From: Thermoanaerobaculia bacterium
GTDB taxonomy: Bacteria > Acidobacteriota > Thermoanaerobaculia > Multivoradales > J023
Length of the DNA: 64,000 nt
Assembly (NCBI GenBank): GCA_028066595.1
Contig: JALCBJ010000001.1
Coordinates: 82,415 to 146,414, forward strand
Reading direction: 5' to 3'
The position numbers and the translations under genes are program-made. Under the pieces are notes generated by a model that was not told the origin of the DNA, ran no database searches, and was given only the letters and a program-made list of their open reading frames with translations. The stretch's first letter is position 1; each line of letters opens with the position of its first letter. Positions 1-64,000 of this stretch are shown one piece after another.

Positions 1-301
1 TCATGTCGGCGCCGTCGTGACCGAACCACCAACCGTGGAGCTTGGTGCCGTCTTCGCTCAGGAACTCCACGTCTTCGTAGCGGAGACCTTCTTTTGCCGG
101 GTCCCATTGCCCCAGGGGATAGCGGGTCGGTTCGAAGACCTGGCTGGCCTGATAGCGACTGCGCGCGATCTCGAGCAGACCGAGAGAACCCGCCGCCACG
201 AGTGAGGGCAGAACGTAGCGGCGCAATCGCTCGCCGGAGACGCTGTGGGCGAGCGGAACGTGGCGCTCCGATTGTCTGTTGGGTGACTGATCTCGATTCA
301 C
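1..301 (-). CDS. alpha/beta hydrolase family protein, N-terminal part (cut by window edge)
   Basis: The minus-strand frame opens at a GTG at 301 preceded by a purine-rich GGGAAGGG about 10 bases upstream and stays open to base 1, so only the first 100 residues are visible. Residues about 30-45 form a short hydrophobic stretch (YVLPSLVAAGSLGLLEIA), probably a signal anchor. It is followed by EDVEFLSEDGTKLHGWWF, the typical entry strand of serine alpha/beta hydrolases that carry a membrane anchor (esterase/lysophospholipase-like). The catalytic triad lies outside the window, so substrate and activity cannot be judged. It is the last gene of a minus-strand run. Confidence 0.6.
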   Translation of the reverse strand, partial: MNRDQSPNRQSERHVPLAHSVSGERLRRYVLPSLVAAGSLGLLEIARSRYQASQVFEPTRYPLGQWDPAKEGLRYEDVEFLSEDGTKLHGWWFGHDGADM

Positions 302-428
302 GGTTCGGATCCCTTCCCTCGAGCTCGATGCTCTCCTGACGTCTCTACGACTCAATCCGGCGCGATGGACGGCTGGTTCCGTCGAAATGCCGACGAGGTG
401 GGCCGAATCGGTCTTCCGAGACGACGTA

Positions 429-797
429 TCACTGCCGGTAGGTGGCGGAGCAGTGGGGACCTTCCCACACCGTGACGGCCGTCAGTCCGACATCCGGCAA
501 TCGCCGCGACAGCTCGTCGAAGAAATACTTCGCCAGGTGCTCTGTGGTGGGCGTCAGCTCGTCGAAAGGTGGCGTCGCGTTGATGTCTCCATGGTCGAAG
601 CGCGCGGACAGCCGGCGTAGGTGTCCCCTGACTTCGACGAAATCGAAGCCCATACCCTCGTCGTCGAGCTTTTCCACGACCAGCTCGGCCTCCACCTGCC
701 AGCTGTGCCCGTGGACTGTTTCCGGCTCGCCTTTGTAGGAGCGTAGGGCATGGGCGGCTTCGAATCCGTCGCGTATTCGCAGAGTCCAGCTCGGCAT
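429..797 (-). CDS. 6-pyruvoyl-tetrahydropterin synthase / QueD family protein, possibly PTPS-III type
   Basis: A 122-residue protein matching the small COG0720 tunnelling-fold family. Zinc ligands are visible as H16 in FEAAHAL and H29/H31 in VHGHSW, with a later FDHGDIN segment and a C-terminal VWEGPH segment that would bind the pterin. The usual catalytic Cys of QueD (C-x3-HGH) is absent. Instead E26 gives an ExxHGH motif, the pattern known for PTPS-III enzymes that replace dihydroneopterin aldolase (FolB) in folate synthesis. The product may therefore be 6-hydroxymethyl-dihydropterin rather than 6-carboxytetrahydropterin (inference). It lies 38 bases downstream of the 413-residue unknown protein on the same strand. 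Confidence 0.85.
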   Translation of the reverse strand: MPSWTLRIRDGFEAAHALRSYKGEPETVHGHSWQVEAELVVEKLDDEGMGFDFVEVRGHLRRLSARFDHGDINATPPFDELTPTTEHLAKYFFDELSRRLPDVGLTAVTVWEGPHCSATYRQ

Positions 798-835
798 GGC
801 CGCAGGCTAGCACGTCGTGCCGCGGCGCGGCATCG

Positions 836-2077
836 TCAGTCGTCAGTCGGTTTCTGTTCCGCGATCTGGAACCCGTCCAGAGCATCGTGCCGAGGGCTGA
901 ACGGCTGGTCCAGCTCTTCGAGAATGCGGCGCAGGGGCTCCTGCAGATCCGTGACTGCATGACTCCGAGGGTCGAGAATGATGCGATCGAGCTCGTCGTC
1001 ACGCCCGATCAGCGTCTCGAGATCCTGAAGATGGGCGGGAAGGATGGTGTCGGGACGCCGCTTGGCGTCGAAGAGGAGACGGTGAACACGCTTGATGGTT
1101 CTGCGATCGTGCTCACGAAGCTCCTCGCGATGGTTGATCTGCGCCAGCAACTCGGCGAAGGAAACGAGGTCACTCCAGAGACGCCGGCCAACCTCCTCGT
1201 GACTCCCGTCGGCACCATCGCGCCCCGAGTCTTCGTCCAGCCAGCGAAGAATGCGTTTCTGCAGCTTGCGGATGGGCACGCGATCATAGATCCGCAGAAA
1301 GGGATAGATCTTGAGATCGCGCAAGATGGCGATACGGTGAGCCGCCGATTGAAGGCGCTTGTGCAGATCCTCGCCCTTCGGCTCAGGATCACCCCGCAGC
1401 ACCCAGCGACGGAACTGCCCATAAACGCGGCGGATCTCCAGCGAGTCTCCGAGATCGTTCCAACGACGTTCGCGGGGCGGAAGGTCCTCGTACTCACGCA
1501 CCGCCGTTTCCAACGTCAGCAGAGCCTTGCCGGCACGACGCAGTCCGGTGTCGGCGTTCGAAGCCACCACCCAGATGAACCCGCTATCCATCGCGCTCAC
1601 CAGCGCTTCATGGTTTTCTCGTAGCTGCGTCCGGGCGATGAACGCCATGTTCGCCAGCTCCTGTGACGCCAGCTCGCTGGAGATCGCGGCGCCGATCTCC
1701 TTCAGCACCTCGTCCTCGGCACCCGCAGTTCCGATGTCGGCGAGCATCTCGGGTTCGGGCAATTCGTGATCGTAGTGATCGGTGAGGTCGCACATCAGCT
1801 CGAGGGTGCGTTCGAGCAGGTCCCGCACCTGTTTCACCAAGTCATCTTCGATGGAGAAGTAGCCCGACTCGTCGGGGACGATGAATGTGATGTTGCCGAT
1901 GTCGCCGATCAGCATCCCGATCCGATCCACCAAGGCCTGTTTGTGTGCGTCCAGGGGCAGGGCGGGTGGATGCGTTTCGTCCAACGGATCGGCAAATGGA
2001 TCCTGCCGCGGATCGTACTGGCTGTGATCCACCGGTGAGTCCCGTCGGGACCCTTTGTCTATCGGTATACCGGACAT
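836..2077 (-). CDS. hypothetical protein, mostly alpha-helical, 413 residues
   Basis: I do not recognise a family. The sequence is charged and rich in Leu, Glu and Arg, with no signal peptide and no membrane segment, so it should be cytoplasmic and largely helical. The N-terminal 40 residues are polar and Pro/Asp-rich. A central part (about 110-200) contains repeated Ala/Leu/Glu helices, and the C-terminal half is Arg/Asp-rich (for example RKLQKRILRWLDED). It sits 31 bases downstream of the sigma-54-type activator and 38 bases upstream of the PTPS gene, so co-transcription is likely. No catalytic motif is evident. Codon use resembles the neighbours, arguing for a real coding gene. Confidence 0.7.
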   Translation of the reverse strand: MSGIPIDKGSRRDSPVDHSQYDPRQDPFADPLDETHPPALPLDAHKQALVDRIGMLIGDIGNITFIVPDESGYFSIEDDLVKQVRDLLERTLELMCDLTDHYDHELPEPEMLADIGTAGAEDEVLKEIGAAISSELASQELANMAFIARTQLRENHEALVSAMDSGFIWVVASNADTGLRRAGKALLTLETAVREYEDLPPRERRWNDLGDSLEIRRVYGQFRRWVLRGDPEPKGEDLHKRLQSAAHRIAILRDLKIYPFLRIYDRVPIRKLQKRILRWLDEDSGRDGADGSHEEVGRRLWSDLVSFAELLAQINHREELREHDRRTIKRVHRLLFDAKRRPDTILPAHLQDLETLIGRDDELDRIILDPRSHAVTDLQEPLRRILEELDQPFSPRHDALDGFQIAEQKPTDD

Positions 2078-2108
2078 CGCCTTCAGTTTAGCGCCGTCGT
2101 CCTCGCGA

Positions 2109-3602
2109 TCAAGCCAACCCGAGGCGTTTCATCTTCTTGCGCAATCCTTCTCGGCTGATTCCGAGACTCTCGGCCGTCCGCGTGCGGTTGCCGCCGGCCT
2201 GCTTGAGGTGCAGCTCGATGAGCTCTTTTTCCTGTTCCTCAAGGCTCAGAGGTTGACTTCTCTCCTTGCGCGCAGCCCGCGTGAGACGTGGGGAAAGGCG
2301 GTCGACCGTCAACGGTGTGCCCTCGGTGGAGACCGCGATGAGTCGCTTGGCCTCATTCTCGAGCTCGCGGATGTTGCCTGGCCAGGAGTAGTCCTGGAGC
2401 ACCCTCTCCAGCCGTGGTGAGACCTGGGGAACGGGGCGCTCCATCTGCTCGCAGCTCTGCTTGAGGAAGTGGTAGAACAGCGGCAGGATGTCATCGGGCC
2501 GATCCCAGAGGGGTGGCAGCTCCAGGGTGACGACGTTGAGCCGATAGAGAAGGTCCTCGCGGAAGTTGCCCTTGGCGACCTCTTCTTCCAGGTTTCGGTT
2601 CGTGGCCGCGAGAAAACGTACGTCCACGGTGCTGGGACGCGTAGCGCCCACCTGCTGCACCTCTCCAAACTGCAGGGTCCGAAGCAACTTGACCTGCAAC
2701 TCTTGAGGCAACTCCCCCACCTCGTCGAGGAAGACCGAACCACTGTCGGCCGAGGCGATGACGCCCACCTTGTTGGTCGTAGCGCCGGTGAACGAGCCTT
2801 TGAGATGTCCGAAAAGCTCCGACTCCAGGAGCGCCGGCGAAATGGCTCCACAGTTCACGGTGACGAAAGGCTGACCCGAACGCTGGCTGTTCAGGTGCAA
2901 GGCACGCACGATCAGCTCTTTGCCGGTACCCGAAGGTCCCTGTACCAAGACAGGTAAGTCCGATGTCGCGACCTGAGCGACGGTTTCGAGGATCTTGATG
3001 AACCCAGGATCCTGGGTGACGATGCCCGGAAACCTGTGGCGCGCCAGCAGATCGGTTTCCAGGAGACTGTTGCGCTGTTCCAAGACGATGCGGTGCATAC
3101 AGTTGCGCAGCGCCCGCGAGGACAGCTCGAGAATGTGCAGGAAGAGCTCGTACTCCTCGCGCCCGAAGAGGCGTTCGAGGGTGCGGCTCTCGAGATAGAG
3201 AACCCCTACAGGCTCCTCGTCGACCACCAGTGGTGCCGCGAGGACCGAGCGGATCCCCATTCGCAGAATACTGTCGGTCTTGCCGAATCGCTGATCCGAC
3301 AGCGCATCTTCCACCAAGATGGGTTGCTGGCTGTCGAGTACTTTCTGAACGATGGAGCGACTGATGTCGTCGCCCAAGCCTTCCAGCTCGTCCCGTCGCC
3401 AATTGCGCAGGACCTTGTAGTCGAGACCCTCGCCCCGACGTAGCACCAGGAAGCCTCTCTCTCCGCGCAGGATCGCGAGAGAGTGGCGCACCACCGCATC
3501 GAGCATGCGGTCGTAGTCCTCGAGAAGGAGAAGCTCCCGAGCCAGATCGTGGAGCTTCGCCAGCTGCCGCGAATCGCGGTCGGAAGTTCTCGTTTCGGTC
3601 AT
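2109..3602 (-). CDS. GAF-domain sigma-54-dependent Fis-family transcriptional activator
   Basis: A 497-residue activator in three parts. An N-terminal GAF-like sensor spans roughly residues 15-165 (ERGFLVLRRGEGLDY, SVLAAPLVVDEEPVGVLYLES). The AAA+ domain spans about 190-425, with Walker A GPSGTGKE, a sigma-54 contact loop reading GSFTGA where the common form is GAFTGA, Walker B VFLDEVGEL, and an arginine-finger region NFREDLLYRLNV. The C-terminal Fis-type helix-turn-helix is GGNRTRTAESLGISREGLR. It has no receiver domain, so it is probably controlled by a ligand or by protein contacts through GAF. It lies 42 bases downstream of recF. Its target promoters are not identifiable here. Confidence 0.93.
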   Translation of the reverse strand: MTETRTSDRDSRQLAKLHDLARELLLLEDYDRMLDAVVRHSLAILRGERGFLVLRRGEGLDYKVLRNWRRDELEGLGDDISRSIVQKVLDSQQPILVEDALSDQRFGKTDSILRMGIRSVLAAPLVVDEEPVGVLYLESRTLERLFGREEYELFLHILELSSRALRNCMHRIVLEQRNSLLETDLLARHRFPGIVTQDPGFIKILETVAQVATSDLPVLVQGPSGTGKELIVRALHLNSQRSGQPFVTVNCGAISPALLESELFGHLKGSFTGATTNKVGVIASADSGSVFLDEVGELPQELQVKLLRTLQFGEVQQVGATRPSTVDVRFLAATNRNLEEEVAKGNFREDLLYRLNVVTLELPPLWDRPDDILPLFYHFLKQSCEQMERPVPQVSPRLERVLQDYSWPGNIRELENEAKRLIAVSTEGTPLTVDRLSPRLTRAARKERSQPLSLEEQEKELIELHLKQAGGNRTRTAESLGISREGLRKKMKRLGLA

Positions 3603-3644
3603 CTAGTGGGCGTTTCGAGCTCTCGAAAGTCTCTGCTCATGGTA

Positions 3645-4724
3645 TCACCCGCGCCGCACCCGTCCGGATTCCACCTGCCACCGATGATCTATCTCCAGAT
3701 GTTCCCATACCGCGGGTCTAGCGGAGGTCACGAGGATTTGGAGATGGCGCCCGACCAGCGTCCACAGCCGCGACCAGCGTTCCGGATCGAGTTCGGCATC
3801 GACGTCGTCGAGCAGCACCACCGGCTCGACGTTTCGGCCTTGAAGAACCTGACCGTGTGCCAGGAGCAACGCCAACCCGAGGGCCTTGCGCTCACCGGCC
3901 GAAGCCACCCGCTTGACGGCACGGCTCTCGCCTTCTCGACCTACCCAGCGAATCGATAGATCGTCGCGTTGGGGTCCGAGCAAAGGCTGCTTGAGCTCGA
4001 TCTCCTTGGCTTGTGCTTGTTCGAGCGCACCGCGCACCGCCTCGACTCCGTCGATCGCTTCGCTCGGCGACGGCCGGTACTTGAGTTTCACTTCGGGCAA
4101 CCCCAGATCGGCTGCCTCGAGCAGCTCGGCCAGCCCGGCAGACAGCTGCTCGACATAGGTGGCTCGCAGGGCCGACAGTTCGGCTGCAGCTCGTGCCTGG
4201 AGATCTGTCCAAACACTCAGCTGGACCGGGTCGACCCAACCCGACTTGAGCAGTTCCTTCTTACCGTCCAACGCGTGCCGGTACCGAGACATCACTTCGA
4301 GCGCCACCGGCCGCAATCCGAGGACGCCGCGATCCATGAATCGCCGCCGTTCCGTGGGCGCTCCGGTGAGCACTTCGCCCTCCGAAGCGGTCCAACAGAC
4401 GACGGGTAGAGCCGCCAAGTGGTCCGCGAGCGAGGTCCGCTCGCCGTTGACCCTACGCTCACGCTGCCCGGCGTCCAGGAACACCTCCAGTTTCTGGCGT
4501 TCCGCCGTCTCGCACAGCACCCGGAAAGAAGATTCGCCGTGCCGTACACAGTCCGCGATTCGCGGAGTACGAAAACTGCGGGTCGTCGCCAGTAGATAGA
4601 TCGCCTCGAGCAAGCTCGTCTTGCCGGCGCCGTTCGTTCCCAGGATCAGGTGTCGTCCTGGCCCGACCTCTACGTCGAGAGCCTCGAGATTCCTGAAGGC
4701 GGTGGCGGACAGATGGGTCAGCAC
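3645..4724 (-). CDS. recF: DNA replication and repair protein RecF
   Basis: An SMC-like ATPase that loads RecA at gaps in the RecFOR pathway. The N-terminus has the RecF pattern (LSATAFRNLEALDVEVGPG) followed by Walker A GTNGAGKTS. The ABC-type signature region lies near residues 275-290 (SAGERKALGLALLLAHG), and Walker B is VVLLDDVDAELD. The length of 359 residues is normal. The GTG at 4724 gives the family N-terminus directly. It sits 167 bases downstream of dnaN, the classical dnaN-recF order, and is followed by the sigma-54 activator. Confidence 0.97.
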   Translation of the reverse strand: MLTHLSATAFRNLEALDVEVGPGRHLILGTNGAGKTSLLEAIYLLATTRSFRTPRIADCVRHGESSFRVLCETAERQKLEVFLDAGQRERRVNGERTSLADHLAALPVVCWTASEGEVLTGAPTERRRFMDRGVLGLRPVALEVMSRYRHALDGKKELLKSGWVDPVQLSVWTDLQARAAAELSALRATYVEQLSAGLAELLEAADLGLPEVKLKYRPSPSEAIDGVEAVRGALEQAQAKEIELKQPLLGPQRDDLSIRWVGREGESRAVKRVASAGERKALGLALLLAHGQVLQGRNVEPVVLLDDVDAELDPERWSRLWTLVGRHLQILVTSARPAVWEHLEIDHRWQVESGRVRRG

Positions 4725-4891
4725 CGGAGAGCTCGCATCGATCTCGTCTCGAACCGAGCCGTTGCCGATGCCGCCGAGGACATCTCGGAAGATTCAGCCG
4801 AACGCCGCGCACCGGCGATATACGCCCGATGTCGCGGGGGACCCCCGGGAGCCCTCCCGCGATCAGCGGCGGTGATCACGTGAGGATTCAA

Positions 4892-5986
4892 TCAGAGACG
4901 GATGGGCATGATCACGCACACGTAGCGCTGATCATCGCCGTCTACCGGATAGGCCACGCACTGTGAGTTCTCGTCCTTGAACTGCAACTGCACTTGGTCG
5001 GTCTCCACCGCCGACAGCCATTGCTGCATGTAATCGGGATTGAGTCCAATAGCCAAGGTTCCGCCCGAAGCCTCGCAGGCCAGCTCCTCCCGTGCCTCCC
5101 CCAGATCGGGATTGGTGGCCGAGAACTCCAGACCTTCCTCGGCGAGCGCCACCTTGACAGCTCGTGCCCGGTCGCCGGTGAGAAGAGAGACGCGCTGCAC
5201 GACACCGCTCAGCTCGGCCTTGGAGCACTGAGCTGTCTTGTCGTTGTCCTTCGCGATCACCCGCTCGTAGTCCGGGAATGTCCCCTCGAGGATGCGGCAG
5301 ATCAGCTGACGCCGGCCGACACTGAACGACAGATGATGCTCGCCCTTGCGAAACTCCAGATCGTCACCATCGAACCGCTGCAACTCGTGAAGCGCTTTGC
5401 GCGGAACCAAGACGCCTTCGGAATCCTCGAGTCCCTGGATCTCCGAGTCGACCAGAGCGAGACGATGCCCGTCCGTGGCCACCAGGGTCAGTTGATCCTC
5501 GCCCATCTTCATCAACGCGCCGGAAAGCTGGAAACGCGATTCCTCGCTCGAAATGGCAAAAGCCACTTTGCCGACCATGCCACGGAACGTCGGGAAAGGT
5601 ATGGTCGTCGCCTGCTCGGCGTCGATGGCGGGTAGCGACGGGAAATCCTCTGCCGGCAGGCCGCGGATCTTGAAATGCGACTGACCCACCAGGATCGTCA
5701 GCATTCCCTCCTGGTCGATACGCAGGGTTACATCCTCCCCCGCACCGGCGCGCATGATCTCCAGGAGCTTCTTGGCCTGGATGGCGATGGCGCCGTCCTC
5801 CTTGACCTCGCCGCCGCACGACGAGGTCAGCGACACTTCGAGGTCGGTGGCGGCGATCTTCAACTGATCGTCCTCAGCGCGCAGCAGGAGATGTGACAGA
5901 ACGGGAATCGTGGTACGCCGCTCGACGATTCCTTGCATGGGAACGAGCTCTGCGACGAGCTCGGAACGATTCAGACGGATTTCCAT
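4892..5986 (-). CDS. dnaN: DNA polymerase III beta sliding clamp
   Basis: A 364-residue clamp that encircles DNA and tethers polymerase III. The N-terminus MEIRLNRSELVAELVPMQGI, the repeated DnaN half-domains, and the conserved C-terminus reading DQRYVCVIMPIRL are typical. The C-terminal residues MPIRL form part of the hydrophobic pocket that binds client peptides. AAGGAG lies about 11 bases upstream of the ATG, and a promoter-like pair is present at 6018-6046. It is transcribed away from dnaA, with mutY and two DnaA-box regions in between. Confidence 0.98.
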   Translation of the reverse strand: MEIRLNRSELVAELVPMQGIVERRTTIPVLSHLLLRAEDDQLKIAATDLEVSLTSSCGGEVKEDGAIAIQAKKLLEIMRAGAGEDVTLRIDQEGMLTILVGQSHFKIRGLPAEDFPSLPAIDAEQATTIPFPTFRGMVGKVAFAISSEESRFQLSGALMKMGEDQLTLVATDGHRLALVDSEIQGLEDSEGVLVPRKALHELQRFDGDDLEFRKGEHHLSFSVGRRQLICRILEGTFPDYERVIAKDNDKTAQCSKAELSGVVQRVSLLTGDRARAVKVALAEEGLEFSATNPDLGEAREELACEASGGTLAIGLNPDYMQQWLSAVETDQVQLQFKDENSQCVAYPVDGDDQRYVCVIMPIRL

Positions 5987-6017
5987 GAAGAGTCAGCTCC
6001 TTCGTTGACGGCGAGAA

Positions 6018-6046
6018 ATTATCACAGCGATTTCCGCCTTCGTCGA
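6018..6046 (-). promoter_or_regulatory. probable sigma-70 promoter of dnaN-recF
   Basis: On the minus strand the hexamers TCGACG (6041-6046) and GATAAT (6018-6023) are separated by 17 bases, and TG precedes the -10 by one base (extended -10). The predicted start is near 6011, leaving a leader of about 25 bases to the dnaN ATG. The match is 4/6 and 5/6 to consensus. Its position directly beside the DnaA-box cluster would allow control by DnaA. Confidence 0.5.
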
Positions 6047-6089
6047 GACCTCTAGCGGTAGCTGCGCGCTCGCAACGACTCGGAATCGA

Positions 6090-6355
6090 CGGGTTGTGGA
6101 GAAGGTTCCGGAAAAGCTGCCGAAAACGTCAGGACCGAGCTGTGGATGAGATGTGGATGGATCGGGCGTCCGGGCGTTTTCCACATTCGCCAGCCCGTTT
6201 TCCGCATCCGTAACGACGCATTCCGCAGGTTCATCCACCGAAGTTGTGGATGGTGAAGACCTTTGTTCGGGGACATTTACGCTCCTTCTCCGCAGATCGT
6301 TCCGGAGCCTACGACGACGGCTACTAGACCTATAGATATGAGTTGACTAGGGAGG
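6090..6355. other. candidate oriC, dnaN-mutY part: DnaA-box cluster with AT-rich stretch
   Basis: The 384-base gap between dnaN and mutY holds several DnaA-box-like 9-mers. TTTTCCACA at 6177-6185 fits TTWTNCACA exactly. On the other strand TGTGGAGAA (6095-6103) and TGTGGATGA (6141-6149) have one mismatch each, and TGTGGATGG occurs at 6152-6160 and 6245-6253 with two. At about 6323-6352 there is a stretch of roughly two-thirds A+T in an otherwise GC-rich region, a possible unwinding element. Boxes near dnaN could also serve DnaA regulation of dnaN rather than initiation. GC skew was not computed. Confidence 0.55.
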
Positions 6356-6369
6356 GAAGCGGGTCGACA

Positions 6370-7452
6370 TCAACTGTCGATTTTGTCGACAGCGGCCAGG
6401 ACCTTCTCCACCATCGACGAGGTGGCATAGCGATCCTTCTCCGTTTTCCAGTCCACCCAGCAAGGATCACGCGCGGACCTGGACCTGGCCGCCAGCAGAC
6501 CTCGGTCTTGCAAACGTGCGGGGTGGATACACAGCGTGAGGGACCGATGGGTGATGCCATGACGTACCTGGCAGACCTCTGGCTCGACCTGCCAGCTGCC
6601 GCCGTAGTGTTCAGCGAGGGAGTGAGCGACATCGCCCGCAGGAGTGTTGGGCCGGGTGATGTCTACTTGCGGTAGTTCCCACAAACCTGCCATCAACCGG
6701 TCTTCGTCGGGACGACGAAAAAGCAAGACGTCGCCGCCACAGTTCCGTGCCACAGCGACCGCCCTCGTCACAGCGACAGGCTTGCGCTTCTTCTTCGGTG
6801 ATGGATAGCGGTCCGGATCGAAGCGGCCGAGGCAGCCGTCCTCCAGGGGACAACGGCTACAGTCAGGTGACCGGGGGGTGCACACCGTGGCACCCAACTC
6901 CATCAATGCTTGGTTCGAGTCACCAGGACGGTCGGGGAGGAGCAGTGCGGCAGCCTCGGCCTGTAGACGGCGGCGCGGTGTCGCACGCTTCACGTCCTGG
7001 TCCATGGCCAATCTTCGGGCGAGAACCCTCTCCACGTTGCCGTCTAACACCGGGATCACCTCGCCGGAGCAAATCGAAGCGATAGCGGCCGCCGTGTAGG
7101 GTCCGATACCGGGTAAGCCGCGCAGGTCGTCCGAGGTCTCCGGGAAGACGCCGCCCTGCGTAGCGACCTGGCGGGCCGCGGCGAGCATCTGGCGTGCGCG
7201 GCGGTAGTAGCCGAGACCCGACCAGAGCGCCAATATCTCGTCCTCTTCGGCGGCCGCCAGATCGAGCACGGTGGGAAAGCGCTCCAGGAACGCCAGGTAG
7301 TAGGGGATCACCGTGGCCACCCGGGTCTGCTGGAGCATGATCTCCGAAACCCAGACTGCGTAGTGGTCACGGGTACGGCGCCACGGGAGATCGCGTCGGC
7401 CGTCGTCGTACCAGGCAAGGAGCGCACGGGTCTCTGGGAGAGCTTCAGACAT
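6370..7452 (-). CDS. mutY: A/G-specific adenine DNA glycosylase MutY
   Basis: Removes adenine mispaired with 8-oxoguanine. The helix-hairpin-helix reads LPGIGPYTAAAI, the catalytic Glu lies in SEIMLQQTRV, and the catalytic Asp is in LDGNVERVL. The iron-sulfur cluster ligands follow the C-x6-C-x2-C-x5-C pattern (CTPRSPDCSRCPLEDGC). A C-terminal NUDIX-like domain for 8-oxoG recognition follows. The start was placed at the ATG at 7452 (MSEALPETRALLAWYDDG) by comparison with family N-termini; an ATG at 7467 and a TTG at 7479 are in frame upstream. Its position inside the origin region, between dnaN and dnaA, is uncommon. Confidence 0.96.
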   Translation of the reverse strand: MSEALPETRALLAWYDDGRRDLPWRRTRDHYAVWVSEIMLQQTRVATVIPYYLAFLERFPTVLDLAAAEEDEILALWSGLGYYRRARQMLAAARQVATQGGVFPETSDDLRGLPGIGPYTAAAIASICSGEVIPVLDGNVERVLARRLAMDQDVKRATPRRRLQAEAAALLLPDRPGDSNQALMELGATVCTPRSPDCSRCPLEDGCLGRFDPDRYPSPKKKRKPVAVTRAVAVARNCGGDVLLFRRPDEDRLMAGLWELPQVDITRPNTPAGDVAHSLAEHYGGSWQVEPEVCQVRHGITHRSLTLCIHPARLQDRGLLAARSRSARDPCWVDWKTEKDRYATSSMVEKVLAAVDKIDS

Positions 7453-7486
7453 GGAGCGAACCGGCATCGAAGGGCTCAAACCAAAA

Positions 7487-7513
7487 GCGCCGTCCGCTCC
7501 GAGCGGACGGCGC
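7487..7513. repeat. perfect 27-base palindrome upstream of mutY
   Basis: Thirteen bases starting GCGCCGTCCGC are mirrored exactly around a single central base at 7500. As RNA it would form an 11-bp GC-rich stem with a 5-base loop. Read on the minus strand it is followed by TTTTGGTTTG, so it resembles an intrinsic terminator or attenuator pointing into mutY. On the plus strand no T-run follows. It is also within the candidate origin region, where a protein-binding role is possible. Confidence 0.7.
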
Positions 7514-8102
7514 GAAATGGAGGTTGGTATGTCGAGGTGAGACTTGATCTACTGGTGGACCCGCTTCGCTGCGGGGGGTGTAGGAGAGCGAAGATGAGAG
7601 GCGAGATCCAAGAGGAACTCGTAGGTCGAGGTGAGAGTACAGTTGGACGCAACCTCCGCGTTGCCCTGTCATCTTAGCAGCCGTCCATTGCAGCCCCCAA
7701 CCTGGCGTCATCGAGCCCGGTCCTCGCCGCTTGTCGAGGGTGTTGTCCGAGAGCTGCGAATCAGAAGCGAAGGGGGCATCGGAAAGGGCCGCAGATGCCG
7801 ACCTGAGCGTGCCAGATGATGCCGAAAATGATAGACTGGAGTTTCCGACTCGAGGAAATCGAGTAGCGATTGTTTTCCGCAGCCTGTGGAAAAAACTGTG
7901 GATTTTCAACGCATCTCGGCTTCCCCATGGAGTCTTGCCGAACTCGAAGGGGGAGATGAGGACGGTGGGATTCGAGAGTTTCAGATCGATGCGGAACATA
8001 TCCGCGAGGACGCCGCAGAACCCGTGATCGAGCAAGTTTAGGCCCAGCCGAGGGCACACTGGGACACCCTTAAGAAGACAGCAGCAGGCAAGACCGACGA
8101 AG
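7514..8102. other. dnaA upstream region with DnaA boxes (second half of candidate oriC)
   Basis: No credible gene is seen in this stretch. At 7873-7905 three box-like 9-mers are packed together: TTTTCCGCA (7873-7881, one mismatch), TGTGGAAAA (7885-7893, exact to TGTGNAWAA) and TGTGGATTT (7897-7905, two mismatches). A 12-base direct repeat GTCGAGGTGAGA occurs at 7531-7542 and 7625-7636 within a purine-rich tract. The boxes could autoregulate dnaA, form the second arm of a bipartite origin, or both. No clear -10/-35 pair for dnaA was found. Confidence 0.5.
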
Positions 8103-9536
8103 ATGCAACCCGCTTTCTGGAACGAGCTTCGGAACCGACTGGAAACCACTCTGGACGCTGAGGAATTCTCTACCTGGATCCAGCCATTGGAGGTCGCACG
8201 AGCCGACAATCGGCAGCTGGTCTTGCAGGCGCCGAACGAACACTTCGTTCATACGCTGGAGCAGAGCTACCGGCCGAAGATGATGAAGGCGCTCAGCACC
8301 ATGGATTCCGGGAGAAGTATCGACGTCTCTTTCACCGTGCGGGACGATCGAGGCGCGATGCGCTCGAATGACGTCTCGTTCCGCCGCCGGCATCGCTCTG
8401 GCAACGGCAGAAAGGGGTACGGAGCAGCACACGGCATGGATGACGACAGGGTAGGCGCTGGCAGCAGGGACATCGACTCGACGGGCACTATCCGTGTCGG
8501 CGACGGCGAATCGCCTCCGGGTGGTCGGAAGTTCGATCCGCGCTACACCTTCGACTCTTTCGTCGTCGGATCGTCGAATCAGTTCTGCCATGCGGCTGCG
8601 CGAGCGGTGGCCGAGAGTCCCTCGTCCAGCTACAACCCGCTGTTTCTCTATGGTGGGGTGGGCCTTGGAAAGACCCACCTGATGCATGCGATCGGCCACG
8701 CGATCGTCGCCGATCACCCCAATCTCCGAGTGCTGTACATCCCCACCGAACAATTCGTCAACGAGTTGATCAGCTCGATTCGTCGCGACCAGATGCACGC
8801 CTTTCGTGAGCGCTATCGCACCATCGATGTCTTGCTCATCGACGACATCCAGTTCATCGCCAACAAAGAGCGGACCCAGGAAGAGTTCTTCCACACCTTC
8901 AACACCCTGTATACCGCGCAGAAGCAGATCATCCTTTCGTCCGACTCGCCGCCGCGAAGTATTCCGACCCTGGAGGAGCGGCTGCGTAGCCGGTTCGAAT
9001 GGGGCCTCATCGCCGACATCCAGCCACCGGAATTCGAGACCAAGATCGCCATCCTCCAGCGCAAGGCGGAGGAAGAGGAAATCGATCTACCGCGCGACGT
9101 CGCAGATTTCATCGCGCACAACTCGAAGACCAACATCCGCGAACTCGAGGGCATGCTGAATCGGGTGATCGCCTTCAGCCAGCTTTCCGGCAGAGCGGTG
9201 TCCCTGGAGCTGACGAAGGAGACCCTGAAAGACATCCTGCCGCAGGGAAAGACCGTTTCGCCGGCCGAGATCATCAAGTTCGTCGCCAGGCACTATGGAC
9301 TCAAGGTCTCCGAGATCAAGAGCAAGAACAACTCCAAGCACATAGCCTTCCCGCGACAGGTGGCGATGTACTTGTGCAAACAGTTGACCCAGATGTCGTA
9401 CCCCGACATCGGCAAACAGTTCAATGGCAAGCACCATTCGACGGTGATCTACTCGGTGGAGAAGATCGAGGAGCTACGGGGAAAAGAGACGGAGATCGAC
9501 GGGACGATCCAGAGCTTGGTCGAACATTTCCGGTGA
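8103..9536 (+). CDS. dnaA: chromosomal replication initiator DnaA
   Basis: A 477-residue AAA+ initiator. Domain I (residues 1 to about 85) begins FWNELRNRLETTLDAEEF. Domain II is a polar, Gly/Arg-rich linker (about 90-150). Domain III carries Walker A GGVGLGKTHL and Walker B VLLIDDIQF. Domain IV ends with the DnaA-box-binding signature SYPDIGKQFNGKHHSTVIYS. It is transcribed away from the box cluster at 7873-7905. The ribosome binding site before the ATG is weak (GACGAAG). Length and domain order are normal. Confidence 0.98.
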   Translation: MQPAFWNELRNRLETTLDAEEFSTWIQPLEVARADNRQLVLQAPNEHFVHTLEQSYRPKMMKALSTMDSGRSIDVSFTVRDDRGAMRSNDVSFRRRHRSGNGRKGYGAAHGMDDDRVGAGSRDIDSTGTIRVGDGESPPGGRKFDPRYTFDSFVVGSSNQFCHAAARAVAESPSSSYNPLFLYGGVGLGKTHLMHAIGHAIVADHPNLRVLYIPTEQFVNELISSIRRDQMHAFRERYRTIDVLLIDDIQFIANKERTQEEFFHTFNTLYTAQKQIILSSDSPPRSIPTLEERLRSRFEWGLIADIQPPEFETKIAILQRKAEEEEIDLPRDVADFIAHNSKTNIRELEGMLNRVIAFSQLSGRAVSLELTKETLKDILPQGKTVSPAEIIKFVARHYGLKVSEIKSKNNSKHIAFPRQVAMYLCKQLTQMSYPDIGKQFNGKHHSTVIYSVEKIEELRGKETEIDGTIQSLVEHFR

Positions 9537-9555
9537 GAACCGTATATTCGTATCT

Positions 9556-10983
9556 ATGAGATACGGTCATCTGAGATGCCAGCCATTGTCCGGTTGGATG
9601 GGCGCGATCCTGGTACTCGCTACTTCCATCTTCGCCTGCGGCTCGGCAAACCGGAGCTGGCAGGCTGTGCTGAAAGGTTCCTCCGTTGACACTCGATTAG
9701 TCGGTGTCTGGGAGAATCCCGCGACGGGTCACGTGGCCGAATTCAGTGCCGAAGGAGTCGAGGTCTATCACCGGTTGGACGACTTCTGCATCGGAGATAC
9801 AGGGGTCGTGCCGGACTATTCGCTGTACCGACTCGATGCGTCACGGAATCGTCTCGAGCTCCAGTACTTCGATTATCGACGACGATCCGAGTTGCTGCAG
9901 GCCCCTCAGGTCTTCACGAGGCTAAGCGCGCTGCCGGAGGCATGTCGCGTCCCGCCCCCGGAGGTGACTCCTCCCGAGCTCTTCGGGCTCGTGGTTCGGT
10001 CCTTCGATCGGTTTTACCGCTTCTTCGACGAGCGGCACGTCGATTGGCAGGCGTCGAAACGAGCAGCTGCGCAACGAGCAGCTGAGCTTTCTAGCGACCT
10101 CGAAGTCTTCGAGCTGTTGTCCGAGATGCTGGCTCCACTCAGCGACGGTCATGTCAACATGAGTCTGGGTGATCAGTTCTTCAACGCAGGTCGATCGAAG
10201 CTCCGCACCCGACTCGGGGACGCCTGGAAAAGCTCGGGATCAGAGCAGCCCGAGGGCGCATTCGTAGCCGAGTGGCATCGAAGCGTGGTGGAATCTGTCG
10301 TTGTTGCTCTGGATCCAGAGACCCATCGGAAGGGTGCCGACGAAGCGATCGAATGGGGCATGATCGAGAGTGTCGGATACGTTCGCATCAATCGGTTCTA
10401 CGGTTTCGCTGACGGGCTCTCCAGATCGGATCAATACGAAGTGCTGGCGGAGGCGCTGTCGGATATGCGGCGGGACCTGCTCGAGGCTTCGCGGCTCATC
10501 GTCGACGTGTCGATGAATGGCGGAGGAAGCGATGCGGCTGCACTCCTCGTGACGTCCTACTTCGCGGACCGTCGCCGGCTCGTTCTGACCTACGAAGCGA
10601 CCGGTGCGCCATCTCAGGAGATCTACGTATCCCCGGTCGCCGCTGGCGAATCCCGGCCGGTCACGCTGTTGACGAGCGAGGTGACAGCGAGCGCCGCCGA
10701 GTCCTTCGTCTTGATGATGAGGGCGCTGCCTCACGTGACACATGCTGGCGAACAGACGCGAGGCGGACTGTCGTCCCTGCTCCCGAAACCGTTTCCGAGC
10801 GGGCTCCGCGTCACGCTCGCGTACCAGTCGGTGCTCGACGCGGAGGGAGTATCGCACGAGGGTACCGGCATACCTCCGGAGCGGGAGATGGTTCTGTTTC
10901 CGGACGCAGATCTCCGGGGAGGTCTGGTCAAGGCGATCGATCAGATCGCCCGCGGGGCGCTGCCGGCGTCGACAGGGGATTAG
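9556..10983 (+). CDS. S41-family peptidase, probable lipoprotein
   Basis: A 475-residue exported protein. The N-terminus has a hydrophobic stretch ending SIFACGS, a plausible lipobox with Cys near residue 28, so it is likely anchored in the periplasm or outer membrane. The C-terminal half matches the tail-specific/tricorn core: SVGYVRINRF, then LIVDVSMNGGGSD, then TASAAESFVLMM containing the likely nucleophile Ser, and GGLSS. No PDZ domain is obvious; residues about 40-250 are not assigned. The start codon lies in the loop of a small inverted repeat (CGTATC/GATACG, 9549-9565). Its stop overlaps the convergent cNMP gene by 4 bases. Confidence 0.85.
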   Translation: MRYGHLRCQPLSGWMGAILVLATSIFACGSANRSWQAVLKGSSVDTRLVGVWENPATGHVAEFSAEGVEVYHRLDDFCIGDTGVVPDYSLYRLDASRNRLELQYFDYRRRSELLQAPQVFTRLSALPEACRVPPPEVTPPELFGLVVRSFDRFYRFFDERHVDWQASKRAAAQRAAELSSDLEVFELLSEMLAPLSDGHVNMSLGDQFFNAGRSKLRTRLGDAWKSSGSEQPEGAFVAEWHRSVVESVVVALDPETHRKGADEAIEWGMIESVGYVRINRFYGFADGLSRSDQYEVLAEALSDMRRDLLEASRLIVDVSMNGGGSDAAALLVTSYFADRRRLVLTYEATGAPSQEIYVSPVAAGESRPVTLLTSEVTASAAESFVLMMRALPHVTHAGEQTRGGLSSLLPKPFPSGLRVTLAYQSVLDAEGVSHEGTGIPPEREMVLFPDADLRGGLVKAIDQIARGALPASTGD

Positions 10984-11993
10984 CTGGGCAGACCCAGGCT
11001 GTCGCCAGATCCGGCTGAGAAGATAAACCAGCCGACCAGCTTGTCGTCTATCTCACGCAGTCGTTTGGCGATCAGGCCGCAGAGCAAACGCAGCAGACGA
11101 AGAGATGAGACCTTCTGGATGTCCAGGATCCCTTCGAGTACCTCTCGGGTGATGGTCAGAACCACCGCTCCTTGATCTGAAGCTTTGGCGTCGGCGGATC
11201 GGGGTTTGTTGTCGATCAACGCCATCTCCCCGAAGTAGTCGCCTCGCTCGAGGAACGCCAGAGCTTCCTCGCCGGCGCCTACGATCTGCTTCGAGATCAT
11301 CACCCGTCCGTCGAGCACTACGTAGAGTCGGTCGCCGTCCTCGCCTTCTCGGAAAATGAACTCGCCGGCGTCGAACTTCTTTTCCTTCGACAGCGAGGCG
11401 AGGAACTTGATCTCCATGGGCGACAAGGCCTGCTGGCGGAAGAGCTCCATCTTGGCCCCGATACCCACCTTGAATTCACCGCTGGCCTCGTCCATCTGCG
11501 GCGAGCTCGGCGGCTTCGGTCCGCCCTTCGAGAAGAACTGTGCCAACACGTCGTTGGTGATACGCAGCTTCTGGGACATGCTCTTCCACAAAGTCCAGTA
11601 GAGCGCCATGGCGAAGCGCTGATTGCCCTGGATGACACCGTCCAAGGCTTCGGCGCTGGTCTGGTAGACCACGGTGTCCTCGATCGTCCTCGCGTCGCCG
11701 GAGCGAGCCTCCGCATCGATGAAACTGGTTTCACCGAACATCGACCCGGATGCGAGAACGGCCAATTTGTACTTACCGTACGGAGTGGACCGCGTGATCT
11801 TCACCTGGCCAGATTCCAGCAGGAACAAGTCTCGCCCAGAGTCACCTTCGCTCAGAATGTTCTGCTCTGCATCAAAGCTCACCCGCGACGTGCACTGGCA
11901 GAACAGGTCCAGGTGATCGCCCGAAAAGTGCGACAAGATGTCGAAGTGGCGGAGTCTGTCGAAGAGGTCCACGGCCGAGTGATTGTACCCCAT
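10980..11993 (-). CDS. protein with two cyclic-nucleotide-binding domains
   Basis: A 337-residue cytoplasmic protein with two cNMP-binding beta-barrels. The first (about 20-135) includes LSEGDSGRDLFLLESGQV and SMFGETSFID. The second (about 185-300) includes FREGEDGDRLYVVLDGRV and GDYFGEMALIDNKPRSADA, the better phosphate-binding cassette. There is no C-terminal helix-turn-helix and no channel or kinase domain, so it probably acts by protein contact as a regulatory or tethering subunit (inference). It converges on the S41 peptidase gene with a 4-base overlap. Confidence 0.9.
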   Translation of the reverse strand: MGYNHSAVDLFDRLRHFDILSHFSGDHLDLFCQCTSRVSFDAEQNILSEGDSGRDLFLLESGQVKITRSTPYGKYKLAVLASGSMFGETSFIDAEARSGDARTIEDTVVYQTSAEALDGVIQGNQRFAMALYWTLWKSMSQKLRITNDVLAQFFSKGGPKPPSSPQMDEASGEFKVGIGAKMELFRQQALSPMEIKFLASLSKEKKFDAGEFIFREGEDGDRLYVVLDGRVMISKQIVGAGEEALAFLERGDYFGEMALIDNKPRSADAKASDQGAVVLTITREVLEGILDIQKVSSLRLLRLLCGLIAKRLREIDDKLVGWFIFSAGSGDSLGLPS

Positions 11994-12072
11994 CGACGGT
12001 GCTCTTCGGCAGGGCGGTTACGCGGGCTGGAAGCCAGCAATCTCTTGAACTATCGATGTTTACGCATAGGAC

Positions 12073-12654
12073 TCATGGCAGCTCCAACTGGGCTGGTCGG
12101 CCGAGCCCGGTGACATGCTGCTCGACGCGATCGAGCCACAGATCGCGGTCCAGGTCGTCGAGGTGCAGGACATCGAGATCCCGAAGCGCCACCTCCTTTT
12201 CCAGTCGCTCGTCGACGGCGCGCTGGAACGCCGGATCCACTGATCGCATACCGTCGGGACGCGGAGTATTCACGATCGGCACGTGGACCAACAGTCCGTA
12301 GGTCGAGGTCCAGTGGTCCACGAGTTGCTCCAGTTTCGGTTGAGCGCCGGAGGATAGGAGGAGATAGACGTAGTTGTCGAGCACGGAGCGGTCACAGATC
12401 ACGACGTCGTAGCGACTGGCAGCGACGATCTCCTCAGCGATCTGCGTGTGGAGGATCCACGATTGCGCGTCGAGAGTCGTGCCCCGATTGATGGGCAGCG
12501 GGCAACGCCGTGCCACTTCGCCGACCACGTCCAAGGAGATGTCGCTGCGTTTGAGTCGAGCCGCCAAGCCGTAGCAGAGTGTGGTCTTGCCGACGCCATG
12601 GCTGCCGACGAAAGCGATCTTCAACGTGTTGTCCAGCACGGCGCTACGGATCAC
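12073..12654 (-). CDS. P-loop ATPase of the AAA_28 / NadR-like kinase type
   Basis: A 193-residue soluble protein. Walker A reads GSHGVGKTTL near residue 18, and a VVICDRSVLDN segment around residue 90 resembles the Walker B/LID region of small-molecule kinases and of the Ttd14/NadR-like AAA_28 family. No NMN or phosphoinositide binding part is recognisable. The substrate is unknown. It lies 33 bases downstream of the class III aminotransferase gene, so the two may be co-transcribed. Confidence 0.8.
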   Translation of the reverse strand: MIRSAVLDNTLKIAFVGSHGVGKTTLCYGLAARLKRSDISLDVVGEVARRCPLPINRGTTLDAQSWILHTQIAEEIVAASRYDVVICDRSVLDNYVYLLLSSGAQPKLEQLVDHWTSTYGLLVHVPIVNTPRPDGMRSVDPAFQRAVDERLEKEVALRDLDVLHLDDLDRDLWLDRVEQHVTGLGRPAQLELP

Positions 12655-12687
12655 TACCCGATCGTGCTGGCGAATTAGGCAGATGGC

Positions 12688-14007
12688 CTAGAAGCATTCT
12701 TCGAGGAGATCGAGGGATAGGTGAAGCAAGTCGCGATCGATGGTGAGGGGTGGTACCAACTGGGCCACCCGCCCTTCAGGTCCGCCGGCCAGCAGCAGGA
12801 TACCTCGCGATCGAGCCTTGGCGGACCAGCCGGCGGCTGTGTCCGAGTCTCGCAGAACGATGCCCCAGAGAAGTCCCAAACCCCGAATCGACTCCACTTC
12901 CTCGAATCGTGCTGGCCAGGAAGCCAGTCGCTTCGCTACCCCCTCGCCGAGCCGTGCCGCGCGCTGGGCCAGTGGCTCGTCGGACTTTGTGACGACCTCG
13001 AGGGTGGCATTTGCCGTTGCGCAGGCAAGAGGGTGTCCGACAAAGGTTCCGGTGTGGATCGCTTCACCGCTCGTCGACCACGCCGCCATGAGCTGCCGGC
13101 GCCCGACCACCGCACCGATGGGAAGGCCGCCCGCCAACGCTTTGCCACAGCACACGAGATCGGGCAATGAACCATCGTCGATACTCAACTGATGTTCTAC
13201 GGCGAAGAGTCTCCCGGTGCGACCGAATCCGGTGAAGATTTCATCGGCGATCAGGATCGTCTCGGTTCTGCGGCAGAGCTCCGCAAGCTCTGCCAACCAT
13301 CCGTCCGGGGCTGGGCGGACTCCCTCCCGTCCTACCACTGGCTCGACGACCGCGGCGGCGACTCGACCCTCCTCGAGCAGTTGGGCGACTTTGCGCAGGC
13401 TGCCGCCGAAGGGGCGCCGCTCGATGTGGGGGTGGAGATGGGGCAGGAACGGGTTTCGAAACTCGTCTCGGGAGGTGAGCGCCAGGGCGCCGAGACTGAG
13501 TCCATGGTAGGCAGGATCGAAGACCAGAAAAGATTGCCTGGGCCTGTTGAGAGATCGATGATGAAGGATCGCAGTTTTTGCAGCGATCTCGAGGGCGTCG
13601 GCACCTGAGACTGCGAGGTGGGTCTGGGCCGACGTGCGATCTCTTACCGGGACCAGATCGCGCAGCCGACGGCACAGCTCGACCCGCTGGGGATGCGCCA
13701 TGACGTCACCGAGGCCGTGGATCAGTGAATGGCCTTGCCTCGCCAGTGCTTCGACGACCTTCGGATGGCGGTGGCCGATCCCGGCGACTCCGAAACCAGC
13801 GGTCAGATCGACGAATCGGTTCCCGTCGACATCGACGACGTTCGAGCCCAGGGCCTCCTGCCATAGAAGACTCGGTCGGCCGCGGTAGATGGTATTGATC
13901 CCCGGAGCCTCCAGCTCTTCCAGAGCTGTGCTGTAACGTAGCGACGCTGGACCGGGAACCTCGGTGAAGATCTCTGGAGGTTGTGAACCGGGATCGCCGA
14001 GTCCCAT
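12688..14007 (-). CDS. class III PLP-dependent aminotransferase
   Basis: A 439-residue fold-type I aminotransferase of the GabT/ArgD group. The N-terminal VDVDGNRFVDLTAGFGVAGIGH motif, the IADEIFTGFGRTG segment holding the cofactor-pyridine Asp, and the Schiff-base Lys in CCGKALAGGLP are all present. The later HTGTFVGHPLACATA motif is also typical. Substrate cannot be told from sequence; 4-aminobutyrate, ornithine or related omega-amino acids are possible. It follows recR by 13 bases on the same strand. Confidence 0.9.
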   Translation of the reverse strand: MGLGDPGSQPPEIFTEVPGPASLRYSTALEELEAPGINTIYRGRPSLLWQEALGSNVVDVDGNRFVDLTAGFGVAGIGHRHPKVVEALARQGHSLIHGLGDVMAHPQRVELCRRLRDLVPVRDRTSAQTHLAVSGADALEIAAKTAILHHRSLNRPRQSFLVFDPAYHGLSLGALALTSRDEFRNPFLPHLHPHIERRPFGGSLRKVAQLLEEGRVAAAVVEPVVGREGVRPAPDGWLAELAELCRRTETILIADEIFTGFGRTGRLFAVEHQLSIDDGSLPDLVCCGKALAGGLPIGAVVGRRQLMAAWSTSGEAIHTGTFVGHPLACATANATLEVVTKSDEPLAQRAARLGEGVAKRLASWPARFEEVESIRGLGLLWGIVLRDSDTAAGWSAKARSRGILLLAGGPEGRVAQLVPPLTIDRDLLHLSLDLLEECF

Positions 14008-14020
14008 CGCAGCCCCCAGG

Positions 14021-14632
14021 TCAGAGCGCGCGTCGGCCCGCCAGGGAGCGACCGAGTGTCACCTCGTCGGTGAACTCGATATCACCGCCCACGGGCATTC
14101 CAAAGGCCAACCGGCTGACACGGATGCCCTTCGGTTTGATCAACCGTGCCAGGTACAGCGCGGTGGCCTCGCCTTCGACATCTGGGTTGGTGGCGAGGAT
14201 GACCTCGTCTACCCCCGTGAGTCGATCCATGAGTCGGTCGACGCCCAACTCGCGAGGCCCGATGCCGCGCTGGGGCGATAGCGTACCGAGCAGTACATGG
14301 TAGAGGCCCTGGTGCTCTCGGGTTCGCTCGATGGCCGGAATGTTGAACGGTTCCTCGACGACGCAGATTTTGGTTCGATCCCTCTCGGGATCGGAGCAGT
14401 AGGAGCACGGCTGGCGATCGGTAATCGAGTTACAGACCTCGCAGTGGAAGAGCTTTTCTTTGACCTCGACGATGGCCTGGGCCAGAGTGCGCGCGTCGTC
14501 TTCCGTGACTCGAAGCAGATGATGCGCAAGGCGTGCAGCCGTCTTCTGACCGATTCCCGGTAGGCGGGATAGCTCGCGTACCAACTTGGAAAGGGGATCG
14601 AGGGAAGAGGGCGTGTTCACATCGGAGAGCAT
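14021..14632 (-). CDS. recR: recombination mediator RecR
   Basis: A 203-residue RecR. The N-terminal helix-hairpin-helix contains LSRLPGIGQKTAARLAHHLL, the C4 zinc finger is CEVCNSITDRQPCSYC, and the Toprim domain covers roughly residues 85-180 (ICVVEEPFN, ILATNPDVEGEATALYLA). With RecF it promotes RecA loading at gaps. It is the last gene of the conserved dnaX-ybaB-recR block. Confidence 0.97.
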   Translation of the reverse strand: MLSDVNTPSSLDPLSKLVRELSRLPGIGQKTAARLAHHLLRVTEDDARTLAQAIVEVKEKLFHCEVCNSITDRQPCSYCSDPERDRTKICVVEEPFNIPAIERTREHQGLYHVLLGTLSPQRGIGPRELGVDRLMDRLTGVDEVILATNPDVEGEATALYLARLIKPKGIRVSRLAFGMPVGGDIEFTDEVTLGRSLAGRRAL

Positions 14633-14660
14633 CGAGAGGGACGAAATCGGCCGAAGTCAG

Positions 14661-14700
14661 AGTGCACGCGTCCTAGAAAGAGTGCACGCGTCCTAGAAAA
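14661..14700. repeat. two-copy 20-base tandem repeat across the ybaB stop codon
   Basis: The 20 bases at 14661-14680 (beginning AGTGCACGCGTCC) recur at 14681-14700 with one difference in the last base. The ybaB stop codon (14693-14695, minus) lies in the second copy, and the same TAG recurs in the first copy. The duplication therefore repeated the gene's 3' end without changing the protein. Confidence 0.9.
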
Positions 14701-14986
14701 GGTTGGGGAGACCCGAGGCCATGGAACCCAACTTGTCGCGCAGCGTCTCGTCGACCTTCGAGTTGGCAGAGTTGACCGCAGCAAGGATCAGATCCTGCAA
14801 CATGTCGAGGTCGTCAGGATCCGCAGCCTCGGGATCGATTTTCACCGCCACCAAGCGTTTGTTGCCGTCCATCCGTACCGATACGAGACCGCCGCCGACT
14901 GTGGTTTCCACCACGGTCTCGTTCAGCTCACGCTTCATCTTCTCCTGCATGTCCTGCGCTTGGCGCAGCAGCTTCTGCATGTTCAT
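14693..14986 (-). CDS. ybaB: YbaB/EbfC nucleoid-associated protein
   Basis: A 97-residue dimeric DNA-binding protein of the YbaB/EbfC family. The N-terminal helix reads MQKLLRQAQDMQEKMKREL, followed by VETTVGGGLVSVRMDGNKRL and the C-terminal dimerisation part ending GLPNLF. It sits between dnaX and recR, the standard arrangement. Confidence 0.96.
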   Translation of the reverse strand: MNMQKLLRQAQDMQEKMKRELNETVVETTVGGGLVSVRMDGNKRLVAVKIDPEAADPDDLDMLQDLILAAVNSANSKVDETLRDKLGSMASGLPNLF

Positions 14987-15022
14987 CTCGTCTCCTCGGC
15001 GTGACGGGTCAGCGCCTAGTAC

Positions 15023-17026
15023 CTAGGGCGGCGCAGCCTCTTCCACTTCGTCGCTGATTCTTCGGATCTTACCCCTGAAGAGGCTCTGTACCAGCTGGAC
15101 CGTCGGGAGATTTTCCACGATCTGCAGGGTTTCCGGGGTGGGTTCCGCCCGTCTGGGTGACGTACCGTTGTCCGGCTGCGTCGGGGCCGGGCGGTCTGGC
15201 GGGGCGAAGTCCAGCTCGGCCGTTTGAGCCTCGGGCGCGCGCCGATCGTAGAGGTCCACAGGGGGTGGATCAGATCGAGGCACGGTCTCGGCGCTCGGCG
15301 GGTTTGCATACCGAGCGCTGCGCGAGCCGTTTCTGCTATCAGGCCGCGGCGGATCGACCTCTTTCACCGGCGGGGCCGACGTGCGATCGACTACGTATTC
15401 CGCGAGATCGTCCGCCGATGATTCGATGCGCCATGGAATCCCCGGACCAAAGATCTTGCGTAGTGCCTCTTCCAACGCGTCTGCGTTGCGTCGTCTGCTC
15501 AGTGCCGACCGGACGTGTCGCTCCTCTTGGTCGAGGACGATGACGAAGCTGCCGGACCGTAGACCCAAGCGGGTCGCCCGCAGCGGGCCGGCGAACGACG
15601 GCGGTAGCAATTCCAGAACGGAACCGATGCGCGAAGGGTCGAGTGCAGCGGTAGACGTAGATCGGCTAGGCGCCGAGCCAACGGGTTCGGCAGTCCTCGA
15701 CTCGTCAGCGCTCGATGCACTCGCCTCCGAGACTGCATCTGTCTCGTCTGCAACAGCTTCCTCACTTCGGCTGTGTGCTGCTGCGGGATTTCCTCGCCGC
15801 GGTGTGCTCGATCCGCCGCCTCCCAGCGCCCCGGTGGGGCTGTTTCCGGAGGGTCCTCGGGGTGGCGTTACCGTCCCGCCACTGTCGGAACCCGCCGCGA
15901 GGAGGGCTTCGATCTGTTCGACGCGTGGTAGCTCGGCCGCCCGCAACCAGGCAATCTCGAGAGCTACTCCTGCGAACTCGCTCCGCTTGACCGTAGCTTC
16001 CGAGGCCAGCAGTAAATGTAGGATCTGGAGGAGACCTCGATAGCCACCGGGTCGCGAGCTCACCAGTTCTGCCAGGGTTTTCGCTTCCTCGGCTGGAAGG
16101 TCGATGGTGCTTGGATCACCTCCCATGGCCAGGTGCAGACCGTCTCGGCAGAACGAAAGAAACTGGCCGAACACGTGGTGGGGATCCCAGCCGTTGCTCT
16201 CTACCTCCCGTGATACGGCCGACACTTCCAGGGCGTCACCCTCGAGGACGGCCTTCAGTAGGCGACCGAAAAGAGCCGCGTCGAAGCCTGCCAGGAGTTG
16301 CCCGGCCTCGTCATCGGAGATGGTGCCATGGCCGAACGTCGACATTTGGTCCAGGAGCGCCACGGCGTCTCGGACGCTACCCTCTCCCGCGCGGGCGATG
16401 AGGCGGAGCGCCGCATCAGAGGCTATGATGTCTTCGGCGTCGCAGATACGCCGAAGGTGGGCGGCTACCACTGGTGACGCCACCCTCCGGAACTGGAACT
16501 CCTGACAGCGCGACAAGATCGTCGCGGGTACGGCGTCTATTTCGGTAGTGGCGAAGATGAAGACTAGGTGGGGCGGCGGCTCCTCGACGATCTTGAGCAG
16601 AGCATCGAAGGCCTGGCGCGACAAGCGGTGTACCTCGTCGAGAACGACCACCTTGTAACGACCGCGCACGGGCGCATAGCGCAGGGTCTCCGTGAGCTCA
16701 CGCACCTGCTCTACCTTGGAGTAGGTGGCTGCATCGACCTCTAAAACGTCTAGGGTACCGCCGTCGTTGATCTCACGGCACGAGTCGCAGTCGTTGCAGG
16801 GATCAGCTGCCAGTCCCCCGTCCGGGCCACTCAGGCAGTTCAGCGCCTTGGCCAGGACACGAGCGGCGGTCGTCTTGCCGACACCTCGAATGCCGGAGAA
16901 CAGGTAGGCCTGGGCGATGCGCCCGTCCGACAGTGCGTTTCGCAGAGCGGTGACGACATGGTCCTGCCCCACCAGGCTGTCAAAGTCCGGCGGCCGCCAT
17001 TTGCGGGCGAGAACCTGGTAGGACAT
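15023..17026 (-). CDS. dnaX: DNA polymerase III subunits gamma and tau
   Basis: The clamp-loader ATPase, 667 residues. The N-terminus is canonical (YQVLARKWRPPDFDSLVGQ). Walker A is GIRGVGKTTAA, the zinc-binding cysteines follow (PCNDCDSC), Walker B and sensor are VVVLDEVHRLS and FIFATTE. After residue 370 comes a low-complexity Ser/Pro/Arg-rich linker, then a tau-like C-terminal region (about 485-560). No obvious A-run slippage site for a separate gamma form was noticed. It lies directly downstream of the SRP RNA gene. Confidence 0.96.
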   Translation of the reverse strand: MSYQVLARKWRPPDFDSLVGQDHVVTALRNALSDGRIAQAYLFSGIRGVGKTTAARVLAKALNCLSGPDGGLAADPCNDCDSCREINDGGTLDVLEVDAATYSKVEQVRELTETLRYAPVRGRYKVVVLDEVHRLSRQAFDALLKIVEEPPPHLVFIFATTEIDAVPATILSRCQEFQFRRVASPVVAAHLRRICDAEDIIASDAALRLIARAGEGSVRDAVALLDQMSTFGHGTISDDEAGQLLAGFDAALFGRLLKAVLEGDALEVSAVSREVESNGWDPHHVFGQFLSFCRDGLHLAMGGDPSTIDLPAEEAKTLAELVSSRPGGYRGLLQILHLLLASEATVKRSEFAGVALEIAWLRAAELPRVEQIEALLAAGSDSGGTVTPPRGPSGNSPTGALGGGGSSTPRRGNPAAAHSRSEEAVADETDAVSEASASSADESRTAEPVGSAPSRSTSTAALDPSRIGSVLELLPPSFAGPLRATRLGLRSGSFVIVLDQEERHVRSALSRRRNADALEEALRKIFGPGIPWRIESSADDLAEYVVDRTSAPPVKEVDPPRPDSRNGSRSARYANPPSAETVPRSDPPPVDLYDRRAPEAQTAELDFAPPDRPAPTQPDNGTSPRRAEPTPETLQIVENLPTVQLVQSLFRGKIRRISDEVEEAAPP

Positions 17027-17060
17027 CGCGGTGTCGTTATCCTCTGTGGATCGGAGTCTG

Positions 17061-17171
17061 GCGAAGGGTTCCGGCGAATCTGCGGCACCCGGAGCGAGTA
17101 CCTTATCGCTGCTCCCTTCCGGGCCTGACGAGGTTCGGAATCGTCCGGTGCACAGGACCCGAACCCTTCGC
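17061..17171 (-). ncRNA. ffs: small (4.5S-type) signal recognition particle RNA
   Basis: The minus strand carries the conserved SRP domain IV sequence GTCAGGCCCGGAAGGGAGCA (GGAA tetraloop and internal loop that bind Ffh). The ends pair exactly: GCGAAGGGTTC at 17061-17071 is complementary to 17161-17171. Beyond one mismatch the pairing extends to CGGAGTCT/AGACTCCG (17052-17059 with 17173-17180), so the transcript may reach about 129 bases. No Alu domain is present, as expected for the short bacterial form. The ffs-dnaX-ybaB-recR order is widespread. Confidence 0.93.
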
Positions 17172-17417
17172 GAGACTCCGTTCGGTCGCCCGAGGACGTC
17201 GGTTGACTACGTCCGGGCAGAAGCGTCTCGAACGATGATGCTATCAGTCGACGGGTCGAAGTAAAGCAGTGGACATCGCCGACGTTCCTCCCGAACCAGG
17301 TGACAGTAAGTACGGAATCACATAGTATTGCGCGCCCTGGCCGCGGCGGCCGGGTCTGCCAAGCAGCCTGGCCGCGGTGGCGCCGATCTCCACCTTTTCG
17401 AGTCTCCCGAGGAAGCG

Positions 17418-17903
17418 TTGAAGACCGCCAGTCCGCCGGAACGGTTTCCGGCTGTCGACGAGCAGTTCATGGACGTCGCCCTGGCGGAGGCGAGGAAGGC
17501 GGCGGAGATCGGCGAGGTGCCGGTCGGTGCCGTGGTGGTGCGTGATGGTGAGATCGTTGCCCGCGCCCACAACCGTCGCGAAATCGATGGTGATCCCATG
17601 GCACACGCCGAGATTCTGGCTCTGCGCCAGGCAACGGCGGCGACCCACGACGGTTGGCGTCTACTGGGGACGACTCTTTACGTGACCCTCGAACCCTGCG
17701 CGATGTGTGCCGGAGCTCTGGTCAACGCCCGAGTCGATACCCTGGTCTTCGCGACCCGTGATCCGAAAGCCGGCTTCTGTGGCTCGTTGGCCGATCTGGT
17801 ACGCGATCCGCGACTGAATCACCGGCTGACGGTTCGTGAAGGGATCCGTCGCGACGAGGCGAGTGAGATGTTACGCTCCTTCTTCCGTCGGCTCCGGTCC
17901 TGA
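17418..17903 (+). CDS. tadA: tRNA-specific adenosine deaminase TadA
   Basis: Converts A34 to inosine in tRNA-Arg(ACG). Zinc and catalytic motifs are visible: HAE in PMAHAEILALRQA and PCAMC in LEPCAMCAGALV. The family core EIGEVPVGAVVVRDGEIV and the C-terminal SEMLRSFFRRLR helix are present. The start is uncertain. The TTG at 17418 retains the full first helix and has a nearby GAGGA, the ATG at 17469 would trim about six residues from that helix, and a TTG at 17328 is possible but adds a low-complexity extension. Confidence 0.92.
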   Translation: MKTASPPERFPAVDEQFMDVALAEARKAAEIGEVPVGAVVVRDGEIVARAHNRREIDGDPMAHAEILALRQATAATHDGWRLLGTTLYVTLEPCAMCAGALVNARVDTLVFATRDPKAGFCGSLADLVRDPRLNHRLTVREGIRRDEASEMLRSFFRRLRS

Positions 17904-18002
17904 GACCTCCGTCTCCCATAGCAGCCCAGATCTTTCTCAAGTCGCCGAATCGAAGGGGTCACCGTAGTGGCTCCGCGGACACCGTTCCGACGCCGATCTA
18001 CC

Positions 18003-18097
<95 letters not shown>

Positions 18098-18167
18098 CCT
18101 GTCGGCGTGCAAGGGCCGACCACGCCGATGGATGTCCGACAGAGGTTCAGCTGATTCCAGATTCAGC

Positions 18168-18257
18168 GGAGAGGTGCCGGAGTGGTCGAACGGGGCGGTC
18201 TCGAAAACCGTTGACCGCGCAAGCGGTCCGTGGGTTCGAATCCCACCCTCTCCGCCA
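18168..18257 (+). tRNA. tRNA-Ser(CGA)
   Basis: Acceptor stem GGAGAGG (18168-18174) pairs with CCTCTCC (18247-18253), followed by G and an encoded CCA. The anticodon loop CTCGAAA gives CGA. The long variable arm (GACCGCGCAAGCGGTC) marks a serine tRNA. It lies 75 bases after tRNA-Ser(GGA), and the acceptor arms of the two are nearly identical. Confidence 0.97.
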
Positions 18258-18311
18258 TTCCCAAGCTCTTGGCTTCGTGCGACTTGTAGGCCTGCTCGAC
18301 GGGCGGCGCGA

Positions 18312-18340
18312 TTGACAGCCGTCCGTTGACGGGGTATCGT
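18312..18340 (+). promoter_or_regulatory. probable sigma-70 promoter of the rpmH operon
   Basis: A consensus TTGACA at 18312-18317 is followed after 17 bases by TATCGT (18335-18340, 4/6 match to the -10). It is the only good pair in the 274-base gap between tRNA-Ser(CGA) and rpmH. The inferred leader to the rpmH GTG is about 185 bases, in which I see nothing else. Confidence 0.45.
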
Positions 18341-18531
18341 CGACAGTCTGTCGATCGGGGATTAGTGCGCCTTCGTCGCGGCTCCACCACGGCACCTACC
18401 TCCCGCCGTCCGGAACTCTCCGGAAGCCAACTCGCACCGTCCCACCCCAAGCCAGCATTCCGCCGATCGGTCGCGCCTCGCGGCGCGGGTCGATCTTCGC
18501 TCGAACCTAGCAATTCAGAAGGTTCCAAGTC

Positions 18532-18666
18532 GTGAAGCGCACGTTTCAACCCAACAACCGTCGTCGCAAGAAAAAGCACGGATTCCGTTCACGCATGAAG
18601 ACTCGTTGGGGCCGCGCGGTGATCAACCGCCGGCGCCGCAAGGGCCGCAAGCGTCTCGGAGCGTGA
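18532..18666 (+). CDS. rpmH: 50S ribosomal protein L34
   Basis: A 44-residue, extremely basic protein starting at a [23 protein letters not shown], then a middle part around [15 protein letters not shown] that ends the protein. These match L34 over its whole length. The stop codon at 18664-18666 overlaps the GTG start of rnpA (GTGA), so the two genes are translationally coupled as in many bacteria. Confidence 0.97.
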
Positions 18667-19130
18667 AGCTCGTTCGCGGGTCGTCCCGCGGTGGCGACCA
18701 AAGGTTTCGTCGCCGCGAACGGATGACCCGCAGTGCCGACTTTCTGCGCTGCTATCGCCGAGGGTGGCGTCGGCGTGGCAGGTCGGCCACCCTTCATTTC
18801 CACCCCAACGATCGATCGAACGTACGCCTCGGAATCACTGCCAGCCGCAAGATAGGTGGCGCGGTGGTGAGACACCGAACAAAACGCAGAGTACGGGAGA
18901 TCTTCCGCCGCTGGGTCGATCGTGCTGCTGTCGCGGGTTTCGACGTAGTGGTCCACCTACATCCCGAGTGCGTTCACGCGAGCTTCGAAGAGCTCCGGCA
19001 CGAACTCGTCAGGCTCTTCGCCGAGGTGGATACACCGCACATCCGTAACACAGTGCGGGACGATCGGGCGGCCGACCGAGATTCCAGTACCCGCCATCGC
19101 GCGAGATCGCTACGGAAATCCAAGATATGA
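18663..19130 (+). CDS. rnpA: ribonuclease P protein component
   Basis: Protein cofactor of RNase P for tRNA 5' maturation. The RNR-like signature is [15 protein letters not shown], preceded by [16 protein letters not shown], both diagnostic. The start was set at the GTG at 18663 that overlaps the rpmH stop; this gives 155 residues, longer than the usual 110-125 because of a basic N-terminal and a polar C-terminal extension. The stop overlaps the yidD ATG (ATGA, 19127-19130). Confidence 0.93.
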
Positions 19131-19429
19131 GTAGGATCATTGGCCTGCCGTCCGGCGAGTCAACGTCTCGCGGGCGTGCACCCCAGCCTCGGCCGACCAT
19201 CCTGTCCTTGCCCTCGAGGCTTTTGGCTGCCGCCATGGTGTCGCTGTTGGTTTTCTACAAGCGCCGCCTGTCGCCGATGTTGCCCAGAGCATGTCGATTT
19301 ACTCCGACGTGCTCGGAGTATGCCCGGCTGGCGATACTCGAATACGGACCGAGCCGAGGCAGCTGGCTGGCGATACGTCGAGTGCTGCGTTGTCATCCGT
19401 TGCATCCCGGCGGCGTCGACCTGCCTTGA
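19127..19429 (+). CDS. yidD: membrane protein insertion efficiency factor YidD
   Basis: A 100-residue member of the YidD family with the diagnostic YKRRLSPMLPRACRFTPTCS stretch and a C-terminal RRVLRCHPLHPGGVDLP. An amphipathic/hydrophobic N-terminal segment would lie at the inner membrane. The ATG overlaps the rnpA stop. An internal ATG at 19235 would give the more usual length of about 64 residues, so the first 36 residues may be an extension. It sits between rnpA and yidC as in most bacteria. Confidence 0.93.
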   Translation: MSRIIGLPSGESTSRGRAPQPRPTILSLPSRLLAAAMVSLLVFYKRRLSPMLPRACRFTPTCSEYARLAILEYGPSRGSWLAIRRVLRCHPLHPGGVDLP

Positions 19430-19496
19430 ACACGAGCTCCCTACGCGACCTTCCTTGGTGGGCAGCCGAAACCTTGCAAAACGCAGAGAGGATTCC

Positions 19497-21290
19497 GTGG
19501 ACAACGCCCGTCTCCTAGCCGCCACCGTTCTGTCGGCACTCGTCCTTCTGATCTGGTTCTCTTTTGTTGCACCGCCGCAGCCGCCAGTTCAACCGCCGAA
19601 CCCCGAGACGATGTTGGAGGGCGGTGAGGAACCTTCGGGAGAAGGGCCGGTTGGTTTCGATGGGGAGGGCGATGGAACTGACGACTCGTCGGATGAGTCG
19701 GATCCGTTGACGCAGTCGATCGATTTCGGCGCCACAGCGGTTGCTGCCGAGAGCCATCAAATCGTGCGGCTCGAGACCGAAAGCGCTTTCCTCGAGTGGG
19801 ACAATCGTGGGGCGCAACTGCTGAGCTATCGGCTCAAGAGCCAACGGGACGCTCAAGGTGATCCGCTCGATCTCGTACGCGAGCGTGGCAACGATCTCTA
19901 TCCATTCGCCCTGATGGGCGATGATGGAGGAGGGGGCGAAGCTCAGCGATTGAATACAGTGCTCTGGCAGCACGAGCTTCTCCAGGAAGACGGCGGTAGT
20001 CAGACACTGACGTTTCGTCATCTTTCCGCGGCCGGCGCTGCGGAGAAGGTCTTTCACCTCGACGCCGAGGGTTTTCTGCAGGCGACGATCCGCGTCGACC
20101 GACCCCGCCGGTGGAGCCTTCTACTGGGACCTGGTGTCGGCGACGAGGACAACAAAACGTACGGCCAGATCGTAGATCGTGCGGTCGGCTATCGCCAGGG
20201 CTCTGAGGCAAAGCTACTCCATGCCAAGGAGATGAAGGGCGAGGCGGTCTTTTTCGCGGCGCGCGAATTGGATTGGATCAGTCTCGAAGACAACTATTTC
20301 CTCATCGCTGCCATCCCACTGCAGGGTGTGGTCGAGGCGATGGTGGTCCCAGTCCTCGAGCGGAAAGAGGCTTCGCCCGGACGCTCACGGTTCTTGCCGG
20401 TGGACACATCGGCTGACGAGGACTTGACCGCCGAGCAGGCCATCGTTCTGCGCGCCGATGGCGGCGAGATACAGGTCCGGACGTATTTCGGATCGAAGCG
20501 CTACAGCCATCTGGCCTCCCTCCCTCACCACCTCGACGAAACGGTTCGTTTCGGCGAGATCATGGGCCTCCTCTCGAAGCCGCTCTACTTCGTCCTGCAG
20601 TATCTCCATGACAACGTCGTGGCCAACTACGGCTGGTGCATCGTTCTGACCACACTCCTCATTCGACTGGTCTTCTTCCCGCTGACTCACAAAGGTCAGA
20701 AGTCGATGACGAAGATGCAGGAGCTCAATCCGAAGGTCCAAGCGATTCGCGCCAAGTACAAGCCCAAGATGCGCGACAAGCAGGGCAAGCCGAACATCGA
20801 AGCACAGCGTCAGATGAACGAAGAAGTCATGGCGCTCTACAAGCAGGCAGGTGTCAATCCGGCGAGTGGTTGTCTGCCCCTCTTGCTGCAGATGCCGGTC
20901 TTCTTCGCCTTCTATCGGTTGCTGACGGTGGCCGTGGAGCTTCGCGGCGCCGAATGGATGCTGTGGGTCGACGATCTGTCGGCCACGGATCCGTTGTACA
21001 TCCTGCCGATCCTCATGGGTGTCACCAGCGTGGCGATGCAGCGCATGCAGCCACCGTCGCCCGATCCGATGCAGCGCAGACTGATGCAGATCATGCCGAT
21101 CGGCTTCGCCGCGTTCGCATTCTTTTTCCCGGCAGGCCTGGTGCTCTACTGGCTCACCAACAACCTGATTTCCATGCTGCAGCAACACTTCATCAACGGT
21201 CCCCGCCAACGCGCCGCTCGCGAAACAGCCAACAAGGGCGAGAAGAAGGCCGGACGAAAGGGCCGTCAAGCCACCGTCCTCGCCGACTGA
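19497..21290 (+). CDS. yidC: membrane protein insertase YidC
   Basis: A 597-residue insertase of the Gram-negative form. Transmembrane segment 1 is near the N-terminus (LLAATVLSALVLLIWFSFVA), and an acidic Gly/Asp-rich linker is followed by the large periplasmic P1 domain (about 70-370). The conserved C-terminal insertase core begins LLSKPLYFVLQYLHDNVVAN and includes GWCIVLTTLLIRLVFFPL and CLPLLLQMPVFFAFYRLL. The C-terminal tail is Lys/Arg-rich, suiting ribosome contact. The GTG at 19497 with AGAGAGGA five bases upstream gives the correct N-terminus; longer readings upstream overlap yidD. Confidence 0.97.
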   Translation: MDNARLLAATVLSALVLLIWFSFVAPPQPPVQPPNPETMLEGGEEPSGEGPVGFDGEGDGTDDSSDESDPLTQSIDFGATAVAAESHQIVRLETESAFLEWDNRGAQLLSYRLKSQRDAQGDPLDLVRERGNDLYPFALMGDDGGGGEAQRLNTVLWQHELLQEDGGSQTLTFRHLSAAGAAEKVFHLDAEGFLQATIRVDRPRRWSLLLGPGVGDEDNKTYGQIVDRAVGYRQGSEAKLLHAKEMKGEAVFFAARELDWISLEDNYFLIAAIPLQGVVEAMVVPVLERKEASPGRSRFLPVDTSADEDLTAEQAIVLRADGGEIQVRTYFGSKRYSHLASLPHHLDETVRFGEIMGLLSKPLYFVLQYLHDNVVANYGWCIVLTTLLIRLVFFPLTHKGQKSMTKMQELNPKVQAIRAKYKPKMRDKQGKPNIEAQRQMNEEVMALYKQAGVNPASGCLPLLLQMPVFFAFYRLLTVAVELRGAEWMLWVDDLSATDPLYILPILMGVTSVAMQRMQPPSPDPMQRRLMQIMPIGFAAFAFFFPAGLVLYWLTNNLISMLQQHFINGPRQRAARETANKGEKKAGRKGRQATVLAD

Positions 21291-21344
21291 ATGGCCGAGT
21301 GACCCCATTCCAACCCTACGATCCGATTCCCTCCGGAGCCAAAC

Positions 21345-22433
21345 ATGTCGAGACAGTTCTTTTCCGGTAATTCAATCGAGCAGGCGGTGATGGCCGCCGC
21401 TCGTCACTACGGTGTCGACCCCGAACGAATCGCTTACACCACCCGAGACAAGAAGCACGGTTTTCTCAATATCCGGCGCCGTGTGGTGATCGAGGTCGAT
21501 CCCGACAGACCGGAGGTGACAGCTGAGAAGATCACGGGTCGCAGCCCAGAAGAGGAGCAGATACAGTCCCGGCGGGTATCGGACGCAACCGAGGAGTCAT
21601 CGGCACCAGAGAACAGCGATTCAGGATGGGATGTCGGGCCCACGGGTTTCGACGAGCCCACCGCCGCGGTGAACGAGGAGACCGGGGTCGAGGAAGAGGC
21701 AGATCAAGCGGTCGATGAGACCTATGGTGCCGAGGCCGAACCGCCGATCCCTGCCGACGGAGCGGACGATGAGTCCGACAGGGAGGCGTCGAACCGGGGT
21801 CGCGGTGGTCGCGGTTCTCGTGGTGGACGAGGACGCCAAGGCGGGAAGAAGAAGCGCACCGCCTCGGAGCGCGAAGGGGATCGAGGGTCGCGACAGCAGG
21901 ATCAACGTGACGAGGACAACGTTCGAATGTACCGGGGTGTGCAGGTCGACTGGAAGGAAGAGGTCGAGCTGGAAGGAGTGAGCCGCGAGTTGGCGGCGTT
22001 TGAGTTCGCAGTGGAACGAACCCTCGACGTGATGGATCTGGAGATCGAATACACGATCGTCGAAGGGGACATCTTCAAGATCGAGTTCTCGGGAGAAGAT
22101 GCGGATCTGCTGACGGAAGACGATGGTCGAGTGCTCAAGGCCTTCGAACACGTGCTGCCGCGCATCGTGCGGGGTCTCGTGGGTGAGAGCCACAACTGTA
22201 AGGTCGATTGCGAGGGATTCCGGGCGGAGCACGAAGATCAACTCGTCGAGTTGGCACAATCGGCAGCCGACGGAGTGCGGGATACTGGCGAAGCAAAGGT
22301 GCTTCAGCAGATGAATCCGTCGGACCGCCGGATCATTCACTTGGCGTTGGTCAATGATTCGGAGGTCGAGACGGTCAGCCAGGGAAGGGGCTACATGAAG
22401 CGGGTGAGGATTCAGCTTCTCGACGAAGACTGA
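21345..22433 (+). CDS. jag: Jag / KhpB RNA-binding protein
   Basis: A 362-residue RNA-binding protein. The Jag-N domain is at residues 1-55 (FFSGNSIEQAVMAAARHYGV, KHGFLNIRRRVVIEVDP). A long acidic linker (about 60-150) ends in an RGG-like block (RGRGGRGSRGGRGRQGGKKK). A KH-type domain (about 205-285) and a C-terminal R3H domain (NPSDRRIIHLAL) follow. The Gly/Arg block between Jag-N and KH may add RNA affinity (inference). Gene order after yidC is standard, and an intrinsic terminator follows the stop. Confidence 0.95.
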   Translation: MSRQFFSGNSIEQAVMAAARHYGVDPERIAYTTRDKKHGFLNIRRRVVIEVDPDRPEVTAEKITGRSPEEEQIQSRRVSDATEESSAPENSDSGWDVGPTGFDEPTAAVNEETGVEEEADQAVDETYGAEAEPPIPADGADDESDREASNRGRGGRGSRGGRGRQGGKKKRTASEREGDRGSRQQDQRDEDNVRMYRGVQVDWKEEVELEGVSRELAAFEFAVERTLDVMDLEIEYTIVEGDIFKIEFSGEDADLLTEDDGRVLKAFEHVLPRIVRGLVGESHNCKVDCEGFRAEHEDQLVELAQSAADGVRDTGEAKVLQQMNPSDRRIIHLALVNDSEVETVSQGRGYMKRVRIQLLDED

Positions 22434-22457
22434 GGCGCGTCACAGCGGCTGGTGGAA

Positions 22458-22487
22458 GGGGTGGTGCTACGTGGCGCCACCCCTTTT
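22458..22487 (+). terminator. intrinsic terminator of the rpmH-jag operon
   Basis: GGGGTGGTGC (22458-22467) pairs with GCGCCACCCC (22474-22483), with one G-T pair and a 6-base loop, followed by TTTT. It lies 24 bases after the jag stop and just before the first parS site. Confidence 0.85.
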
Positions 22488-22497
22488 CTCATGGTGG

Positions 22498-22513
22498 GGT
22501 TTCACGTGAAACA
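22498..22513. promoter_or_regulatory. parS centromere site 1
   Basis: GGTTTCACGTGAAACA differs at one base from the consensus parS TGTTTCACGTGAAACA and contains the full palindromic core GTTTCACGTGAAAC (22499-22512). It is the ParB loading site, located about 1.7 kb upstream of parB. Confidence 0.95.
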
Positions 22514-22541
22514 TCGAATCGCGCCGATCCGAAGATCAACA

Positions 22542-22557
22542 GGTTTCACGTGAAACA
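22542..22557. promoter_or_regulatory. parS centromere site 2
   Basis: A second copy, identical to site 1 over 16 bases (GGTTTCACGTGAAACA), spaced 44 bases centre to centre. The flanking bases ATCG after both copies also match, so the pair looks duplicated or under selection beyond the core. Confidence 0.95.
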
Positions 22558-22589
22558 TCGGCGATCGGATTCCCTGTAGTCTTCCGTCG

Positions 22590-23300
22590 ATGGGAAACCC
22601 ACTACCCATTCTCGACGACGGTCCTTTCATCGAACGGCTTCGACAGATCGTGCCAAGGGACACCCTCGCTTGGAATCATCTGCGGCCGGGATGGGAATAC
22701 CTCCTCTGGTATCACTACGAGGAGATGCGACGATGGAATCCACGTCTGTCGCTGATCGGACCCGGGACGGCTAGCGAGGTCGTGGAGCGACACTATTCAG
22801 AGTCCTTGCAGGCCCTGCCCCTACTCGCAGACGACGTGAAGTCTCGGAGGAGAACCCTCGTCGACGTCGGATCAGGCGCCGGCTTTCCCGGGCTGATACT
22901 GGCCGCCTCACGGATCGATCTCGATGTCGTGCTGGTGGAACCGAATCAGCGCAAATGTGCGTTCTTGGAAGCGGCGTTGCGGCGTCTCCGACGTGTGGAG
23001 AAGTCGTTGCAGCGAAGCAACGACGAGCGAACGGCTCCTTTGTCGTGCCGTGTACAGAGTGCTAGAGTCGACGGCCCTATAGGCCGCGAGTCGGGCTGGC
23101 CCGACTCCGTCGACCTCATCACCTCCCGGGCCCTCGCCTGGAACCCTCGAATTCATCAGTCTCTTTCCGATCGCTGGCCCAGTGCCCGCTTCCTGCTTTG
23201 GATAGGGCACCAGCTGCCGCCGATGCCATCTGCCGCATGGGTGCAAAGGGACCTTTCCCTCGGCCGTCGCGGCCGAATCGTCGAGATCGCCGCCGAGTAA
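22590..23300 (+). CDS. rsmG: 16S rRNA (guanine-527-N7)-methyltransferase RsmG
   Basis: A 236-residue SAM-dependent methyltransferase. The SAM motif is LVDVGSGAGFPGLILA, preceded by the family motif YHYEEMRRWNPRLSLIGPG, and followed by VEPNQRKCAFLEAA. The C-terminal part (VDLITSRALAWN) is shorter and more diverged than usual. rsmG next to parA-parB is a common arrangement (gid locus). It starts 32 bases after parS site 2. Confidence 0.9.
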   Translation: MGNPLPILDDGPFIERLRQIVPRDTLAWNHLRPGWEYLLWYHYEEMRRWNPRLSLIGPGTASEVVERHYSESLQALPLLADDVKSRRRTLVDVGSGAGFPGLILAASRIDLDVVLVEPNQRKCAFLEAALRRLRRVEKSLQRSNDERTAPLSCRVQSARVDGPIGRESGWPDSVDLITSRALAWNPRIHQSLSDRWPSARFLLWIGHQLPPMPSAAWVQRDLSLGRRGRIVEIAAE

Positions 23301-23321
23301 CTTCCGCTCAGCAGGAACACG

Positions 23322-24176
23322 ATGCAGACCACCGCTCCAGCGACGCCCAACGTGGCTTCTGCCGAAGATGCGTTTTCAGGGGGTTCAGCCTATTTCGTGG
23401 CCATCGCCAATCAGAAGGGCGGTGTCGCGAAGACGACGACCTCCATCAACCTAGCCGCCGCATTGGGTGCACTGGAGAAACGCGTTCTGTTGGTGGACTG
23501 TGACCCCCAGGGAAACGCCACCCGTGGCCTCGACCTGGACGCGGGAGACACCCACCTCTATCACTTGCTCATGGGCCAATGCAGTCTCGACGAGGCGCTG
23601 GTCGAGACAGACTTCCCGGGCCTTTGGGTGCTACCGGCGGATCGAGAGCTGGTAGGAGCGGAGGTGGAGTTCGTCAACGTAGAAGATTGGCAGTACACAC
23701 TGCGCCGCCGGCTCCGAGGCGAAGGCTCGGAGCTCGGATTGAATGAACGTTTCGATCTGGTCTTTCTGGATTGTCCGCCTTCCCTCGGTCATTTGACGGT
23801 GAACGCTCTGGTCGCGGCGGACGAGGTGGTCGTGCCGCTTCAGGCAGAGTTCTTCGCGTTACAAGGCATCAGTGAGCTGGTGGCGACGGTACAGCGAGTG
23901 AAAACCGCACTGAACCCAAAGCTCGAGATCGGTGGAATCTTGCTGACCATGGTGGACAAGCGGACGAATCTTTCGCAGGAAGTGGCGGACGACGTGCGTA
24001 GATTCTTCGAAGGCAAGGTCTACACGGCCCAGGTACCTCGTAACGTGCGGCTTGCAGAAGCTCCGAGTCACGGTCTGCCGATCATCGAATACGACATCAA
24101 GAGCAGCGGTGCCGAGGCTTACCTGGCCGTCGCGCGTGAGTTCTTGCAGCGTCTTGGCGGTCGGGAGGTGGCGTGA
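23322..24176 (+). CDS. parA: chromosome partitioning ATPase ParA (Soj)
   Basis: A 284-residue Walker-type ATPase. The deviant Walker A is NQKGGVAKTTTS near residue 31, Walker A' is VLLVDCDPQGNAT, and Walker B is LVFLDCPPSL. It carries an N-terminal extension of about 25 residues before the core. With ParB and the two parS sites it forms a complete segregation system. The parB start overlaps its stop. Confidence 0.97.
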   Translation: MQTTAPATPNVASAEDAFSGGSAYFVAIANQKGGVAKTTTSINLAAALGALEKRVLLVDCDPQGNATRGLDLDAGDTHLYHLLMGQCSLDEALVETDFPGLWVLPADRELVGAEVEFVNVEDWQYTLRRRLRGEGSELGLNERFDLVFLDCPPSLGHLTVNALVAADEVVVPLQAEFFALQGISELVATVQRVKTALNPKLEIGGILLTMVDKRTNLSQEVADDVRRFFEGKVYTAQVPRNVRLAEAPSHGLPIIEYDIKSSGAEAYLAVAREFLQRLGGREVA

Positions 24177-25123
24177 TGCCGGCCAAGAGATCTGCCAAGA
24201 GCGCAGGAAAGAAAGTCGGTAGGCGCGGGCTTGGCAAGGGGTTGGATGCGCTTCTGGGTAGCACCACTTCATCTTCGGCGACAGAGCAAGTCAGTCATAC
24301 CGCCACGGAATCGGCGCAGAGCAATCCCACGAAGTTATCGGTTGGTCGCCTAGAGCCCAACCGTTTCCAGCCCCGAACCCAGTTCGATGAGTCTGGACTT
24401 GAGGAATTGGCGGAGTCGATTCGCGCCCAGGGCGTCGTTCAGCCCATCGTCGTCACGCCGAAAGAAGGGTCGCAAGCCGACGACGAAGCAGCTTTTGTCA
24501 TCGTCGCGGGCGAGCGACGGTGGCGAGCGTCACAGCGAGCCGGACTCCAGGAAGTACCGGTCGTGGTTCGAGAGGTAGCCGATGATCGGCAACTTCTCGA
24601 ACTCGCGCTGGTCGAGAACGTGCAACGTGCGGACCTCAATCCGGTCGAAGAGGCCGAGGCCTACCGTACCTTGGCCGAGAGCTTCGGCCTGTCGCAAGAA
24701 GACATCGCGGCACGAGTGGGCAAGGGCCGAACCACGGTCACGAATTTCTTGCGCCTGCTGCGCCTGCCGCAAGAAGTGCAGGACTTGATGCGCGAGGGCA
24801 GGCTCACTGCAGGCCAGGCCAGGCCGCTCTTGGCGCTGCCGGACAAGAAGGCGCAGATCGCGTTGGCTGAACGCGCGGTCAAGGAGAATCTCACGGCACG
24901 CGATCTCGAAGCTCTGGTTCAGGCACCGAAGCCCAAGCCGGAAGCACGGCGGCCAGAAGAACTGGACGTGCATACGCGAGAGGCCGTAGAGAAGCTAACC
25001 CAAGCCCTTCAGACCAAGGTCGCAATTCGACGCAAGAAGCGCGGTGGTACCGTGCAGATACACTTTCACTCCGAAGACGAGCTCATCCGGCTCTACGAGC
25101 ACTTGATGGGCGGCGAGGCATGA
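24173..25123 (+). CDS. parB: chromosome partitioning protein ParB
   Basis: A 316-residue CTP-dependent DNA clamp. The ParB/Srx domain includes NRFQPRTQFDESGLEELAES and the CTP-binding GERRWRASQRAGLQEVPV. The helix-turn-helix that reads parS lies about 165-200 (LSQEDIAARVGKGRTTVTNF), and a C-terminal dimerisation domain ends the protein. A basic N-terminal segment (AKRSAKSAGKKVGRRGLGKG) is typical for ParA contact. The start is GTG 24173 or the adjacent ATG 24176. Confidence 0.97.
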   Translation: MMPAKRSAKSAGKKVGRRGLGKGLDALLGSTTSSSATEQVSHTATESAQSNPTKLSVGRLEPNRFQPRTQFDESGLEELAESIRAQGVVQPIVVTPKEGSQADDEAAFVIVAGERRWRASQRAGLQEVPVVVREVADDRQLLELALVENVQRADLNPVEEAEAYRTLAESFGLSQEDIAARVGKGRTTVTNFLRLLRLPQEVQDLMREGRLTAGQARPLLALPDKKAQIALAERAVKENLTARDLEALVQAPKPKPEARRPEELDVHTREAVEKLTQALQTKVAIRRKKRGGTVQIHFHSEDELIRLYEHLMGGEA

Positions 25124-25126
25124 GAA

Positions 25127-25567
25127 ATGTCAATGTTTGGGAAGACATCCCAAGGTGATCTAAACGGCTTTCTCGACGCAGGAAGCCACATCCAGGGTGA
25201 GTTGCGCTTCGAGGACACGTTCCGCGTCGATGGCCGTGTCGAGGGCGGGGTCGTCTCCGACGGCGTCCTCATCGTCGGCGACCGCGGCGAGATCGACGGC
25301 GAGATCAGAGTACGCCGGATCTTCGTCTCGGGTGTCCTGCGCGGCCGCGTGGATGCAGAGGAGTATCTCGAGATAACCTCCAACGGTCGGGTATTCGCCG
25401 ACTTGGAGGTCGCCAACCTGAAGATCGAGGAGGGTGCCGTATTCGAGGGACGCTGCTCGATGAAGACGTCCGCGAAGGACTCCAAGCGAGCCGAGAAACA
25501 AGACGACGCCACGCCGTCCAACGTGACCAGGCTCCCTCAGCGCTCGGGCGACACGAAGGTTTCGTAG
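25127..25567 (+). CDS. bactofilin
   Basis: A 146-residue cytoskeletal protein (DUF583). The central beta-helix core runs about residues 18-110 with repeats such as IQGELRFEDTFRVDGRVEGG and VRGRVDAEEYLEITSNGRV, flanked by short unstructured ends. It starts 3 bases after parB, so it is in the par operon. Bactofilins are known to position ParABS components in Myxococcus, and the linkage suggests a similar role here (inference). Its 3' end overlaps the convergent phosphodiesterase-like gene by 31 bases. Confidence 0.93.
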   Translation: MSMFGKTSQGDLNGFLDAGSHIQGELRFEDTFRVDGRVEGGVVSDGVLIVGDRGEIDGEIRVRRIFVSGVLRGRVDAEEYLEITSNGRVFADLEVANLKIEEGAVFEGRCSMKTSAKDSKRAEKQDDATPSNVTRLPQRSGDTKVS

Positions 25568-27324
25568 GACGGTACGAAGCTCAAGGGTTGCCTGGCGAGA
25601 AACGACGGATCGAAGGCTTGCGTGAGCACCACACCGTCGAGGTCTCGGGCTACAGGTAACCCCTGTCCGTAGAGTAGCGTCGGCGCCAGGTCTACTAGGT
25701 GGACTTGACCGAGCGCGGCTCCGGCCCGGAACCCACTACCGCGGAGTACCAACAGGCCGTCCGGCCCATCGTTCCAAGAACCGTGACGGGCCGGCTTCCT
25801 GGAGACGACGCGCACCAGGTCGTTCAGCCCTTCGGGGCCCCGGACGCCGTGACTGGAGACGAGTACCAACTGGCGCTGGTCTTCCATGGAATCCCAGAGC
25901 CGGGCGAGGAACGCGTCGAGGTCTGTGTAGTACGCAGAGACCCAGCGGGCGGAGTCCTCTGACTTCGGCTTGGTGCTGCCGCGAAAATGCACCGCCTCGA
26001 AACCGCCGTAGTGCTGCTGCGACACGACTCCCAGGCCTGGTAGGTGCACAAAAAGCACATCGACTTCTTCTTGCTCCAGAAGATAGAACGTCAGATCCCG
26101 TCGCCAGATGTCCTGGCTGAGGTAGCGCAGCACCGTTGGATCGGGTCGAGGTCCGAACCGAGCCACGACCGTGGGATCGAGATCCGCGGGCCGGGTAGCG
26201 AAGAGGCGTGCTCGCTGCTCCAACTGCTGACTTGCCGGTGATGACGTGTCTGCGGTGCGCCCAACAGCAGTGTTCTTGAAGAACGCATCTGTAAGGATAA
26301 ACCCCGCGTCGCTCGTCGATGGTGGCTCCGTCGCCGGCCATCCGATCGCTGCGGTGGATCTACCGAGGTGCGTCAGTACCTCCCACATCGGAAGCGCGAG
26401 CATTTCCTTCCGACCGACCAGTCGGCCGATACCCAATGTTCCCCACCGTTCGAACGCCATGCCTACCGGGACGATTCGAAGGTCGTCTTCCGCTGTGCTT
26501 TCGCGACCGAGAAAGGGGCTTTCGTAGCGCTGCTCACCGACGACTCCGTGACGGTACGGCACGAGGCCCGTGGCGACCGTAGTCCATAGCGCAGTTTCTC
26601 GCACGGGCACGAGCGCCTCGACTCGACCGTGGGCGCCCAACTCGAGACAGCTCGCCAGGAATGGCAGCCTTCCCTGCTCCGCCAGAGGCAGGACGGCTTC
26701 GAGCGTCGCTGCGTCGACAGCGACGACCGCCAGTTGAGGACGAGTTGTCGAGGTGATGGTGGTCGGGCGGGGTGAAGGTTCGGGACTGGGACGGAAAGCC
26801 TCCCGACGCTCCATGACGACGTAAATCGACAATAACGCCATCGCAGCGAACAGGATCTGACTGCGAGCTCCGTACGGCCGCCGTCGGAGCCGATGCAGGA
26901 CGATCGTGTAGAAGCACACCAGCGCTGCTACGGTGAGCGAGATCGCGGCCTTGAGCAGGCGACGGTTGATTCCAGGGGGCAGAAAGAAGCCGAAGTAGTA
27001 CGCGTGGACCCAAAACACTGCCGCACCTGCCGAGAGTGCGGCCGTCAGCCAGGCAGGAAGAAGACGGTAACTCCAACTCTGCTGCCCGCGGCATCCCATC
27101 AACAAGATCGGCAGGCCGGCGTAGCCCAACAGAGCTCCGTAGAAAACAGCGCCGCGAAGCACCGGGACCGTCTCGAACGGCAGGTGTGGATTGAGGAAGA
27201 AGAGGAGACCAGCTAGCTGCGTGCCGAGCAGGGCACCTGGAAAAAAGCATGCTCCGAAGGTGGCCAGTAGCCCCCAACGCCGCGGATCCTCTTCTTTTTC
27301 GTGTCGGCGGGGCGTCATCGCCAC
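25537..27324 (-). CDS. membrane-anchored alkaline-phosphatase-superfamily protein
   Basis: A 595-residue protein. The first 170 residues hold several hydrophobic segments (for example GLLATFGACFFPGALLGTQL and LPILLMGC), so it is an integral inner-membrane protein. The remainder looks like a type I phosphodiesterase/nucleotide pyrophosphatase domain: LAVVAVDAATLEAVLPL at the first metal site, ETALWTTVATGLVPYRHG containing the likely Thr nucleophile region, VLFVHLPGLG, and LVSSHGVRG near the distal metal site. Several canonical Asp/His ligands seem altered, so activity is uncertain. It converges on bactofilin with a 31-base overlap. Confidence 0.75.
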   Translation of the reverse strand: MAMTPRRHEKEEDPRRWGLLATFGACFFPGALLGTQLAGLLFFLNPHLPFETVPVLRGAVFYGALLGYAGLPILLMGCRGQQSWSYRLLPAWLTAALSAGAAVFWVHAYYFGFFLPPGINRRLLKAAISLTVAALVCFYTIVLHRLRRRPYGARSQILFAAMALLSIYVVMERREAFRPSPEPSPRPTTITSTTRPQLAVVAVDAATLEAVLPLAEQGRLPFLASCLELGAHGRVEALVPVRETALWTTVATGLVPYRHGVVGEQRYESPFLGRESTAEDDLRIVPVGMAFERWGTLGIGRLVGRKEMLALPMWEVLTHLGRSTAAIGWPATEPPSTSDAGFILTDAFFKNTAVGRTADTSSPASQQLEQRARLFATRPADLDPTVVARFGPRPDPTVLRYLSQDIWRRDLTFYLLEQEEVDVLFVHLPGLGVVSQQHYGGFEAVHFRGSTKPKSEDSARWVSAYYTDLDAFLARLWDSMEDQRQLVLVSSHGVRGPEGLNDLVRVVSRKPARHGSWNDGPDGLLVLRGSGFRAGAALGQVHLVDLAPTLLYGQGLPVARDLDGVVLTQAFDPSFLARQPLSFVPSYETFVSPER

Positions 27325-27352
27325 CCGCCGCCGAGGCCTCTCAGATAGAAGA

Positions 27353-27724
27353 TCAGGTCAGGAAGATCTGGCGGTCAAGGTGGATGTCGAAGTTCATCGG
27401 ATACTCGAACACCAAGAGGTCGACTACCAACGTGTATTTCACGGTCATGACGACCCGCTTGGCGGTCTTCTTGACCGTGACGTCCTCTTTCTTGACCGGC
27501 AGCCGGAGCTCGTCGGCTCGTCCCACGATCTTCTTGACGAAGAAGTCTGGCTTCTGGCGAGCCGTGGCCGGCATCATGGCCAGCTCTTCCATGTAGTCCT
27601 CGAGCTGCATGGCCGCCACCTTGGCTGGAACGATGCGCTGCGCGGCGAGGCCGACAAAGGCGACGATCAGCAGCCATACGATGCAACCAGCCTTGCCTTC
27701 TCCACGAGCCATGCTTCTGAACAT
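27353..27724 (-). CDS. small single-pass membrane protein of unknown function
   Basis: A 123-residue protein with one membrane segment near residues 13-30 (AGCIVWLLIVAFVGLAAQRI) and a mixed polar remainder ending HLDRQIFLT. The overall plan resembles DUF4845-like proteins, but I cannot confirm the family. The ATG at 27724 is preceded by GGAGG at good spacing, so that start was chosen over a longer reading to 27805. It lies between lepB and the phosphatase-like gene on the same strand, and the three are probably co-transcribed. Confidence 0.75.
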   Translation of the reverse strand: MFRSMARGEGKAGCIVWLLIVAFVGLAAQRIVPAKVAAMQLEDYMEELAMMPATARQKPDFFVKKIVGRADELRLPVKKEDVTVKKTAKRVVMTVKYTLVVDLLVFEYPMNFDIHLDRQIFLT

Positions 27725-27809
27725 CGAACAATCCTCCAAGCCTGTTGTCGACTTCGTTATCTTAACGTAGTGCGGTGCGGTACCGACACCGTGTAGGGAC
27801 GACATCGCA

Positions 27810-28580
27810 TCAGCGAACGACTTGAAAGGTACGGCCCCAGCGGGTGTTGGAGAAGAAGCCTATAGCCGTTTGGCTGATCTGCGCCAATCGCTCCTTCCAC
27901 CCCGGCCATTCACCGTCGGGGGTCGGACCACCGTTGGACCAGTAGATCATCCAGGCACGGCCCTTGACGTAGTGTCTCGGAACGGCGCCCCAAAACCGGG
28001 AATCGTAGGACTCGTCGCGATTGTCTCCGAGGAAGAAGTAGTGATCCTCGGGTACTTCGTATGGTCCGAAGTTGTCGCGCCTCCGGGCATCCGCTTTGAC
28101 GAAAGGTCGGTCCGGGAACACCCGGGGGTCGACGTGCTGAGTGTAGGACGAGTCGTCTACCTGCTGGCCATTGACGTAGAGCACCTTGTCGACGACTTCG
28201 ATGCGGTCTCCCGGCAGCCCAATAAGGCGCTTCACCAGATCCGTCTGCGGTGTCTGAACGGAGCGAAAGATGACGATGTCACCCCTCTCGGGCTCGCGTG
28301 CTGGCAGCAGGTCCGCAAGAGGCCCGGCAGCCGGTCCATAGATGAAGCGATTGACGAACAGGTGGTCGCCGATCAGCAAAGTTTGCTTCATCGAGCCGCT
28401 GGGAATGTAGAAGGTCTTCACCAGAAACGTGTTGGAGAAGCCGAGGAAGATACCAGCGATCAGGAGTGCTTCGAAGTACTCGCGGATCACCGAACGTCGC
28501 CGCACCGGTACCTCGACCGGATTCTCAGCTGAACTCTCGCGCTTCTTGCTCTGTTCGTCGCGGTTCTTTGCGTCTGACAT
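27810..28580 (-). CDS. lepB: signal peptidase I
   Basis: A 256-residue inner-membrane protease that removes Sec and Tat signal peptides. One N-terminal membrane segment (YFEALLIAGIFLGFSNTFLV) is followed by the catalytic Ser in IPSGSMKQTLLIGDHLFVN, the general-base Lys in DLVKRLIGLPGDRIEV, and the conserved GDNRDESYDSRFWGAVP box. The N-terminal 35 residues are very polar. Its start faces a 427-base gap shared with the divergent comEA-like gene. Confidence 0.97.
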   Translation of the reverse strand: MSDAKNRDEQSKKRESSAENPVEVPVRRRSVIREYFEALLIAGIFLGFSNTFLVKTFYIPSGSMKQTLLIGDHLFVNRFIYGPAAGPLADLLPAREPERGDIVIFRSVQTPQTDLVKRLIGLPGDRIEVVDKVLYVNGQQVDDSSYTQHVDPRVFPDRPFVKADARRRDNFGPYEVPEDHYFFLGDNRDESYDSRFWGAVPRHYVKGRAWMIYWSNGGPTPDGEWPGWKERLAQISQTAIGFFSNTRWGRTFQVVR

Positions 28581-29007
28581 GTGCTCCTCTCACGCTTCTC
28601 GGGCGATCTTGACGCCCCACCGGTTCGCATTCGGTGCCGGCCGCAAGGGATTGTGCCGCGGTCAGAATCTTTTGACAACCGCTGTCTGTCGAAGCAGCTC
28701 TGATTCTCTCGTTCCGGTCGCTCCGCGCAGAATCTTTTGACGAGGTAACCCGCGAGACGACACTGGTAGATCGTATAAGTTGAGCTATTTCAACACTTAC
28801 ATGTTTTGGCACGAGTGGCAGCGCGTTTGAAGAGTGTCTCCGGCGTCGACGCGACGATCTCGAACAACGAGAGCAACGACTCACGGGCCCGGCGAAGGAA
28901 CCGACCCTGAGCCCAGCCTCTGAATCTGATCGGCGCGCGACGATCCGAAACCTTGGGCCTCGGCCCGCAGACCTCGGGATCGTCGATCCCGAACAAGGAG
29001 ACACCCA
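28581..29007. other. intergenic region between lepB and the comEA-like gene, with a 14-base direct repeat
   Basis: No gene is seen. CAGAATCTTTTGAC occurs at 28663-28676 and again at 28728-28741 (65 bases apart), a likely binding site for a regulator of the divergent genes. TATAAG at 28774-28779 could be a -10 for the comEA-like gene but has no matching -35. TTGGCACGA at 28804-28812 resembles a sigma-54 -24 element, yet no GC occurs at the required spacing. Confidence 0.5.
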
Positions 29008-29409
29008 ATGAAGACCTCAAGAACCTCGTACACGACTCAGTCCGCTCTTGCCCGGCGCTTCGCAGCAGCTCTGCTCCTGCTCGCCACCTTGGTCACCGGC
29101 CTGCCCGCCATGGCGGCTGAGGCTGGCTCCGAAGCGTCGGGTGGTTCGCACCCCGGAGTTGTGAATGTGAATACCGCAGACGCAGAGCAGCTGAGGCAGC
29201 TTCCTCGTGTGGGTCCCGCGCTCGCAGACCGCATCCTCGCCTACCGCGAGAGCCACGGCAAATTCGAAACCCCGGAAGACCTGCTCCTGATCCAGGGCAT
29301 TGGGGAAAGAACCTTCGAAATGCTCCGCTCTTTCGTCGTCGTCGAGGGCGAGACGACGCTCGCGCGCAAGCTGAAGTCCAGCGACGTGCCGAGCGCCGAG
29401 GGCCCCTAG
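29008..29409 (+). CDS. secreted ComEA-like helix-hairpin-helix protein
   Basis: A 133-residue protein with a cleavable signal peptide (ALLLLATLVTGLPAMAAEA) and a ComEA-type double helix-hairpin-helix domain (about 50-115): VNVNTADAEQLRQLPRVGPA and LLLIQGIGERTFEML. ComEA proteins bind incoming DNA in the periplasm during natural transformation, though short forms like this are also found without a competence locus. AAGGAG stands 7-8 bases before the ATG, and a terminator follows at 29442-29500. A GspH-like pseudopilin gene is next. Confidence 0.88.
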   Translation: MKTSRTSYTTQSALARRFAAALLLLATLVTGLPAMAAEAGSEASGGSHPGVVNVNTADAEQLRQLPRVGPALADRILAYRESHGKFETPEDLLLIQGIGERTFEMLRSFVVVEGETTLARKLKSSDVPSAEGP

Positions 29410-29441
29410 GGCTGGCCGAGATCCCATACAAGTCCTTGGTC

Positions 29442-29500
29442 GGGCGGGGAGGCGGATGCGGACCGTATCTGCATCGCCTCTCCGCCGCCCTTTTCTTCTT
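29442..29500 (+). terminator. probable intrinsic terminator after the comEA-like gene
   Basis: A long imperfect GC-rich hairpin (GGGCGGGGAGGCG on one side, CGCCTCTCCGCCGCCC on the other, with GATGC/GCATC within) ends at 29490 and is followed by TTTTCTTCTT. Confidence 0.7.
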
Positions 29501-29541
29501 CCGAATTTCCACTTCCGAACCCAGAAATCCAAGGAGGCATC

Positions 29542-30162
29542 ATGTACCGGAGTCCATCGTCCCCTAGTTCTAGGCGAGACCGCGCCTTTACCGTGCTCGA
29601 TCTACTGACCACCCTGGCGGTGCTCGGCTTGTTGGTGGTGTTTTCCATCCCTTCTCTAAGAAAGATCCACGACGGCTTGGAGCTTCAGCTGGCAGCTGAA
29701 GAGGTGGCGGGAATCATGCGTCAGGCCCGTCAATACGCGGTGGTTCACAACGTTCATGTAGGCATCAAGTTTCACCACGACCGAGATACCGGATTCGTCT
29801 ATATGCAGGTTTATCGAGATGGCGACGGCGACGGCGTGCGCAATAGTGACATCGAAACGGGAGAGGATCTTCCTCTCGCTGCCGCGCAGCCGCTCACCCA
29901 CGTCGGTCAGCGCGTTCGCTTTGGTTTTCCGGACGGTCCCATGCCGCGCACGATCAGCGGTCGGGGCCACATCGCCCGTCGCGGTGATCCGATTCGCTTC
30001 AGCCGCTCTGACATCGCTTCGTTCGGCCCCATGAACACCGCGACACCAGGTACGGTCTATCTCACCGACGGTACGCTCCGGATGGCTGCGGTGCGCATCT
30101 CGAGCCGCAATGGACGGCTGAGAATCTACAACTGGAATCGCGGATCCGGAGTCTGGCGATGA
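29542..30162 (+). CDS. GspH/FimT-like pseudopilin with unusual prepilin site
   Basis: A 206-residue protein with a prepilin-type N-terminus: a short polar leader, then A15-F16 followed by TVLDLLTTLAVLGLLVVFSI. The rest fits the GspH/FimT plan (helix with EEVAGIMRQARQYAVVHNV, then a beta-rich domain). Two oddities: the residue before the cleavage point is Ala instead of Gly, and the +5 residue is Asp instead of Glu. The FimT-like C-terminal basic tail (SSRNGRLRIYNWNRGSG) may contact DNA. AAGGAGG lies 5 bases before the ATG. Confidence 0.82.
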   Translation: MYRSPSSPSSRRDRAFTVLDLLTTLAVLGLLVVFSIPSLRKIHDGLELQLAAEEVAGIMRQARQYAVVHNVHVGIKFHHDRDTGFVYMQVYRDGDGDGVRNSDIETGEDLPLAAAQPLTHVGQRVRFGFPDGPMPRTISGRGHIARRGDPIRFSRSDIASFGPMNTATPGTVYLTDGTLRMAAVRISSRNGRLRIYNWNRGSGVWR

Positions 30163-30356
30163 GCCGAGATCGCGGGTGCTCGTCGAAGGCTCCGGCGCGT
30201 ACACGCACTGGTCTATCGACGGCGAGCCGCCACGCGCATCGGCGCCGGACTATGCGGAACTTGCCATACTGGCATCCGACTTCGCTGCGATCCGGCGTGC
30301 TGCGCGGTCCGTTGCCATTGACCGGGCTGCTGCCATCGGTTACCTTTGCGCCCGTC

Positions 30357-30722
30357 ATGTCAGCCATCGTCATGGTCACTTCGGTCGGGGACGAGGAGCA
30401 GGCGAACGGAATCGCTCGTGAGTTGGTACTGCGACGCCACGCCGCATGCGTCAACATCTTGTCCGGAGTCAAGTCGGTGTATCGCTGGCAGGGCAAGATC
30501 TGTCGCGACAGCGAATACGTGCTGATGATCAAAACTCTGGAGTCGGAATACGAGTCGGTAGCCTCCACCGTTCGAGAGTTGCACGACTACGACTTGCCAG
30601 AAATCCTCGCGTTCGGGATCCGCAAGGGTGATGAAGATTTCCTGGACTGGATCGCCCAGAGTCTCGACAAGGAAGCAGAGTTCGGCGACGAGGAAGATCT
30701 TCCCGATCCCGAACAGCTGTAG
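30357..30722 (+). CDS. cutA: divalent-cation tolerance protein CutA
   Basis: A 121-residue trimeric PII-like protein. The motifs IVMVTSVGDEEQANGIA, LRRHAACVNILSGVKSVYRW and DYDLPEILAFGI are diagnostic, while the precise cellular function of CutA remains unsettled. The start was set at the ATG at 30357 since family members begin here; no clear ribosome binding site precedes it. The upstream 194 bases after the GspH-like gene hold nothing I recognise. Confidence 0.95.
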   Translation: MSAIVMVTSVGDEEQANGIARELVLRRHAACVNILSGVKSVYRWQGKICRDSEYVLMIKTLESEYESVASTVRELHDYDLPEILAFGIRKGDEDFLDWIAQSLDKEAEFGDEEDLPDPEQL

Positions 30723-30913
30723 GGATTCCATGTCCAGCGGATCGCTGACCTGCTCAGTCTGAGCCGGCCGGGAACGCGTTAGAAAAGGTCCGCGCAAGTG
30801 CTACGTGGGGCCTCTCTCGTGTAGGGCCCCGGGTTACCGACGCCCACAAAGGCCTGCGTTCCCTTTGCTAGACTGCCGCCTCGACTTGGCCGCCCATCAC
30901 CCGAGGAAATCGA

Positions 30914-32305
30914 ATGCACCCAGACAGCCAGGACGTGTTCCGCCGAATCGAACGCGAGCAGGGGACGTACCTGGAAGAGCTCGAGGACTACCTCCGGATC
31001 CCGTCGGTCTCCACCGACCCAAGCTTCGACAGTGACGTTCGACGGTGCGCCGAGTTCCTTCGCGAACGTATGCGGCAAGCTGGTCTCGACGCCAAGCTGA
31101 TCGAATCCGACGGGAAACCGCTGGTCTATGGTGAATGGACTGGCGCCGAAGGCAAGCCCACGGTTCTCTTCTACGGCCACTACGACGTACAGCCCGCCGA
31201 TCCGTTGGAGTTATGGCGCAACCCGCCGTTCGAGCCGACCTTGGAGAACGACGGCAAGCAGCTGGTGGCCCGCGGTGCCACCGACGACAAGGGGCAGAGC
31301 TACGCTCATCTGAAGGCGGTCGGAGCCATGTTGGCGGAGCGCGGCGAGTTGCCCGTGAACGTCAAGCTCATCGTCGAAGGGGAGGAAGAGTCAGGAGGCG
31401 AGGCGATCGAGTCGTTTGTCCGCAGGGACGCCGGAGAGACGCTGGGTTGCGACGCTGTCTTCGTCTCGGATTCGGCGATGTACGAGAAAGGCCGTCCGTC
31501 CATGCTCTACGGTCTGAAGGGCATGGCTTATATGGAGTTTCGCGTGCAGGGCCCGAATCGCGACCTGCACTCAGGCTCCTTCGGAGGTTCGGTGCAGAAT
31601 CCTGGCAATGCTCTTGGCGCCATTCTCGCTAGCCTGCACGACGCCGAAACCGGGCGAATCCTGATTCCCGGCTTTTACGACAGAGTGAGGCCGCTGGAGG
31701 ATTGGGAGCGTAGCGAGTTCGCGGCGCTGGGATTCGACGAGGCGGCCGACCAAGATTCCATAGGAATACCAGCGCACTTCGGCGAGGAAGGCTACACCAC
31801 CCTGGAACGTCGTTGGGCTCGGCCGACCCTCGACGTCAACGGCATGTGGGGTGGGTACCAGGGCGAGGGCGCCAAGACCATCGTCCCGTCGTTCGCGGGT
31901 GCGAAGGTCTCCATGCGTCTGGTACCTGACCAGGACCCGGCGGAGGTTGCCGAGCTCTTCGCCGACCATGTTCGTCGCGCGGCGCCGGCCGGGGTTCAGG
32001 TAGAAGTGATCTGCCATCACACCTCCCCCGTGGTGCTCTTGGAAACGGAGGGACCGATCGTCGATGCTGCGCTTGCCGCCATGGCCGACATCTGGCAGCA
32101 GCCCGTTCGTGTGCGGGAGGGCGGGTCGATTCCGATCGTCGCGACGTTGGCAGAGGTTCTGGGCGCGCCGGTGTTACTGATCGGATTCGGCTTGTCCGAC
32201 GATCGGCTGCACTCTCCGAACGAAAAGATCGACGTCGAGAACTTTTACGGTGGTATCCGCGCAGTCGTACGTTTTCTCGACCGTCTGGGAAACCTCGGCG
32301 GCTAA
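30914..32305 (+). CDS. M20 family dipeptidase
   Basis: A 463-residue metallopeptidase of the M20A dipeptidase/CNDP type. Metal-binding motifs are FYGHYDVQPADP, then ARGATDDKGQSYAHLKA with the bridging Asp, and the catalytic EGEEESGGEAIE. The lid/dimerisation domain lies about 195-350 (DLHSGSFGG). No signal peptide is visible, so it acts in the cytoplasm on short peptides. The upstream 191-base gap contains no gene. Confidence 0.93.
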   Translation: MHPDSQDVFRRIEREQGTYLEELEDYLRIPSVSTDPSFDSDVRRCAEFLRERMRQAGLDAKLIESDGKPLVYGEWTGAEGKPTVLFYGHYDVQPADPLELWRNPPFEPTLENDGKQLVARGATDDKGQSYAHLKAVGAMLAERGELPVNVKLIVEGEEESGGEAIESFVRRDAGETLGCDAVFVSDSAMYEKGRPSMLYGLKGMAYMEFRVQGPNRDLHSGSFGGSVQNPGNALGAILASLHDAETGRILIPGFYDRVRPLEDWERSEFAALGFDEAADQDSIGIPAHFGEEGYTTLERRWARPTLDVNGMWGGYQGEGAKTIVPSFAGAKVSMRLVPDQDPAEVAELFADHVRRAAPAGVQVEVICHHTSPVVLLETEGPIVDAALAAMADIWQQPVRVREGGSIPIVATLAEVLGAPVLLIGFGLSDDRLHSPNEKIDVENFYGGIRAVVRFLDRLGNLGG

Positions 32306-32392
32306 CTGCCGGCCGCTCGTTGCAATAGATCCGCAAGGAGCCGCCGGGCGGCCGGCTCGAGATTCTCGCCGCCCCTCGTGGAGGGAGATGCC

Positions 32393-32980
32393 ATGTCAAA
32401 GCCAGAGTCGAAAGACCAGGTTGAGGACGTCGAACGGGAGCTCAAGTTCGCGAACGTCGACCATAGCCAGCTGCGCTCCAGATTGGGGGAGCTAGAAGCG
32501 GAACAACAGGGGCCCCCGGCGCTAGAGGACAACTACATCTTCGATCGGGACGGCGAGCTGGCAGCGGACAAGAAGCTGCTGCGTCTGCGTGTCGATCGCA
32601 GTGGTTGCCGGATCACCTTCAAGGGCCCCGCGCACTACGAAGGTACGGTGAAGGTCCGAGGTGAACTTGAGACCACGCTCGGCGATGTCGAAACGGGTCG
32701 CGCGATTCTGGAAGCCCTCGGATACGAACAGGTGGCTCGCTACCAGAAGTATCGGGAGGAATGGCTTCTGGGTTCGCAGGTGATCAGCCTCGACCACACT
32801 CCCATCGGCGACTTCGCCGAATTCGAAGGAAAGGGTTGTGACCGAGTCGCCCGCCGTTGTGGACTGGACGTGGACTCCGCGGAGCGCAGGAACTACCTGC
32901 GGCTCTACGAAGACCACGTAGCCGAGAACCCCGACGCCGACCGAGAGATGGTCTTCGCCGGAGAGAAAGGACGGACTTGA
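32393..32980 (+). CDS. CYTH-domain protein (class IV adenylate cyclase / triphosphatase-like)
   Basis: A 195-residue CYTH protein. The ExExK signature is VERELKF near residue 15, and the tunnel-fold strands follow with alternating charged residues (LLRLRVDRSGCRITFKGP, ISLDHTPIGDFAEFEGKG). It may be an adenylate cyclase of the CyaB type, a tripolyphosphatase or a thiamine-triphosphatase; the sequence does not decide. The ATG at 32393 follows a good GGAGGGA. Its stop overlaps the TTG start of the nucleotidyltransferase (TTGA), so the two are coupled. Confidence 0.88.
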   Translation: MSKPESKDQVEDVERELKFANVDHSQLRSRLGELEAEQQGPPALEDNYIFDRDGELAADKKLLRLRVDRSGCRITFKGPAHYEGTVKVRGELETTLGDVETGRAILEALGYEQVARYQKYREEWLLGSQVISLDHTPIGDFAEFEGKGCDRVARRCGLDVDSAERRNYLRLYEDHVAENPDADREMVFAGEKGRT

Positions 32981-34041
32981 ACCGAGCCAAGGACGAGGCC
33001 GGGCCGAGAATCGGTACGCGCGCGCTGGTCCTGACAGCCGGGCTTGGTACCCGCCTGCGTCCTCTCACGTGGAGTCAGCCCAAGCCGCTCCTGCCCCTGT
33101 GTGGACGACCGCTGGTGCGCCGCACGCTGGAGAGCTTGTCGCTCGCGGGCTGCCAAGGTGCGGTTCTCAACCTACATCACTTGCCCGACGCCATTCCCGA
33201 AGCGTTGGGAGATGACGTGGCGGGCATGCCGATCCGATACAGCCGCGAGGATCCGGTACAGGGCACCTTGGGTGCACTGTTTCCTTGCCGTGATTTCCTG
33301 GGCAAGGCCGAAGTAGTGACCGTGGTGAACGGCGATTCGCTATGTCAGTGGCCCGTTTCGTCGCTTCTACGGAGACATCGCCAGACGGGGGCCGACGTCA
33401 CACTGCTGTTGACGCCGAACCGGCCCGAGTCGACTCTCGGCGGTGGCATCGCGGTGGACGAAACCGGCCGCGTGGTGCAGCTCAGGGATCACCCTTCTCT
33501 CCCGGCGATTGGCAGAGTCCGGCGTCACGTTTTCGCGGGGCTTCACTTGTTTCGGCCCGAGATACTAGATCGCGTGCCCGAAGGGCCGGGAGACGTCATC
33601 GACGGTCTCTACCAACCACTCCTGTCAGAAGGGTGCGAGATCCGCGCCGTGGTCACGCGCAGACGCTGGCATGACGTGGGCACACCACGAAGATACCTGG
33701 AAGCTGCACTCGACCATGCGGCGAGTCCCTGGCGGGGCTTGCGCAGCGGGCGGTTCGTGTCCTCCGACGCCCGCATCGCGGACTCGGCGACGCTTCGTCG
33801 TGTAGTTGTGGAAGCCGGAGCGGCGGTAGAAAACGGTGCGCGAGTCGAACGTTCTCTGATCATGTCTGGCGCCCAGGTAGGTCCCGGCGCCGTGTTGCGA
33901 GACGCCATTTTGGGGCCGGGCGTGAGCCTCGGCGCTGGGTCCAATGTCGAAGGACGCCTGTTGACGCACATGCACCCCAGGCACGTTCTGAACGAAGGTG
34001 AGTCGCAGCTCGGCGGGTTGCTCTATACGCCGCTCGCCTGA
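32977..34041 (+). CDS. NDP-sugar pyrophosphorylase (sugar-1-phosphate nucleotidyltransferase)
   Basis: A 354-residue enzyme. The N-terminal Rossmann-like domain carries LTAGLGTRLRPLTWSQPKPL, with metal ligands in VVNGDSLCQW. The C-terminal part (about 255-350) is a left-handed beta-helix with hexapeptide-like repeats (GAAVENGARVERS, GAQVGPGAVLRDA). This plan fits mannose-1-phosphate guanylyltransferase or related MurU/HddC-like enzymes; the sugar is unknown. The TTG start at 32977 is inferred from overlap with the CYTH stop and AAGGA five bases upstream. It converges on the YfhO-like gene with a 19-base overlap. Confidence 0.9.
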   Translation: MNRAKDEAGPRIGTRALVLTAGLGTRLRPLTWSQPKPLLPLCGRPLVRRTLESLSLAGCQGAVLNLHHLPDAIPEALGDDVAGMPIRYSREDPVQGTLGALFPCRDFLGKAEVVTVVNGDSLCQWPVSSLLRRHRQTGADVTLLLTPNRPESTLGGGIAVDETGRVVQLRDHPSLPAIGRVRRHVFAGLHLFRPEILDRVPEGPGDVIDGLYQPLLSEGCEIRAVVTRRRWHDVGTPRRYLEAALDHAASPWRGLRSGRFVSSDARIADSATLRRVVVEAGAAVENGARVERSLIMSGAQVGPGAVLRDAILGPGVSLGAGSNVEGRLLTHMHPRHVLNEGESQLGGLLYTPLA

Positions 34042-36434
34042 TGCCGGGCCGGGCCGGGCCATAGCAACCATCCGATGATTGCGAGCGCCGAGAAGAAGAC
34101 GGCGAGCGCCCAGCGACCGGGCCCGCTGTCCACGAAGATCTCGACATCATGGCGCCCCGCCGGTACGGGTACAGCCATCTGCCATCCGTTGGCGATTTCC
34201 AACTCGACAGGAGCGCCATCGATCGTCGCTCGCCAGATCGGTAGCCAAGCGCGCTGGATGACCAGGTAGGAGTCTGTGTCCGAATCCGTCGAAGCGGCGA
34301 CCCGCTCGGGCTCATTCCGGTAGACATTGACCTTCCCTATCGCTCCCGCCGGCGCCGCAGCGGGCTCTTCGCCTGGTAGCAGCACCTCCTGGCGCGGCTG
34401 GAACGACGGATCCAGGAGCGCGCTACGGGCATCTGTCATCGAAGGCGCCCTACGAACGCCGTGGACCAGACTCACCTCGTCGGCAGCGTGTAGCAGTCGG
34501 TAGACGTGCAACGGTGGGCCCCGCGGTGAGGGAACTCGGGCCGTCAGTTGTACTCGAGCCGCCGCGTCGGTTGCCAGGGTGCGGCCTAGCAACAGGTACT
34601 CCACTCCGGCCACTTCCAGGAGACGCAGCCGCCCGACGTCCGACAGCCCCGGGAGCGCCTTGGCGAAGGCCACGGCGTAGAAGGAGTCGAGGCCTTCGGG
34701 AGATCGCGTGAACGGATACCTCAAGCCCGAAGGAATCCCAGCACCGTGAAACAGCTCGGCGAACAGCGATCGGCTCAGAAGGGTGAGCGAAGGGTCGCGC
34801 CGCCCGACGGAAGGCCCGAACTGGCCGGCAAAGTCTCCGTGGACCACGTCCGACGTACCGACCTCGCCCAGCATCGACGCCAGGGATGATTCAGCGCGGT
34901 AGGCGAAGGTCTCGTCCGCCGCCAGCAAATCTCTCAGCAAGAAAAGCTGAGACGCAGTCTGGAGCACCAAGAGCAATGCCAGGGCCCCTCGACGGCGTCT
35001 GGCAACTACCGCTACCACGATCGCCATGCCGAGAACCAAGAACGAGGAGGCCCAGATACCGGCCCAGCGCGCGACTTCGGCATCGAGTAGCGAGCCCGCC
35101 AGTCTGCCGCCCGAGGTCGCGGTGGCGAAGCGAGCCAAGGCCGAGCTGGCGTCGATCAAAGGCCGGGCCGCCGCGGTGCTGACGGCCAAGACCAGGAGCG
35201 TTGCCACGAAGACGGTTCTTCGCGCACCGCTCCACAACCTTTGGAACCCGAGACCCGCGAGGAGTGAAAGTCCGAGAGCCACCGCGAGCCACGCCTTCAT
35301 CGGATAGCGCAAGATACCGAGATCGAACCACTCTGCCGATCTCGCAAGAACCGGATTGTGGCTGCCGAGGGCGAGAAAGATGCCGCCCAAAATCGCACAC
35401 CAGGCCCAGAGATCCCGTCCGCGGTGGCGCAAGCCGGCGGTGACGACCAGAGCCACGGCGATCCATCCGGGGAAGAGTGAGGAGAAAAGCGGCGGATTTC
35501 CGCCGAACACACCACCGCCCCAGAACGAGAGATCCAACCGACCGAAGAATCCAGGAAACCACCAGTCGAGAAACGTCACCGGGTGCCAGCTCTGGGCGAG
35601 CACCGACTCCGCCTGGTAGCGCCAGAGTCCGCGATATGAAGTGGGAAGAACGCGCAACATCTCGAGCAGCACCGGCGCTGCGAGCATCGATGCGAGGGAC
35701 GTTGCGAGGCCGATTCGGCGCAGCGCTTCGATCGCTTCACGACGAACAGCGGGAGTTCCTTGTTTCTGTCGGCCTGCCAGTACGGTGACGACCGCCGCGG
35801 CAGCCAGCAGGTAGACCAGCGACGCCGACGCTGGGTCGCCGCCGAGGAAGGTCAGGCCGGCAAGGGCCGCCGCAGCGGGTACCCGTGCACCCCACCTCGA
35901 TCGCTGCGGTCGGGCCAGGGAAACGAATGCCGCTACTGTCGCCGGGGCCAAGGTAGCCAATGCCGCCATGTTGTAGAGATTCAGCAGGGACATCACGTAG
36001 GCGCCCGTGGCCCAGACGACACCGCAGGCCCAGGCACCCGGTCGATCCAGTAACCAGGACCGCGCGAGCCAGAAGCCGGCGAGAGGTGCTAGTAGCCAGT
36101 GCAGCCAGAAGTGGGCGCACAACGACCACAAAGGATCGGCGAAACGGTAGAAGAGGTTGGAGGGGTAGAAAGGAACTGCGTTGGGGTTGCCCAGAAGGGG
36201 CTGGCCGCCACCCCGGTACGGGTCGATCAGCGGCGCAGGCCAGCCCTCTTCGGCCAGTTGGGCTTGTGCAGCCTTCAGCGGGTAGTGAGTGCTCAGGACA
36301 TCTCGGTAGAACAGGGTCCGGGCACCCACGATCCAGGGTAATACCACGAGCAAGAGAAGCAGCCAGCTCGGCAAGCCCAAGCGGAGAAAAGCGCTCGATC
36401 GCACTGCCGTTGGGTGGTCGTCGCGGCCGGCCAT
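34023..36434 (-). CDS. YfhO-like multi-span membrane protein
   Basis: An 803-residue integral membrane protein. After the first membrane segment (SWLLLLLVVLPWIVG) comes the YfhO-type loop (RDVLSTHYP, then GGGQPLLGNPNAVPFYPSNL), followed by many membrane segments, a soluble region (about 520-750), and a C-terminal YLVIQRAWLPIWRATIDGAP segment with a last membrane helix. YfhO-family proteins are GT-C-like and are linked to glycosylation of envelope polymers. It is divergent from the UbiA-type gene and belongs to the glycan island by position. Confidence 0.85.
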   Translation of the reverse strand: MAGRDDHPTAVRSSAFLRLGLPSWLLLLLVVLPWIVGARTLFYRDVLSTHYPLKAAQAQLAEEGWPAPLIDPYRGGGQPLLGNPNAVPFYPSNLFYRFADPLWSLCAHFWLHWLLAPLAGFWLARSWLLDRPGAWACGVVWATGAYVMSLLNLYNMAALATLAPATVAAFVSLARPQRSRWGARVPAAAALAGLTFLGGDPASASLVYLLAAAAVVTVLAGRQKQGTPAVRREAIEALRRIGLATSLASMLAAPVLLEMLRVLPTSYRGLWRYQAESVLAQSWHPVTFLDWWFPGFFGRLDLSFWGGGVFGGNPPLFSSLFPGWIAVALVVTAGLRHRGRDLWAWCAILGGIFLALGSHNPVLARSAEWFDLGILRYPMKAWLAVALGLSLLAGLGFQRLWSGARRTVFVATLLVLAVSTAAARPLIDASSALARFATATSGGRLAGSLLDAEVARWAGIWASSFLVLGMAIVVAVVARRRRGALALLLVLQTASQLFLLRDLLAADETFAYRAESSLASMLGEVGTSDVVHGDFAGQFGPSVGRRDPSLTLLSRSLFAELFHGAGIPSGLRYPFTRSPEGLDSFYAVAFAKALPGLSDVGRLRLLEVAGVEYLLLGRTLATDAAARVQLTARVPSPRGPPLHVYRLLHAADEVSLVHGVRRAPSMTDARSALLDPSFQPRQEVLLPGEEPAAAPAGAIGKVNVYRNEPERVAASTDSDTDSYLVIQRAWLPIWRATIDGAPVELEIANGWQMAVPVPAGRHDVEIFVDSGPGRWALAVFFSALAIIGWLLWPGPARHQASGV

Positions 36435-36458
36435 GCGCTGGTTATACTACGGCGGCTC

Positions 36459-37343
36459 ATGATCGGCCCTCTGCTCAAGTCACTGCGCCCTGTGCAGTGG
36501 GTGAAGAATGTATTCGTCCTGGCTCCCGTCGTCTTCGCCGAGCACCTGGCCGACCCCGAGCTCCTCTTCGCGGCCCTCGTCTCCTTTGCCACGTTCTGTC
36601 TCGCCGCCAGCTGCATCTACCTGATCAACGATCTGGGCGACCGCGAAGAGGACCGCCTACATCCGCTCAAGAAACATCGGCCCATCGCAGCGGGTGAGCT
36701 TCCGGTGTTCACCGCCGGTGCGGCAGCGATCGTGCTCGCCGTCTTGACGATCGGCGCCTCTCTCTATCTGGGCCTCGGATTCCTGATGATCCTCGTGGTC
36801 TACCTGGCGGTCAACATCGCCTATTCCCGCGGCCTCAAGCACGTGGTCATCCTTGACGTCATGGTCGTCTCCTCTGGATACGTCCTACGCGTGATGGCGG
36901 GTGCCGAGGCCATTCAGGTGCGAGTATCGCCTTGGCTGCTCCTGTGCACGGTCTTTCTGGCGTTGCTCCTGATCCTCTCTAAGAGACGCCACGAGCTTCT
37001 GTTGCTGGCGGACGATGCCGGCGACCATCGTGCGGTCCTTCAGCACTACAGCGCGACGTTTCTCGACCAGATGATCAACGTCGTCACCGCATCGTCGGTC
37101 GTGTGCTTCGCGCTGTACGCCATGGACGACGATACGGTGTCCCGCTTCGGCGACCGCCTGATCTATACCCTTCCCCTGGTGATCTTCGGCATCTTCCGCT
37201 ATCTCTACTTGATCTACCAGAAGCACGAACGGCGCAATCCCACCGAAGCGCTGATGCGTGACGTTCCCTTCGTCGTCAATATCTTTCTGTGGGGCTTTGC
37301 GGTCCTTTGGATCGTCTATGGCGGTGTGCCGGGCGGCACATAG
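36459..37343 (+). CDS. UbiA-type decaprenyl-phosphate phosphoribosyltransferase-like protein
   Basis: A 294-residue, roughly nine-span membrane enzyme. The first Asp-rich motif is YLINDLGDREEDRLHPLKKH followed by RPIAAGEL, the version characteristic of 5-phospho-ribose-1-diphosphate:decaprenyl-phosphate transferase (mycobacterial Rv3806c/UbiA) rather than of quinone prenyltransferases. The second region (YSRGLKHVVILDVMVVSSGY, then SKRRHELLLL) also fits. The product would be a polyprenyl-phosphoryl-ribose precursor for lipid-linked pentose donors. The ATG at 36459 was preferred to an in-frame start 45 bases upstream. Its 3' end overlaps the next convergent gene by 28 bases. Confidence 0.88.
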   Translation: MIGPLLKSLRPVQWVKNVFVLAPVVFAEHLADPELLFAALVSFATFCLAASCIYLINDLGDREEDRLHPLKKHRPIAAGELPVFTAGAAAIVLAVLTIGASLYLGLGFLMILVVYLAVNIAYSRGLKHVVILDVMVVSSGYVLRVMAGAEAIQVRVSPWLLLCTVFLALLLILSKRRHELLLLADDAGDHRAVLQHYSATFLDQMINVVTASSVVCFALYAMDDDTVSRFGDRLIYTLPLVIFGIFRYLYLIYQKHERRNPTEALMRDVPFVVNIFLWGFAVLWIVYGGVPGGT

Positions 37344-39037
37344 CGATAGATGGACAGCACCGGCGCACCATCGAGCGTCCAGATCACCTCAGGGGTGAGA
37401 CGGCGCAGACACTCGACCATCAACTCGTTCGCCCAGTCGCGTCGCTCGACGAACATGACGTAGACCGGCGCCCTTGTTGCCAGATCGCGGGTGGCTGCCA
37501 ATCGCTCCGGTGCGATGCGAGGCGACAACGGGGTGGTGATGGGCAGTAGCACGAGGTCTTCTCGCAGGCGGAGGGGCGCCACCAGGCGTACCGCATGTTC
37601 GACCACGGGAACGGCGACATAGGCTCCAGGCTCGGCATGCTCGTTGAGCCAGCGCATACCCAGCCGATAGGACGCACCCCAGTAGTCGGAGGCTTGGGGT
37701 AGGTTCTTCTCACGGGCCCCATCGAGGCCACCAGCCCATGTATTCCAATAGGCGACCTGGAACGGATGGGTCCGGACAACCTGGACCAGGCCGGGTAGGA
37801 GTAGGAGCATCGACAGAACGGTGGCTAATCGGAGCCGAACCCGGTTCTCCGTCGGCGAAGAGCCGACCGCGATCCGGGCGAGGCGCCGCGCGAGCGCTGC
37901 CGTCGCGATGCCAGCGATGGCCGCGAGCGCAGGGAAGAGCTCGAGGAAGTGGCGCACGCCGTCGAAATTCACCGCCTGCGGAAGCAGGTACCGGCCCAGA
38001 GACGCAATACACCACGCGAGTAGGAAAACGTCTTCGGCACGTCGACTGTGCCGCCGAGCCACCCGGACCAGGAGCCACGTCGCGCCAATCACCGCCGTCA
38101 GCAAGAAGACCGGGGGCGTCGTCCACCAGAGCGCTTCCAGCACAGGCGCCATGCTTTCGGGCGAAGTGAAGCTACGGCGGCCTGCGATATAGCCGAGATG
38201 TCGCGCGAACCGCGATATCGGATCGGCCCACAGATAGGGCCAAAGCGCCACCATCACCGCTACCGCGGCCATCGCCGCGACCCCGGCGGCAGCTGCCACC
38301 CGGATCGCTTTCGATCGGAGAAAGGCTCGAGGCGATTCGCGACGCCAGGTGTCCGGAATTCCGCACGAGATCAGAACCAGCGCCGGGAGGATGGGAAAGA
38401 AAAGGGCATTGCCCTTGGTTCCGAGGGCGAGTCCGACCAAGGCCCCGGCCGCCACTAGTCCCCGGAATGAACCGCGTTGCCACGCCGAGAAGTAGGCGCA
38501 GGCGGCCAGGCTCCAGAAGACCATCAATGGAAAATCCTTGATGTTGGCCATCATGTGGAAGACGATGCGTGGCGAGCCGAAGAGAAAACCCAAGCTGAGC
38601 GCGGCGGCAAGGCGCCCATAGCGTCGACGCAGGAACTCGTGAAGAACCACCGCCAGAAGCGCGGCTAGGAGCAGGTTCAGTGCATGGAAACCGTCGAACG
38701 GGTCGACGAGGTCGAGGGCAGACAGCACCTTCGACGTCGCTGCGGCCAGGGTGTTGGCGACCGGGTAGTACTCCCAGGCGCGCCCGCGAAATGGAGAAGC
38801 TGTCAGATCGGGCTCGTGATCTGGCGGATAGGGCTCGGCGTGGAAGTCGAGATATGTCGGATCGAAGCTGGTGAAGAACGACAGATAGCGCTGCCCGAAG
38901 AAAAGGTCTCCGAGTGCCTCGTCCCAAGTCACGTTGTACTGATCGAGAGCCGGGAAGCCCACGACCAAGAGACCCGCGGCCACCACCCAACCCGGCCAGC
39001 TGTTGAACTGGCGCACCTGCCGGAGCCGTGCCCTCAC
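37316..39037 (-). CDS. GT-C family glycosyltransferase (ArnT/PMT-like)
   Basis: A 573-residue membrane protein with many hydrophobic helices. The first periplasmic loop contains NVTWDEALGDLFFGQRY, where the Asp-Glu pair is the expected catalytic/metal motif of GT-C enzymes that use polyprenyl-phosphate sugars. A later FGSPRIVFHMMANIKDFPL loop resembles other PMT-type proteins. The start is the GTG at 39037, overlapping the upstream gene's TGA (GTGA), with GGAGGT six bases before. Acceptor and sugar are unknown. Confidence 0.85.
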   Translation of the reverse strand: MRARLRQVRQFNSWPGWVVAAGLLVVGFPALDQYNVTWDEALGDLFFGQRYLSFFTSFDPTYLDFHAEPYPPDHEPDLTASPFRGRAWEYYPVANTLAAATSKVLSALDLVDPFDGFHALNLLLAALLAVVLHEFLRRRYGRLAAALSLGFLFGSPRIVFHMMANIKDFPLMVFWSLAACAYFSAWQRGSFRGLVAAGALVGLALGTKGNALFFPILPALVLISCGIPDTWRRESPRAFLRSKAIRVAAAAGVAAMAAVAVMVALWPYLWADPISRFARHLGYIAGRRSFTSPESMAPVLEALWWTTPPVFLLTAVIGATWLLVRVARRHSRRAEDVFLLAWCIASLGRYLLPQAVNFDGVRHFLELFPALAAIAGIATAALARRLARIAVGSSPTENRVRLRLATVLSMLLLLPGLVQVVRTHPFQVAYWNTWAGGLDGAREKNLPQASDYWGASYRLGMRWLNEHAEPGAYVAVPVVEHAVRLVAPLRLREDLVLLPITTPLSPRIAPERLAATRDLATRAPVYVMFVERRDWANELMVECLRRLTPEVIWTLDGAPVLSIYRYVPPGTPP

Positions 39038-40926
39038 CGCGACACCTCCGAATGTTCGCCCTGCTCCGGATGCTTCAGACGCCACAGGCGATCCGATCCT
39101 TGAGCAAAGACCGGTTCCGCCAAGTCTGTCCGCCGGAGCAGACCGAGGATCGGCGGTGCGTGGCGAATCCTCGGGGCACCTGTCCATGCGATGTGGGTCA
39201 CTCCACGAGCGTTCAGGCGTGCAGCCACCTCCTCCGAGGAATCCGCCGAAGCGAGCCATTCATCGATCTGGGGCGCCTCGAAAAAGCTGTTGGCCCAGCA
39301 CTTGGTGGGTCGGCAATGAAAGAGGTGATTGGAGTTGAGCAGGACGACGATCGAGTCCGCAGGCAGCGACTTCACCGCTTGGAAGACCGGGGGGCTCGGC
39401 GGCTCGGTCGGCCGCTGGAAACGATGGTCGAAATAGAGATCCAGATGCGTCTTGCCGGCCTGGATCAGGTGTGGTTGGGTTCCGGCGAAACCAGCGAGCC
39501 AGGCGAGTCCGGTGGCTGCGAACAGAATTCCGGCCGACGAGCGAGCTCGCAGACGGCGACGTATAGATGGAATCGACAGCAAGCCGACGACTCCGTCGGC
39601 CACAGCCAACGCCAGGATCGGTAGTGCGGGTATGAGAAAACGCATCTGCTGTGAACCCATCGCCCAGGCGATAAAGAGCAGAAACACAGCTAGAAGCGCA
39701 CGCCGCGCTCGGGCCGAGAACGCAGCGCGCCAGAGTGCCAACGGCAGGAAGGCGAGCCAGAGCGGCGTCAACCGCCCGTCGAAATTCTCGTAGCCCGTGT
39801 CGCCGGCCGTGAACACGCGCCAGGGCAGCTGCAGGAAGTCGAATGGCGTACGCCCCATCCCGATGGATCGCTGCCAGTCGACGAGCTGGGCAGTGAGCTG
39901 GGAGCTCCAGTCAGGCCCGCCGAACTCTTCCCAGAGCAGCGGATAGACCGGGTTTCCGGTCGCCAACCATGTACGGAGTAGCCACGGAATCCAGAGGATG
40001 ACCATCGGCAGCCCGAGCGCTACGACGGAGCGCCGCGCCTTGCGCGGATTCTCGCGAAACCGCCGAGCCAGCCGCGGTACCACCAAGAGGAGCAGACAGG
40101 CCGAGATCGAGACGCCGGTGATCTTGCTCGAGGCCAAGAGACCACAGGCCAAGCCAGCGGCCAGCAGGCTGCGATCGTCGTTGTCGTCCAACCACCGCTC
40201 GAGAAAGAGAAAGGCGGCCAGAGCGAAGAAGGCCATGGCCAGGTCGACATAGGCGGAACGGAGCTCGAAAAGCACCACGTCGTTGAGAAGAAAAAGAGCG
40301 CTGGCCACCAAACCTGCAACGACTCCGCTCGCCCGTGATGGGTCGAGCGGAGTCTCTCGCTGCGGAGCGGCGGTTCTCCACAGCGTGGCGACCACCAGAA
40401 TCCCGAATCCGAAGTGGAGAGTTTTGGCCGCCACGTAGCCCCCGACGGCCATCGCGACCCCGAACAGCAGGTCTACTGCCTGCGGCCAGAGCGCGTAGAC
40501 GAGGAACGGAACCTCTTGGAATCCGCCCTCGCGCAGGTACAAATCCGGCAGTGTGAGGTGGTAGACGGCGGCATCCCAGGAAATCGTCGGATTGACCGTG
40601 ACGGCGAAGACGAAGACCAGGGGTAAGGCGGAGAGCGCCACGAGGAACGTAGTGGCCACCGAGATTGGGAGCGGTCGAGCCCAGCGGCGACGAACGATCT
40701 CGACCGCACCGAACACGGCGCCGCTGATCACCATGGCCTGAAGGATCGGCTCGCGAAACGCTCCGAGGCTCGCCAGGAAAAACAGCATCAGTGTCCAGAC
40801 GGCGAATCCCCAGATCCATCGCTCGAGAGGCCGCGCCGAGGTCGACTGTGCCCCGCCCACCCGTCCTGCTGCATAAACCGCCAGGCCGATCGAGACCACC
40901 GCGGCAGCAGGTGCCAGCAGAGTCAC
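39034..40926 (-). CDS. GT-C family glycosyltransferase-like membrane protein
   Basis: A 630-residue multi-span membrane protein. The loop TISWDAAVYHLTLPDLYLRE is characteristic of a family of PMT-like (RgtA/B/C/D-type) membrane glycosyltransferases in deep-branching bacteria. A second conserved region is SSKITGVSISACLLLL. The C-terminal 130 residues form a soluble domain (about 500-630). It is coupled to the downstream GT-C gene by a 4-base overlap and lies 1 base after the upstream GT-C gene, so the three form one operon. Confidence 0.82.
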   Translation of the reverse strand: MTLLAPAAAVVSIGLAVYAAGRVGGAQSTSARPLERWIWGFAVWTLMLFFLASLGAFREPILQAMVISGAVFGAVEIVRRRWARPLPISVATTFLVALSALPLVFVFAVTVNPTISWDAAVYHLTLPDLYLREGGFQEVPFLVYALWPQAVDLLFGVAMAVGGYVAAKTLHFGFGILVVATLWRTAAPQRETPLDPSRASGVVAGLVASALFLLNDVVLFELRSAYVDLAMAFFALAAFLFLERWLDDNDDRSLLAAGLACGLLASSKITGVSISACLLLLVVPRLARRFRENPRKARRSVVALGLPMVILWIPWLLRTWLATGNPVYPLLWEEFGGPDWSSQLTAQLVDWQRSIGMGRTPFDFLQLPWRVFTAGDTGYENFDGRLTPLWLAFLPLALWRAAFSARARRALLAVFLLFIAWAMGSQQMRFLIPALPILALAVADGVVGLLSIPSIRRRLRARSSAGILFAATGLAWLAGFAGTQPHLIQAGKTHLDLYFDHRFQRPTEPPSPPVFQAVKSLPADSIVVLLNSNHLFHCRPTKCWANSFFEAPQIDEWLASADSSEEVAARLNARGVTHIAWTGAPRIRHAPPILGLLRRTDLAEPVFAQGSDRLWRLKHPEQGEHSEVSR

Positions 40927-40927
40927 C

Positions 40928-42508
40928 TCAGGCAGCAGGCCCGGTGGGCCGGTCAGAGAGAGGAAAGCGACACCACGGCGTTTGGACGATCAGCAGGACG
41001 TTCCCGGCCATGGTGCGATTGTCGGGGTTGTGAAAAGAGCGCACAACGTTGAAACCGGGGGCGCGCACGACCTGAGGATAGGAGCCGTCGAACACCACCA
41101 GATAGTCGACCCGCTCTCTTCGCAGGTAGTCGTGGAGACGACGCTGCCAATCGCCCACCGCCCAGGACGACCCGCCGCTGCTACCGAAAAGGATCGGCCG
41201 GATCTCAGGGCTGGTGAGTCCGGCCAAGTCGAGAGTCTCGTTGGGTAGAAGAAAGGCTAGCGCTCCGACGTCCTGTACGGCCAGATATGCGTCTGGGTCC
41301 AAGCGTGGTGCAAGCCATTGTGCGGCCGCCACGTCGGAGGCTTCCACGTCTGAAACGTGCTGAGAGTAGGCCGTCGGCATGGCGATGAAACCAGGAAGCT
41401 GTGCGGCGAACAACAGGAGTAGAAGTGGTGTCCAGAGCCGGAGGCCACGCAGTCGTCGCATCATCGGTGAAAGGGCCACCAGCGCGAGGATCGTGACGAC
41501 GGGTAGGAGTGGGAACCAATAGCGTCCGAAGTTGCCCATGGGTGGTGGAGCCTCGGGTCGGGTCATCAGAGAGTAAGCCAGAGCCTGGGCCAATAACCAA
41601 GCAGCCGGCAGGACTCCCCGATCGGAAGGTCCCTTGAGCCGGACGGCCAGGAGCAGGATGCCGCCGGCGGCCAAGAGAACTGCCATCGGTTGGGAGCGTG
41701 CGAAGAAATTGAGCAGCAGATATAGGTAGTGCGTATCGGGCCATGGATCGATCGGGCTCCCGGCTTTCGTCCAGAACGTCGTCGGCAGGAAAGAGCCTCC
41801 AGCGACGCGGTAGAAGATCAGTGTCGGACTCACGATCACCAATGCCGGAAGCATCGATCTCACGGTCGTGCGAAGCTTCGTCCAATCCGGGCGTCCAGAA
41901 CGACCGGCGCGGAGGCATCGCTCACCGAAGGCGAGCCCCAACAGCAGCAAGCCCTCGGGTCGCGCCAGCGCCGCGACAGCGAGAACCGGGGCGCTGCGAA
42001 CAAGCGAGTGCTGGTTGGTCCGCTGCTCGCGTACGTGCCAGACCATGCCCCAGAGAGCCAGGCACGTGAAGGTTGTGATCTCCATTCCCGCGGCCGCCGA
42101 CCAGAGGAGCCATGGTGTCGTCGCGATCAATAGCGCCGCGGTACCCGCCAGATCCTTCCCGTGGCCCGGCAGGAGCTCCCGAGTCAGGCGATGTGCTCCG
42201 AGCACCGTGCCGGCGAAAGCCAGTACAGCTAAGAACTCCGACCACAGCAGAATCAGCCTGCCCGGGAGTAGACCGCCTATCGACACCAGAGCCGACCACA
42301 ATGGCGCCGTCGATCCGGTGACCCACCGATCGGCCGAATATGCCAGGCCGTCGCCGGAGGCCAGCCGCGACGCGAACTGCAGGTGGATCCAGGCGTCGTC
42401 CAACGGAAACGCCGGACGTCCGATGAGATAGGCATCGATCGCCGCGAAACCGACTCCGGAGACGACAACGAGAGTCAAGGCGAGATGGATCGCGCGCAAT
42501 CGCAGCAT
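40928..42508 (-). CDS. GT-C family glycosyltransferase resembling AftB-type enzymes
   Basis: A 526-residue multi-span membrane protein. After the first helix it has FPLDDAWIHLQFASRLASGD, then GLAYSADRWVTGSTAPLW, the DDA...G-G...W pattern shared with arabinofuranosyltransferase AftB and related GT-C proteins. The C-terminal domain includes ETLDLAGLTSPEIRPI, another common feature of this group. The start was placed at the ATG at 42508 before MLRLRAIHLALTL; longer readings add a non-hydrophobic extension. It is the first gene of the three-gene GT-C operon and diverges from the M20 peptidase gene. Confidence 0.82.
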   Translation of the reverse strand: MLRLRAIHLALTLVVVSGVGFAAIDAYLIGRPAFPLDDAWIHLQFASRLASGDGLAYSADRWVTGSTAPLWSALVSIGGLLPGRLILLWSEFLAVLAFAGTVLGAHRLTRELLPGHGKDLAGTAALLIATTPWLLWSAAAGMEITTFTCLALWGMVWHVREQRTNQHSLVRSAPVLAVAALARPEGLLLLGLAFGERCLRAGRSGRPDWTKLRTTVRSMLPALVIVSPTLIFYRVAGGSFLPTTFWTKAGSPIDPWPDTHYLYLLLNFFARSQPMAVLLAAGGILLLAVRLKGPSDRGVLPAAWLLAQALAYSLMTRPEAPPPMGNFGRYWFPLLPVVTILALVALSPMMRRLRGLRLWTPLLLLLFAAQLPGFIAMPTAYSQHVSDVEASDVAAAQWLAPRLDPDAYLAVQDVGALAFLLPNETLDLAGLTSPEIRPILFGSSGGSSWAVGDWQRRLHDYLRRERVDYLVVFDGSYPQVVRAPGFNVVRSFHNPDNRTMAGNVLLIVQTPWCRFPLSDRPTGPAA

Positions 42509-42557
42509 GATAGAGCACCGAACACAAGCCGCCGCGATGCTAGCATCGGCGGCTGTC

Positions 42558-43985
42558 ATGAGTATCCAACGCCCGCTCGTCCAGCGCCACAAGAAGCTAG
42601 CCAGGACCCTTCTCTATCTCGCCCCGGTCGCCATCTGGTTTGTCGCGGAACCGGCAATTCGGGAACTGGGTGATCTCGGAATCCGCAACGACTGGGCGAA
42701 GATCGACTACGATGAATACGAGTCATTTCGGTTGCTCCGAGACTATCTCCGCATCGATTCGAGCTACCCCGATGGGAACGAAATCCCGGCCGTCGAGTTC
42801 CTTGCGGAACAGCTGGAGAAGGAGGGTATCGAAGCTCACATCCAGCGCCTCGGAGTTCGCAACGCCAACCTCTGGGCGACGCTCGAAGGCGCGAACCCGC
42901 GACCCCTGGTGCTCCACCAGCATGTGGACGTCGATCCGGTCTTGTCGCCGGAGCTTTGGCAGGCCCCTCCGTTCGCCGCCGAGTATCGGGCACCTCACGT
43001 GGTAGGGCGCGGTGCCTTCGACATGAAGAGTGTCGGTATCGCGCAGCTGATGGCGGTGCTCGAGCTGCGGAGATCCGGGGTAAGACTGAACCGCTCAGTG
43101 AAGATCCTTGCGACCGGTGACGAAGAGCGCGACAGCTTTCTCGGCACCCAGCGGGTCTTGGCTGAGCATCCGGAATGGGCCCGGACCTTCTGGGCCGTGC
43201 TCACCGAAGGAGGTGCCGTTGAAGCGCTCAGTGCGGAGGAAGTGAAGTACTGGGGGACGGAGTTCCAGCAAAAGCGTTTCGTCGTCGTCTGGGTGTGCTC
43301 GTCGGATCGCCAGCGCCTGGAAGACCTGCGAAAAAGCGTGCACTTTCGAGGTACCGAGAGACGCTTGACCGAAACCGTTCGCATCTTCTTTCCTCGCTAC
43401 GGCCCGAGCCGAGCGCGGTCCGTCACGCGCGAGCTTCTAGCGAGTCCGGACACGATATTGGAGAGCATCCGCACCTTCCCTCGAGAACTCGAGGCGGCCG
43501 AGTTTCCACCGTTGCTCGAGGCCCATCTACGAGACCAGTCCTATGCATTCCCGGTAGAGGAGGATCCCGAAGGAGGCTATCGGTTTCAGCTCGTCGTCCA
43601 TCTTCTGCCCGACTCCGACTTCGACATCGTTTTCGAGAAGCTGGTGGGCGACTCCATGGACGGTTTCCAGTACGTGGTGGAGAACTACAACGAGAAGGTG
43701 CCCCCAAGCCCGATCGACCATCCGGTGTTTCAGGCGATCGACGAGGGGGTGTCCCGGCTTCATCCCGGAGTCGACCACGGTCCTCTCTTCCTGGCTTGGT
43801 CGGCGACCGACGCTAGGTACTTTCGTGAAGTGGGGATCCCATCCTACGGATTCTCGCCGTTTCTCTTGGTGTCGCAAGACAGCCAGTCGTCGAAGGGGCC
43901 GAACGAGAGAATTCCAGCGCCAGCCTTCATCGCCGGCGTCCAGCTCTATGAAGATGTCGTTCGGCGGCTTGTCGCTGAAGACTAG
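42558..43985 (+). CDS. membrane-anchored M20 family peptidase
   Basis: A 475-residue M20 metallopeptidase with an N-terminal membrane segment (TLLYLAPVAIWFVAEPAI), so it is likely periplasmic or anchored. Metal and catalytic motifs are LHQHVDVDPV, GRGAFDMKSVGIAQLMA and ILATGDEERDSF. The His-x-Asp is HVD instead of the more usual GHxD context, and GDEERD replaces (A/G)DEExG. The substrate is unknown. The ATG at 42558 was chosen because it directly precedes the anchor region. It is not part of the GT-C operon (opposite strand). Confidence 0.88.
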   Translation: MSIQRPLVQRHKKLARTLLYLAPVAIWFVAEPAIRELGDLGIRNDWAKIDYDEYESFRLLRDYLRIDSSYPDGNEIPAVEFLAEQLEKEGIEAHIQRLGVRNANLWATLEGANPRPLVLHQHVDVDPVLSPELWQAPPFAAEYRAPHVVGRGAFDMKSVGIAQLMAVLELRRSGVRLNRSVKILATGDEERDSFLGTQRVLAEHPEWARTFWAVLTEGGAVEALSAEEVKYWGTEFQQKRFVVVWVCSSDRQRLEDLRKSVHFRGTERRLTETVRIFFPRYGPSRARSVTRELLASPDTILESIRTFPRELEAAEFPPLLEAHLRDQSYAFPVEEDPEGGYRFQLVVHLLPDSDFDIVFEKLVGDSMDGFQYVVENYNEKVPPSPIDHPVFQAIDEGVSRLHPGVDHGPLFLAWSATDARYFREVGIPSYGFSPFLLVSQDSQSSKGPNERIPAPAFIAGVQLYEDVVRRLVAED

Positions 43986-44171
43986 AGCGCCTAGTCACTT
44001 TTTGTCACCGTGTGCCTGACAGGAATTGACGATGCTGGGATGTTTTGATCGAGACTTGGCACGAATTAGCCGATTGGGGGAGAAAACATGGTGATACGCC
44101 ATGGCACGAACTCTGCAAGGCTTTGTCGGTACGCTCGTGGAATAACCCGTGAGACCGTAAGGAGGAAGTTC

Positions 44172-44702
44172 ATGTCATCGTTCCTGAGAAACCGCAAGCA
44201 GCGGGGTTTCACCCTCATCGAGCTGCTGATCGTAGTTGCCATCATCGGCATCATCGCTGCGATCCTGATCCCGAACCTGCTCGACGCCCTGCAGAAAGCG
44301 AAACAGAAGAGGACCGTTTCTGACGCCCGCAACACCGGAACAGCCTGGATGTCCTGGCTGACGGATCAGGTTGGTGCCGCATCCGCTGGCGCTGGCAAGA
44401 TCTACGCAGGTGCTGGTCATACGTTGGAGGACTACGAGGTCATTTTCGAGTACCTGCACCCGAACACGACGTTCTTCTACATGCAGGAAGTCCCGCAGTT
44501 CGACGGCTGGGGATACCCCTTCGAATTCGGCATCAACTACAATCTCGTGCAGTCGAACGTGCTGATGATCTGCTCGCCGGCCCGGCAGGGATCTACGATA
44601 CAAGCCTGCAACTCGGATTGGGACGTGACGCCGTTCTTGGCGACCGACTACGATCAGGACATCGTCTGGGCCGACGGTTACTTCGTCCGCTGGCCGGGCT
44701 AA
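44172..44702 (+). CDS. type IV pilin / GspG-like pseudopilin
   Basis: A 176-residue prepilin. The leader is short and basic (MSSFLRNRKQRG), and the cleavage site G12-F13 is followed by the canonical TLIELLIVVAIIGIIAAIL with Glu at +5. A C-terminal Cys pair (MICSPARQG and IQACNS, 13 residues apart) probably closes a D-region loop. AAGGAGG stands 5 bases before the ATG. The 186-base upstream gap contains TTGGCACGA at 44056-44064. A strong terminator follows, and the prepilin peptidase gene is next. Confidence 0.93.
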   Translation: MSSFLRNRKQRGFTLIELLIVVAIIGIIAAILIPNLLDALQKAKQKRTVSDARNTGTAWMSWLTDQVGAASAGAGKIYAGAGHTLEDYEVIFEYLHPNTTFFYMQEVPQFDGWGYPFEFGINYNLVQSNVLMICSPARQGSTIQACNSDWDVTPFLATDYDQDIVWADGYFVRWPG

Positions 44703-44740
44703 GCCTGAGAGTAGGATCCGCACAAGGATCCAGCTCGACG

Positions 44741-44766
44741 AAAGGGGCGCCACGGCGCCCCTTTTC
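44741..44766 (+). terminator. intrinsic terminator after the pilin gene
   Basis: AAAGGGGCGC (44741-44750) pairs perfectly with GCGCCCCTTT (44755-44764), with a 4-base loop and a T-run completing the tail. It separates the pilin transcript from the prepilin peptidase gene, as expected for an abundant product. Confidence 0.9.
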
Positions 44767-44795
44767 ACGTTGAGGACCCTTCGAGGCCGAACCAC

Positions 44796-45578
44796 GTGGA
44801 ACCCGCCTTCGTAGAGTCTTTCGTTTACGGCACCGTCGCCATCTTCGGTCTGATCTGGGGCAGCTACCTGAACGTGGTCGTGTATCGGCTGCCCCAGGGT
44901 CTTTCGACAGCGGTCCCCGCCTCCCATTGCCCGAGATGTCGTTCGCGGATCTGGCCGGTCGACAACATCCCGGTGCTGAGCTGGTTGTTGCTGGCCGCCC
45001 GATGTCGCTCCTGCGGAGGGGCTATTTCCGTGCGGTATCCACTGGTCGAGGTTTCGGGAGCCACCGTCTTCGTCCTCGGACTTCGTCGCTTCGATGATCC
45101 GTTCGAGATGGCCACAGGTTGGCTAGTGGCCTGTGTGCTACTGGCTTTGGCGCTGATCGACTACGACCGCCGTCTGGTACCGCTCGTGCTGACGCTGCCG
45201 CTCGGAGTCCTGGCTTGGGTGCTTCAGCCTTTCCTGGGCTGGGCCAGTCCGCTGGACGCCGTGGCAACGTCGTGTCTGGGGTCCGTCGTATTCCTGGCGC
45301 TGTCGCGCGCGTGGGGATGGTGGAGTCAGTCTCCGGGCGACGGTGGGCTCGGACTCGGTGACGCGTACGTCATGTTCCTGATCGGTGGGTTCTTCGGCCT
45401 TCAGTCAACGCTCCGCATCGTCTTGCTGGCGCTTCTCGGTGCAGTGGCCGTCCTCTTCCTCTCCCGGTCGGCCTCATGGATCCTGCGACGGTCGGGTCGT
45501 TTCGAGGAGCCGTTGGCTCGTCTGCCGCTGGTGACGTTTCTGTCGGGCGCCGCGCTTTGGGTCTTGCTCTTCGTCTGA
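44796..45578 (+). CDS. prepilin peptidase / N-methyltransferase
   Basis: A 260-residue inner-membrane aspartyl protease of the PilD/GspO type. The N-terminal catalytic-methyltransferase part has GSYLNVVVYRLP and the zinc-binding CPRC...CRSC tetracysteine region. The two catalytic Asp residues are in ALIDYDRRLVP and GGLGLGDAYVM. About seven membrane segments are visible. It should process the pilin upstream and perhaps the GspH-like protein at 29.5 kb. Confidence 0.95.
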   Translation: MEPAFVESFVYGTVAIFGLIWGSYLNVVVYRLPQGLSTAVPASHCPRCRSRIWPVDNIPVLSWLLLAARCRSCGGAISVRYPLVEVSGATVFVLGLRRFDDPFEMATGWLVACVLLALALIDYDRRLVPLVLTLPLGVLAWVLQPFLGWASPLDAVATSCLGSVVFLALSRAWGWWSQSPGDGGLGLGDAYVMFLIGGFFGLQSTLRIVLLALLGAVAVLFLSRSASWILRRSGRFEEPLARLPLVTFLSGAALWVLLFV

Positions 45579-45602
45579 CAGCCTCCGGGCTGATCCGCGA
45601 CA

Positions 45603-47027
45603 TCATCTCGTCGACGTCGACTCCAGCGACTGCTCGTTAGTTCGGCCGTGGGCGGCCGCGACCGCCCGGACCAGCAACAGATCCTCGTCAGGATCGACGG
45701 TACGCAGGTCGAGGACCAGCTGCTTGTCCTTGAGATATCCGACCACGGGCGGCAAGACCGTGTTGTCGACGATACCGCCGACCCGCAGCCCGGCGAGGAG
45801 GTCGTCCCGACCCTCGATCGCCAGGGCGAGGCCCGGAATCGGCTCGTCGGGTGCTGATCCGCCTCCCACGAACGCGTCAGACGGCGCAATCGATGCATCG
45901 ACCTGTTCGCGCCGGAGGGCTTCCACGCATCGCTCAAGTCGTTCACTATGGCTTGTCTCGTCGGGCCACAGTCTGGCCATCGACAGCTCGGCGCCGGCGG
46001 CAAGGCGTCGAAGCGTCCATTCGAGTGCGGCGAAGGCGAAGCGGCTCGGTCGCAGTGCGCGGTAGAGAGGGTTCCTCCGACATCGCTCCACGAGATCGGC
46101 ACGGCCGAGCAAGAGGCCGGCTTGGGGCCCGCCGAGGAGCTTGTCGCCGGAACCGCAGACCAAATCGCAACCGGCGGCCAGGAGCGACCGCAGGTCTTCG
46201 TGTTCCCGAAGAGGCGGCAGAGAGCTGGATCGCAGAAGACCGCTACCTTCGTCTACGAGGACAGGAATTCCCTGCGATCTGCCGAGCTCGGCCAGCTCTG
46301 TCGAGCTGACTGACTCGGTGAAGCCGCGAATCCGATAGTTGCTGGTGTGCACTTTGAGCAGCAGTGCCGTTTCGTCCGAGAGAGCGCGCCGATAGTCTCC
46401 GATGCGGGTCCGGTTGGTGGTGCCCACTTCTACCAGGCGAGCCCCGGCCGCCTCGAGAATGTCGGGGATCCGGAAGGCGCCGCCGATCTCTACCAGCTCG
46501 CCACGCGAGACGACGACCTCGCGGTTTCTGGCAAGTTCCGCCAGCACCAGCACGAGCGCACCCGCGTTGTTGTTCACCACCAGCGCCTTCTCCGCGCCGC
46601 ACCAGCTCTCCAGGCGCTCTGCAACGAAACGGTTGCGGTCACTCCGCCGACCGGTGCCGAGATCCATCTCGAGATCGCACGAGCCGGTAAGAAGAGGCAC
46701 CAGCTCTTGCGCGACATCTCGCGGCAAGGGTGCCCGGCCCAGATTCGTATGGATGAAGATGCCGGTGGCGTTGATCACCCGCTGCAGGCCGGTGCCTTCG
46801 GCGCGCACCACTTCGGTCGCTATGGCCTCCGGAAGAGCCTGCAAGCGAACGGCGAGATCGGGCGCGTCCAAGGCCCCGTTGGCCAGCTCGCGGCGAAGGG
46901 AGTCCAGGAGCCGGGTCGCTTGGACCCGAACGGAATCCCTTCCGTATAATCCCACGACGCCCCGCAGACGCGGTTCGTTCAAAAGCTGGTTCATGGCCGG
47001 TAGCCGGCGAAAGGCAGCGTGCTCCAT
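45603..47027 (-). CDS. selA: L-seryl-tRNA(Sec) selenium transferase SelA
   Basis: A 474-residue PLP enzyme that converts Ser-tRNA(Sec) to Sec-tRNA(Sec) using selenophosphate. The N-terminal RLPAMNQLLNEP segment, the INATGIFIHTNLGRAPLP motif, and the PLP Lys in GSGDKLLGGPQAGLL are characteristic. Its length is normal. No selB, selD or selC is visible here. It converges with the prepilin peptidase gene and is divergent from the MXAN_5187-like gene. Its presence implies that the organism makes selenoproteins. Confidence 0.95.
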   Translation of the reverse strand: MEHAAFRRLPAMNQLLNEPRLRGVVGLYGRDSVRVQATRLLDSLRRELANGALDAPDLAVRLQALPEAIATEVVRAEGTGLQRVINATGIFIHTNLGRAPLPRDVAQELVPLLTGSCDLEMDLGTGRRSDRNRFVAERLESWCGAEKALVVNNNAGALVLVLAELARNREVVVSRGELVEIGGAFRIPDILEAAGARLVEVGTTNRTRIGDYRRALSDETALLLKVHTSNYRIRGFTESVSSTELAELGRSQGIPVLVDEGSGLLRSSSLPPLREHEDLRSLLAAGCDLVCGSGDKLLGGPQAGLLLGRADLVERCRRNPLYRALRPSRFAFAALEWTLRRLAAGAELSMARLWPDETSHSERLERCVEALRREQVDASIAPSDAFVGGGSAPDEPIPGLALAIEGRDDLLAGLRVGGIVDNTVLPPVVGYLKDKQLVLDLRTVDPDEDLLLVRAVAAAHGRTNEQSLESTSTR

Positions 47028-47089
47028 GGACCGAATCTACCCTGATCGGACCGGAGTCGCCCCGTCCGAATCCCGCCAGAAGAGTTCCA

Positions 47090-47659
47090 TTGGCACCGTC
47101 GAACAACCAAGAGCTACGTCGACAACTCGATCTCGAGCTGGGTCGCCTGACTCGTGCCATCGAGCAATTTCGCATCGATACCCAGCGGTATTTTGGTGGC
47201 GATCTGAACATTCCGCCCGAGGAGCTCAAGGAGAGCATCGCTGGAGATCTCCGCCGGTTGCGCGGACTGGCATCGAAGGGCGGCACCGCCGGACGGTACC
47301 GACTGTCCTCCCTGGAAGCCAGGTTCAACAGTCAGGCCGATCTCTTCAATCGGCGTCTGCGTGAGATGGAGACCGGCGGCAAGAGACGAACTGCCGCCGC
47401 CGACCAGGAGGCCGACCCTATGGGCGAAGGCGTGCTGATGGGGCAAGGTGCCCGCGACAATGCAGTCGAGACGCTCTACAAGGGGCTCTATCTTCAAAGC
47501 GGAAGCCGCAACCCGTCGATGGATCTCGAGAAATTTCGGTCGTATTTGAACCAGCAGACCGAGACCATTCGCAAGAAGACCGGAGCCGAAAGCGTGAAGT
47601 TCCGTATCGCGATGGAAGACGGAAAAATGAAACTCAAAGCCAAGCCCGTCAAGGGCTGA
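47090..47659 (+). CDS. MXAN_5187 C-terminal-domain-like protein
   Basis: A 189-residue soluble protein with a helical N-terminal half (ELRRQLDLELGRLTRAIEQF) and a C-terminal segment (about 125-185, LYLQSGSRNP, FRSYLNQQTETIRKKTG, KFRIAMEDGKMKLKAKP) that resembles the domain named after Myxococcus MXAN_5187. The function is unknown. The start is a TTG at 47090. The next gene begins 16 bases downstream, so the two are probably co-transcribed. Confidence 0.65.
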   Translation: MAPSNNQELRRQLDLELGRLTRAIEQFRIDTQRYFGGDLNIPPEELKESIAGDLRRLRGLASKGGTAGRYRLSSLEARFNSQADLFNRRLREMETGGKRRTAAADQEADPMGEGVLMGQGARDNAVETLYKGLYLQSGSRNPSMDLEKFRSYLNQQTETIRKKTGAESVKFRIAMEDGKMKLKAKPVKG

Positions 47660-47675
47660 GGGAAAGGAGCACAGA

Positions 47676-48725
47676 GTGCCCCTCCGAATGCGATCCCGTT
47701 TACTCCTACCCCTCGGTAGACGCCCTATGGCCTACTTCGTCGTTCTTCTGGTCGCCGGCTTCGTGGCTGTGGCCATTACCGCTACCCCGCGTCTCGAGGT
47801 AGCGCTCGAGGAGCAGCTCGAGCTAGCCGCCGAACGTCCGTATGACGCTGCGGTGCAGAACGATCTGGGCAACTTGCTGCTGCTGGCCGGGCGGCTGGAT
47901 GCCGCAGGCGAGTCATATCTGCGCGCGTTGGAAATCGATGGGACGTACGCGCGCGCACGTTTCAACCTCGCCCTGCTAGAGCAGCAGATCGGCCACCACC
48001 AAGAAGCGTTGGATCATCTCCAGCTCCTACTCGACCAGGATCCAACCCATGCCTGGGCCCACTACCAGAGTGGAGTGTCACACCAGGAGCTAGATCACCG
48101 CAAGGATGCTTTGGAACACTACGCCCACGCCTTCGGTCTCGATCCGACGCTTTCGTTCGCGGAGAACAATCCCCACATCATCGACAACACGATGGTCACC
48201 GAAGCTCTGCTGTTGTCGACTCGTTATGGGGCGACAGCGTCACGGAGCGTCGCGCGCCAATACGACGACGCAGAGCGCATCGCTCACTTGATGCTGGAAC
48301 CGGACCTCACCACGGAGGATGAGGAAGGCGAAGGCACCGACGGAGCCGAGAGACTGTCGGGAGGCGAGCCTGGAGAACAACCTGTACAACACACCATCCG
48401 GAGCTCGAACGGAGTCGTGTTTGACGAAAGTGACGAAGACTCGGCTCAGCAGAACGAGGATCGTGTGATCACCGAGGACGATCTTGATACGGGTTCGCGG
48501 GTGGGCGGTGCCGTCGGCGTACCCACGGCAAGGTCGAGGCCCGATGTTCGGAGAAATCGGCCCACTCCCAGAGGTAGAGGTGTGGATCTTCGGAGCCCCA
48601 CCCGTCGCGACGCCCAACCCGAGAGAGCGGACGATGAGCGGTATCGCCCCTCGCGTCGCAGCTCCGCCAGCCTGGAGCTGAAACTGCTGCCCGAAGACGA
48701 TACAGCGAAGGAAGGGGTCGGCTGA
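47676..48725 (+). CDS. membrane-anchored TPR-repeat protein
   Basis: A 349-residue protein. One membrane segment near residues 17-36 (MAYFVVLLVAGFVAVAITA) is followed by about three TPR units (residues 55-160, e.g. AAVQNDLGNLLLLAGRLDAA, ARFNLALLEQQIGHHQEALD, AWAHYQSGVSHQELDHRKDA). The remaining C-terminal 150 residues are acidic and then Arg/Pro-rich and look disordered. The GTG start follows an AGGAAAGGAG tract. It probably acts as an assembly or scaffolding protein (inference). Confidence 0.8.
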   Translation: MPLRMRSRLLLPLGRRPMAYFVVLLVAGFVAVAITATPRLEVALEEQLELAAERPYDAAVQNDLGNLLLLAGRLDAAGESYLRALEIDGTYARARFNLALLEQQIGHHQEALDHLQLLLDQDPTHAWAHYQSGVSHQELDHRKDALEHYAHAFGLDPTLSFAENNPHIIDNTMVTEALLLSTRYGATASRSVARQYDDAERIAHLMLEPDLTTEDEEGEGTDGAERLSGGEPGEQPVQHTIRSSNGVVFDESDEDSAQQNEDRVITEDDLDTGSRVGGAVGVPTARSRPDVRRNRPTPRGRGVDLRSPTRRDAQPERADDERYRPSRRSSASLELKLLPEDDTAKEGVG

Positions 48726-48783
48726 GCGGGCCGAATTCTGTGGCCGGCGCACAGGGGCAGGTTTGCATCGGGCAAGTCGGCTC

Positions 48784-50151
48784 CTACGGCGCTCCGCGAA
48801 GCTCCAGGCCCTTGACCAAAGCCGAGGGAGCACCGATCAGCCCCTGGCCGCGCGGGAGAAAGGTCAGGTCGCGTGCGACCGCCACCACCCCGGTCAGGAG
48901 CGACGAAACCGAACCCACCAGCCAGGCGGCTCGTACCGAATGGGTGGCGCGGCCACCCTCGATGGAGAAACCGGTCACCGGGGCCGCGAACCGACCCGAC
49001 GTCGGGTCGAATCGCACGGCTCCCCAAGTTGTCAGTAGGTAATAGCCCCGCGCGAGGTCTTGGAGCAGAGTCCCGACACCTACAGTCTGATCCGAACGTA
49101 GGTAAAGGTGGGTTGGGCCGGGGCCGGGAAGATCACGCCAGCTCGCTCGCCGGCTACATCCCGACGCCTTGGCCTCGGCACGACGGATGCCGTGACCTTC
49201 CACCAGTTCCGGCAGCTGCCGCCATGACAAGAGGGGTTGGCGATAGACACCCTGATCTATCAGCATGATCTCGCGAGTAGGTTGCCCTTCGCCGTCGACC
49301 GGGGCCTCCGTAACGGCACCAGCCAGGCGACCATCGTCCACGAGAGAAATGGCCCGTGAGGCAACGTGGCCGGTCCGGTCGATGAAAGGTGCCACCTTCC
49401 GAGGAGCCTCTGGGCCTAGCCAGAGCGGCGCGAGGGCTTCGAGAAGTGCGACCACGACGTCCGGGGCCAGCAAGAACTCACCACGGTCCCGAGGTGGAGC
49501 CACGCCTCGTTGCGCCACCATCAGCCTGTCCGCCAGCCGCCGAGCCAGCTCGCGGGGGCCGAAGCGGCGTGCATCGCGCGCCATCAGCTCCAAGCCCGCA
49601 CCCGCCGAACGGCCAGGCTCTCCGCGGCGTGCGTCCAGTCGTGCCTCGATCCACAGCATCGCTGCGCGTTGGCGGACGACGCAGTGAATGTCGCGGCTCG
49701 ACGCCAGTTGCTGTTCGCTGGAGCCATCGTCGAGATGCCCCTGCACGAGTCGAGCTCCCGGCAGCTCGGTGTCTAGTTCGCGGTCGAGGGACTCGAACAG
49801 AGCCTGGGCTTCGGTCTCTCCCACCAAGGGAGCGTCCAGCTCCGCGGGCTCCTTCCAGGGCGGCACCGGGCGCGACGACGGTAACCGAAACCCGAGCCCA
49901 TCACCCTCGGGCCATGGTGCCTCTGGATCGGGGCTTCCCGCCGCGGCGTAGAAAAAGGAGCGACGAAGGTTCGCGGAACGTACTGCCCAACCCTCTTCGC
50001 GTCGTAGCGACGACACGAAACCACCCGGACGAAAGCGGTGGCTGCGCGACCGACCCGTCTTGTGCACGACCTCCACCTCGTCCCAGCCCTGTTCCGACAG
50101 GACGTCGACGATTTCCAGGAGTGTCTCGTCGACGGGCCTCAAGGAGTCCAC
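48784..50151 (-). CDS. TldD/PmbA-family protein without metal motif (TldE-like)
   Basis: A 455-residue protein of the TldD/PmbA fold, judged from length, from C-terminal features (HLYLRSDQTVGVGTLLQDL, YLLTTWGAVRFDPTSGRFA, then GFSIEGGRA) and from pairing with the next gene. No HExxxH motif is present, as expected for the TldE/PmbA subunit, which forms the partner half of the TldD-TldE protease. It starts 2 bases before the stop of the TldD-like gene's neighbour position, so the two are coupled. Sequence is diverged from the well-studied E. coli proteins. Confidence 0.75.
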   Translation of the reverse strand: MDSLRPVDETLLEIVDVLSEQGWDEVEVVHKTGRSRSHRFRPGGFVSSLRREEGWAVRSANLRRSFFYAAAGSPDPEAPWPEGDGLGFRLPSSRPVPPWKEPAELDAPLVGETEAQALFESLDRELDTELPGARLVQGHLDDGSSEQQLASSRDIHCVVRQRAAMLWIEARLDARRGEPGRSAGAGLELMARDARRFGPRELARRLADRLMVAQRGVAPPRDRGEFLLAPDVVVALLEALAPLWLGPEAPRKVAPFIDRTGHVASRAISLVDDGRLAGAVTEAPVDGEGQPTREIMLIDQGVYRQPLLSWRQLPELVEGHGIRRAEAKASGCSRRASWRDLPGPGPTHLYLRSDQTVGVGTLLQDLARGYYLLTTWGAVRFDPTSGRFAAPVTGFSIEGGRATHSVRAAWLVGSVSSLLTGVVAVARDLTFLPRGQGLIGAPSALVKGLELRGAP

Positions 50152-50152
50152 C

Positions 50153-51490
50153 TCATGGTCCGACCTCCAGGCCTTCGAGACGGATTCCGGGGGCAGTTGC
50201 CCACACCGGTAGGAGAATGCCGTCCTTTGCGCACCAACCCGCGCCTGCTACGTGTACTTCCTTGCCAACCCCGCGCACCGCGTGTAGCAGGTCGCTGACG
50301 TGAGCGCGAAGAGTCGCCCGACCCACCGAGGGTCCCGGCGTCTGGTTGAGGATACGCTGGCCCCACGGGAAAACCAGGGTGAAGAATCCGCTGGCCGGAT
50401 CGAGCCGGCCGCGTTCGGCTTCCGAGAAAAAGAGACCGCCTTCGGCATCGGCGAAGAGATCGGTCGACTCGCCCGCCACCAGGTGCAGATGGCTCGACCT
50501 GGGCCCGGGTACGTCGTGGCGCGTGCCTCGCCGGCCAGCGCCGGCGACCAACAGCTCCGATCGGTGGGCCCACTGAGCGTCGGCCAAGGGTTGCTCCACC
50601 TTCCCGGCTCTCAGCAGACATCGCCTGACCACAGGAAACCCCTCGTCGTCTGCGGTGCGTTTGACTCCGGTGGGCGCATCCGAGGGGTCGTCAAACAGGT
50701 CGAGCAGATTCGAGCCGAGCTGGACCCCGATGGCGCCCTCGGGGTGTCCATCCAGTGCCAGCAGGTCGGCTTCCAGTGCGTGGGCAACGGCTTCGTGAAG
50801 CAGGACCGCGGTCGCCGCGGGGCCGAGAACTACGACACCCTCACTCTCGTCCGGCGGCGCTGCGTCGCGAGCACTACGGGCTCGCGACAGGCGCGCCGCG
50901 AGCTGCTTCGCGGCGTCCTGGGCATCGTCTCCGATGAGGCTCGTCACTAGGAGGCCGCGGCGGCCCTCCTGGCTCTCCGCCTCGAGGCTATAGAAGCTCT
51001 CCGTCTCCACCCCCGCCGAGACCTCGCTGCCGACGACACGCAGGCTGCGGTGAAAGCGGCGTATGGAGAGACGAGCGGAGATCTCCGTGTCGCGGAGTCG
51101 GAGCGCTTCGAAGAAGCGTGACGGGAACTCCTGTACCTCCGCCGCCTCGAGAGGTTGGGACCACCGGGGCCATTCGATATCGGGCAGTGGATACGGCGCG
51201 CGCGGCATGGCGCGGGCGGTGCGGCGCAATGCGTCATGAAATGAATCTCTGTCGACTCGATCGCGGGCGGCCAACCAGCTGTTGCCGCCGCGCAAGAGAC
51301 GTACAGCCAAACCCTCCTCGCGGCGCATTCGCAGTCCGGGAGAACAGGTCTCGGGTGGCAGCTCGACCACTTCCGCGCGTTCGAAAAATGCGTCGGCCAG
51401 GTCTCCAGGCCGATCGGCGATCTGGGACAGAGCACGCGCGATGCCGCGGACATCGAGCTGGTTGAGTGGTTCGGTCGGGTCGACGGTCAT
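50153..51490 (-). CDS. TldD-like metalloprotease subunit
   Basis: A 445-residue TldD-like protein. The zinc-binding HExxxH motif is present in [17 protein letters not shown] near residue 235. C-terminal family features include [13 protein letters not shown] and [15 protein letters not shown]. The TldD-TldE complex degrades unfolded or modified peptides inside the cell and matures microcin B17 in E. coli. The N-terminal 200 residues are strongly diverged. It precedes the TldE-like gene by a few bases and is divergent from the carboxyltransferase gene. Confidence 0.85.
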
Positions 51491-51590
51491 GATCGGCCAC
51501 CGACCCTATCGCGAGCGGACTCCTCTGATCCGGTACACTGCCCGCGCCCTTCCGGAATCGCGATCCAATGACCTCCAGCCGCGAGCGCCC

Positions 51591-53177
51591 ATGACGCAGG
51601 ACGACAGCAAGCACGACAGCCCTTCCCAGGACCCACAGGAGGAGCTCCGGCGCAGACTCACCGCAGCGCGGACGGGTGGCGGTACGGCGCGGATCGAGAA
51701 GCAGCACGCGGCGGGCAAGCTGACGGCCCGCGAACGGATCGACCTGTTTCTGGATGGTGGCTCTTTCGTGGAGCTCGACGCCCTGGTGGCACACCGGTGC
51801 ACCGATTTCGGGATGCAGGGAAACCGCATCCCGGGTGATGGCGTGGTGTGTGGATACGGCACCGTGGACGGCCGTTTGGTTTACGTCTTCGCACAGGACT
51901 TCACGGTGTTCGGTGGTTCGTTGTCAGAGACCAATGCTCGCAAGATCTGCAAGGTCATGGATCTGGCCATGGAGAACGGTGCACCGGTGGTTGGCCTGAA
52001 CGACTCGGGTGGCGCACGGATCCAGGAAGGCGTGGCGTCCCTCGGTGGCTATGCCGACATCTTCTTGCGCAACACGTTGGCGTCGGGCGTCGTGCCGCAG
52101 ATCAGCGCCATCATGGGACCTTGTGCCGGAGGAGCCGTCTACTCTCCGGCCATCACGGATTTCGTCTTCATGGTGGAGAACACCTCGTACATGTTCATCA
52201 CCGGACCCGATGTGATCAGGACGGTGACCCACGAGAAGGTGACGAAGGAGGAGCTGGGTGGCGCCCGTACTCATATGACCAAGAGCGGCGTCACGCACTT
52301 CACGGCACCCAATGACGCCGCCTGCCTCATGCAGGTGAAGAAGCTGCTGTCGTTTCTGCCGTCGAACAATCTGGAGGATCCGCCGCTCGGCACCTCGGAC
52401 GACGATCCGGCACGCGAGGAAGAGCTCCTCGACGATCTGGTTCCCAAGGATCCTGAAACTCCCTACGACATGCATCGGCTGATCGAGGCCGTGGTGGACG
52501 ACGGAGATTTTCTGGAGGTTCAGCCCGACTTCGCCCGGAACATCGTCGTGGGATTTGCGCGCTTGGCGGGTCAGAGCGTCGGCCTGGTGGCAAACCAGCC
52601 GGCGTATTTGGCCGGAGTACTCGATATCGACGCATCTTTGAAGGGCGCCCGCTTCGTCCGCTTCTGTGACGCCTTCAACATACCGCTCGTCACGTTCGAA
52701 GATGTCCCCGGATTCCTACCGGGAGTTCAGCAAGAATTCGGTGGCATCATCAAGCACGGCGCCAAGTTGCTCTACGCCTACGCAGAGGCCACGGTGCCGA
52801 AGATCACGGTGATCACCCGCAAGAGCTACGGTGGCGCCTACTGTGTGATGGCGTCGAAGCACCTGCGCACCGACGCCAACTTCGCCTACCCCACTGCCGA
52901 GATCGCCGTGATGGGCCCAGAGGGTGCGGTCAACATCCTCTACCGTCGGGAGCTGGCGGAGGCCGGTGACGAGGAAGCGCAGGCCAGGATGCGAGCCGAG
53001 AAGGTTGCCGAGTATCGCGAGAAGTTCTCCAACCCCTACATCGCTGCAGAGCGCGGATTCGTCGACGCCATCATCCAGCCGCGACAAACCCGCTTGCACC
53101 TCGTGCGTGCGTTGCGCCAGCTGGGCTCGAAGCGTCAGAAGCTACCGCCGAAGAAGCACGGGAATCTGCCGCTTTGA
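51591..53177 (+). CDS. acyl-CoA carboxylase carboxyltransferase subunit (PccB/MmdA-like)
   Basis: A 528-residue carboxyltransferase with the two crotonase-like halves. The first has [20 protein letters not shown], the oxyanion-hole motif [20 protein letters not shown], and a later [12 protein letters not shown]. The second has [40 protein letters not shown], and SYGGAYCVM. Biotin carboxylase and biotin-carrier genes are not adjacent. The ATG at 51591 was chosen; a longer reading overlaps the divergent TldD-like gene. Confidence 0.94.
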
Positions 53178-53364
53178 CTCTCGATCGAGTCGAGCGCGGA
53201 CCACTTGAACGAGCTCTCGGCGCGATGCCTCGGTACGCGTTCCAACCTTGGCCGCCGCGATGGGTCCGTAGGCCGTGCGCAGCGCCCTTGCCACCCGCCA
53301 CGAGTACGAGATCCGAGCCTCGGACTCGGCGATACGTCGAATAGCTGCAGACTAGGAACCGAAA

Positions 53365-53802
53365 ATGAAAATCGCCACGGGAGCCGACCACGCCGGCTAC
53401 GAGTTGAAGGACCACCTCGCTGCGGAGCTCCGCGGCTCTGGCCACGAGGTGGATGATGTAGGTACCAGCTCCGGCGACAGTGTTGACTATCCGGACTTCG
53501 CCGCTGCCGTCGGGCGAAAGGTCGCCTCGGGAGAGGTGGACCTCGGTGTGCTCGTCTGCGGTAGCGGTCTGGGCGTTGCCATCGCCGCCAACAAGATTCG
53601 TGGGGTTCGTGCCGCCACGTGCAACGATCCCTACTCCGCTGCCATGTCACGCGCTCACAACGATGCCAACGTGCTGACCATCGGTGCTCGCATCGTCGGC
53701 GAAGGCTTGGCAGAGGAGATCCTGCGCGCCTTTCTCAGCACGGAGTTCGAAGGAGGTCGACACGGCCGCCGCGTCGGCAAGATCACCGCTCTCGAAGACT
53801 GA
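53365..53802 (+). CDS. rpiB: ribose-5-phosphate isomerase B
   Basis: A 145-residue isomerase of the pentose phosphate pathway. The active-site Cys is in [18 protein letters not shown], and [35 protein letters not shown] and GARIVG are all diagnostic. Upstream, 187 bases after the carboxyltransferase gene hold no recognisable feature. Ribose 5-phosphate made here also feeds PRPP, the donor for the DPPR-type enzyme elsewhere in the window. Confidence 0.96.
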
Positions 53803-53835
53803 AGTCTGATCCATTGAACCTGTAGGACGAACCCA

Positions 53836-55089
53836 ATGAACCGATATGAAGCTCTCGCAACCGCCGACCCGGAGATCCACAGGCTCGCCCAGCGCGAGCT
53901 GCGCAGGCAGGCCGACGGGCTGGAGCTCATCGCCTCCGAAAACTTCGTCTCCGTCGCCGTCCTGGAGGCCGTGGGGACGGTGTTCACCAACAAATACGCC
54001 GAGGGCTATCCCGGGCGCCGCTACTACGGTGGCTGCGAAGTCGTCGACGACGTGGAGCGCTTGGCGCGCACGCGAGCTCAGGAGCTCTTTGGTGCCGAGC
54101 ACGTCAACGTACAACCCCATTCCGGGACGAGCGCCAACATGTCGGTTTACTTCGCCACGCTCAAGCCTGGCGACAAGCTCATGGGCATGGACCTCTCCAG
54201 CGGCGGACACCTCACCCACGGCCACCCGCTGTCGTACTCGGGCCGCGACTTCCCGGTGGTGAGCTACGGCGTCGACCGTGAAACAGAACGAATCGACTAT
54301 GCCGAGGTGGAGCGTCTGGCCGTGGCCGAGAAGCCGAAGATGATCGTCTGCGGTGCCTCGGCCTATAGCCGCCAGATCGACTTCGCTCGCTTTCGCGAGA
54401 TCGCCGATGCTTGCGGAGCGCTGCTCCTGGCCGACATCGCACATATCGCCGGCCTCGTCGCCACCGGGCTCCACCCATCGCCCGTACCGCACGCCGACTT
54501 CGTGACCACCACCACTCACAAAACGCTCCGCGGACCCCGCTCTGGATTGGTCATGTGTCGCAAGGAGCACCGCAAGGCCCTCAACCGCTCCGTCTTTCCC
54601 GGGCTGCAGGGCGGTCCGCTGATGCATGTCATCGCCGCCAAGGCCGTGGCGTTGAAGGAGGCGGCGACGGAGGAGTTCAAGGCGTACCAACAGCAGATCG
54701 TGAAGAACGCCGCTCGTCTCGCTACCACCCTGCAGGACCGCGGCTTCCGTATCGTCTCGGGCGGCACCGATAACCACCTGGTTCTGGTGGACGTGAGTTC
54801 CAAGGGACTGACGGGCAAAGTCGCCGAAGGAGCCCTCGAGGAAGCGGCGATCACGGTCAACAAGAACACCATTCCCTACGATCCGAATCCGCCGCTCGTG
54901 GCCTCTGGAGTCAGGCTCGGCACTCCCGCGCTCACCAGTCGGGGAATGGACGAGCCGGCCATGGACGAGGTCGCCAATCTCATTGCCGATGCGCTGGAGA
55001 AGCCGGAAGACGGGGCGCACCTCGCAGGGGTCAAGGGTCGAGTCAAACAGCTGGCGGACCGCTTTCCGCTCTATCCGAACTTGAGTTGA
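53836..55089 (+). CDS. glyA: serine hydroxymethyltransferase
   Basis: A 417-residue PLP enzyme that interconverts serine and glycine with one-carbon transfer to tetrahydrofolate. Characteristic motifs are [30 protein letters not shown], the Schiff-base Lys in [14 protein letters not shown], and [19 protein letters not shown]. It follows rpiB by 33 bases, and folC (folate metabolism) lies just downstream in convergent orientation. Confidence 0.97.
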
Positions 55090-55168
55090 CGGCTCGGAAG
55101 GGCTAGAGTCGCCCTCCCGGTCCCGTCGAGCGAGGATCGATATCTTGAGGTGACCCCGATCTCAGCGC

Positions 55169-56581
55169 TCAGTGTTCGGGATCATTCCTCAGAACAGCAG
55201 GGTCCACCTCTCTCGGAACCGTAGCCGCGGGGCGACCGTACCGCCGGCGGATCTCACGACGGACGTCGCCCAGCAGATAGATGGAGCCGGTCATCACGAG
55301 GACCCCGCCCGCCGGCAGGGCCTCCAGCGCTACATCGACGGCTTCCACGGGATCGACGACAACGCGGGCCTGCCGGCCGGGAGCATCAGGAACCAGGTGT
55401 AGCCAGTCGTGTGGGTCGCCTGAGCGGTGACTGGGAGGGCGCGTCAGTGTGACGTGCCGTGCCCCTCGGGCCAGCGGCGGCAGCATACCCCCGACATTCT
55501 TGTCCCCGACAGCACCGAAGAACAGATCGTAAGGACCGGGCGAGACTTCGTTCAGATGATGGAGGAGGGTCTCGACGCCGGCCGGGTTGTGACCCGCGTC
55601 GAGGAGCAGCTTGCGATCCTGATCGATATCGACCCATTCGAGGCGCGCGGGCCAGGAGGCCGAAGCCGCCCCCGCCTCGACGGCCTTTCGCTCGAAGGCG
55701 CCGAACCGCTCGGGCTCGATCTCTGCGAGCGTCTCGGCCGTGAGCACGGCGAGTGCCAGGTTGCGGAGTTGGTGCAGGCCGGGTAGCCGGAGCGTCGCAC
55801 GGTAGGAATCAGACGGTGTGTCGATGATTCCTCGTTGGCCAGGGCGGTCGTCCCTGGGCGGCAGTGTCCGGATCGACACCAACTCCTGGGCGGGAACGTA
55901 GTGCGCTTCGATCTCGTTGCAGCGGTGCCTGAGCGCGACGTCGACCTCTTCGGGCTCGGCCCAGGCGATCAACCTACGGTGTGGCCTGGCGATGCCAGCC
56001 TTCTCACCGGCGATGGCGGTGAGGGTGTTGCCGAGCTGCCCCTGATGGTCGAGGCCGATGGACGTCACCACCGACACCAACGGCTCGGACACGTTCGTCG
56101 CATCGAGCCGGCCACCGAGACCCACTTCCAATACCGCCAGATCGCAACCGGTATGCCGGTAGTGGAGAAACGCCGCCAAAGTCAGCGCCTCGAAGAAGGT
56201 GGGCGGGTGTTTGTGGGCGGTCTCCGCCGCGCCGAGGATCTGCGTCAGGTGTCTGTAGAGGTCGTCGTCGGCGATGGCCTCGCCGTCGACCGAGATGCGT
56301 TCCGCCAGCGACTCAAGGTGCGGTGAGGTGAAGAGCCCTGTCCGATAACCAGAGGCCCTGGCGATCGACGAGAGCAGCGACGCCGTCGAGCCCTTGCCGT
56401 TGGTGCCCGCGATCAGCACCGTGGGAACCGCCAGATGCGGTTCGCCCAGATCGACGAGCAAGTCGCGAATACGCTCCAGACCCAGCTTGAGGCCGAAGTG
56501 ATCGAGACCCGAAAGAACTCGATCCGACTTCGGTGTCAGGGAGTCGGGACGAGTCCAGTCGGTGAAAGCGGGCTTGCTCAA
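55169..56581 (-). CDS. folC: folylpolyglutamate synthase / dihydrofolate synthase
   Basis: A 470-residue Mur-ligase-type ATPase. The P-loop is LIAGTNGKGSTASLLSS, followed by TGLFTSPHLESLAERI and LEVGLGGRLDATNV; the C-terminal domain contains DAGHNPAGVETLLHHL. It adds glutamates to folates. It is 28 bases downstream of accD, the common accD-folC operon. The convergent gap to glyA has no clear terminator. Confidence 0.95.
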   Translation of the reverse strand: MSKPAFTDWTRPDSLTPKSDRVLSGLDHFGLKLGLERIRDLLVDLGEPHLAVPTVLIAGTNGKGSTASLLSSIARASGYRTGLFTSPHLESLAERISVDGEAIADDDLYRHLTQILGAAETAHKHPPTFFEALTLAAFLHYRHTGCDLAVLEVGLGGRLDATNVSEPLVSVVTSIGLDHQGQLGNTLTAIAGEKAGIARPHRRLIAWAEPEEVDVALRHRCNEIEAHYVPAQELVSIRTLPPRDDRPGQRGIIDTPSDSYRATLRLPGLHQLRNLALAVLTAETLAEIEPERFGAFERKAVEAGAASASWPARLEWVDIDQDRKLLLDAGHNPAGVETLLHHLNEVSPGPYDLFFGAVGDKNVGGMLPPLARGARHVTLTRPPSHRSGDPHDWLHLVPDAPGRQARVVVDPVEAVDVALEALPAGGVLVMTGSIYLLGDVRREIRRRYGRPAATVPREVDPAVLRNDPEH

Positions 56582-56609
56582 TCCGGCAGGTTCGAGAGCG
56601 GAAGGGCGA

Positions 56610-57473
56610 TCAGGCGCTGCGCGCGAGACGACCCGAGAAGTGGCGAAGAGCGCGGGCCAGGGTTTCCTTCATCTCCGTTCTGGGAACGACCATGTCGAGA
56701 AAACCCTTCTCCAACAGGAACTCGGCGCGTTGAAAGCCCTCGGGCAGACTCTGTCGGATGGTCTGCTCGATGACCCGGGGCCCAGCAAAGCCGATCAAGG
56801 CTCCCGGTTCGGCGATGTTCAGGTCGCCGAGCATGGCGAAGGACGCGGTGACGCCACCGGTGGTGGGGTCGGTCAGGAGGGAGATGTAGGGAATACCCTC
56901 TTCGCGCAAGCGGGCAAGTGCCGCGGAGATCTTCGCCATCTGCATCAGCGACAGAATGCCCTCCTGCATGCGAGCGCCTCCCGACGCGGCGACCACGATG
57001 AGCGGAGCGCGTCTGCGCAGGGCTTCTTCCGCCGCCAGGGTCACCTTCTCGCCGACGACCGATCCCATGGAGCCGCCCATGAAGGCGTAGTTCATCACTG
57101 CGAGGATCACCGGCATGCCTTCGATGGACCCCGCGATCACGAGCAACGCGTCTTCGTCGCCGGTCCGATTCTGGTACAGCTTCAGGCGCTCTTTGTAGGG
57201 CTTCGTGTCCTTGAACGAAAGAGGGTCGGATGGCTGCACCTGGGAGTAGAGCTCCTCCCAACCGGTGTCGAGCAGGAGATCGATCCGCTGTTGGGCGGAG
57301 ATGCGGAAGTGAAAGCCGCACTTGGGACAGATACGGTCGCCGCGCTCCAGCTCTTTGGAATACACGACTTCCTTACAACCCTCGCATTTCCTCCACAATC
57401 CCTCGGGGACCGTGCTGCGGGGCCGGTCATCGCGAACCGGCTTGGGCTTCTTCGCCTTCTTGAACCAGGGCAG
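56610..57473 (-). CDS. accD: acetyl-CoA carboxylase carboxyltransferase subunit beta, probable CTG start
   Basis: A 287-residue subunit. The N-terminal C4 zinc ribbon is [14 protein letters not shown] plus CPKCGFHF, followed by the carboxyltransferase core ([36 protein letters not shown]). The conserved AccD N-terminus ([15 protein letters not shown] and [11 protein letters not shown], compare E. coli MSWIERIK...IPEGVWTKC) extends upstream of the first ordinary start (TTG 57398). The only way to include it is a CTG at 57471-57473, with CGGAGGG about 8 bases upstream; the in-frame stop just before it is the stop of the upstream 79-residue gene. Confidence 0.93.
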
Positions 57474-57491
57474 GGGGCGGGCCCTCCGGCG

Positions 57492-57731
57492 TCAGTTTTC
57501 GAAGCCTTCTTCCTCTTCCTCGGCTTCGGCGAGCTCATTCGCCACACCCAGGCGCTGGCAAGCTGCATCGTACATGGCACGAGCTGCCTTCTTGGCGTTC
57601 TGCAACTCGGCGAGACGATCCTTTACCTTGGCGAGCTCCTCTTCGATCAGGCCGTCGAGTTCGTCGATCTCGGCACGGGTGACCTGAAGAGAGTTCTCGT
57701 AAAACTGTCGCTGCTGGTCGGTCAAAGACAT
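57492..57731 (-). CDS. small coiled-coil protein of unknown function
   Basis: A 79-residue, soluble, highly charged protein with a long predicted coiled coil (IDELDGLIEEELAKVKDRLA) and an acidic tail (EAEEEEEGFEN). I recognise no family. It is 18 bases upstream of the accD CTG and thus in the accD-folC operon. A regulatory or structural role is possible but not indicated by any motif. The 219 bases between it and the kinase gene contain nothing recognised. Confidence 0.65.
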   Translation of the reverse strand: MSLTDQQRQFYENSLQVTRAEIDELDGLIEEELAKVKDRLAELQNAKKAARAMYDAACQRLGVANELAEAEEEEEGFEN

Positions 57732-57950
57732 GGTTCCATCCTGATCGCTGAAAAAAACCGACGGTCGGCGGGCTGCCGCTGCGGGCCGGCCGCCGGGTCG
57801 GCGGCGCGAGATTCTGGAGGGACGTTCCAGGACTGCTGAGGATACTCGGCTTGGGCCTGCCTGACAAGCGGCTGTCCGACCACGGCATTCCGGTACGGGC
57901 AGTGATCGTGGGGGTTTGGATGCCTTGGCGTGTCGATCGTCCGGCTGGAC

Positions 57951-60900
57951 TCAGCCGCCGTCGCCGCTTTCGACTTCCTTCAGGCGGCGTTCGATCTCGC
58001 GCTTCTGCGCTTCGAACTGCTCCTCCATTTCCTGCTTCTTGCGCTCCATTTCCTCCTGGAGCATCTGCTGCATCATCGCTTCGGGATCCTCTTCCTCGCC
58101 CTCCGCGCCAGCTGCCTCGGTTCCGTCGTCCGTTTCGGGCTGAGTTGCGTCGTCCGGAGCCGTGACCGGTGGAGTTTCGGCATCCGGCGAAGCCGACTGG
58201 CCACTCCCGAACTGCGTCCACGCCACGACGGCGATGATGGCTAGCATCGTGACGACCAGGAGGACCCAGATCCACTTGCCTCCACCCGTGGAAGCGGCCG
58301 CGGCTGCAGGCGGGGGTACGCGAGACGACAGCTCTGGACGTCTCGACGAAACAGGCTCCTGCACCCTGCTCGACACAGGAATCTCGGCGGATGCGGGCTC
58401 GGATGCGGCCGGTTCCTTCGCAGGGACCGCAGCGAAAGACGCCGTACCCCAGGAGGTGCCGGTCCAAGCGGTCGCATCACCGTCGTCGCTCGCGTCGGCT
58501 TGTCCCGCCCGGCTCGGCTTCTCGCTCGTGCGTGCCCTGCGAGCGGGGGCCGGCTCCACCTCGGCCGGTGCCGGCGCTGCCAGCAAGCCGTGCATGTACT
58601 TGGCTAGCTCACTCTGGCCGGGCGTCGGTTTCAGGGTCTCGAGCACCGATTGGATGTCTCGCTCCATCTCGCCGGCGGTCTGATAGCGATCCTGCGCCGA
58701 GGCCGTGAGCGTCTTGGTCAGGATTGCCTCTACCGACTCCGGAATGCTCGGGTCGATGGCCCGTGCCGACTTGAGTCTGCAATCGCGGACTGCGTCGAGT
58801 ACGCCGATCTCCGAATCGCCGGTGAAGAGCTTCTCGCCGGTGAGCGCTTCGAACATGACGGTTCCCAGCGAGAAGATGTCGGAGCGGCCGTCGACTTCCT
58901 TGCCCCAGGCTTGCTCCGGCGACATGTACTGCAGCTTGCCCTTGAGCGCACCCATCTGGGTGGTCGAAGCCTTGGCCACGGCCTTGACGATGCCGAAGTC
59001 GCAGAGCTTGATCTCCCCCTCGGTGCTCACCAAGACGTTCTGAGGCGAGACGTCACGATGGACCAGGCCCAGGTCGCGATCCTCGAAATCGCGTTTCCGA
59101 TGGGCATAGTCGAGAGCGCGAGCCACGGCGGCGATGATGAACAACGCTTGGCCGAGAGGTAGTGGCCGCCCCTTCTGCTTGGCTTCGCGCAACAAGCTGC
59201 GGAGATCGCGACCATCGACGAACTCCATGGCGATGAAGAAGTCGTCGTCGACCTTGCCGAGATCGTAGATCTGAGCGATGTTCGCATGGTTCAACTGCGC
59301 AGCCAGCTTCGCCTCGTCGATGAACATGTTGACGAAGTCGGTGGAGCCGGTGAGATGCGACAGGATGCGCTTGATGGCTACAGTTTTCTGAAAGCCCTCG
59401 ACGCCCCTGCGTCGTGCGCGCCAGACCTCAGCCATCCCGCCCACCGCCACGCGGTCGAGCAAGCGATAGTCCCCGAACGGAACGCCTTGGTCGTCTGTGG
59501 ACGTGCCGTCCGAATCGTCTCCTCGGATCTGAAGTACGCCTTGGAGCGCATTGCGAAAAGCTCCGGTGTCCTCGGCGCCCAGCTCGTTGGAAAGCTCACC
59601 GAGGGATCCGGACTTCTTGGCGGGCGCTTCCTGCTGAGTCGCGGGGGGCGGGATCTCGAAAGGCGGTACCGAGGGCGGTTCCGGCGGCACGAAGTCGGTC
59701 TCGAACTCCAGCTCGGGATCTTCCCCGAGGGCCACGCTCTCGTTCAGGATCGGCGGCTGGAAGCTACCCTCCGGTGCGCTTGCGTCACCTGTGGGCATGT
59801 CGAGAGTCGGGGCGCCCAGAGCGGAATCGGCCGCAACTGGATCGGGCGCTTCTCCGATAGCTTCTGGCGGTTTGACTTCCGAGCTCTCGGACTCTTCCTC
59901 GAAGCTCGGAACTTCCCATGCGGTGTCAGAGGCAGGACCCGGAAGATCGGGTGCGATCGAGGGTTCACCTGGTGTTGTTGTTCCCTCGGCGGACTTTTGT
60001 CCGGTGTCCGTCTGGGCCGCGTTGGCTTCCAACGTGCCCCATCCAGTCTCGGCGGTCCAGCCCGAATCGGAGCCCCATCCCGTCGCTTCACCGTCGTCTT
60101 CCGAGATAGCCGGGGTCGATTCGGGAGGCGATGGTGTCGGAGACACGGGAGCTGCTGGCTCTGAAGGCGGCTCGGAGACCGGGGCCACCGCTTCGAAGCT
60201 CGTGGTGCCCCAGCCCGATGTTTCTTCGGAGCCATAGGCGGACCAGATGTTGGCGTCCTTCGGCTTTGACGACTCTGCTTCGCCGAACGAGATCTCGAAT
60301 TCGTCGCTGCCATCTCCTGCGGTCGGCTCGGGCGCTGCCGGAGGAGGTGCGGTCGGTCGAGGTGCCACCGACCCGGAGCCAGGTTCTGTGGGTGACTCCT
60401 CCGGTTCCGACGAGACCGGCTCGGAAGCCGGTTCTCCGGCCACCTGCGGCACGTTGGATACCGCCGAGGCCTCGTCCTCTGTGAAGTCAGGCGCCGACTC
60501 GCTGGTCGGCGGCTTGAGCGAAGCGACCTCGGGCGGTTCCGGTGGGCTCGAGGTTTCCGAGGACCGGTCCACAGCCGAGGGTGCCTTGGGTGCGGGCGGC
60601 TGATCTTCCGGTTTCCTTCGCAACCTGGAGGGCAACACGCCGGAGAGAGTCTCCTCGAGCTTGCGGTCCAAGTCGTTGTCGATCGGCTGCTGTCGAGCTG
60701 CCTCACGGGATCTGGCCTGAGCCCGGCCGCGCGTCTTCTTCGACTCGGCCGCGACCTCGGCAAGCACGTCGCCGAAGATATCCGTCGATGTCAGCGATGC
60801 GCTCTTGGCGTCGACAGCTTCTGGAGCGCTCGGCGAAACAGCGGCCTCGCCAGGAGCTTCCGGGGTCTCGGCCGCCGGCGCGGGTGCACTTGCTGGCGGC

Positions 60901-61718
60901 GCGGGTGCAGGGGCGGCCTGCGGTGCCACAGGTGGCGGCTGTGCTAGGGCCCCCGGTGCAGTGGTCTGCGGCGGTGCAGTGGTCTGCGGCGGTGTTGTGG
61001 CCTGCGGAGCTGACGAAGGTGTCGCGGATTGCGGTGCTTCGGGTGGCGCTATGGCCGGAGGCGCCGCCCCCTTGGGCTTCTGGCGTCTCCGGGAAAGGGA
61101 GCCGATGTCCAGTCCGGAAAGCGTCTTGTTCAACAAGTCATCGATGTCGTTGCTGCCGGCCGCGGGCTTCACCGAGCGCGTCTTGGGCGGCGTCGGCCGG
61201 GGCGACACCGGTGGTTTGGGTGTCTCTTGGATCGCTGGCTCGGGCGCTGGGGCCCGGGTGGGTTGACCCTGAGCCTGTGGCTCGGGCGCCGACGAAGGCC
61301 TGGGTGTTTCCAAAGCCGGTGTCGCCGCCGGGACGACGGACGAATCGGGAGCGGAACTCGGAGCTGCGGGCACCAAGCGGCCACTGACCACCCGGTCGAG
61401 ATCCTCGTCGGAGAACGGTTTCGACAGAATGTCGTCTGCGGAATAGGCGCTGGCTTCGGTGTGGCTCGCCAAGGTCACCGGCAAGAGGACGACCGAACCA
61501 GGCCCTCCCTTGTCCTTCGAGTAGCGACCGAGCAGATCTGTGGCGCCTGGCATCATGCCGTTGGCGAGCACGAGATCGAAGCTGCGAGCGGACGCAACGG
61601 CGACCTCCGCTGCGTCGCGGTTGGACGCGCTGATCACTTCGTGTCCCGCTGCCTGAAGCGCGGAGACGATCCGGTTCGAGTATCCCGGGTCTTGTTCGAC
61701 GACTAGGATGGCCGACAT
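57951..61718 (-). CDS. large Ser/Thr protein kinase with degenerate N-terminal receiver domain
   Basis: A 1255-residue protein. Residues 1-110 fold like a response-regulator receiver (AILVVEQDPGY, K100 in ILSKPF), but the phospho-acceptor Asp is replaced by N53 in DLVLANGMMPG. Residues about 115-740 are Pro/Ala/Ser/Glu-rich and probably disordered. The PknB-type kinase domain spans about 745-1035: GGMAEVW, VAIKRIL, HRDVSPQN, DFG and SPEQAWG. One membrane helix (about 1147-1168, WIWVLLVVTMLAIIAVVAW) and a C-terminal Met/Glu/Lys coiled coil follow. A WGT-(T/A)-SF-x-AV motif occurs on both sides of the kinase. The start is the ATG at 61718; longer readings are unsupported. Confidence 0.9.
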   Translation of the reverse strand: MSAILVVEQDPGYSNRIVSALQAAGHEVISASNRDAAEVAVASARSFDLVLANGMMPGATDLLGRYSKDKGGPGSVVLLPVTLASHTEASAYSADDILSKPFSDEDLDRVVSGRLVPAAPSSAPDSSVVPAATPALETPRPSSAPEPQAQGQPTRAPAPEPAIQETPKPPVSPRPTPPKTRSVKPAAGSNDIDDLLNKTLSGLDIGSLSRRRQKPKGAAPPAIAPPEAPQSATPSSAPQATTPPQTTAPPQTTAPGALAQPPPVAPQAAPAPAPPASAPAPAAETPEAPGEAAVSPSAPEAVDAKSASLTSTDIFGDVLAEVAAESKKTRGRAQARSREAARQQPIDNDLDRKLEETLSGVLPSRLRRKPEDQPPAPKAPSAVDRSSETSSPPEPPEVASLKPPTSESAPDFTEDEASAVSNVPQVAGEPASEPVSSEPEESPTEPGSGSVAPRPTAPPPAAPEPTAGDGSDEFEISFGEAESSKPKDANIWSAYGSEETSGWGTTSFEAVAPVSEPPSEPAAPVSPTPSPPESTPAISEDDGEATGWGSDSGWTAETGWGTLEANAAQTDTGQKSAEGTTTPGEPSIAPDLPGPASDTAWEVPSFEEESESSEVKPPEAIGEAPDPVAADSALGAPTLDMPTGDASAPEGSFQPPILNESVALGEDPELEFETDFVPPEPPSVPPFEIPPPATQQEAPAKKSGSLGELSNELGAEDTGAFRNALQGVLQIRGDDSDGTSTDDQGVPFGDYRLLDRVAVGGMAEVWRARRRGVEGFQKTVAIKRILSHLTGSTDFVNMFIDEAKLAAQLNHANIAQIYDLGKVDDDFFIAMEFVDGRDLRSLLREAKQKGRPLPLGQALFIIAAVARALDYAHRKRDFEDRDLGLVHRDVSPQNVLVSTEGEIKLCDFGIVKAVAKASTTQMGALKGKLQYMSPEQAWGKEVDGRSDIFSLGTVMFEALTGEKLFTGDSEIGVLDAVRDCRLKSARAIDPSIPESVEAILTKTLTASAQDRYQTAGEMERDIQSVLETLKPTPGQSELAKYMHGLLAAPAPAEVEPAPARRARTSEKPSRAGQADASDDGDATAWTGTSWGTASFAAVPAKEPAASEPASAEIPVSSRVQEPVSSRRPELSSRVPPPAAAAASTGGGKWIWVLLVVTMLAIIAVVAWTQFGSGQSASPDAETPPVTAPDDATQPETDDGTEAAGAEGEEEDPEAMMQQMLQEEMERKKQEMEEQFEAQKREIERRLKEVESGDGG
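60961..61014. repeat. 18-base tandem repeat inside the kinase gene linker
   Basis: The 18-base unit beginning GTGGTCTGCGGCGG repeats at 60961-60978 and 60979-60996 with two base differences, and a degenerate third copy follows to 61014. It encodes TTAPPQ-type hexapeptides in the disordered linker and probably varies in number between strains. Confidence 0.85.
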
Positions 61719-62030
61719 GAATTCTTCGTGTTTCGGGCCGCCCCGACCCGAGACATTCGAGAGATGGTCGGGGATGCCGAGGCTTCTTGTAAAATGGGGT
61801 CTCCTGGTCCTTCGGGTGAAGTCCGGCGACCAACCGATCTGGGCCCCGACGCTACCACCGCCAGCGGCCGACTCGGCGCCGAAGACCAGGGTGGGACCGA
61901 GCAGAAGACCGGTCGACCCGGTCGGTCTTCCCAAGGACTGGCGATCGTTGTGCTCGGGGCCCGGACGCTCATCAGATTCACCGATTCTACAGCACCCGAT
62001 GCATCGTCGGGCAGCGAGGAGATTTCGCAG
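61719..62030. other. divergent intergenic region between the kinase gene and yebC
   Basis: No gene is supported here, although both flanking frames stay open as spurious extensions. TAAAAT at 61790-61795 (plus) is the best -10-like element but lacks a -35, and an imperfect inverted repeat ACCGGTCGACCCGGTCGGT lies near 61911-61929. GAGGAG before the yebC ATG is at normal spacing. Confidence 0.35.
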
Positions 62031-62780
62031 ATGGCAGGCCACAGTAAATGGGCGAACATCAAGCGGCGCAAAGAGGCCCAGGATGCCAAGCGCGGCAAGA
62101 TATTCACCCGCCTTCTTCGTGAAGTCACGATCGCCGCGCGCATCGGCGGCGGCGACCCGGATGGCAATCCGCGTCTGCGCAGTGCCGTGCAAGACTGCAA
62201 GGACAACAATGTCCCCAACGACAACATCGCGCGTGCGGTCAAGAAGGGCACCGGCGACCTGGAGGGCAGCGAGTATCTAGAGCTGTCGTACGAGGGCTAC
62301 GCGCCCGGCGGCGTCGCGGTGCTCGTGGACACCATGACCGACAACAAAAACCGCACGGTGTCCGAGGTGCGCCACATCTTCAGCAAGCATGGCGGAAATC
62401 TGGGGGAGAATGGCTCGGTCTCCTACCTTTTCGACCAACGCGGATATTTCGTCTTCGACCCCGGGTCGATGAGCGAAGAGGAGTTCATGGAGCTCGCCCT
62501 CGAGCTCGAGGTAGAGGACATCGCGACCGACCGCGGCGCCTTGGAGATGTTCACCGATCCTTCGCGCTATATAGAGGTCAAGGAAGCACTCGCCGAACGA
62601 GACCACAAACCCGCCGAGGCGCAACTGGCGAAGATACCCTCGACGTGGGTGCCCGTGGGCCCCGACACGGCACCGAAAGTGATGCGGCTGCTGGAAGCCA
62701 TCGAAGAGCTCGACGACGTGCAGTACGTCTGGTCGAACTTCGAGGAGCCTGCGGAGATCGCGGAGGCACAGGCTGGCTGA
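62031..62780 (+). CDS. yebC: YebC/PmpR family transcriptional regulator / translation factor
   Basis: A 249-residue protein. The N-terminal MAGHSKWANIKRRKEAQDAK is diagnostic, followed by VPNDNIARAVKKGTGD and YEGYAPGGVAVLV. The C-terminal segment (AIEELDDVQYVWSNFE) is also conserved. YebC proteins were first described as regulators and more recently as factors easing ribosome stalling at prolines. The ruvC start overlaps its stop, so both are translated from the same message. Confidence 0.96.
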   Translation: MAGHSKWANIKRRKEAQDAKRGKIFTRLLREVTIAARIGGGDPDGNPRLRSAVQDCKDNNVPNDNIARAVKKGTGDLEGSEYLELSYEGYAPGGVAVLVDTMTDNKNRTVSEVRHIFSKHGGNLGENGSVSYLFDQRGYFVFDPGSMSEEEFMELALELEVEDIATDRGALEMFTDPSRYIEVKEALAERDHKPAEAQLAKIPSTWVPVGPDTAPKVMRLLEAIEELDDVQYVWSNFEEPAEIAEAQAG

Positions 62781-63357
62781 ACCCCTGGTCATCCTGGGTC
62801 TCGACCCTGGTAGCCGCCACACCGGATGGGGTGTGGTGGAACGACTGGGCTCGCGCATGACGGTACGCGGCCATGGGCGCATCTCGCTCTCCTCGGCAAT
62901 GCCGTTGGCCGAGAGGCTGGCCGCGTTGAGTGAGGAGGTTGCGTCTCTCATCGACGCTCATCAACCTCATGTAGCAGCCCTCGAGGCGCTCTTTCACGGT
63001 GTCAATCCGAAGTCTCTGATCGTTCTCGCACAGGCGCGCGGCGCGATCCTCGCCGCGCTCTGTCGGGGTGGCTTGGCGATCCACGAGTACAGTCCAGCGG
63101 AGATCAAGTCGGCGATCACCGGGAACGGTCGAGCCGACAAACAACAGGTGGCGAAGATGGTCGGACTGCTGCTCGGACTGCGCGGGCGCCGGCCGTCTAC
63201 CGATGCCACCGATGCACTTGCCGTCGCTATCTGCTTCGGGCAGCGGGCCCGGCTCGATGCTCTCGGACGTCAGCGCCACCGAGCGCGGGGCAGGCGGGGT
63301 TCCGCAGGTGGTGAGATGCCCTCTGCGAGGGATCGCAGAGGTGCGAAAAAGCCTTGA
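62773..63357 (+). CDS. ruvC: Holliday junction resolvase RuvC, probable CTG start
   Basis: A 194-residue resolvase that cleaves Holliday junctions with RuvAB. The first catalytic Asp is in VILGLDPGSRHTGWGVVER; the other acidic residues are in VAALEALFHG and STDATDALAVAICF. The first ordinary start codon (GTG 62833) lies after this Asp and would give a dead enzyme. Upstream, in the same frame, no ATG, GTG or TTG occurs before a stop, but CTG at 62773 has GGAGG six bases before it and would yield MAEPLVILGLDPGSR. It overlaps the yebC stop by 8 bases. A C-terminal basic tail (about 25 residues) is present. Confidence 0.92.
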   Translation: MAEPLVILGLDPGSRHTGWGVVERLGSRMTVRGHGRISLSSAMPLAERLAALSEEVASLIDAHQPHVAALEALFHGVNPKSLIVLAQARGAILAALCRGGLAIHEYSPAEIKSAITGNGRADKQQVAKMVGLLLGLRGRRPSTDATDALAVAICFGQRARLDALGRQRHRARGRRGSAGGEMPSARDRRGAKKP

Positions 63358-63399
63358 TTTTCCAGGGCTTAGGCGGCGGATGCCCCGTCCTGGCTCGCG

Positions 63400-63429
63400 T
63401 TGACCGTGTAAAAAGCGCTGTGCTAAGAT
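63400..63429 (+). promoter_or_regulatory. probable sigma-70 promoter upstream of the ExbB-like gene
   Basis: TTGACC (63400-63405) and TAAGAT (63424-63429) are separated by 18 bases (5/6 and 5/6 matches). It is the best promoter candidate for the gene at 63728, implying a leader of nearly 300 bases. Confidence 0.5.
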
Positions 63430-63727
63430 CGGCCGCCAATCGACTCCAGCGGGTGAGGTTCTGACCCTAGAGCGTGCCGGTCATGCTGCGTTTCCGAACT
63501 GTGACCCGATCCGAGTCCGTGTTCATTCGCAGTCTCCGCCCACAACCTGGTACCCTCCGAGCCCCACGCGTCCTTGCGTATCGGTCCACTTCCTGGGCGG
63601 CGTACCGGGTCGAGGCGGGTGCGGCTGGCTCCAAGCCGGCCGAGCACGAAGTTAGAATCGAAGTCATCGAAGAAATCGGGAACCGAACTCGCCGCGTGCG
63701 AGTCCAATCTGGCGAAGGAGAAAGAAG
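63430..63727 (+). other. long leader region before the ExbB-like gene
   Basis: No credible gene is seen, although frames on both strands stay open through it. I see no strong riboswitch signature. AAGGAG at 63715-63720 is the ribosome binding site of the next gene. Confidence 0.35.
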
Positions 63728-64000
63728 ATGGCCGATATCGGCGGCAACCTGATGCAATTGATGTACGACGGCGGCTGGGTCATGTGGGTCCTGCTGGTCA
63801 TGTCGATCCTGTCGCTGGCTGTGATCGTCGAGCGCCTCGTCGTACTCAACAAGGCCAAGATCAATGTCAACGAGTTCTTGGCCAAGCTACGCAAGGCCTT
63901 GATCGTCAACAAGTCGCTACGCGACGCGATCAAGATTTGCGAGCAGTATCGGGGTCCCTTGGCCTCGATCATGAAGGCGGGCCTCCTGAAGTACGGCCAG
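63728..64000 (+). CDS. MotA/TolQ/ExbB proton-channel family protein, N-terminal part (cut by window edge)
   Basis: The first 91 residues are visible. They contain the first membrane helix (GWVMWVLLVMSILSLAVIVERL) with its cytoplasmic start (NKAKINVNEFLAKLRKAL), as in ExbB/TolQ proteins that pair with ExbD/TolR to energise outer-membrane transport or to maintain envelope integrity. The rest lies beyond the window, so the subgroup cannot be settled. AAGGAG at 7 bases before the ATG supports the start. Confidence 0.88.
   Translation, partial: MADIGGNLMQLMYDGGWVMWVLLVMSILSLAVIVERLVVLNKAKINVNEFLAKLRKALIVNKSLRDAIKICEQYRGPLASIMKAGLLKYGQ

Follow-up and report, generated by a model that had tools for sequence, protein, structure and literature searches.

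The window, by which we mean the whole analysed stretch of 64,000 nucleotides, lies on contig C192 of a metagenome-assembled genome of 7.5 Mb that is 95% complete. The host is a diderm bacterium of the Acidobacteriota, and named relatives of its UbiA gene assign it to the Thermoanaerobaculia. Judging from their translations, several ORFs of the window resemble dnaA, rnpA, yidC and parB, which suggests a location close to oriC. Our analysis centers on five ORFs, whose positions agree with those of the original prediction, and on the genes that adjoin them:

34023-36434, minus strand: predicted YfhO-like (AftD-like) GT-C glycosyltransferase, 803 aa, with a C-terminal beta domain (AlphaFold model, Foldseek, VIA and synteny)
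36459-37343, plus strand: predicted UbiA-fold polyprenyl-phosphate 5-phosphoribosyltransferase (DPPRS/PPPRS), 294 aa (NCBIfam PRK12324, match to Rv3806c, residues)
37316-39055, minus strand, ORF open from 39259: GT-C of the PMT_2 type, about 579 aa, tail-to-tail with UbiA (PF13231, E 7.6e-10)
39034-40926, minus strand: GT-C of the PMT type, 630 aa (PF02366/PF13231)
40928-42508, minus strand: predicted AftB-like GT-C glycosyltransferase, 526 aa (profile match to AftB, aligned residues)
42507-45578: M20 peptidase, prepilin-like protein and prepilin peptidase, adjoining the AftB-like gene
44163-44702: prepilin-like gene of this group
44796-45578: prepilin peptidase of this group

The UbiA and YfhO-like genes are divergent, with 24 bp separating the chosen start codons. 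Three GT-C genes had been predicted on the other side of UbiA, and this was confirmed: two match PMT/PMT_2 in Pfam, and the third belongs to no Pfam family and is a relative of AftB as judged from a profile. The PMT_2-type GT-C has homologues of 54-58% identity in five genomes of the same family, and homologues of the PMT-type GT-C adjoin UbiA in four other genomes of this family (f1); both are found at the UbiA locus within the same family only. A single M20 peptidase gene separates the AftB-like gene from the prepilin-like gene. The window also contains ORFs whose translations resemble SelA (selenocysteine synthase) and SelB (elongation factor), at 45603-47027 and 51282-53177.

The UbiA protein contains the motif NDxxDxxxDxxHPxKxxRPIAAG, on which its proposed identity as a decaprenyl-phosphate-ribose synthase was founded. 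This identity held up in all sequence comparisons. UbiA exceeded the cut-offs of both NCBIfam models for decaprenyl-phosphate phosphoribosyltransferase (PRK12324.1-2, 297.8 bits with a cut-off of 234; PRK12324.1-4, 236 bits with a cut-off of 207), and its nearest solved structure is Rv3806c (8j8j, E 3e-43). We mapped the residues of Rv3806c assigned to PRPP, Mg and decaprenyl phosphate (PMC10994848) on UbiA and found 12 of 13 to be identical (R22, K28, Y70, N73, D77, D81, K87, R90, Y138, K143, Y157 and K191), so that the PRPP residues are present. The one exception is Q135, which contacts ribose O3 in Rv3806c; UbiA has N at this place, a replacement shared by 43 of 57 homologues of other phyla. 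The genome holds four further UbiAs, among them one MenA and one protein resembling heme O synthase (CyoE-type). UbiA of the locus is far from both, which speaks against a place among the quinone prenyltransferases. The residues for PRPP and lipid phosphate are mostly missing in three of the four further proteins and mostly kept in the one on contig C102. Judging from every sequence test, UbiA is a PRPP-dependent polyprenyl-phosphate phosphoribosyltransferase.

The C102 paralogue (L018:8513-9676, plus strand) represents a distant second family, which scores far below the DPPRS cut-offs and retains most PRPP-type residues. It is arranged head-to-head with a PMT-type GT-C (L018:6485-8497, minus strand), and homologous head-to-head pairs were found in L153, L154 and L155. 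Possibly, this paralogue is a second lipid-sugar synthase. A very long UbiA 'fusion' ORF in L053 was discarded, as it looks like an extension of the frame outside the gene.

AftB uses an arabinofuranose donor and catalyzes the retaining beta-(1->2) transfer of Araf to arabinan. The original prediction had noted a pattern of AftB in the GT-C at 40928-42508. Searching the PDB with the single sequence gave no match; with a profile of 8 orthologues, AftB (9dlf) was the only significant chain (E 1.9e-8). D38, T67, E143, R183, T244 and K248 of the AftB-like protein align with D62, T91, E172, R221, T274 and K278 of AftB. Roles have been assigned to the catalytic D62 of the DD motif and to the donor contacts T91, E172, R221, T274 and R372 (PMC12041299); all five of these that can be aligned are identical, and R372 lies beyond the alignment. 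The AlphaFold model shows a GT-C fold without a preference for AftB (VIA Z of 11.9 versus 18-19 for STT3), the models of both this and the YfhO-like protein being of modest confidence (pLDDT 62-64). We conclude from the profile and the aligned residues that the protein is a genuine homologue of AftB.

The assignment of the YfhO-like protein stood in part. Its family name is weak by sequence: the protein reaches 14.2 bits against Pfam YfhO (PF09586; cut-off 28.5), and 9 of 24 homologues match this family at E values up to 1, the best being 1.2e-5. No match was obtained in the PDB, neither with the single sequence nor with a profile of 24 proteins. The AlphaFold model (pLDDT 62), however, shows a GT-C fold, and Foldseek returned AftD at the top for it (E 2e-5). 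In VIA, the model aligned to STT3 with a Z of 18.5, to AftD with 17.9 (576 aligned residues) and to ArnT with 15.5, covering 420-576 residues overall; thus AftD ranks at the top in Foldseek and level with STT3 in VIA. An R44-D45 pair after TM1 is invariant among the YfhO-like proteins. As judged from the model, the protein has a GT-C fold.

UbiA is near-universal in the order: of 59 relatives from nine families, 53 have an orthologue. A head-to-head YfhO-like gene less than 150 bp away from UbiA was found in 35 genomes (8 families), and no other orientation was observed. The gene at the other flank of UbiA differs from family to family. An AftB-like orthologue is found on the UbiA contig in 19 genomes, convergent in all of them; it lies within 2 kb in 8, and only 23-38 bp separate it from UbiA in three. 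In families f5-f7, the AftB-like gene lies away from UbiA. As families across the order share the arrangement of UbiA and the GT-Cs, it is not due to chance, and the UbiA and YfhO-like genes are maintained as a divergent pair. In genus g7 of family f4 (G009, G017, G047 and others), UbiA is kept and the YfhO-like, AftB-like, DprE1 and DprE2 genes are all missing. Several other genera also have the M20/prepilin-like pair in the vicinity of UbiA.

Since no DprE1 or DprE2 epimerase lies in the window, it had been suggested that ribose might be used directly. We found this absence to be confined to the window. A search of the genome with Pfam ALO (PF04030) identified only an FAD oxidase below the cut-off, on contig C166; this candidate was rejected, as it scored 52 bits on the DprE1 profile and resembled solved structures within the FAD domain only. 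The NCBIfam model specific for DprE1 overturned the apparent absence. It matched a protein on contig C111 over its full length with 349 bits (NF053785), and we name this protein a homologue and not an equivalog of DprE1, because the equivalog cut-off is 500 bits. The protein matches DprE1 structures with an E value of 1.4e-70, compared to 4.5e-8 for the next family, and it retains Y60, H132, K134, W230, Q334, Q336 and K418; C387 is replaced by A. A DprE2-like SDR (401 bits) is encoded on contig C213. Relatives of this SDR scored 131-154 bits on the DprE2 model (NF053786, cut-off 250), and the DprE2-like SDRs score higher on PRK07102, an unnamed SDR, than on DprE2, both below the cut-off. The putative DprE2 role is supported by gene order and by a fusion in relatives.

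In several relatives, the DprE1 gene is directly followed by the DprE2-like SDR. Across the order, DprE1 is present in 31 of 59 genomes (a few partial at contig ends) and the SDR in 23, all 23 of which have both. Co-occurrence of DprE1 and UbiA was also seen among 89 Acidobacteriota genomes (17/21 versus 25/68; Fisher p 4e-4, uncorrected for phylogeny). Outside the class, G124 contains a dprE1-UbiA cluster with a YfhO-like gene at a distance of two genes, and a UbiA-dprE1-dprE2 operon is found in G070, another member of the Acidobacteriota. In G059 (L182:7407-9074), one ORF encodes a DprE2-like SDR (residues 17-242) and UbiA (residues 267-551), and the DprE1 homologue is adjacent. In a Hydrogenedentes, UbiA lies beside dprE2-dprE1. 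Conversely, both the AftB-like and the YfhO-like gene are present, and DprE1/DprE2 missing, in 12 of the 59 relatives; together with the f4 genus that has UbiA alone, these genomes indicate that epimerase and GT-C are not strictly tied to each other. In these 12 relatives, the pentofuranose handled by this machinery may be ribose or a different one, which agrees with the optional epimerases known from Citrobacter (Kelly 2024).

The sequence tests on UbiA, a real relative of AftB and a diderm host make a lipid-linked pentofuranose for an extracytoplasmic glycan the best reading of the locus, as had been proposed. Given the DprE1 and DprE2 homologues in the genome, and their operons and fusion with UbiA elsewhere in the phylum, arabinofuranose is likelier than ribose. 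We therefore think that the locus probably belongs to a polyprenyl-phosphate pentofuranose pathway that yields arabinofuranose for the envelope by a route like that of mycobacteria. UbiA would transfer ribose-5-P from PRPP to polyprenyl-P, giving polyprenyl-P-ribose-5-P, from which a phosphatase would remove the 5'-phosphate. Epimerization at C2 by DprE1 (C111) and DprE2 (C213), as predicted from homology and from the operons and fusion in relatives, would then lead to polyprenyl-P-beta-D-arabinofuranose. A flippase would expose this lipid outside the membrane, where the AftB-like and YfhO/AftD-like GT-Cs would move arabinofuranose onto an envelope glycan, or possibly onto pilin; the two PMT-type GT-Cs are maybe additional transferases. 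Against this pathway speaks the location of DprE1 and DprE2 on two separate contigs, away from the UbiA locus. So do the scores of the DprE1 homologue and the DprE2-like SDRs below the NCBIfam cut-offs, the 12 relatives and the f4 genus without epimerase, and the modest confidence of both GT-C models. A PAP2 search of the genome for the 5'-phosphatase gave three proteins, none linked to the locus, and no flippase was recognised within the locus, though a PPPRS and GT-Cs are present.

Three other readings concern the donor or the acceptor. First, the GT-Cs could use polyprenyl-P-ribofuranose directly, as in Citrobacter O1, with DprE1 and DprE2 doing other work. We consider this unlikely. Homologues of both are encoded by the genome itself, and other Acidobacteriota have UbiA in an operon or a fusion with them; moreover, AftB draws on an arabinofuranose donor, and its residues that contact the sugar are conserved here. 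In its favor are the 12 relatives with both GT-Cs and without DprE1/DprE2, the f4 genus that keeps UbiA with no epimerase, and the proven direct use of ribose in Citrobacter (PMC11127046).

Second, UbiA may make a lipid pentose while the GT-Cs take another lipid donor (e.g., polyprenyl-P-hexose or -amino sugar), the neighbourhood being inherited synteny. The donor is not readable from a GT-C fold, and the distance of the AftB-like gene from UbiA in f5-f7 fits this idea, as does the non-pentose lipid donor used by YfhO of Bacillus and Listeria. Such a division is improbable in our view, because the YfhO-like neighbour stayed invariant while the other flank of UbiA changed repeatedly, because a YfhO-like gene is also part of the dprE1-UbiA cluster outside the class, and because the donor residues of AftB are matched.

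Third, and with respect to the acceptor only, a type IV pilin or pseudopilin could be modified instead of a polysaccharide. The prepilin-like and prepilin peptidase genes lie beyond the AftB-like gene, several other genera have the same AftB-like/M20/prepilin-like neighbourhood, and arabinosylation of pilin with a DPPRS orthologue has been proposed for P. aeruginosa (strain PA7; PMC11127046). The prepilin-like gene, however, lies at a greater distance from UbiA than from the M20 peptidase, most families were not seen to have it in the vicinity of UbiA, and the UbiA/YfhO-like pair persists without it, so that we hold a pilin acceptor to be rather doubtful. Finally, UbiA as an ordinary quinone or heme prenyltransferase, a reading that fits its place in Pfam UbiA, was rejected as extremely improbable, given the DPPRS equivalog cut-off exceeded, the conserved phosphoribose residues, the separate MenA and the other UbiAs without most of these residues.

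The decaprenylphosphoryl-arabinose pathway of mycobacteria comprises the UbiA protein Rv3806c, Rv3807c, DprE1, DprE2, AftB and AftD. Shared with it are the UbiA residues for PRPP and lipid phosphate, an AftB-like gene near UbiA, DprE1/DprE2 homologues in the genome and, as judged from the model, the AftD-like fold of the YfhO-like GT-C. In contrast to mycobacteria, the host is a diderm, the epimerase genes are unlinked to UbiA, UbiA is divergent from the YfhO-like GT-C, Q135 (UbiA) and C387 (DprE1) are replaced by N and A, the GT-Cs share less than 20% identity, and to our knowledge arabinogalactan is not known in this group. YfhO of Bacillus and Listeria glycosylates lipoteichoic acid, which, as far as we know, is not expected in a diderm. 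The protein of the window resembles it as a large GT-C with weak similarity to Pfam YfhO, and differs in scoring below the Pfam cut-off and in its pairing with UbiA.

Among Gram-negatives, three-component systems for pentofuranose side chains consist of a PPPRS, a MATE protein and a GT136 enzyme in Citrobacter youngae O1/O2, and optional epimerases alter the pentose (Kelly 2024, PMC11127046). Both there and here, a PPPRS of the same family would feed a GT-C, with epimerases being optional. Unlike in Citrobacter, neither a fused HAD phosphatase nor a MATE gene was found at this locus, the GT-Cs are classed as AftB-like and YfhO-like, the genes lie near oriC and outside an O-antigen cluster, and the epimerase is of the DprE type instead of ORF13. 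The pilin arabinosylation system of Pseudomonas PA7 (TfpW with a DPPRS orthologue) likewise combines a Gram-negative host, a DPPRS orthologue, a GT-C and nearby pilin genes in a different architecture.

Drug targets in tuberculosis include DprE1, Rv3806c and the Aft enzymes. Their distribution outside the Mycobacteriales is little mapped, and the arabinosylation pathway is thought to be characteristic of this order. Lipid-linked pentofuranose in Gram-negatives is already known (PMC11127046), and NCBIfam places orthologues beyond actinobacteria under the DPPRS name. New is the acidobacterial set with an AftB relative, a conserved divergent UbiA/YfhO-like pair and a DprE2-UbiA fusion. Among the open-access papers searched, a single one names both DprE1 and Acidobacteria or Acidobacteriota, each just once and concerning a different topic. 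From the near-universal UbiA/GT-C pair, the DprE homologues and the fusion, an envelope glycan that bears furanose is predicted for a large environmental phylum. Tentatively, and with slightly less than even confidence, we propose that Acidobacteriota have an extracytoplasmic arabinofuranose route of the mycobacterial kind, with an AftB-type GT-C and a new, as yet unassigned YfhO/AftD-like GT-C family paired divergently with UbiA, as an old modular trait of diderm envelopes in which gain and loss of the epimerase switch between ribose and arabinose. Relatives with and without DprE1/DprE2 make the question of ribose or arabinose testable, and A at DprE1 C387 and N at UbiA Q135 offer natural variants for mechanistic studies.

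UbiA proteins of this family also occur in other settings. In L187, L188 and L189 from other Acidobacteriota, UbiA has an N-terminal extension with PLCVDLDGTL that is HAD-phosphatase-like, as in Citrobacter ORF15; hence both fused and free UbiA types exist in the phylum. In the Brevibacillus loci L095-L117, UbiA is followed, as judged by eye, by a small SMR/EamA-like protein (c6), often by a YuiD-like (DUF212-like) protein (c16), and by a large protein (c7); as candidates, they could serve as flippase, phosphatase and GT-C in Gram-positives. Repeatedly, the genes after UbiA in L083-L092, L104 and L134 (Gemmatimonadota, Latescibacterota and others) encode proteins that by eye are DUF362-like (c9), aminoglycoside-phosphotransferase-like (c24) and AIR-synthase-like (c20).
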